A stretch of 34,919 nucleotides of DNA from an uncultured Zetaproteobacteria bacterium (GCA_947311495.1 CAMZLG010000138.1:1-34919); one strand, 5' to 3'. Numbered from the stretch's first letter, positions 1 to 34,919 are shown. Numbers and translations: made by a program. The notes: generated from the sequence alone by a model not told the origin.

Positions 1-781
1 GATACATGCGCATAGCCTGCTCTGCACCCGTTACCGATTCACCATTTACCGATTTGATAATATCACCGTTTTGCAAACCAATTTCTTCATACAGCGAACC
101 TTTTACTATCTCGCTAATGGTAAAGCCATCAGGTTTTCCATTGCTAAAATGCGGACTAACCCGCGCTTGGCTCAATAATGTTGAGAAGTTACGCATTTGT
201 GAGTTCAGCTTTTGTCGGTTTATTTTTCTATTCACTTGCGTGGCAATGGGAATTTGAGGCGCTCTTCGCGGTTTAACCACAGGTTTGGTCGATTGCTGCA
301 CAAGCGCTTTTCCTGCTTCAATGCTAATGCGCTCTCGTTTTCCACGGTTGCTCACCACAATCGCAGTAGCTTCCACTTCTTCTAGGGTCACATTGGGCTG
401 AATGGCTTCATGCAAGAAAAACACCTCTTGTTTCCTGCTTCCACCCGCCGATACCATGGCTGCAGATTTATCACCTGCAACAACGGTTCCAATCAACTTA
501 ATTTGCAAACGGCTTTCTTTTACTGACTCATGTTTAGGTTTTTCTTGCACGGGTGCAGCTTTGGGCGCAGCCATTTTACCAAACAAGCCCACGCCTTTAA
601 GCAAGGAAACATCAAATGTCTCACTTGTTTCACCGCTATTTTCATTCACCAATACATGCTTGGACTTCTCCAAAGGATTGCTCGCAAACAGCCCTGCCAA
701 TAACCAAGCGGCAAGCAAAACGAGAAGAATTTCTAAACCACGCGGAGCCCACATCAAAAGTTTTGAAGATTGCATATCCAT
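1..781 (-). CDS. gspC: General secretion pathway protein C (GspC-like), 3' end truncated by the window edge
   Basis: My own minus-strand translation (absent from the ORF track because its stop lies outside the window): MQSSKLLMWAPRGLEILLVLLAAWLLAGLFASNPLEKSK...LIGTVVAGDKSAAMVSAGGSRKQEVFFLHEAI...FSTLLSQARVSPHFSNGKPDGFTISEIVKGSLYEEIGLQNGDIIKSVNGESVTGAEQAMRMY. One N-terminal TM, HR-like domain and C-terminal PDZ-like domain typical of GspC. Start ambiguous: in-frame ATGs at 787, 781 and 775; 781 gives a TAATG overlap with the upstream gene. Confidence 0.85.
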   Translation of the reverse strand, partial: MDMQSSKLLMWAPRGLEILLVLLAAWLLAGLFASNPLEKSKHVLVNENSGETSETFDVSLLKGVGLFGKMAAPKAAPVQEKPKHESVKESRLQIKLIGTVVAGDKSAAMVSAGGSRKQEVFFLHEAIQPNVTLEEVEATAIVVSNRGKRERISIEAGKALVQQSTKPVVKPRRAPQIPIATQVNRKINRQKLNSQMRNFSTLLSQARVSPHFSNGKPDGFTISEIVKGSLYEEIGLQNGDIIKSVNGESVTGAEQAMRMY

Positions 782-1578
782 TACCATGCGTATAACAACC
801 CAAAACCAAGCATTTGCCAACGATTATATGGCCAAAAGCTGCCATCAGCCAACTGTTCGCCACCCAATTCTTGATATTGATAACGTAATGTCAGGCTCAC
901 ATCGTCTAAGCCCAAAGCACGCTTGGACAAATACCAACGAAAATCTAAAGCACTTCGAAAACCTGTTTTTTTCTGAAAGTCACCGCTAAACAAGGGGTTG
1001 GTCGTCTTAACATTTATAGGCACAGCAATATCAATACTTGCTTGCAACTGTTGCTCACGACCGCCAAAACCAACAAAGGATAAACCGGCCCAATCACTGC
1101 GTATTTTTTCAACAATGGGTTCTCCAGCAATTGTTGTTGGCACTCCACTGACCACAAATGTTTGCCTGGATTGTTCTTGCTGGCGTGCCGCCACCCACAA
1201 ACCCCACCAAGCATCTCGCATCAGTGTATGCTGAATATCAAGCCGTATATCCCATTGTTTAACACTTAAGTCATTGGTTTGTTTGCTGCTCCAGCGCTCC
1301 GTAGCAAAAGATGTTGAATCCATCCATGCACCCGAGACTGCCCAATACCAAGAGTCATCACGTTCACCACTTAATTGAAGCTTCAACTGCGCACCATCAC
1401 CTGTGGTTTTCGAGGGCAGAAATGATGCTTGTGTTGCAGAAATAGATGCATCTTTGGCATACTCTTGGTACTGCCACCATGTCTTCTCAAGCTGTATACC
1501 CCATTCAACTGCAGAAGTCAAACAAGGTGACATCAACACGAAAAAAACGAGGCCTAAACTATATCGCATACGGTTCAT
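781..1578 (-). CDS. Hypothetical predicted outer-membrane beta-barrel protein with signal peptide
   Basis: 265 aa ORF; N-terminal signal-like MNRMRYSLGLVFFVLMSPCLTSA; alternating amphipathic, Trp/Tyr-rich strands; C-terminal aromatic residue (FGLLYAW). Confidence 0.65.
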   Translation of the reverse strand: MNRMRYSLGLVFFVLMSPCLTSAVEWGIQLEKTWWQYQEYAKDASISATQASFLPSKTTGDGAQLKLQLSGERDDSWYWAVSGAWMDSTSFATERWSSKQTNDLSVKQWDIRLDIQHTLMRDAWWGLWVAARQQEQSRQTFVVSGVPTTIAGEPIVEKIRSDWAGLSFVGFGGREQQLQASIDIAVPINVKTTNPLFSGDFQKKTGFRSALDFRWYLSKRALGLDDVSLTLRYQYQELGGEQLADGSFWPYNRWQMLGFGLLYAW

Positions 1579-1625
1579 GCCTCAATTCAAACATGCCAAG
1601 ATGAATAAAACTATAATTTTGTAAT

Positions 1626-3758
1626 TCACATGAAATCTTGCGGGTCAACATCCACTTTTCGCCTGACACCAGAAGGCACACGCATACGTTCTAACAACGG
1701 TTGTAGCTTCCACGGTAAATGCTTGCGGCCCTCATCTTTTAAAATCAATTCGAATCGAAATCGACCGGATAATCGCTCCATTGCACAAGGCATGGGTCCA
1801 CTCATTTTAATGTCGCCCCAACCTTTAAGCGCTTTGGCAAAATCAAGGGCTGCTTTCACTGCTTTTTCATGGTTGATGGCTGAAAACACAATGCGTACCC
1901 AGCGTGCATACGGCGGAAAGTTCACAAGTTTACGAATAGATAATTCCTCATCCAACACAGCCTTGGATTTACGCTCATCCAATCGTGTAAACCACGGTGC
2001 TTCTGGGCTCCATGTTTGCACGACAACGTGACCTGTCTGCTCTCCGCGCCCTGTACGACCAAACACCTGCGTCATCTGCTGCCACCAACGCTCTGATGCT
2101 CGAAAATCAGGCAAATTCATACCCAAATCAGCATTAATCACACCCACCAAGGTTACATTGGGAAAGTGATGCCCTTTCACCAGCATCTGTGTGCCGACCA
2201 AACAATCAATATCACCTGCCTCAAATGAAGATAGTGTGGCTTCCAACTCTTTCGCATTACGGATTTTATCCCTATCAAATCTTGCCACTTTTAATTTGGG
2301 TAAAGCTGCCAACAAATCATCTTCAAGGCGTTCCGTGCCAGAACCCAAAGGTAAATAAGCTTTTTCACCACAGCTTTGACATACTTTTTTGACACGGCGG
2401 CTATAATCACAACTGTGGCAACGCAGAACACCTTGTTTTCGATGCAGCGTTAATTTCACACTGCATCCAGAGCATGTTGGCACATCACCACATGCTGTGC
2501 ACTGCAAGGCTGGCGCATAACCACGGCGGTTGAGGTATAACATAGACTGTTTCCCTGCCTCAAACGTTACTTTTAAATGTTGAATAAGTTGTGCTGATAA
2601 AATATCCGATGAACCACGCATATCCACAATCTCAGGTTCAATTTTGTGTTGGAATACACGCTCTGTAAGCTTGAAACAATCCAAGCTTCCCTGCTCCACT
2701 TGCCGCCAACTCTCTAAACTTGGGGTTGCTGAACCCAGCAAAACAGGAATGTCTAACTCTTGCCCCAACAACATCGCCATATCCCGCGCCGAATAACTGA
2801 CCCCATCCTGTTGTTTAAAGGAGGTGTCATGCTCTTCATCCAATACAATCAAACCAAGCTTAGGCAAAGGTAAAAACAACGCGGAACGTGTGCCAAGCAA
2901 AACTTGAATGTCGTCAAGCCTGTGCCGCACACTGATTTTATCACGCACACTTAAACCCGAATGCCAAATACCAATAGATTCAAATCGCGCAGACAAGCGT
3001 TTGACCCACATAGGAGTTAGACCAATTTCAGGCACAAGAATCAGTGTTTGTTTGCCTTGTTCTGCAAGTTTTTTAGCAATCTGCAAATATACTTCAGTTT
3101 TCCCTGAGCCCGTACTTCCAAACAATAACGAAGGATAAAATGTATGTTGTTTATTAAGGATGGCATTAACTGCTGTTTTTTGTTGTTGCCTAAGCTTGAG
3201 TGGTGTTTCTCGTTCAATGTTTTCAAAGCTTGGGTGACTAGCGACTTCTTCTAAAACATCATCTTGTACTGCCTGTAATACCTTCCATTGCAAAGCACCA
3301 TTACAATGCCTGTGTATCGTGGACAAAGAAATGGCACGCTTGCTTGGAAATGCTTGGGCGAGGTTAGTATCAAAAGTTTGCAGTGCTTCGAGATTCAAAC
3401 AACGAAATCGTCTTTGTTTATCATGGTTTGCCCATGCCAAGGCTAACTCATACATATCACCCAACGCACTAAGATTATAAGCAGATGCACGCTGAACCCA
3501 GCGCATACGTTCACGGGTTAATATAGGTGATATATCCAGTCTATCTTTAACATGTTTTAAGTCATCAACTTCATGGGGCTCTTTCAACACTTCAAGAATC
3601 ATTGCAAGGCGTTTTCCATGTCCAAAAGGAACTGTGACCCTAAGCCCTACCTCTGCTTCACCCAACTCATCTGACCAAAGGTAGTCATAGCCTTGCCAAA
3701 GTGGCGCAAACACAGCGACACGGACAACTATACCGTGTGACCCATGCTTTATGTTCAC
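1626..3758 (-). CDS. priA: Primosomal protein N' (replication restart helicase PriA)
   Basis: 710 aa; Walker A LLFGSTGSGKTEVYL, DEEH box (LIVLDEEHD), Cys-rich zinc motifs CTACGDVPTCSGC / CHSCDYSRRVKKVCQSCG, helicase C-terminal motifs (QVFGRTGRG). Confidence 0.96.
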   Translation of the reverse strand: MNIKHGSHGIVVRVAVFAPLWQGYDYLWSDELGEAEVGLRVTVPFGHGKRLAMILEVLKEPHEVDDLKHVKDRLDISPILTRERMRWVQRASAYNLSALGDMYELALAWANHDKQRRFRCLNLEALQTFDTNLAQAFPSKRAISLSTIHRHCNGALQWKVLQAVQDDVLEEVASHPSFENIERETPLKLRQQQKTAVNAILNKQHTFYPSLLFGSTGSGKTEVYLQIAKKLAEQGKQTLILVPEIGLTPMWVKRLSARFESIGIWHSGLSVRDKISVRHRLDDIQVLLGTRSALFLPLPKLGLIVLDEEHDTSFKQQDGVSYSARDMAMLLGQELDIPVLLGSATPSLESWRQVEQGSLDCFKLTERVFQHKIEPEIVDMRGSSDILSAQLIQHLKVTFEAGKQSMLYLNRRGYAPALQCTACGDVPTCSGCSVKLTLHRKQGVLRCHSCDYSRRVKKVCQSCGEKAYLPLGSGTERLEDDLLAALPKLKVARFDRDKIRNAKELEATLSSFEAGDIDCLVGTQMLVKGHHFPNVTLVGVINADLGMNLPDFRASERWWQQMTQVFGRTGRGEQTGHVVVQTWSPEAPWFTRLDERKSKAVLDEELSIRKLVNFPPYARWVRIVFSAINHEKAVKAALDFAKALKGWGDIKMSGPMPCAMERLSGRFRFELILKDEGRKHLPWKLQPLLERMRVPSGVRRKVDVDPQDFM

Positions 3759-5605
3759 TGCAACAGACGTTTGTCAGGTGTAAATTCAGGAACCAATTGG
3801 TTTAATGAGGTAATTAAGGTCTGTATATCCCTGGACTCACAAGCTTGTCGAATCGTAGCTAAATGTTGTTGCACATCATTCCAGTCCACACTCCTAGCGT
3901 GAGATAACATAATTTTAGGGTGCTGCGTTCCTCGCAATGCTTCCGCTTCATGAAATAACTCTTCAAACAGTTTTTCACCTGGTCTGAGCCCTGTAAATTG
4001 AATTTCAATATCATCATAAGGTGTTAACCCTGCCAAACAAATCATCTGCTCAGCCATATCAATAATTTTAATAGGTTCACCCATATCTAACACAAATATT
4101 TCACCACCATCACCCATGGTTGCCGCCTGTAAAATAAGCGACACAGCTTCAGGAATCGTCATGAAATAACGTGTAATATCCTTGTGTGTGACTGTAACGG
4201 GGCCACCTTCTTCAATCTGTTTTTTGAATAATGGAACAACACTACCAGCAGACCCTAGAACATTACCAAACCGCGTTGTTATAAAAGCTGTATCACATCG
4301 ACCATTCAAATTCTGGCAATAAATTTCAGCCATACGTTTGGTTGCACCCATGACATTGGTTGGGTTAACCGCCTTGTCTGTGGAAACCTGTATAAAATAT
4401 TCACAATGATGTTTCGCCGCAAAGTCGGCAATTTGACTTGTACCCAAGACATTGGTTTTGATGCCTTCCGCAGGATTAGCCTCCACCAATGGTACATGTT
4501 TATATGCAGCTGCATTAAATACAACTTGTGGCTTGCAGTGGCTATACACCCAGCCCATACGTTCAGCATCACGAATATCACCCAATATCGCTTCACTAAC
4601 TTGATAGTTACTTAGCTTTTGTAGCTCATTATCAACTTGATAAAGGTTGAACTCAGCATGATCCAATAAAATCAGTTTAGCTGGTTCAAAGGTCATCAAT
4701 TGGCGACATAATTCTGAACCGATTGACCCACCTGCACCTGTGACCATCACACATTTACCACGTATAAAATCACACACTTTTTTATTATCCAATGCAATCG
4801 GTGCTCTACCCAGTAAATCTTCAAGCTGAATACTACGCAAATCACCAATCGCTGATGTATGCGCTTCTATCTCTTGCATGCTGGGTACGGTTCGACAGAT
4901 AATATGCGCATCTGCACATTGCTTGACCAGTGACTGGAGAATTTCAGAACTCGCCGATGGCATGGCAATCAAAACTTCATGAATTTCTAGGTCTTGAACC
5001 ACATCTGTCAAAGATGATAAGTCGCCTAAAACCCTGACGCCATGAATATCCATGCCTTTTTTCTTACGGTTATCGTCTAAAAACCCAACGGGTAGATAAA
5101 CATCATTTTGCAAGACATCACGAACCAACAACTCACCCGCTTTACCCGCACCAAGAATAAGTGCCCGCTTGGCATTTGTAGATGACAATTTTAAATGCCT
5201 TTCTTTAAACCAGCGGTACAAAAGCCTCGCGCCAGCAAGCCCACCAATAAGAATTAAAGGATAAAGTACCAGCGTAGAACGTGGGATTCCATCCAAACGG
5301 ATCCAAATAAATAAGATAAAATATGTGACCAGTGCGCCAACAACAATAGCACGCATAATACGTTGCAAATCAGGCAAGGATGCAAAACGCCAAATACCTC
5401 GGTATAAACCAAAAAACCAGTAGGTGGACATTTGAACAGGTAGCGATATGTAAAAGAGTTTCCAAGCACCTAGAACATGATGAGGAGGGATTTGACCAAA
5501 ATCAAAACGAAAGGCAAAAGATAAATAAACAGCTAGACCAACCCATATCATGTCATGAATAAAGGCAAACCACCTACTTTTCCAAATGAACAATAAATCC
5601 TTCAA
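3755..5605 (-). CDS. Membrane-anchored nucleoside-diphosphate sugar epimerase/4,6-dehydratase (CapD/WbpM/PglF/FlaA1 family)
   Basis: 616 aa; N-terminal TM helices, CoA-binding-like domain (LILGAGKAGELLVRDVL), SDR domain VMVTGAGGSIGSELCRQL, ending with GLRPGEKLFEELFHEAE. ATGA overlap with priA. Confidence 0.92.
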   Translation of the reverse strand: MKDLLFIWKSRWFAFIHDMIWVGLAVYLSFAFRFDFGQIPPHHVLGAWKLFYISLPVQMSTYWFFGLYRGIWRFASLPDLQRIMRAIVVGALVTYFILFIWIRLDGIPRSTLVLYPLILIGGLAGARLLYRWFKERHLKLSSTNAKRALILGAGKAGELLVRDVLQNDVYLPVGFLDDNRKKKGMDIHGVRVLGDLSSLTDVVQDLEIHEVLIAMPSASSEILQSLVKQCADAHIICRTVPSMQEIEAHTSAIGDLRSIQLEDLLGRAPIALDNKKVCDFIRGKCVMVTGAGGSIGSELCRQLMTFEPAKLILLDHAEFNLYQVDNELQKLSNYQVSEAILGDIRDAERMGWVYSHCKPQVVFNAAAYKHVPLVEANPAEGIKTNVLGTSQIADFAAKHHCEYFIQVSTDKAVNPTNVMGATKRMAEIYCQNLNGRCDTAFITTRFGNVLGSAGSVVPLFKKQIEEGGPVTVTHKDITRYFMTIPEAVSLILQAATMGDGGEIFVLDMGEPIKIIDMAEQMICLAGLTPYDDIEIQFTGLRPGEKLFEELFHEAEALRGTQHPKIMLSHARSVDWNDVQQHLATIRQACESRDIQTLITSLNQLVPEFTPDKRLLQ

Positions 5606-5648
5606 AATAAACCTCTATTCCACATAGCCTAAGAATAACAACACAAAT

Positions 5649-5676
5649 AAAAAAGGCGAACCCTAAGGTCCGCCTT
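5649..5676 (-). terminator. Intrinsic terminator downstream of fba
   Basis: Minus-strand hairpin AAGGCGGACC-TTAG-GGTTCGCCTT (one G-U pair) followed by a T tract (TTTTATTTG). Confidence 0.85.
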
Positions 5677-5701
5677 CTTAAAATTTAAGAATGGTTAAAC
5701 C

Positions 5702-6739
5702 TTATTTGTAATAACCAATCATTGTTTCTAAAGATTTAACATTGATTTTATCTGCTTGACCCGCAGAACCAAATGCTTCAAAGCGCGCTTTACAGATGTC
5801 TTTCATGGCATCTTTTGCAGCTTTGTAGAATTTACGTGGGTCAAAGTTTGATGGATTCTCTTTCAAGTGACGACGAATTGCACCCGTTGATGCCATACGC
5901 AAATCAGTATCAATATTTACTTTACGCACACCAGACTTGATACCTTTCACGATTTCTTCGACAGGCACACCATAAGTTTCACCCATTTCGCCACCATATT
6001 CATTGATAATCGCCAACCAGTCTTGTGGCACAGATGAAGAACCATGCATCACCAAGTGCGTATTTGGAAGTGCTGCATGAATTTCTTCAATGCGATCAAT
6101 TCTTAGCACTTCACCTGTTGGTGGTTTGGTAAATTTGTATGCGCCATGTGAGGTACCAATTGCAATCGCTAAAGCATCAACATTTGTTGCTTCAACAAAA
6201 TCAACGGCTTCATCAACACCCGTCAACAACATGTCCAAATCAAGCTTGCCTTCAGCGCCATGCCCATCTTCTTCACCCATCATACCTGTTTCCAAAGAAC
6301 CCAAGCAGCCAAGCTCGCCTTCAACAGAAACACCACCAGCATGTGCCATATCAACCACTGTTTTGGTAACACCAACATTATATTCAAAAGAACCTGGTGT
6401 TTTACAATCGGCTTCCAAAGAACCATCCATCATCACTGATGAAAAACCCGATTGAATTGAACGCAAACAAACTGAAGGCTCAGAGCCATGATCTTGATGC
6501 ATAACCACAGGAATATGTGGGTACTGTTCAATTGCAGCATCAATCAAATGACGCAAAAATGGTTCGCCTGCATAGCCACGTGCGCCTGCAGAACCCTGCA
6601 TAATCACAGGTGAGTTGACTTCATTTGCAGCTTCCATGATTGCATGGACTTGCTCCATATTATTTACATTGAATGCAGGCATGCCGTAACTGTTTTCAGC
6701 TGCATGATCCAATAGTTGACGTAATGTAATTAGTGCCAT
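5702..6739 (-). CDS. fba: Class II fructose-bisphosphate aldolase (Calvin-cycle-type subclass)
   Basis: 345 aa; [88 protein letters not shown]. Confidence 0.96.
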
Positions 6740-6775
6740 TTTCTTACTCCTTTCCTTAGTTTAAAATATTAACTG

Positions 6776-8224
6776 CTATTTAACGCTAATGATTTTCATT
6801 GCATTGGTACCGCCTGATTCACCCATCGGTGTACCAAAAGTCATAATAATAAGTTCGCCTTTGTTCGCAATGTCTTCAACAAGCATTTTAGCTTGAATAT
6901 CCAAAGTTGCTTGCGGTGCATCAGTTGGACCATAATCAATATCCATACGCAGAGGCGTTACATTACGAAATAATGTTACCCTACCCAAAGTGCTTTCTTC
7001 AGAGGTCACTGCATAAATAGGCACATCACCCAAATGGCGCGACATATAAAGCGCAGTATTACCACTTCTTGTAAATGATGCAATTGCCTTAATTGGCATT
7101 TCCCTTGCCACTTCCATAGCCTGACGAGCTATACACTCATCCACTGAATGTGGCGGATAACGCGGGTTACGCGTTTGCGCAGAAGGCATCACACGTTGTT
7201 TCTCCGTTTCAATGCATGTGCGGTGCATAGCAAGCACTGCTTCAACGGGATAATCACCCGCAGCCGATTCGCCTGATAACATGACAGCATCTGTACCATC
7301 CAAGACAGCATTGGCGCAATCATTCACTTCCGCACGCGTTGGGATCGGATTCTCACACATGGATTCCATCATTTGCGTCGCTACAATCACTGGGCAATTA
7401 TATTTCGGTGCCATACGCAACATTTTCTTCTGCACTGGCGGCACTGCTGCATCACCAATTTCAACACCCAAATCACCACGCGCCACCATAACCGCATCCG
7501 ATGCTTCCATAATCGCTTTTAGATTTTCATCAAGCACAGCTTCCGCACGTTCAACTTTAGCAACCATGCCTGCATTAGAGCCTTCAGCTTCAACCAATGA
7601 GCGGGCATAGTCCATATCTTTTCCATCGCGAGGAAAAGAAATTGCAATATAATCAACGCCAATGGCACATGCTGTTTTAATATCTTCCTTATCTTTATCT
7701 GTAAGCGCTGCTGCGGATAAACCACCACCTGCGCGGTTGATTCCTTTGTTGTTCGACAACACGCCACCAACAACCACAGTACAATGAATTTCTTCACCGA
7801 TAACTTCATCAACATCCATAACCAACAGGCCATCATTGAGAAGAATACGAGCGCCAGACTCCACGTCACCAACCAACTCTTTATAAGTTAGACCAACACG
7901 TTCATCTGTACCTGAATCCAAATCCATCGCTCCATCAAGAATAAACTTATGCCCAACTTTAAGCATCGTTTTACCATTGATGAATTTACCACAACGTATC
8001 TTAGGACCTTGCATATCAGCAAGAATACCTACAACAACACCAAGTTTCTTCGCTGCAGCACGTACATTATCTGCACGCAACTGATGGTCTTCAGGGGTAC
8101 CATGAGAGAAGTTCAGACGAACGACATTCACACCAGCGGCAATCATTTTTTCAAGCATTTCAGGTGATTCTGAAGCGGGGCCAATCGTTGCAACAATTTT
8201 GGTTCTACGAATAAGTTCTGTCAT
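6776..8224 (-). CDS. pyk: Pyruvate kinase
   Basis: 482 aa; RRTKIVATIGPAS, VVRLNFSHGTPEDH, MVARGDLGVEIG, PVIVATQMMESM, DAVMLSGESAAGDYP. Confidence 0.97.
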   Translation of the reverse strand: MTELIRRTKIVATIGPASESPEMLEKMIAAGVNVVRLNFSHGTPEDHQLRADNVRAAAKKLGVVVGILADMQGPKIRCGKFINGKTMLKVGHKFILDGAMDLDSGTDERVGLTYKELVGDVESGARILLNDGLLVMDVDEVIGEEIHCTVVVGGVLSNNKGINRAGGGLSAAALTDKDKEDIKTACAIGVDYIAISFPRDGKDMDYARSLVEAEGSNAGMVAKVERAEAVLDENLKAIMEASDAVMVARGDLGVEIGDAAVPPVQKKMLRMAPKYNCPVIVATQMMESMCENPIPTRAEVNDCANAVLDGTDAVMLSGESAAGDYPVEAVLAMHRTCIETEKQRVMPSAQTRNPRYPPHSVDECIARQAMEVAREMPIKAIASFTRSGNTALYMSRHLGDVPIYAVTSEESTLGRVTLFRNVTPLRMDIDYGPTDAPQATLDIQAKMLVEDIANKGELIIMTFGTPMGESGGTNAMKIISVK

Positions 8225-9402
8225 TATTTAGCTCGTGCCTCAAGCATGGCAACGGCAGGTAACTGTTTGCCTTCTAAGAATTCCAAAAATGCTCCGCCAC
8301 CTGTTGAGATATAAGATACTTTATCTGAGATATTATACTTATCAACCGCAGCCAATGTATCGCCACCACCTGCAATGGAGAATGCCGAAGATTCGGCAAT
8401 AGCCATAGCAATCGCTTTGGTTCCTTCACCAAACTGGTCAAATTCAAATACGCCAACAGGACCGTTCCATACAACAGTACCTGCGTTTTTAATGATTTCT
8501 GCAAGTTCTGCAGCAGAATCAGGACCAATATCAAAAATCATGTCATCATCAAGTGTTTCATCCACACCTTTTAATGTTGCTTCTGCAGTAGGCGAAAATT
8601 CTTTAGCACACACAACATCTGTTGGTACAGGAATCGAGCCACCATTCGCAATCGCATCAGCAGTTAATTTTTTACACGTATCAACCAAGTCTGCTTCATA
8701 CAAAGACTTACCTACAGGTTTCCCTGCTGCTGCAATAAATGTATTGGCGATACCACCACCCACAACCAATTGATCAACAATCGTAGCAAGTGATTCAAGC
8801 ACAGTTAGTTTCGTTGAAACTTTAGAGCCACCAACAATCGCAACCATTGGGCGTGCAGGGTTATCCAATGCTTTACCTAAAGCTTCAAGCTCACCTGCAA
8901 GCAATGGGCCTGCGCATGCTGTTGGTGCAAATTGACCTGCGCCATGTGTTGAAGCTTGCGCACGATGCGCTGTACCAAAAGCATCCATCACATAAACATC
9001 ACACAATGCTGCGTACTGCTTAGACAAAGATTTATCATTTTTCTTTTCACCAGCATTAAAGCGTACGTTTTCAAGCAAAACAACTTCACCATCAGCAACG
9101 TCAACATCAGAACCTACATAATCTTTAACCAAGCGTACGTCTTGACCCAAAAGTGTGGACATATGTGCTGCAACTGGCGCAAGGGAAAACTCATCTGCAG
9201 GCTCACCTTCAGTTGGACGACCCAAATGCGACATAACCATTACCTTTGCACCTGCTTTAATGCAGTGCTCTAAGGTTGGCAATGATGCACGAATGCGCTT
9301 ATCTGATGATACTTTACCTTCTGCGATAGGTACGTTTAAATCCTGACGAATCAATACGCGTTTTCCCGCTAAATCCAGGTCAGTCATTTTAATTACAGAC
9401 AT
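8224..9402 (-). CDS. pgk: Phosphoglycerate kinase
   Basis: 392 aa; [82 protein letters not shown]. Confidence 0.98.
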
Positions 9403-9430
9403 TATTTACTCCTCTTCCTATTTCGATAAA

Positions 9431-9474
9431 ACGTTTGTTTTTATATGCTTGTTAAAACAAACAAAAACAAACGT
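9431..9474. repeat. 12-bp perfect inverted repeat in the gap-pgk intergenic region
   Basis: ACGTTTGTTTTT (9431-9442) and AAAAACAAACGT (9463-9474), 20-nt spacer; the right arm overlaps the T tract and stem base of the adjacent terminator hairpin. Confidence 0.8.
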
Positions 9475-9495
9475 GGGGTCTCTGTGAAACCCCAC
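9473..9495 (-). terminator. Hairpin followed by T-rich tract between gap and pgk (putative intrinsic terminator or attenuator)
   Basis: Minus strand GTGGGGT-TTCACAGAG-ACCCCAC followed by GTTTGTTTTTGTTTGTTTT; 7-bp GC-rich stem about 13 nt after the gap stop codon. Confidence 0.7.
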
Positions 9496-9508
9496 ATTGA
9501 TCAATCAA

Positions 9509-12525
<3,017 letters not shown>

Positions 12526-12562
12526 ATTTACCTCTTACTTTTTATATTAAAACGATTAAAAC

Positions 12563-13516
12563 TTAAACATGTAACGTTGTTTGAACGCGACGGATATTAC
12601 CTACAGAACCCGAAAGAACGACAGTGTCTGTGACCATATACTTACCATCAACATCTGTACCAACTTTAACATGATCCACGTACTCACCTGTGGTTAAACC
12701 AGTGGCGATAAACATGCAATCATCAGATGTCACCAACTCATCACGTGTTAAATACGTGGTTGTATCAATCCCTTCTTTTTTACACAACTCTATTTCAAAA
12801 TCTTTCTGCGGAGCCATGCGACCAAACATTTCAGCGCCCATGGCACGTGCCGCACATGCTGTCACGATACCCTCTGGCGTTCCGCCAATGCCGAATAACG
12901 CGTCAGAACCCATATTTAATACAGCTTGAATCGCACCATTTACATCACCATCTGTTGCAAGGCGAACTTTTGCACCACACGCATAAATCTCTTTAATTAA
13001 TTCAGCATGACGTGGTTTATCCAACACAAACACTGTGATTTCTTTAATGTCTTTTTGCAAAGCTTCTGCCAATTGCGTCAAACGAACTTCAACTGAAGCT
13101 GTTGGATCAATTTTACCACGCGCAGCTTTTGGATACACTTGTTTTTCCATGTAAAAACATGAGCCGGGACGAAACATTGAACCCGCAGGTGCTGCCGCAA
13201 GTGTTACAATAGAACCCGCTGCATCACGCGCAAACAAGTTCGTGCCCTCGATAGGGTCAACAGCAATATCAACACCAATACCTGAACCAGTGCCAACTTC
13301 TTCATCGTCATACAATGCTGGCGCTTCATCTTTCGCACCTTCCCCAATCACAATCACACCTTTCATGTTCACTTGATTGATACGTTCACGCATCGCATCA
13401 ACGGCTAGACCATCACCTTCATCCTTCTGACCTGAGCCAACAAACGGTGCACAAGCACGCGCCGCTGCCTCACAAACTTCTACCAAATCAATCTTTAGAT
13501 CTGCAACTGTGGACAT
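12563..13516 (-). CDS. glpX: Class II fructose-1,6-bisphosphatase (GlpX family; possibly also sedoheptulose-1,7-bisphosphatase in a Calvin-cycle host)
   Basis: 317 aa; VIGEGAKDEAPALYDDEEVGTGSGIGVDIAVDPIEGTNLFA, DGDVNGAIQAV, GIGGTPEGIVTACAARAMGAEMFGRMAP. Confidence 0.94.
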   Translation of the reverse strand: MSTVADLKIDLVEVCEAAARACAPFVGSGQKDEGDGLAVDAMRERINQVNMKGVIVIGEGAKDEAPALYDDEEVGTGSGIGVDIAVDPIEGTNLFARDAAGSIVTLAAAPAGSMFRPGSCFYMEKQVYPKAARGKIDPTASVEVRLTQLAEALQKDIKEITVFVLDKPRHAELIKEIYACGAKVRLATDGDVNGAIQAVLNMGSDALFGIGGTPEGIVTACAARAMGAEMFGRMAPQKDFEIELCKKEGIDTTTYLTRDELVTSDDCMFIATGLTTGEYVDHVKVGTDVDGKYMVTDTVVLSGSVGNIRRVQTTLHV

Positions 13517-13653
13517 TAATTTTCCCCAAAATAACTTATATAATAAAGCGAATTTCCCTCACATAATCGTGCTGAGGATGCGCACTATAACCGCAATCGA
13601 TTAAAAAATCGACCCTTGAATATCAAGATAAGCCCATCTTAAAAACTATGCAA

Positions 13654-14163
13654 CTAACCCAGTTCATCCCGGATAAACTTAAACAATAATTTTGCGGACT
13701 TAGGCAGTTTGCCTTGCGCTTGCTCTCGTTTTGCATTACGAACCATTTGATTTAATGTTTGCGCATGCGTGTTGGGATACGCCTGCAAAAAAGATGTAAC
13801 AACATCTCGGTCGCCTAAAATAAGTTTATCCCGCCACATTTCCACTTTATGAAATGCCGTATTCACGGCTTGCGTTTGTTTCACTTCATTTTCAACTGCA
13901 TCTTGCGCACTACTGACATCTTGGTCACGGAGCAGCTTTGCAACCCGCTTAAGCTGCCGTTTCTGAGCGCCATGCTGCAGCATATTTTTTGATGCCTCCA
14001 AAGCAGCAATGACCTCATAGGTTAAATCAATACTCGCCCACTGTGAAGGCTGAAGCTCAAGTAAACGTTTTGCCAAATCCAACATCGCCAGAGCTTCGCG
14101 CCGTTGTAACGATTTATTAGGGCGCTCATGTTCAGGCTCATTATCATTTTGTAAATCAATCAT
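13654..14163 (-). CDS. darP: DarP/YjgA (DUF615) family ribosome-associated protein
   Basis: 169 aa; PNKSLQRREALAMLDLAKRLLELQPSQW...VEMWRDKLILGDRDVVTSFLQAYPNTHAQTLNQMVRNAKREQAQGKLPKSAKLLFKFIRDEL, characteristic of the YjgA family. Confidence 0.9.
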   Translation of the reverse strand: MIDLQNDNEPEHERPNKSLQRREALAMLDLAKRLLELQPSQWASIDLTYEVIAALEASKNMLQHGAQKRQLKRVAKLLRDQDVSSAQDAVENEVKQTQAVNTAFHKVEMWRDKLILGDRDVVTSFLQAYPNTHAQTLNQMVRNAKREQAQGKLPKSAKLLFKFIRDELG

Positions 14164-14227
14164 AAGAGAAGTCTAGCATGGGACAACACCCTTGTCTTAA
14201 AGAATATATTAAGAAAATAAAATACAA

Positions 14228-14260
14228 AAAAAGCCTCTTGGATTTAACCAAGAGGCTTTT
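14228..14260 (-). terminator. Intrinsic terminator downstream of tRNA-Val/tRNA-Asp
   Basis: Perfect stem AAAAGCCTCTTGG / CCAAGAGGCTTTT around a 6-nt loop (TTAAAT on the minus strand); T run after the stem on the minus strand. Confidence 0.88.
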
Positions 14261-14265
14261 CATAA

Positions 14266-14342
14266 TGGCGGAGCGGACGGGACTCGAACCCGCGACCTCC
14301 GGCGTGACAGGCCGGCATTCTAACCAACTGAACTACCGCTCC
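14266..14342 (-). tRNA. tRNA-Asp (anticodon GTC)
   Basis: Minus strand GGAGCGGTAGTTCAGTTGGTTAGAATGCCGGCCTGTCACGCCGGAGGTCGCGGGTTCGAGTCCCGTCCGCTCCGCCA; full cloverleaf, encoded CCA, anticodon loop CTGTCAC. Confidence 0.97.
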
Positions 14343-14343
14343 A

Positions 14344-14419
14344 TGGTGGGCGCTGCAGGACTCGAACCTGCGGCCACCGCCTTGTAAGGGCGGTGCTCTA
14401 CCAACTGAGCTAAGCGCCC
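14344..14419 (-). tRNA. tRNA-Val (anticodon TAC)
   Basis: Minus strand GGGCGCTTAGCTCAGTTGGTAGAGCACCGCCCTTACAAGGCGGTGGCCGCAGGTTCGAGTCCTGCAGCGCCCACCA; encoded CCA; anticodon loop CTTACAA. Confidence 0.97.
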
Positions 14420-14497
14420 TCTTTCCAAGGGGCTACCCTTACGAAAGTGGCGGAAGATTAGCGAGCCCGAGCCACTTTGCAAGTGTTAATTTAGTTC

Positions 14498-14770
14498 TTA
14501 TTTAACAGCGTCTTTCAAGCCTTTACCAGCTTTGAATTTAGGTGCCTTAGAAGCAGCAACTTGGATTGGCTCACCAGTACGTGGATTGCGCGCTGTACGT
14601 GCTGCGCGGTCAGTTACTGAGAACGTACCAAACCCAACAAGGCTAACGCTATCACCACCAGACAATGCGCCAGTGATTCCGCCAATCACAGCATCAACAG
14701 CCGCGCCAGCATCAACTTTACTCAAACCTGCTGTATCAGCAACGTGGTTTATCAAATCTACTTTTTTCAT
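14498..14770 (-). CDS. hupB: DNA-binding protein HU
   Basis: 90 aa; MKKVDLINHVADTAGLSKVDAGAAVDAVIGGITGALSGGDSVSLVGFGTFSVTDRAARTARNPRTGEPIQVAASKAPKFKAGKGLKDAVK; positioned after lon as in many proteobacteria. Confidence 0.97.
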   Translation of the reverse strand: MKKVDLINHVADTAGLSKVDAGAAVDAVIGGITGALSGGDSVSLVGFGTFSVTDRAARTARNPRTGEPIQVAASKAPKFKAGKGLKDAVK

Positions 14771-14860
14771 TACTACCCTCCGATATTTTAATCTTTAACA
14801 AGATAAGACGAACTTAAACAGTCCTGACAAACCCAGTCAACGTTTTTTATTCAAACCCCA

Positions 14861-17287
14861 TCAGTGTGAAGTTGCACTCTCTTCATTTAAATGAATTCCT
14901 GAAATAATATTAGGAACAAAGCGTACGTTATTAGACATACCTTCAGGTAATTGTGTCAAAGCGCACTTTAACACATCATCCATACTTTCAGCATACACCA
15001 TTTTCATAGAATCTTTAATAATTTTAGGAACTTCCTTCATGTCCTTGCGATTATCTTCAGGGATAATCGCTGTTGTCAAGCCGCCTCTATGTGCTGCAAG
15101 AAGCTTTTCTTTCAACCCACCTATAGGCAAACTTTTACCACGCAATGTTATTTCACCTGTCATGCAAACTTCCCTGCAAACAGGAATACCTGTAAGCGCA
15201 GAGACAATAGAAGTTGCCATTGCCAAGCCTGCCGACGGGCCATCTTTAGGAATTGCGCCTTCAGGCACATGCACATGAATATCCACTTTTTGATGAAAAT
15301 CAGGCTTTAAGCCTAAAGGTTCAGCGCGCGAGCGCACGTATGTCAGCGCAGCTTGAATAGATTCCTGCATGACATCGCCCAACTGCCCTGTTACCGTTAA
15401 TTTACCTTTACCCGGCGTGAGTGCTGTTTCGATTTGCAGTAATTCACCGCCTACCTCTGTCCAAGCAAGCCCTGTCACCACGGCCACTTCATCATGAGCT
15501 TCTGCCATGCCGAAACGATATTGTTTCACACCAAGCAAAACTTCTAAGTTATCTGGTTGAATAGGCTGCAGCTTCTCTTCTTTAGATAAAACCACTTGGC
15601 GCACAATTTTTCGGCAAATTTTTGCCAACACGCGCTCCAAACCACGCACACCTGCTTCTCGTGTATAATATCGAATCACGTCCGTTATGGTCTCATCAGA
15701 TAATGCAACCTGCTTATCTTTTAAACCATGATTTTTAATTTGTTTAGGTAACAAGTATTTTTTTGCAATGGCGAGTTTCTCTTGCTCCGTATAACCTGAG
15801 ATACGAATAATTTCCATTCTATCCAAAAGTGGTCCTGGAATATTCATGCTGTTTGCAGTGGTCACAAACATCACATCAGACAAATCATAATCCACTTCCA
15901 AGTAGTGGTCATTAAATGTATTATTCTGTTCTGGGTCTAATACTTCAAGCAGTGCTGCCGATGGGTCACCCCTGTGATCAGCACCCATTTTATCAATTTC
16001 ATCCAACAAAACAAGTGGGTTCTTCGTTCCCGCTTTCTTCATGGACTTAATCACTTTACCCGGCATAGACCCTATATAAGTGCGCCTATGTCCACGAATT
16101 TCTGCTTCATCACGCACGCCACCCAAGCTCATGCGAACAAAGTTTCGTTTGGTTGCGCGAGCAATAGATTTTGCCAATGATGTTTTACCTACCCCAGGAG
16201 GACCTACAAAACAAAGAATAGGTCCTTTAACTTTTTTAACCAGCTGTAGCACTGCCAAGTGCTCAAGAATTCGCTCCTTAACTTTATCCAAACCAAAGTG
16301 ATCTGCATTAAGCACCTCTTCAGCGGCAACCAAGTCTTTGCGCACACGAGTGCGTTTTTTCCAAGGTAAATCCACAATCCAGTCCAAATAACCACGCAAT
16401 ACCGTTGCTTCTGAACTCATCGGTGGCATCATTTTTAGTTTCTTCAATTCAGAAAGTGCTTTTTCTTTGGCTTCTTTACTTAGACCCAATGTTTCAATTT
16501 TCTTGGCAATATCTTCTAAATCGGAGTGTGAATCTTCTTCGCCCAATTCTTTTTGAATCGCTTTCATTTGCTCAGATAAATAATATTCGCGTTGGCTTTT
16601 TTCCATTTGCCGTTTCACACGCGAACGCACACGTTTGTCCACCTGTAACATATCCATCTCATCTTCCATAAAGGCGAAGATTTTTTCTAGCCGTTCAATC
16701 ACAGATGTCATTTCCAGCAGCGCTTGTTTTTCCTCAACCTTTAGGCTTAGGTGGGAAGCAATCGTATCTGCAAGGCGGTCAACACCTTCCACGCCAGAGA
16801 CGGACACCATGACTTCAGGTGCAATTTTTTTATTCAACTTAGCATAGGCTTCAAATTGATTGAGTACTGCACGTGCAACTTGCTCTTGTTCCTGCTCATC
16901 TTCTTGCACTTCAGGTAAAACTTGATAACGCCCACGCAGGCAATCACCTTCTTGCAAATCAGATACGCGAACACGTTCTTGACCTTCAATAAGAACCTTA
17001 ATCGTACCATCTGGAAGTTTAAGCAGCTGTAAAATATTACCCAAAGTACCAATGGAAAACAAACCATCCATGGCTGGCGCATCCTCTTCGGGGTCGTGCT
17101 GAGCCAACAAAATAATCTTTTTACCTGATGCCATCACTTCTTCTAAAGCGGCCACGGATTTCTCGCGCCCAACAAACAAAGGCACAATCATGTGGGGAAA
17201 CATCACAATATCACGTAACGGTAAAACAGGTAAGTTCAGGTTCTCATCACCAGACTCATTGGATGTAGATTGGTCAACTTTAGCCAA
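14861..17287 (-). CDS. lon: ATP-dependent protease Lon
   Basis: 808 aa; NLPVLPLRDIVMFPHMIVPLFVGRE, CFVGPPGVGKTSLAKSIARAT, protease domain PKDGPSAGLAMATSIVSALTG with catalytic Ser. Confidence 0.98.
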   Translation of the reverse strand: MAKVDQSTSNESGDENLNLPVLPLRDIVMFPHMIVPLFVGREKSVAALEEVMASGKKIILLAQHDPEEDAPAMDGLFSIGTLGNILQLLKLPDGTIKVLIEGQERVRVSDLQEGDCLRGRYQVLPEVQEDEQEQEQVARAVLNQFEAYAKLNKKIAPEVMVSVSGVEGVDRLADTIASHLSLKVEEKQALLEMTSVIERLEKIFAFMEDEMDMLQVDKRVRSRVKRQMEKSQREYYLSEQMKAIQKELGEEDSHSDLEDIAKKIETLGLSKEAKEKALSELKKLKMMPPMSSEATVLRGYLDWIVDLPWKKRTRVRKDLVAAEEVLNADHFGLDKVKERILEHLAVLQLVKKVKGPILCFVGPPGVGKTSLAKSIARATKRNFVRMSLGGVRDEAEIRGHRRTYIGSMPGKVIKSMKKAGTKNPLVLLDEIDKMGADHRGDPSAALLEVLDPEQNNTFNDHYLEVDYDLSDVMFVTTANSMNIPGPLLDRMEIIRISGYTEQEKLAIAKKYLLPKQIKNHGLKDKQVALSDETITDVIRYYTREAGVRGLERVLAKICRKIVRQVVLSKEEKLQPIQPDNLEVLLGVKQYRFGMAEAHDEVAVVTGLAWTEVGGELLQIETALTPGKGKLTVTGQLGDVMQESIQAALTYVRSRAEPLGLKPDFHQKVDIHVHVPEGAIPKDGPSAGLAMATSIVSALTGIPVCREVCMTGEITLRGKSLPIGGLKEKLLAAHRGGLTTAIIPEDNRKDMKEVPKIIKDSMKMVYAESMDDVLKCALTQLPEGMSNNVRFVPNIISGIHLNEESATSH

Positions 17288-17362
17288 ATGGCACCTCGTT
17301 TAAACATAGTCTTCTAAGACCTATGGATAAGGGCTTCCACTCATCATTTCAAGCCCTAAAAA

Positions 17363-17390
17363 TAAAAAAGCCTCGTTGAACGAGGCTTTA
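17363..17390 (-). terminator. Intrinsic terminator between clpX and lon
   Basis: Minus strand AAAGCCTCGTTCAACGAGGCTTTTTTATTTTT: strong stem plus T tract after the clpX stop. Confidence 0.85.
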
Positions 17391-17421
17391 GAAATTAAAC
17401 GGTTAAAAAATAAGGTTTATT

Positions 17422-18714
17422 TTAAGCAGCCTGCTCGTCCTCAGCTTCAACCTTCTCTACAAGCTGCGGTTTCTCAGCACCTTCCACCACATCTTTGGTG
17501 ATAATACATTTTTCAACATTATCCAATGTGGGAATATCATACATCACATCAAGCATGACTGATTCCATAATCGCACGCAAACCACGCGCACCCGTTTTGC
17601 GTTTAATCGCTTTATCAGCAATCGCTTCTAACGCATCATCTGTGAATGATAGTTCAACACCATCATATTTTAACAACGCTGCAAACTGTTTTACCAATGC
17701 ATTTTTTGGCTCAGTTAGAATTTCTAGGAGCGCACTTTTATCCAGTTCGTTTAATGTGGCAACCGCAGGCAACCTGCCCACCAACTCAGGAATTAAACCA
17801 AACTTAATCAAATCTTCTGGCTCAACACCTCTGAGGCGCTCACCAATATCAATATTATCTTCAGGGTCAACGGTTGCACCAAACCCAATGGAGCGCGTTT
17901 TACCACGTGCTTCAATGATTTTTTCCAAACCTGCAAATGCACCACCCAAAATAAACAAGATATTACTTGTATCCACTTGGGTAAATTCTTGTTGCGGGTT
18001 TTTACGCCCACCCTGCGGTGAAACCGATGCAACAGTTCCTTCAATAAGTTTTAATAGTGCTTGCTGCACACCTTCACCCGATACATCACGGGTAATTGAA
18101 GGTGAATCGGATTTTCGTGCTAACTTGTCCACCTCATCAATATATATAATACCACGTTGCGCCCGTTCAACATCACCATCAGCAGCTTGCAAAAGCTTCA
18201 CAATAATATTATCAACATCTTCACCCACATAACCAGCTTCGGTGAGTGTAGTTGCATCCGCAATAATAAACGGCACATCAAAAATACGCGCTAAAGTTTG
18301 CGCCAACAATGTTTTACCGCAGCCTGTTGGCCCCAGTAGTAGCACATTACTTTTTGAAATTTCAACTTCATCTTTTTTATTGTGAGCCAAACGTTTGTAG
18401 TGGTTATAAACAGCCACAGACAATAAACGCTTGGGTGCATCTTGTGCAATCACATAACCATCTAAAAATTCTTTGATTTCGTGAGGTTTGGGTAGACCTG
18501 TTTTCTTCTCAGTGTTTGAAACATCTTCACCATCATTTAGTTCTTCAATCATGATGTCATTGCAAAGCTCAATGCACTCATCACAAATAAATACGGTTGG
18601 CCCTGCAATAAGTTTTTTTACATCATGCTGACTTTTACCGCAAAACGAGCAGAATAATGTTGAATCGCTACTGGACGAACCACCTGAAGAACCGCTAGAT
18701 GAAGATGAACTCAT
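17422..18714 (-). CDS. clpX: ATP-dependent Clp protease ATP-binding subunit ClpX
   Basis: 430 aa; zinc finger [30 protein letters not shown], Walker [32 protein letters not shown]. Confidence 0.98.
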
Positions 18715-19325
18715 TTAACCTCACTCACCGCCGAAGGCACATCATCACGCGATGTTAACACCTTATCTACAATGCCATAAGCACATGCTTCAGCGGCATC
18801 CAAGAAATAATCACGCTCCACATCATCCGCCAATTTATCAAGGGGTTGACCTGTATGATCTGCCATCATTTTATTTAAACTGTCTTTTAATTTAAGAATC
18901 TCTTTGGCATGAATCTCAATATCAGTGGCTTGACCTTGAAAACCTCCCAAAGGTTGATGAATCATAATGCGAGCATTAGGCAAAGCATAACGTTTACCTT
19001 TGGCACCTGCTGCCAACAAGTGCGCACCCATAGATGCCGCTTGACCAACACAAAGCGTAGAAACATCACACTTTATATATTTCATCGTATCATAAATTGC
19101 CATGCCTGAAGTCACCACGCCGCCAGGGCTGTTGATATACATAAAGATATCTTTATCGGGACCTTCTGATTCCAAGAAAAGGAGCTGGGCAATAATCAAG
19201 TTTGCCATGTGGTCTTCAACTTGCCCGTTTAAAAACACAATGCGTTCTTTTAATAAACGTGAGAAAATATCGTATGAGCGTTCACCGCGCGCAGTTTGCT
19301 CAACAACCATAGGCACTAAATTCAT
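18711..19325 (-). CDS. clpP: ATP-dependent Clp protease proteolytic subunit ClpP
   Basis: 204 aa; [46 protein letters not shown] (catalytic Ser), [22 protein letters not shown] (catalytic His). ATGA overlap with clpX. Confidence 0.98.
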
Positions 19326-20656
19326 GATATCGCTTTATCCTGTTCTTCTTGCCATGCTGCCAATGTTTTCTTCACTTTTTTCACTTTGGCTTGGCTCACC
19401 ACATGGTCAATACATTTTTGTTCTAAAATACGGTCTTTTAGCGCACCCATTTGCTCCTGATTATCACGAATATACTTCGCATAATCGTCACGCATATTTT
19501 CAGGGTATGCCGTTACCATTTCATCAACACCAGCATCAATTTCTTCATCCGTCAATGAAACATCAAAGTCTTTACGCACAGATTGCAACAATACTGACAA
19601 GTTTAAGCCACGAATAGAGCGCGCTCTTACTTCAGCTTTAAAGGCTTCATCTTGCAACATTTCATCATTGGCTTCCATGCCTTGCTGTTGCATATTTTGT
19701 ACCACACGTGCTGTTGTTGCTTTCATATCTTCAGCAATCAAACCTTCTGGGAAGGTCATGTCATGCGCTTTAATCAATGCATCCAAAGCTGAATCACGTG
19801 TGACTTGTTTACCCGCTTGTTCAGCTTCTTTCTTCAAACCTTGTTTGATGTCTTCCATCATGGCTTTGGCATCATCAAAGTTTAACATTTTTGCTAAATC
19901 TTCATCATCTTTCGCTTTGACCGCTTCACCCACACTTTTCACAGTGGTTTCAAAACGTGCTTCTTTTCCAGCCAAGTTAGGCGCTTGATAGTTTTCAGGG
20001 AATGTTACTTCAACGGTACACGCATCACCTGCTTTTTTTCCAATCAGTTGGTCTTCAAATCCAGGGATAAAACGACCTTCACCCAAGACCAATGGCACAT
20101 CTTCACCTTTACCACCATCAAACGCTTCATCACCGATGAAACCTTCAAAATCAATATGCAATTGGTCGCCTGTTTCAGCAGCGCGGTCTTCTTTAATCTC
20201 ATAACTAACTTGTGACTTATACAAACGCTCAAGCACACCTGCAATATCTTTATCATCAACTGTCACTTCAGTTTCTTCAACTTTAAGTTTGCTCAAGTCT
20301 GTAAGTTTCACTTCAGGCCAAGAAGATACTTTAAGTGTAAATACAAATGCATCATCAGGCTGAATTTTAGGCAATGATAGTTCAGGTTGAAGCGCAGGTG
20401 TTAAACCTGAAGATTCAATCGCACCCACATAATGCTCTTGCAACAGTTGCGACACTGTATCTTCATGGATTTTAGGACCAAACTGTTTATCAATCACATG
20501 GCTTGGTGTTTTGCCTGGGCGAAACCCTGGTAGTTTGACTTGTGAACCTAACTTTGCTTTTTCTTGAGCATAAACGCGGTCATATTCAGACTTGGGTAAG
20601 CGCACCTCAACTTCATGTTCATTATCAGCCAGTTTTTTAACATCAGTTTGGATCAT
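19322..20656 (-). CDS. tig: Trigger factor
   Basis: 444 aa; N-terminal ribosome-binding region [19 protein letters not shown], PPIase domain [48 protein letters not shown] overlap with clpP. Confidence 0.97.
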
Positions 20657-20726
20657 TGAATCCTCCGCAAGAAAAGTAAGTACAAAAAATCAATGCGCCC
20701 CGATAAAGGAAGCGCATTGACGTGTA

Positions 20727-20811
20727 TGGTACGAGAGGGGGGAGTCGAACCCCCACGCCGTAAGACACTGGAACCTAAATCCAGCGCGTCTACCAGTTCC
20801 GCCACCCTCGC
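20727..20811 (-). tRNA. tRNA-Leu (anticodon TAG)
   Basis: Minus strand GCGAGGGTGGCGGAACTGGTAGACGCGCTGGATTTAGGTTCCAGTGTCTTACGGCGTGGGGGTTCGACTCCCCCCTCTCGTACCA; long variable arm, encoded CCA, anticodon loop TTTAGGT; acceptor stem contains two G-U pairs. Confidence 0.95.
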
Positions 20812-20853
20812 ATATGTAGGTCAACACAAGAAACCTTGTGTCAACGGGGGCGC

Positions 20854-20881
20854 ACTATGCCACGCCAAATCACCAAATCAA
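20854..20881 (-). promoter_or_regulatory. Candidate sigma70 promoter for the tRNA-Leu-tig-clpPX transcript
   Basis: Minus strand TTGATT (20876-20881) - 16 nt - CATAGT (20854-20859), followed by the GC-rich discriminator-like GCGCCCCC. Consensus match only. Confidence 0.4.
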
Positions 20882-20957
20882 TCCCAAAATAAACAAAAAA
20901 TCTTTTGTATATATTTTTTATCCATTACCTTTGCATTTTGGGAGCGAGGTCAACGGC

Positions 20958-22499
20958 ATGCAAAAACGAATTATACTCACGCTAATCTTATTGTTTACAA
21001 CCTTATCAGGGTGCGCCACCAACCCGGTAACAGGCAAAAGTGAATTAAGTTTGGTTAGTGAACAAAAGGAGCTCGCCATTGGAGAGCAGCAGTATTTGCC
21101 CGCCCGCCAATCCCAAGGTGGTGACTACATCGTTGACCAAAAGCTCACCGCATACATCAATGGTGTTGGGCAAAAGCTTGCTGCTGTTAGTGATAGAAAG
21201 CTGCCTTATAAATTTAAAGTGCTTAACAACTCTGTGCCCAATGCTTGGGCATTACCCGGCGGGAAAATTGCCATCAACCGTGGTTTATTGATGTATTTAC
21301 ATAATGAAGCCGAACTCGCCGCAGTGCTTGGGCATGAAATTGTGCATGCCGCTGCCAAACATGCTGTGCGCCAAATGTCACGCGGAATGTTGCTGCAAAC
21401 TGCAGTCGTTGCCACAACAGTGACAACTCAAGGCGAAAGCTACGGTGGTTTAGCTCAACTTGGTACAGGGCTTGGCGCACAACTGCTTAGCACCAAGTAT
21501 GGGCGTGATGCAGAGCGCGAATCTGACCACTATGGCATGATTTATATGTCGCGCGCAGGTTATGACCCGCAAGGTGCAGTGGAGCTGCAACGCACGTTTG
21601 TGAAGTTATCTGAGGGGAAAAACCAAAGTGGTTTAAGTGCCTTGTTTGCAAGCCATCCCGCGTCTCAGGAGCGTGTGGACAACAATATCGCCATGTTACA
21701 AAACTTACCCCAAGGCGGCTACAAAGGTGAACAAGCCTTTAATCAAGCTATGGCTCATTTAAAAGCCACAGCACCTGCCTACAAAGCCTATGATGATGGG
21801 CGCAAAGCACTTGCCAAAGGTGAAGATGCCAAAGCCAAGCAACTTGCTCTTCAAGCCATTAAACTCGAACCCAAAGAAGCACTGTTTTATACGTTAACGG
21901 GCGATATTGCTGCAAAAAACAAACATTATACGCAAGCACAGCAGCAATACACACAATCCATTCAACTTAACCCCAATTTCTTTTATGCCTACTTGCAACG
22001 CGGACAAGTGGGTTACCAGCTCAAACAAGACACAACAGCCAAACAAGATTTGGAAAAAAGCTTAACCCTTCTACCCACAGGTAATGCATACTTTGTGCTT
22101 GGTAACTTGGCTGAACGCCAAGGTGATATTGAACAAGCGAAAACATATTATGCCAAAGTTGCCAGCAACAAGGGCAACGTGGGTATTGCTGCATACAAAG
22201 CTTTATTGAATTTAGACTTTACGCAAAACCCAAGCAAATATATCAAGCTTCGTTTGGGTAAAACCCAGCAAGGAAGTATTGCGGCTGAAATCAGCAACCC
22301 AACACCTCAAAATGTTGGCGCTATCCAGCTTATGGTTCAGTTTACCAACAGCAAAGGGCAAGTCCAACAAGTATCCCACCAATTCACGGCAACTGTTGCG
22401 GCAGGTAAAAAGGCACTGATGAATTTAAATATCAATCTCAGTGACCCCCAACTACAATCGCTTCAAGGCAAAATCACAGCAGCAAAACTTATGCCTTAA
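20958..22499 (+). CDS. M48 family Zn-metallopeptidase lipoprotein with C-terminal TPR repeats (BepA/YfgC-like)
   Basis: ORF track starts at 20838, but the in-frame ATG at 20958 gives the lipoprotein signal MQKRIILTLILLFTTLSGC. Motif HEIVHAAAKH (HExxH), ESDHYGMIYMSRAGYDPQGAVEL, then TPR repeats. Confidence 0.9.
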   Translation: MQKRIILTLILLFTTLSGCATNPVTGKSELSLVSEQKELAIGEQQYLPARQSQGGDYIVDQKLTAYINGVGQKLAAVSDRKLPYKFKVLNNSVPNAWALPGGKIAINRGLLMYLHNEAELAAVLGHEIVHAAAKHAVRQMSRGMLLQTAVVATTVTTQGESYGGLAQLGTGLGAQLLSTKYGRDAERESDHYGMIYMSRAGYDPQGAVELQRTFVKLSEGKNQSGLSALFASHPASQERVDNNIAMLQNLPQGGYKGEQAFNQAMAHLKATAPAYKAYDDGRKALAKGEDAKAKQLALQAIKLEPKEALFYTLTGDIAAKNKHYTQAQQQYTQSIQLNPNFFYAYLQRGQVGYQLKQDTTAKQDLEKSLTLLPTGNAYFVLGNLAERQGDIEQAKTYYAKVASNKGNVGIAAYKALLNLDFTQNPSKYIKLRLGKTQQGSIAAEISNPTPQNVGAIQLMVQFTNSKGQVQQVSHQFTATVAAGKKALMNLNINLSDPQLQSLQGKITAAKLMP

Positions 22500-22954
22500 G
22501 CAAGCTGCGTAAAGAAAGCGACATAAAAACGTACATCTCCATCTGCTGCTACACAATGCAGCATTTCAGGTGGGATATTTGCCGTTTCACCTTCGTGAAC
22601 ACGAATGCTGGCTTGACCTTCTGGCGTGTATAAAAGTGCGCCTTGTAGCACATGAATCTTGCCCCATGTACCAAGTTTGGTGGTGTGATTTTTTAATAAA
22701 CCTTTGGGAATGGTCTCTTGATTAAACTCAGGTGTGCGTTTGTATTCTTTCAAATTCTCAGGGAACTCCAAAACATCACAACGTACACAATCAAGAACTT
22801 CACCAAGTTTGCTCGCTCTGCCTTCTGTCGTTGCTGACCACGGGCGATTAAAAAAGGGCGGCTCATGGCGCACATGTTGACCATGAAAACAATCCAAATC
22901 CGCCACCCAGTCTTGTTTCTCATCCTGATGATAACCAATAATTTTTCGTTTCAT
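22496..22954 (-). CDS. DUF3565-like plus DUF1971-like (TehB-associated cupin) two-domain protein
   Basis: 152 aa; N-terminal MKRKIIGYHQDEKQDWVADLDCFHGQHVRHEPPFFNRPW...LDCVRCD (Cys/His-rich), then EYKRTPEFNQETIPKGLLKNHTTKLGTWGKIHVLQGALLYTPEG...IPPEMLHCVAADGDVRFYVAFF. Assigned from memory of these families. Confidence 0.7.
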   Translation of the reverse strand: MKRKIIGYHQDEKQDWVADLDCFHGQHVRHEPPFFNRPWSATTEGRASKLGEVLDCVRCDVLEFPENLKEYKRTPEFNQETIPKGLLKNHTTKLGTWGKIHVLQGALLYTPEGQASIRVHEGETANIPPEMLHCVAADGDVRFYVAFFTQLA

Positions 22955-22974
22955 GGCAACATGAGCCCCTTTAT

Positions 22975-23844
22975 CTATTTTAAGATTTCAATGATTCGGC
23001 TGCGATATGAAGTGTGGCACGCCATACATGCACTTAACATTTGTGACTGTTTGGCTATTAAAACTTTCATATCTTTAGCTTGAGCAGCTTTCTCAATATC
23101 CAATGCCAAATGATGAACTTTGTCATCGGCTTTTTTAAAGTCTTTCATCTCCGTGCGCAAGCTTGCCATCAGTTTCATTTTTGTGCCCATAGATGGTGTT
23201 TCATGGAATGCAATACCATGCGCTGCTTCTGCTGCTGCATCAAAATCTTCACGTAAAATTGCATCATCAACGGCTGCATAGTCCAAACCCAACTGCTGCA
23301 TAATCGCTTTAAGCGAACCTGCCTCTGCAGTTATGCCTTTATTGATCTTATGCATAAGCTGATGCGGTTTAGCAGATGAAGTTGTACACATCATGTCGTA
23401 TATCTTTTGATGCTTTTGATACAACTTCATTTTACCTTCTTGCTTAAACTTCTCTGCTGCATGTTTCCAATGGTTACATGGTGGTTGAAAGGTTTCATCA
23501 TGAATATACGCCGCAATTTTACGCACATCATCTTCTTCAAAACCCATGTTTGGCATCACGCCCAACACTTTCACAGGCTCTTTGAGTATGGCTTTATCTT
23601 CAGTAGGGTTAGTCGCAAAAGCTGTAACTTTATCAACAAATCCAGCCTTATCTTTAGTCGCCATCTTATATTTCATCTGCACACCAAACATGGGTGGTGC
23701 TTGCGCAGGTTCTAACTCTGCATTGTGGCAAATTAAACAGTTCTCTTGAAAAAGTTTTTTACCTTGCATAAATGTTTTATCGCTCGCCGCAGCTTGCGTT
23801 GTCATGGCAAGGCTTAAACCCACCAATAAAATTACCTTTTTCAT
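22975..23844 (-). CDS. Secreted two-heme cytochrome c: N-terminal class I-like domain plus C-terminal cytochrome c'-like domain
   Basis: ORF extends to 23943, but ATG at 23844 is preceded by CAGGAGATCAT and gives signal peptide MKKVILLVGLSLAMTTQAAASD. Heme motifs CLICH and CMACH; candidate Met ligand in VMPNMGF. Confidence 0.85.
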   Translation of the reverse strand: MKKVILLVGLSLAMTTQAAASDKTFMQGKKLFQENCLICHNAELEPAQAPPMFGVQMKYKMATKDKAGFVDKVTAFATNPTEDKAILKEPVKVLGVMPNMGFEEDDVRKIAAYIHDETFQPPCNHWKHAAEKFKQEGKMKLYQKHQKIYDMMCTTSSAKPHQLMHKINKGITAEAGSLKAIMQQLGLDYAAVDDAILREDFDAAAEAAHGIAFHETPSMGTKMKLMASLRTEMKDFKKADDKVHHLALDIEKAAQAKDMKVLIAKQSQMLSACMACHTSYRSRIIEILK

Positions 23845-23857
23845 ATGATCTCCTGTT

Positions 23858-25147
23858 TTAGAATGTGTATTCAACTTCTGCATACACCCTGTCATTATCA
23901 TTAAATTGTCCAAAGAAGTCTGCTGCATCCCCCGAAAACACATCCAAACCTAAACGACCCAGTGTGTTATCTGAAAATTCATACGACACTTTGGGGCGCA
24001 ACATAGAGCTGCCATCTGAATAGTTCATTAAAATAATCATTTCAGGTTTTAACTTATCATTCATGTAATCTGTGGACACCATCAAGGTGACAAAACCAGA
24101 GTTTTCTTTTTCAAGCATGGTGTTATCCCAGTTTTGAATATGACGCACAAACACTTGCGGGCTAATGCGCCAGTTGTTCGCATTATAATCCAAGCCCAAC
24201 GCTGCATTCCAAGTGGTCACATCCGTTGGCGCAACACTGGTTGTGATAATCTCATTGGTATTGATGGCAACTTCAGCACGCAAAACCCACGCCCCAAACG
24301 CATTGGATGCTGAGCCACCCACCGTGTTCATTCGCTGATATACGGGTGTTAACGTAAGCTGCCCAGAGCTGATGTTTTTTTGAATCGCAGGTGTATCTTT
24401 CCAACCATTAAACCAATTGAGTGATACATCCCACCCATCCAAATTAGCTCGCCATGCCAAGCCGTATTCAGCATCACTCGCTCCAAAGCTTGGTTTATTG
24501 CCTTCGGCTACATTTAAGCTGAACCCAGCAGGTGGTGCTGCCATTTGGTACGCCCAACGCGAACCTCGGGGTGCAAACTCAGCAGGTTTGGCATCAGGAA
24601 TAAACACAAATTCAAACTCATGTTCATTATCACCTAAATATGCGTAATAGTTTAAGCGAACCGCAGCAACACCCATACGAGAATCCAAAAAATCATCCAA
24701 CAAAAATTCGCGCATATCCAAAGGATTTACAATATCCAACAAACGCAAACCATCCGTTTTACCCCAAACGATTTGCTGTTGCCCTACCCTTAAATCATAA
24801 TCATCCGCCGCATATAACAAATAAGCTTCTTTGACAGCCGAATATGTGCGGTATTCGTTTTGAATACTGGGCGTATAATCCGTCGTATTGGCAGCTTCAA
24901 TATCTGTGGCTGCATCATACCAAGCCAAAAAACGACCCCTAAACTCAAGTCTGTCCGTTAATATCGCTTCAGGTTTAATGTCAATTCGATTTTGTACTTT
25001 ATCCAAGCGTTGTTCACCTGATATGAAGTATGCTGTCTCATTTTTTACAGCGCCGTGCAATGTCAATTCCACAGCCGAGGCTGCTGCACTATTGAGCAAC
25101 AGCCCTGCAACAGCCAACATCATCACATGCTTCATACTTTGCCTCAT
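23858..25147 (-). CDS. DUF1302-like outer-membrane beta-barrel protein
   Basis: 429 aa; signal peptide MMLAVAGLLLNSAAASAVE; LRVGQQQIVWGKTDGLRLLDIVNPLDMREFLLDDFLDSRMG (typical of DUF1302 proteins); C-terminal Phe (YAEVEYTF). Confidence 0.8.
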   Translation of the reverse strand: MRQSMKHVMMLAVAGLLLNSAAASAVELTLHGAVKNETAYFISGEQRLDKVQNRIDIKPEAILTDRLEFRGRFLAWYDAATDIEAANTTDYTPSIQNEYRTYSAVKEAYLLYAADDYDLRVGQQQIVWGKTDGLRLLDIVNPLDMREFLLDDFLDSRMGVAAVRLNYYAYLGDNEHEFEFVFIPDAKPAEFAPRGSRWAYQMAAPPAGFSLNVAEGNKPSFGASDAEYGLAWRANLDGWDVSLNWFNGWKDTPAIQKNISSGQLTLTPVYQRMNTVGGSASNAFGAWVLRAEVAINTNEIITTSVAPTDVTTWNAALGLDYNANNWRISPQVFVRHIQNWDNTMLEKENSGFVTLMVSTDYMNDKLKPEMIILMNYSDGSSMLRPKVSYEFSDNTLGRLGLDVFSGDAADFFGQFNDNDRVYAEVEYTF

Positions 25148-27447
25148 ACTTTAATTTTATCCTTGCCCAGACCCAATAATACAGGGAACAAATAAACCGT
25201 GGCTACGTAACAAATCATCATGGTTGCTGCAATCAACGCACCCAACTTCATTTGCGGATACAACGCAGCAGACAACAACACCAAGAACCCACCTACAACG
25301 ACAATCGTGTTGAATAAAATCGCATGACCTACACTGCGATTGGTATTGATGACACTTTCTTCATAGCTATGGTTAGCAATGCTTTCCTCATGGTATCTGT
25401 GCAGGTAATGAATGGCGAAATCCACACCAATGCCCAATGCCATAGAGCCAGTGAGCGCTGTTGCCAAATCCAATGGAATACCAATATTACCCATGGTTCC
25501 ATAGTTGACTGTCACGGCAAGTGTTACTGGAATCATGGCAATCACTGCAATCAAAATACGCTTAAACATCACCAAACACAGCAAGAAAATAGCAAATATT
25601 GATAATGCCAATGATGTCACCTGCCCATCAATAATCATCTTAGCTAAGCTGTCCAATGTGTAACCTGTGCCCGCCCACTTCACGGTATAACCTTCTGATT
25701 TAGGGAACCAAGCTGCCGTTTTATCTTGTAAACGGCTCAAGATATTGGCAACTGCTTCCGTGCTATCACTTTTCATGTTAATCACCACATGCGCTTCGCG
25801 GTAGTCACTGGTCATAAACTTCTCAAAATCATCAGGTGCGCCTGAAAATGAATACAACAACAAATACTGCGCTGCCAAGTCGGATGAATTAGGCACACGA
25901 TAGTAATCTGGATTATCTTCATTGAGCGCCTTGTTCATAATCATCAAAAACTCGGCAATGGATGAGGTGTCACCCACCAGCGAGTCTTTCTCAATTTCAG
26001 TTTGTAAGTCTACAATCTTTTGCAAAAACGATGGTTCAAGCAAACCATTTTCTTTGCCTGTATCAATCATAATATCTAGGCTTGTTGTACCTGCAAAATG
26101 TTGATTCAACACAGTGTCTGCATGACGAATCGGGTCATCTGGCTTAAATTGCGCCACCATAGATGCATCCACCTTAATCAAGGTCGCACCATAGACAGAA
26201 ACAACAACCAGTATCGCAAAGAATGCCATGATTTGTTTAGGGTATTTCAGTATCGCTTGGCTAGACCAATCCACATAATCGGTGAATAATGGTTTTTTGT
26301 CGGCATGCCCATCTTTTTCAGGCAAGACCATCAATGCTGCAGGGAATAATGTCAGCGTGATAATCAAAGCGTAAGCAATACCCACCGTAGCAAAAATACC
26401 AAACTCTTGAATCGGTGGTAAATCAGAAGTTAACATGGACAAGAAACCCGCACCAGTAGTTACCGATGTCATCACCATAGGTTTCCACAATTCATGCATC
26501 ACTTCCACAATGCGTTCTTTGCGGTGCGCATATTCCGAGAAATGTGCCAACAATCGCTCTCGGCTTAAAAAGTGAACCGCATCAGCAATACCAATCGCCA
26601 TGATCAGAATGGGTAACATGGTGGTGATGGTATAAATATTATAACCCAATGCTGCCATGGTTCCCACTGTCCACACTTCCGCAATCAATACGGTAAGCAA
26701 GGGTAGCACTACACCTCTGGGTGAGCGAAACGAGACATACAACAATAAAATAAGTAATGCGATGATAATGGGTTGCATACGTGTCATTTCTTGCGGCATA
26801 TACACACCAAACACACCTTCAATCACAGGGCGACCCGAGATAAAGAACTCTTCATTGCCACCACGCGCTTCAAGTTCTTCAACTTTATTTTTTACCAAAT
26901 CATAAATATCAGCATAAGTTTCGCGTGCATTGGGTTGCGGACGCACCGCCAAAACCGTGCCCACCTCATCTTTAGACACAATCACATCTTCATAGATGCC
27001 AAATTCGTGCATGCGCTGTTTGATATGGTCGATTTCTTCTTGGGTTTGCGGCACACCATCCATAAATGCTTCCACATCAAGCCCCGAAGCCGAGCCGCGA
27101 ATATCTTTGATGGTGGCAAGCGATAATAAATCATTGAGTGATAAGGTGCGCAATAAGGGCTGCTCACCCAACCAGTCCGTCAATTCTTGCACCAAAGCAA
27201 GCGTATGTTGATTATACACACCCTCTTCTTTGTTAATCACACCAATAATCACCAAGTCAGAACTGCCAAACTTCTCATCCAACACTTGCTTATTGATATA
27301 CGCATCGCTGTGTTTGGGTAACATGGCATCCGTATCGGTTTCAATATGAATGGAGCGCATTTGATTGCCTGCCATCACCGTGATAAGCAACAGCATCACC
27401 AGCACAGTTTTCGGGTGCTCCAGTATCCAACTAAATAATTTATGCAT
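25144..27447 (-). CDS. RND superfamily permease (MMPL/HpnN-like exporter)
   Basis: 767 aa; TM1 VLVMLLLITVMAGNQMRSIHIETDTDAMLPKHSDAYI; two TM blocks (IIIALLILLLYVSFRSPRGVVLPLLTVL; LALSIFAIFLLCLVMFKRILIAVIAMIPV); GIGVDFAIHYLHRY; MMPL-type rather than AcrB-type length. Confidence 0.9.
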   Translation of the reverse strand: MHKLFSWILEHPKTVLVMLLLITVMAGNQMRSIHIETDTDAMLPKHSDAYINKQVLDEKFGSSDLVIIGVINKEEGVYNQHTLALVQELTDWLGEQPLLRTLSLNDLLSLATIKDIRGSASGLDVEAFMDGVPQTQEEIDHIKQRMHEFGIYEDVIVSKDEVGTVLAVRPQPNARETYADIYDLVKNKVEELEARGGNEEFFISGRPVIEGVFGVYMPQEMTRMQPIIIALLILLLYVSFRSPRGVVLPLLTVLIAEVWTVGTMAALGYNIYTITTMLPILIMAIGIADAVHFLSRERLLAHFSEYAHRKERIVEVMHELWKPMVMTSVTTGAGFLSMLTSDLPPIQEFGIFATVGIAYALIITLTLFPAALMVLPEKDGHADKKPLFTDYVDWSSQAILKYPKQIMAFFAILVVVSVYGATLIKVDASMVAQFKPDDPIRHADTVLNQHFAGTTSLDIMIDTGKENGLLEPSFLQKIVDLQTEIEKDSLVGDTSSIAEFLMIMNKALNEDNPDYYRVPNSSDLAAQYLLLYSFSGAPDDFEKFMTSDYREAHVVINMKSDSTEAVANILSRLQDKTAAWFPKSEGYTVKWAGTGYTLDSLAKMIIDGQVTSLALSIFAIFLLCLVMFKRILIAVIAMIPVTLAVTVNYGTMGNIGIPLDLATALTGSMALGIGVDFAIHYLHRYHEESIANHSYEESVINTNRSVGHAILFNTIVVVGGFLVLLSAALYPQMKLGALIAATMMICYVATVYLFPVLLGLGKDKIKV

Positions 27448-27458
27448 TATTATTTCCT

Positions 27459-28265
27459 TTATTTACCACGATAGCCGCGTTTAATCATACGTTCTGTAAA
27501 CATCCTGTCTGATAAACCTGTGTTGTATTCATGGTCAGAAAATACCAGTTCGGTTTTATGATTGGTTTGCACATTGCTCATCACCCCACCCATGGCTGTC
27601 CAAATCCCATCAATTTGTTTGATACCATTGGATACCAAGTGTTTGAGTTCGCGACCTTTTTTGTCCCAAAAGTCCACTTTAACATACATATCAATGTCTT
27701 TGCGCACATGGTAAACCACTTTAGAATAACCCAAGTCTTTGATAAGCTGCTTGGTTTTAGGCACAGCTTGCACCACCCAAACATCAAAACCTTTAATATT
27801 ATCTGAGCCTAAAAGCGTCCAATTATAATCGGGTAGCTCGGGTGTTTGTTTGATGTCTTCAAATGTAAAATCCGTACCCATGAAATAATCACCACGATCC
27901 GATGAAGAAATGCGACGCACTTTTTTCAACGCAGGCAAATATAACCATTGGTCATCATCCTTACTTTCATCGGCATAATCCCAAGTGAGCATGGCTGTGT
28001 CCCGCACATTGGCAGGTGATAAAAAGTAGGAAACTGATTTACTGTCCAACCCATAATCTTTGCTGAACGAAATCATTTCACGCTCACGCACATTTCCCCG
28101 TTTATCAATCAAACGTTGCTTCATTTTTTGTTTTAAATCTTGCCCGTCATCCCGTGCTTCCACGCGTTTCATCACTTCCAAACCCGTGGTTGGCTCCGCA
28201 GCTATCACTGGTGCTGAAACAAGTGTGGTTAAACCAACTGCAATCCATAAAAGTTTAATGTTCAT
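27459..28265 (-). CDS. LolA-like outer membrane lipoprotein-sorting protein (periplasmic)
   Basis: Start at 28265 preceded by AGGAGGTTCAC; MNIKLLWIAVGLTTLVSAPVIAAEPTTGLEVMKRVEARDDGQDLKQKM...SYFLSPANVRDTAMLTWDYADESKDDDQWLYLPALKKVRRISSSDRGDYFMGTDFTFED, characteristic of this family. Confidence 0.85.
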   Translation of the reverse strand: MNIKLLWIAVGLTTLVSAPVIAAEPTTGLEVMKRVEARDDGQDLKQKMKQRLIDKRGNVREREMISFSKDYGLDSKSVSYFLSPANVRDTAMLTWDYADESKDDDQWLYLPALKKVRRISSSDRGDYFMGTDFTFEDIKQTPELPDYNWTLLGSDNIKGFDVWVVQAVPKTKQLIKDLGYSKVVYHVRKDIDMYVKVDFWDKKGRELKHLVSNGIKQIDGIWTAMGGVMSNVQTNHKTELVFSDHEYNTGLSDRMFTERMIKRGYRGK

Positions 28266-28677
28266 GTGAACCTCCTTTGGTAATACTTTTGTATGCGAGA
28301 AATGATAAAACAAGCCACACCACTGAACGCAAAGTCATAGCACCAATCGTGCGTGTCTCATAAGCAATATCACTAAGCTGAATGGAAAGTAATAGTGTTG
28401 CGAACACCATGATTGTGGACAGTGCTACCATGATAGCGAGCCAAGCAGCCCAAGGTTTCTTCAACCAAAAGCCCATACCTGCTGCCACATAAATAAAGCC
28501 CGATATAAAATTAAACCACAACACTGCAGGCACATAATCCCCTGCCGCAATCCGCGCCTCTTCGCTCCAAAAAAGCACATCACCGCCAGATTTAATGGTC
28601 AATAATCCAAATGCCACCGCAACCGTGCCGATGACCATGCGCACAATTCCGCATCGTTTTTTATGTTGATCATCCAT
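28255..28677 (-). CDS. Small integral membrane protein of unknown function (about 4 TM)
   Basis: 140 aa; hydrophobic segments MVIGTVAVAFGLLTI, VLWFNFISGFIYVAAGMGFW, AAWLAIMVALSTIMVFATLLL, LRSVVWLVLSFLAY. Overlaps the start of the LolA-like gene by 11 nt. Confidence 0.7.
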   Translation of the reverse strand: MDDQHKKRCGIVRMVIGTVAVAFGLLTIKSGGDVLFWSEEARIAAGDYVPAVLWFNFISGFIYVAAGMGFWLKKPWAAWLAIMVALSTIMVFATLLLSIQLSDIAYETRTIGAMTLRSVVWLVLSFLAYKSITKGGSHEH

Positions 28678-28705
28678 CGTTGTAATCTCCTTTAAATCTT
28701 ACTTT

Positions 28706-29167
28706 TTATTTATCATCTCTTAGCGCCATCAAATCAAACATCAGTTGACGTAGTACCCGCACTGTTGCGTCCCTATCTTCTGGCGAAATATTTGCGACCA
28801 ACTCTTTCTGCATTCCACTTGCAATCGGAAATGCTTGATCAAGCAGCTGCTTACCCTGTGCCGTAAGCATAATATCAAACCTGCGTCTATCTTGTTCATT
28901 GGCTTTGCGCTCTATCAGCCCCTTTTTTACCAAACCGTCTAAGCGGCGCGTCACCGTTGTTTTATCTCGCATCATCAACTCAACAATTTTGGCTTGGCTC
29001 ATCGACCCGCCACTGTATAATCGAATCAAAATCGCAAAGTCTTGTGCCACAATTGCCAAACCCGCTACTGCAAACCGTTTCTCAACTTCCTCGGTCATCA
29101 AATACGATACCCGATTGACATGAAACCCCAACGCTTGCTCCAACTTAAATGTGTTTAAATCATCCAT
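28706..29167 (-). CDS. MarR family transcriptional regulator
   Basis: Start at 29167 with AGGAGAGAGATT upstream; GFHVNRVSYLMTEEVEKRFAVAGLAIVAQDFAILIRLYSGGSMSQAKIVELMMRDKTTVTRRLDGLVKKGLIERKANEQDRRRFDIMLTAQGKQLLD: wHTH with DRR wing. Confidence 0.93.
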   Translation of the reverse strand: MDDLNTFKLEQALGFHVNRVSYLMTEEVEKRFAVAGLAIVAQDFAILIRLYSGGSMSQAKIVELMMRDKTTVTRRLDGLVKKGLIERKANEQDRRRFDIMLTAQGKQLLDQAFPIASGMQKELVANISPEDRDATVRVLRQLMFDLMALRDDK

Positions 29168-29195
29168 AATCTCTCTCCTTGCGGCGAACTGTAGT

Positions 29196-29216
29196 TTGTA
29201 TAGTTGCAATATACAA
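29196..29216. promoter_or_regulatory. Inverted repeat upstream of marR, candidate MarR operator
   Basis: Perfect 7-bp arms TTGTATA (29196-29202) and TATACAA (29210-29216), 7-bp spacer, 29 bp upstream of the chosen marR start; overlapping AGTTG/CAACT arms add symmetry. Confidence 0.6.
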
Positions 29217-29252
29217 CTGTTTTATTTGGCAACTTATTCCGCAGTGAAAATA

Positions 29253-29276
29253 AGTTTATCAAACCAACGATAAACT
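29253..29276. promoter_or_regulatory. Inverted repeat in the marR-gltB divergent intergenic region
   Basis: AGTTTATC (29253-29260), 8-bp spacer, GATAAACT (29269-29276): perfect 8-bp arms. Confidence 0.4.
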
Positions 29277-29366
29277 AGCGATGACAAACCCATTCAAATT
29301 CGTTATCCTGCGCAACCTTTTAAATCAGATATAAAAGAGTGATAAGTTTTCGAATTGGAGTTGCTA

Positions 29367-32300
29367 ATGACGCAAATGCCGAAAAAGCAAGGGTTATACA
29401 ACCCTCAACAAGAACATGATGCATGTGGTGTAGGTTTTGTTGCACACATTAAGAATCAAAAAAGCCATGATATTGTAGAGAAGGGTCTAGAAATTTTACT
29501 TCGCTTAACGCATCGTGGTGCTGCTGGTGCTGACCCCCGTGAAGGTGATGGTGCTGGTATCCTGATTCAAATTCCTGACGACTTTTTCCAAGCCATTGCT
29601 CCCGATTCGGATATTACTTTGCCTGCCGCTGGTGAATATGGTGTCGGCATGGTTTTCTTGCCACAAGATGACACGCATCGCGCAGCTTGCGAAAAAATCA
29701 TTGAAGATACGATTATTGCTGAAGGTCAAACAGTTTTGGGCTGGCGTGATGTTCCCGTGGATGCAATCCATGCAGACTTACCTGAAAGTGTGTTGGCTTG
29801 TGAACCAGTCTCCCGCCAAATCTTTGTCGGCAAAGGCTCCAACTGCGCTGACCAACAAGCCTTTGAGCGCAAGCTGTTTGTTATTCGTAAAATCTTTGAA
29901 AATGCAATTGAGGATAAAGCTTTTGATGATAAAGCCAAGTTTTATGTCAATTCATTATCCACGCGCACCATCGTATATAAAGGTATGTTTTTATCGCATC
30001 AAGTGGGTGCGTATTTTACCGACTTATCCGATGCACGCATGAAATCAGCCTTGGCATTGGTGCATCAACGCTTCTCTACCAACACTTTCCCATCATGGGA
30101 GTTGGCTCATCCTTTCCGCATGGTGGCGCACAATGGCGAAATCAACACAGTTCGCGGCAACATCAACTGGATGAATGCACGTCGCCATTCTATGAAATCT
30201 AAATATTTGGGTGCTGACCTTGATAAAGTGTGGCCTTTGATTCCTGAAAACCAATCCGACACCGCATGTTTTGATAATGCGCTTGAGTTGTTGGTGATGG
30301 GCGGTTACTCACTCACCCACGCAGCTATGCTTTTGATTCCAGAAGCTTGGGCTGGCAATGATTTGATGAATAAAAAACGCAAAGCATTTTATGAGCATCA
30401 TGCAGCACTTATGGAGCCTTGGGATGGCCCAGCGGCTGTTGCATTTACCGATGGTGTTCAAATCGGTGCCACACTGGATAGGAATGGACTTCGCCCTGCA
30501 CGTTATTTGATTACCGATGATGATTTGGTGGTGATGGCATCTGAAATGGGTGTTTTGGATATCCCTGAAGAGAAAATCATCAAGAAATGGCGTTTACAAC
30601 CGGGTAAAATGTTCCTGATTGATTTGGAGAAAGGTCAAATCATTGATGATGAAACCATCAAAAATGAATTGGCAGACGAACAGGACTACGCCAAAATTTT
30701 AGCTGAAACACAAATTCAAATTGAAGATTTGGATGCGGATGTTGAAGTTGCCCAACCTGACCATGATACCTTGCTGCATAAACAACAAGCCTTTGGTTAC
30801 ACCAAAGAAAACTTGAAATTCTTAATGGAACCCATGGCAGTCTCTGGCATGGAAGCCACGGGTTCTATGGGCAACGATACGCCTCACGCTGTGTTGTCTA
30901 ACCGTGCGAAACCATTGTACAACTATTTCCGTCAGTTGTTTGCTCAAGTCACCAACCCACCCATTGACCCGATTCGTGAAGAAATGGTGATGAGTTTAAC
31001 CTCATTTATTGGTCCCAACCCTAATTTATTGGGATTGGGTGAGGATAAACCAAGCTTACGTTTGGAAGTGCATCAACCTATCCTTAGCAACTACGATTTG
31101 GAAAAAATTCGTCATATCCATGCAACCACAGATGGTAAATTCCGTACCGTGACTTTATCCATGTGTTACCCCGCAGACTCAGGGGCTGCAGGCATGGGTG
31201 TTGCCATTGAAAGCTTATGCAAACAAGCTGAACGGTCAGTCTTGGATAAGTTTAATATCATCATTTTATCTGACCGCGATATGGACGAGCAACATATCCC
31301 TATTCCTGCTTTGCTTGCCACATCTGCTGTGCATCAGCATTTGATTAAAAAAGGTTTGCGCGTGGAAACTGGGCTTGTGATTGAAACCGGTTCTGCTCGT
31401 GAAACCCAGCATTTTGCAACACTTGCAGGTTTTGGTGCAGAAGCTGTGAACCCATACCTTGCCTTTGAAACATTGATTGATATGCACAATTGCGGGCATT
31501 TACCCGGTGACTTGGATGAAGCAGCAGCAGTTGCCAACTTTATTAAAGCTGTGGGTAAAGGTTTATACAAAGTCATGTCCAAGATGGGCATTTCTACCTA
31601 TCAATCGTATTGTGGTGCGCAAATCTTTGAAGCATTTGGCTTGTCTTCTGCATTTGTTGATAAATATTTTACAGGCACTGCCACCCAAATCGAAGGCATT
31701 GGCTTGGATGAAGTTGCCAAAGAAGCTGTCATGCGTCATCAGCTTGCTTATGGAAACTCATTGATTCATAAGAAAATGTTGGATGTTGGTGGTGAATATG
31801 AATGGCGTGTGCGCGGTGAGCAACATGCGCTCACCCCTGAAACTATTGCCAAGTTGCAACATGCCGTACGCACCAACAATTATACATTATACAAAGAATT
31901 TGCAGGCATCATCAATAACCAAAAAGGACGTTTGGTTACACTGCGTAGTTTGTTTAAATTCAACAAAGGAAAGTCTATTTCCATTGATGAAGTTGAACCT
32001 GCAACCAATATTGTAAAACGCTTTGCCACAGGTGCCATGTCGTTTGGCTCGATTTCACACGAAGCACACAGTACGTTAGCTATTGCCATGAATCGCTTGG
32101 GTGGTAAGTCCAACACAGGTGAAGGTGGTGAAGAAGTTGCACGATTCACCCCACTTGCGAACGGTGATTCCATGCGTTCTGCGATTAAACAAGTCGCTTC
32201 CGGTCGCTTTGGTGTCACGGCTGAATATTTGGCAAACGCCGATCAAATTCAAATCAAGATGGCGCAAGGCGCAAAACCTGGTGAAGGTGGGCAACTGCCA

Positions 32301-33965
32301 GGACATAAAGTGGATGAACGTATTGGTAAAGTGCGCCACTCCACACCGGGTGTGGGTTTGATTTCTCCGCCGCCGCATCATGATATTTATTCCATTGAAG
32401 ATTTGGCACAGCTAATTTTCGACCTTAAAAATACCAATACCGACGCTGATATTTCAGTGAAATTGGTATCTGAAATTGGTGTAGGTACAGTTGCAGCGGG
32501 TGTGGTTAAAGCACATGCCGACCATGTGGTGATTGCAGGTCACGACGGTGGCACAGGAGCTTCCCCACTGACTTCCATTAAATATGCAGGTTCGGCTTGG
32601 GAAGTTGGTTTAGCTGAAACACAACAAACTCTGCTCTTGAACCGTTTGCGTAGTCGCACACGTTTGCAAGCTGATGGACAAATGCGTACTGGTCGAGATG
32701 TTGCGATTGCAGCCCTTTTGGGTGCTGATGAAGTGGCATTTGGTACGATTGCCTTGATTGCAGAAGGTTGTGTCATGATGCGTAAATGTCATTTGAATAC
32801 CTGCCCTGTGGGTGTTGCCACACAAGATGCGGAATTGCGCAAGAAATTCGTGGGTAAACCTGAAGATGTGGTCAATTACTTCATGTATGTGGCTGAGGAA
32901 ACCCGTGAAATCATGGCTAAACTTGGTTTTAGAACCTTTGATGAGATGGTTGGACGTGTGGACATGTTGGACACCGATGATGCTGTGCGTCACTGGAAGT
33001 CTGAGGGCATTGATTTATCGCCAATTTTCCATCAAGTGGAATCTGAAGACCATAAATCACACAACCAAGCCCAAAACCATGGCTTGGATAAACTGATTGA
33101 TAACAAATTGATTGCAGAAGCAAAACCTGCTTTGGACAACAAAACACCTGTGGTCATTGATACCGACATTTGCAATGTTGACCGCAGCTTTGGCACCATG
33201 CTTTCAGGCAAAGTTGCCAAAACATTTGGTCATGCTGGGTTACCAGAAGATACCATTGTCATCAATGCCAAAGGTACTGCGGGGCAATCCTTGGGCGCAT
33301 GGTTAGCGCGTGGTGTATTCATCAACCTTGTTGGTATTGGTAATGACTATGTAGGTAAAGGTTTATCGGGTGGTCGCATCAGCATTCGACCACCAGAAGA
33401 AACCCCAATTCGAGCTGAAGAAAACAGCATTGTGGGTAACACAGTTCTGTTTGGTGCAGTGGATGGTGAAGCCTATTTCAACGGTATTGCAGGCGAACGT
33501 TTTGCCGTACGCAACTCTGGTGCTGTCGCCGTTGTTGAAGGTGTGGGTGACCATGGCTGCGAATATATGACAGGTGGTACGATTGCGATTTTGGGTGAAA
33601 CAGGGCGTAACTTTGCCGCAGGCATGTCTGGCGGTATGGCTTATGTGTTTGATGCATCTGGCGCATTTGCAAGCCGTTGCAACAAGGCGCAAGTTGCTTT
33701 GGAGAAAGTTGAAGGTTCTGCATCAGCTCATCAAACAAGCGAGGAGCTAAACATTGAGCACAGCATTGACCAAAATGATGCGCAAACATTGTTTAACATG
33801 ATTTCTCGCCATGTGCATTACACCAACTCAGCGCGAGGCAAAGAAATTTTAGACAACTGGGAAGCTTCATTGGCTAAGTTCGTTAAAGTCATGCCAGTGG
33901 ATTACAAACGCGCACTTGCAGAGCGCAAAACACAAGCAACATCTGAGGAGACTACTCATGGGTAA
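29367..33965 (+). CDS. gltB: Glutamate synthase large subunit
   Basis: ATG at 29367 (the ORF track uses upstream TTG 29355, which overlaps the apparent RBS TTGGAG). [14 protein letters not shown] (Ntn Cys), [78 protein letters not shown]. Confidence 0.97.
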
Positions 33966-34919
33966 ACCAACAGGGTTCAAAGAATTTGAACGTCAAAACC
34001 TTAGCTACGCACCTGTTGCAGAGCGTGTTGTTCATTTTAAAGAATTTTCAAAGCTCCCGTCTGATGATGATTTAAAAACCCAAGGTGCGCGCTGTATGGA
34101 TTGCGGTATTCCATTTTGTCATAACGGTTGCCCCGTTAATAACATCATCCCTGATTGGAATGATTTGGTTTACCACTCGCAATGGCAAGAAGCCCTGGAT
34201 GTACTGCATTCCACCAATAACTTTCCTGAGTTTACAGGGCGCATTTGCCCTGCCCCTTGCGAAGAAGCATGCACGGTCAACTTGATTGGTGATGCAGTGA
34301 CCATTAAAAACATTGAATTGGCGATTGTTGAAAAAGGTTTTGAAAATAATTGGATAAAGCCTGAACCTGCTGAACAAAAAACAGGCAAAAATATTGCTAT
34401 TGTTGGTTCAGGACCTGCGGGTATGGCATGTGCGCAACAACTGGCGCGTGTGGGGCATGATGTTGTTCTTTTTGAAAAAGAAAATCGCATTGGTGGTTTG
34501 ATGCGTTATGGCATTCCAAACTTTAAGTTTGATAAAGCCGTGATTGACCGTCGTATGGCACAAATGGAAGCAGAAGGTGTGGAGTTCCGTGTCAACCAAC
34601 ATATTGGTGTGGATATTCCTGCAAAATCATTGCTTACTGAATTTGATGCTGTTGTTTTGACAGGTGGTGCTGAAAAACCGCGTGACTTACCGATTGAAGG
34701 TCGTGATTTCACTGGCATTCATTTTGCCATGGAATTACTCACCAAAAATACCAAACGTGTGCTTGGTGATGATATTCCTGAAGATGAATTTGTTTCAGCT
34801 AAAGGTAAACATGTGGTGGTGATTGGTGGTGGTGATACAGGTTCGGATTGTATTGGCACATCCAACCGCCATGGTGCAACATCCATCACTCAACTTGAAA
34901 TCATGCCAGCACCGCCTGA
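33958..34919 (+). CDS. gltD: Glutamate synthase small subunit, 3' truncated by the window edge
   Basis: ATG at 33958 overlaps the gltB stop by 8 nt; my translation: [32 protein letters not shown]...[30 protein letters not shown]...[27 protein letters not shown]...[45 protein letters not shown]. No in-frame stop before the edge, so it is missing from the ORF track. Confidence 0.95.

Follow-up and report, generated by a model that had tools for sequence, protein, structure and literature searches.

A MarR-headed RND/LolA-like/DUF1302 cassette with a class I/class II cytochrome in a Ghiorsea-type zetaproteobacterium

Organization of the cluster and its predicted promoter

The window, i.e., the whole 34,919-nucleotide stretch of DNA that was analyzed, appears from its sequence to belong to a host in or near Ghiorsea, a marine iron-oxidizing bacterium of the Zetaproteobacteria. 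On the minus strand, between positions 22496 and 29167, seven genes are packed together (Table 1), in the order MarR regulator, 4-TM protein, LolA-like protein, HAE3-type RND permease, DUF1302 barrel, cytochrome c, and DUF3565/DUF1971 protein. The coordinates, and the claim of the initial annotation that neighboring genes either overlap or lie no more than 28 nt apart, were confirmed: the consecutive intergenic distances are 28, -11, 11, -4 (an ATGA overlap), 13, and 20 nt. A divergent gltB gene is located upstream of the cluster; at the other end, the last gene of the cluster shares 4 nt with a convergent M48 peptidase gene.

Table 1. Coordinates of the cluster genes and of the predicted control region in the window
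Feature	Position	Strand	Basis
Predicted promoter and putative MarR operator	29188..29218	-	Conserved upstream of marR
MarR-family regulator	28706..29167	-	PF01047 7e-16
Small inner-membrane protein (4-TM)	28255..28677	-	Hydropathy
LolA-like periplasmic carrier, signal peptide	27459..28265	-	PF17131 5e-60
HAE3/MMPL-type RND permease	25144..27447	-	MMPL 4e-41, Patched SSD 4e-16
DUF1302 outer-membrane beta-barrel	23858..25147	-	PF06980 1e-15
Periplasmic dihaem cytochrome, class I and class II domains	22975..23844	-	PF00034 and PF01322
DUF3565 and DUF1971 protein (YeaR/TehB-N-like cupin), terminal gene	22496..22954	-	PF12088 9e-28, PF09313 3e-19

The predicted promoter of marR consists of a -35 box, TTGTAT (29211-29216), a 17-nt spacer, and a -10 box, TACAGT (29188-29193). 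The palindrome AGTTGTATATTGCAACTA, at 29201-29218, covers the -35 box and is the putative MarR operator. It is kept in 23 marR upstream regions, the same regions from which the sites of the operator weight matrix were drawn; its first half is the -35 box, and in most of the 23 the spacing to a TAnnGT-like -10 element is 17 nt. With one mismatch allowed, a degenerate operator pattern matched the Ghiorsea-type genome once, upstream of marR. Some relatives contain a second match, and one genome (G011) contains none, though a weaker form of the operator is present upstream of its marR gene. An autorepressor should have a palindromic operator overlapping its own promoter; such an arrangement is predicted here, and MarR is a probable local autorepressor. 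No terminator was found between cluster genes in a scan of intergenic sites. Together with the short gaps and the conserved putative operator over the -35 box, this result supports the earlier suggestion that the seven genes form one transcript, which would be controlled by MarR.

The LolA-like protein also matches DUF1329 (3.5e-16, Pfam), and its solved homologues are 9tp6 (5e-50), 4z48, and 3bk5. For the RND permease, the nearest NCBIfam model is TIGR00921 (HAE3; E 1e-78), with a score of 265 bits that is below the cut-off of 352. The solved proteins closest to the RND profile are HpnN (6wu0, the best), Dispatched, and MmpL3; residues D289 (GIADxVH) and D676 (GIGxDFAIHYL), which belong to the usual proton-relay motifs, do not vary among eight divergent homologues. 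The DUF1302 protein was modeled as a barrel (pLDDT 84), porin- and AlgE-like by fold, in which residues 129-148 are highly conserved but uncertain in the model; a PDB search revealed no credible sequence relatives. These family and structure matches support the proposal that an inner-membrane pump, a periplasmic LolA fold, and an outer-membrane barrel provide a path across the envelope.

A crude hydropathy scan of the 4-TM protein revealed four overlapping hydrophobic segments, corresponding to three or four helices. The protein, which occurs in about half of the close cassettes defined below, has the conserved core KSGG..VLF...RxAAGxYV..LWFNF, and no family above cut-off was found for it in Pfam. 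A DoxX/MexG-like assignment was rejected, since seven homologues compared with Pfam gave zero DoxX matches.

The cytochrome was initially described as a two-heme protein. Both heme domains are indeed recognized (Pfam Cytochrom_C, 9e-7; Cytochrom_C_2, class II, 2e-6, above the PF01322 cut-off), but the protein is really a class I/class II fusion, with class II as the conserved part. The class I domain, with heme motif CLICH at residue 36 and MPNMG as its likely Met ligand, is optional and absent in several genomes; the class II (cytochrome c'-type) domain is always present. The latter is a four-helix domain with a C-terminal CxxCH motif (CMACH, residue 273). Its M182 is invariant and may be the sixth heme ligand. 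The quality of the cytochrome model is moderate (pLDDT 67); the best fold match has an E-value of 0.16, and matches to cytochrome c' are weak. NaxLS, a cytochrome that binds NO, is among the solved relatives that best match the class II domain. Both cytochrome c' and NaxLS share the C-terminal CxxCH four-helix domain with the Ghiorsea-type protein, by sequence and fold matches; they differ in that no description of them in an efflux-operon context was found, and in that the Ghiorsea-type domain is fused to class I or, in relatives, single.

Distribution of the cassette and comparison with known systems

Among 399 Pseudomonadota genomes, this RND type was restricted to Zetaproteobacteria and one genome of another class (G041, its single representative in the sample), which carries its own cytochrome after DUF1302. 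Close cassettes were defined as those in which RND identity is 64% or more and the sequence reaches beyond DUF1302 (n = 23; loci from different collections partly represent the same genomes, and counts are not numbers of independent events). Wherever upstream sequence exists, cassettes at this level of RND identity are headed by a marR gene. The cytochrome directly follows DUF1302 in 17 of the 23 (L051-L058, L062-L066, L068-L070, and L073) and does not in L059, L061, L067, L071, L072, and L074; the cassette with the cytochrome recurs in Mariprofundus-type genomes. Thus, the survey proposed in the initial annotation places the cytochrome at this position in more than one genome and, with G041, in more than one class. 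At 50-52% RND identity, a TetR-like gene takes the place of marR in the cassettes where this was checked, and there is no cytochrome. Since all of these and six of the 23 close cassettes are cytochrome-free, we conclude that the pump does not require the cytochrome. Conversely, in one genome (G008), where lolA and rnd are missing along with most of the barrel gene, marR, the cytochrome, and the cupin gene are retained; in another (G076), the pump is lost, and marR remains together with a YgaP-like gene and a cytochrome match that is partial and contains a TAG. The DUF3565/DUF1971 gene is located downstream mainly within the genus and is less tightly linked to the cassette than the cytochrome is.

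The association of LolA-like, RND, and DUF1302 proteins was said to be known elsewhere, and this is borne out by AmeABCD of Castellaniella defragrans, a proposed tetrapartite exporter for monoterpene efflux, whose deletion shows that it aids monoterpene tolerance (PMC6394551). AmeABCD combines an HAE3 RND, a DUF1302 outer-membrane protein, and a LolA-superfamily (DUF1329) periplasmic protein in one cassette, and the same three are present in the Ghiorsea-type cluster (the RND with TIGR00921 below the curated cut-off), a likeness at the family level. The two differ in that the Ghiorsea-type LolA protein matches PF17131 first and DUF1329 second, and in that its cassette has another gene order, MarR control, and added cytochrome and DUF3565/DUF1971 genes. 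A family search recognized no AmeC-type (COG4447) domain among the seven cluster proteins, and because of this absence we do not file the cassette as Ame, although it would work in an Ame-like way. The LolA/RND/DUF1302 core is therefore a known, AmeABCD-like kind of system and the cytochrome is its new part, in agreement with the initial view that the cytochrome is what makes the cluster unusual.

In Pseudomonas putida, PP_0765/PP_0766 with PP_2018/PP_2019 (DUF1302/DUF1329/RND) are required for growth on Tween 20; the DUF1302 and DUF1329 proteins are predicted to contact each other and are likewise accompanied by an RND, but the genes occupy two loci, and no cytochrome is reported (PMC10866462). 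AmeABCD and the P. putida set thus indicate opposite directions of transport. The HAE3 hopanoid transporter HpnN, which among solved proteins is closest in sequence to the RND profile, differs in that it functions with no periplasmic or outer-membrane partner encoded alongside it (PMC6394551).

Cytochrome relatives beside other exporters

In four zetaproteobacterial genomes (G066, G073, G090, and G082), a related cytochrome (57-64% identity) follows an AcrB-type RND gene. The full OMF-MFP-RND set is visible in G066, the other three loci being cut by contig ends, and YgaP-like and DUF1971 genes adjoin the AcrB-type loci. The four AcrB-linked cytochromes form one clade (97/92) nested among the HAE3-linked ones, which points to a partner swap. 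No copy of the MarR operator was found at the AcrB-type loci. Therefore, these loci and the HAE3 cassette are not one regulon, and a single MarR regulon that also spans AcrB-type pumps was rejected.

Outside the class, cytochrome relatives adjoin MFP, MacB-like ABC transporter, and TetR genes in G363 and G470, TetR-MFP-RND in G142 and G208, MFP-RND in G414, G477, G409, and G447 (the matches in the last two span only part of the cytochrome), and, as judged by eye, an MFS-type efflux set in G559. Efflux genes were present within 4 kb of eight of the 15 extra-class relatives versus one of 40 ordinary class II cytochromes (p 4e-5), in a small sample with the 40 controls hand-picked from the match list; when the two loci that were the source of the queries were removed, six of 13 relatives were beside efflux genes (p 5e-4). 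For seven of the 15, the efflux-query search detected no such gene within 4 kb. The proposed efflux-associated class II subfamily is therefore marked by an exporter adjacency greater than that of other class II cytochromes. The idea that class II cytochromes are generally efflux-linked was rejected on the 1/40 control value. The sole efflux-adjacent control, in G208, resembles the efflux-linked cytochrome type. By eye, an NnrS-like gene lies near the relative in G363, and a distant paralogue (L114) lies inside an SQR/ETHE1-like/TauE-like locus.

The cytochrome matched 179 plasmid records. In the best-conserved plasmid operon, TetR-MFP-ABC permease-ATPase-cytochrome-OMF (e.g., NZ_CP143922.1), which adjoins transposition genes, a related cytochrome, 30% identical to the class II domain of the Ghiorsea-type protein, also stands inside an efflux operon, but a MacB-like ABC pump and OMF replace RND/LolA/DUF1302. 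Part of the 179 records are broken copies, since in other records (L259 and L260) the OMF is missing and the cytochrome lacks its heme-binding end. Plasmids carrying relatives include clinical ones. No published link between a cytochrome and efflux was found in a literature search of partial coverage.

The initial annotation had tied the cytochrome to this pump. The relatives after AcrB-type and near MacB-like ABC pumps, and the retention of the cytochrome after pump loss, do not bear this out, and direct coupling of the cytochrome to the conduit is disfavored on the same grounds.

Proposed role of the operon and alternatives

We propose a MarR-derepressed operon that would move a hydrophobic compound across the envelope and that would also encode a general efflux-accessory heme protein outside the conduit; from the sequence comparisons, we assign this reading a probability of about one half. 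A small hydrophobic ligand would release MarR, allowing transcription from the marR promoter. In the inner membrane, the HAE3 RND, driven by protons, would collect the compound from the outer leaflet and hand it to the LolA-like carrier, which would pass it to the DUF1302 barrel and so through the outer membrane. Because of the MarR regulation, we consider uptake less likely than net export, the exported hydrophobic compound being toxic or in surplus. As a member of a class II subfamily accompanying several kinds of pumps, the cytochrome would act in the periplasm on a by-product of that stress: by analogy, it would most likely bind, or shuttle electrons to, NO-like or reactive-sulfur species or a redox-active exported compound, and the fused class I domain would link it to the respiratory chain. 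Its presence alongside unrelated pumps and its persistence in G008 after pump loss argue for an efflux-stress accessory rather than a conduit subunit. The resemblance to NO-binding class II proteins, the NnrS-like neighbor, and the sulfur-related neighbors of distant paralogues are hints only at chemistry.

An unlikely alternative is a nitrosative or reactive-sulfur stress operon, in which MarR senses NO or sulfur species, the cytochrome c' binds NO or oxidizes sulfur, the DUF1971 and YgaP-like proteins share the response, and the pump removes damaged or modified lipids. The NaxLS match, the by-eye NnrS-like (G363) and SQR/ETHE1-like/TauE-like (L114) contexts, and the YgaP-like and DUF1971 genes at AcrB-type loci are consistent with it; however, such contexts are few, the cassette has no NO- or sulfur-specific regulator, and the invariant M182 could occupy the sixth coordination position of the heme and keep NO out. 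It is unlikely, too, that pump and cytochrome form one machine for redox-coupled export, the cytochrome oxidizing or reducing the pumped compound (e.g., quinone- or phenazine-like) during LolA carriage. The operon arrangement, with the barrel gene followed directly by the cytochrome in 17 of the 23 close cassettes, the optional class I domain, which could connect to the respiratory chain, and the analogy with MexGHI-OpmD, which exports phenazine, would fit, but the same cytochrome family occurs with three other transporter types, it is kept where the pump is lost, and close cassettes without it exist.

Decidedly doubtful is uptake, i.e., import of a hydrophobic nutrient or recycling of outer-membrane lipid by the barrel, LolA-like protein, and RND, with the cytochrome supporting respiration when the same condition prevails. 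HAE3 relatives transport lipids in more than one direction, and the P. putida genes are needed for growth on Tween 20; against this stand AmeABCD as an exporter, the MarR/TetR control, the mobility of the cytochrome among efflux operons, and the chemolithoautotrophy of Ghiorsea. Finally, that the cytochrome and the cupin lie downstream through local synteny alone is very improbable: the DUF3565/DUF1971 gene is indeed found there mainly in the genus, but the cassette recurs in Mariprofundus-type genomes and another class, its gene order recurs across many genomes below a conserved MarR-type operator/promoter, and the partner swap, the enrichment test, and the plasmid operons all speak against chance.

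Beyond the efflux-accessory reading for this operon, we tentatively put forward, from gene neighborhoods, the possibility that the periplasmic class II cytochrome subfamily is a general Gram-negative pump accessory, a working component of multidrug or toxicant efflux that has moved among RND (HAE1, HAE3), MacB-like ABC, and perhaps MFS-type operons and travels with them on mobile elements. Export pumps are usually pictured as conduits made of protein and powered by protons or ATP, and we know of no heme subunit in this picture. If true, a pump-associated cytochrome would point to a redox side of efflux stress that has been neglected. The relatives beside unrelated pumps hint at an undescribed helper role for a heme protein in export, and in the Zetaproteobacteria the cluster is a candidate envelope-protection operon under one defined switch.

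Loci with lost or split genes

The locus of genome G008, in which both lolA and the RND pump gene are absent and marR, the cytochrome gene, the cupin gene, and a 151-aa remnant of the DUF1302 gene are kept, is a natural internal deletion. Separately, the assembly of L051 has frame breaks in three genes (marR, the 4-TM gene, and gltB), which therefore reflect either sequencing error or decay.

Coordinates of the loci and feature discussed
Feature	Source	Positions
Locus lacking lolA and rnd	L108 (G008)	7901-10457
Split marR and 4-TM gene	L051	7055-8189
Operator and membrane-anchored cytochrome	L254 (G009)	5346-6317
Distant class II cytochrome	L114 (G030)	331-4276
Six-gene efflux operon	L257 (NZ_CP143922.1)	5200-10846
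DUF1302 region holding model residues 129-148	the window	23858-25135

Cytochromes and YgaP-like proteins in other settings

In G009, a MarR gene that has a perfect copy of the operator palindrome precedes the gene for a class II cytochrome of a different, membrane-anchored kind, and no pump of the window's type is present. The distant class II cytochrome of G030 lies amid SQR, ETHE1-like, TauE-like, and YgaP-like genes, and the locus, read by eye, looks like one for sulfide detoxification. A six-gene TetR-MFP-ABC-cytochrome-OMF operon, adjoined by transposition genes, is carried by Enterobacteriaceae plasmids.

L117, L118, and L119 bear on a 77-aa YgaP-like membrane protein. In Mariprofundus-type cassettes its gene is flanked by marR and the 4-TM gene, and it also comes after the cytochrome in the Zetaproteobacteria loci with an AcrB-type pump.

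The DUF1302 barrel and RND neighbors

Residues 129-148 of the DUF1302 model form a conserved segment, modeled with low confidence, that is perhaps a mobile plug or a partner-binding loop.

Acyl-activating and redox enzymes are encoded next to a second type of RND (identity 32-35%) or next to the 51% type at three loci (L076, L088, and L099); they are either AMP-ligase, nitronate monooxygenase, and FMO, or T_hemolysin, AMP-ligase, Haem_oxygenas_2, and SDR. These neighbors suggest products derived from fatty acyls.
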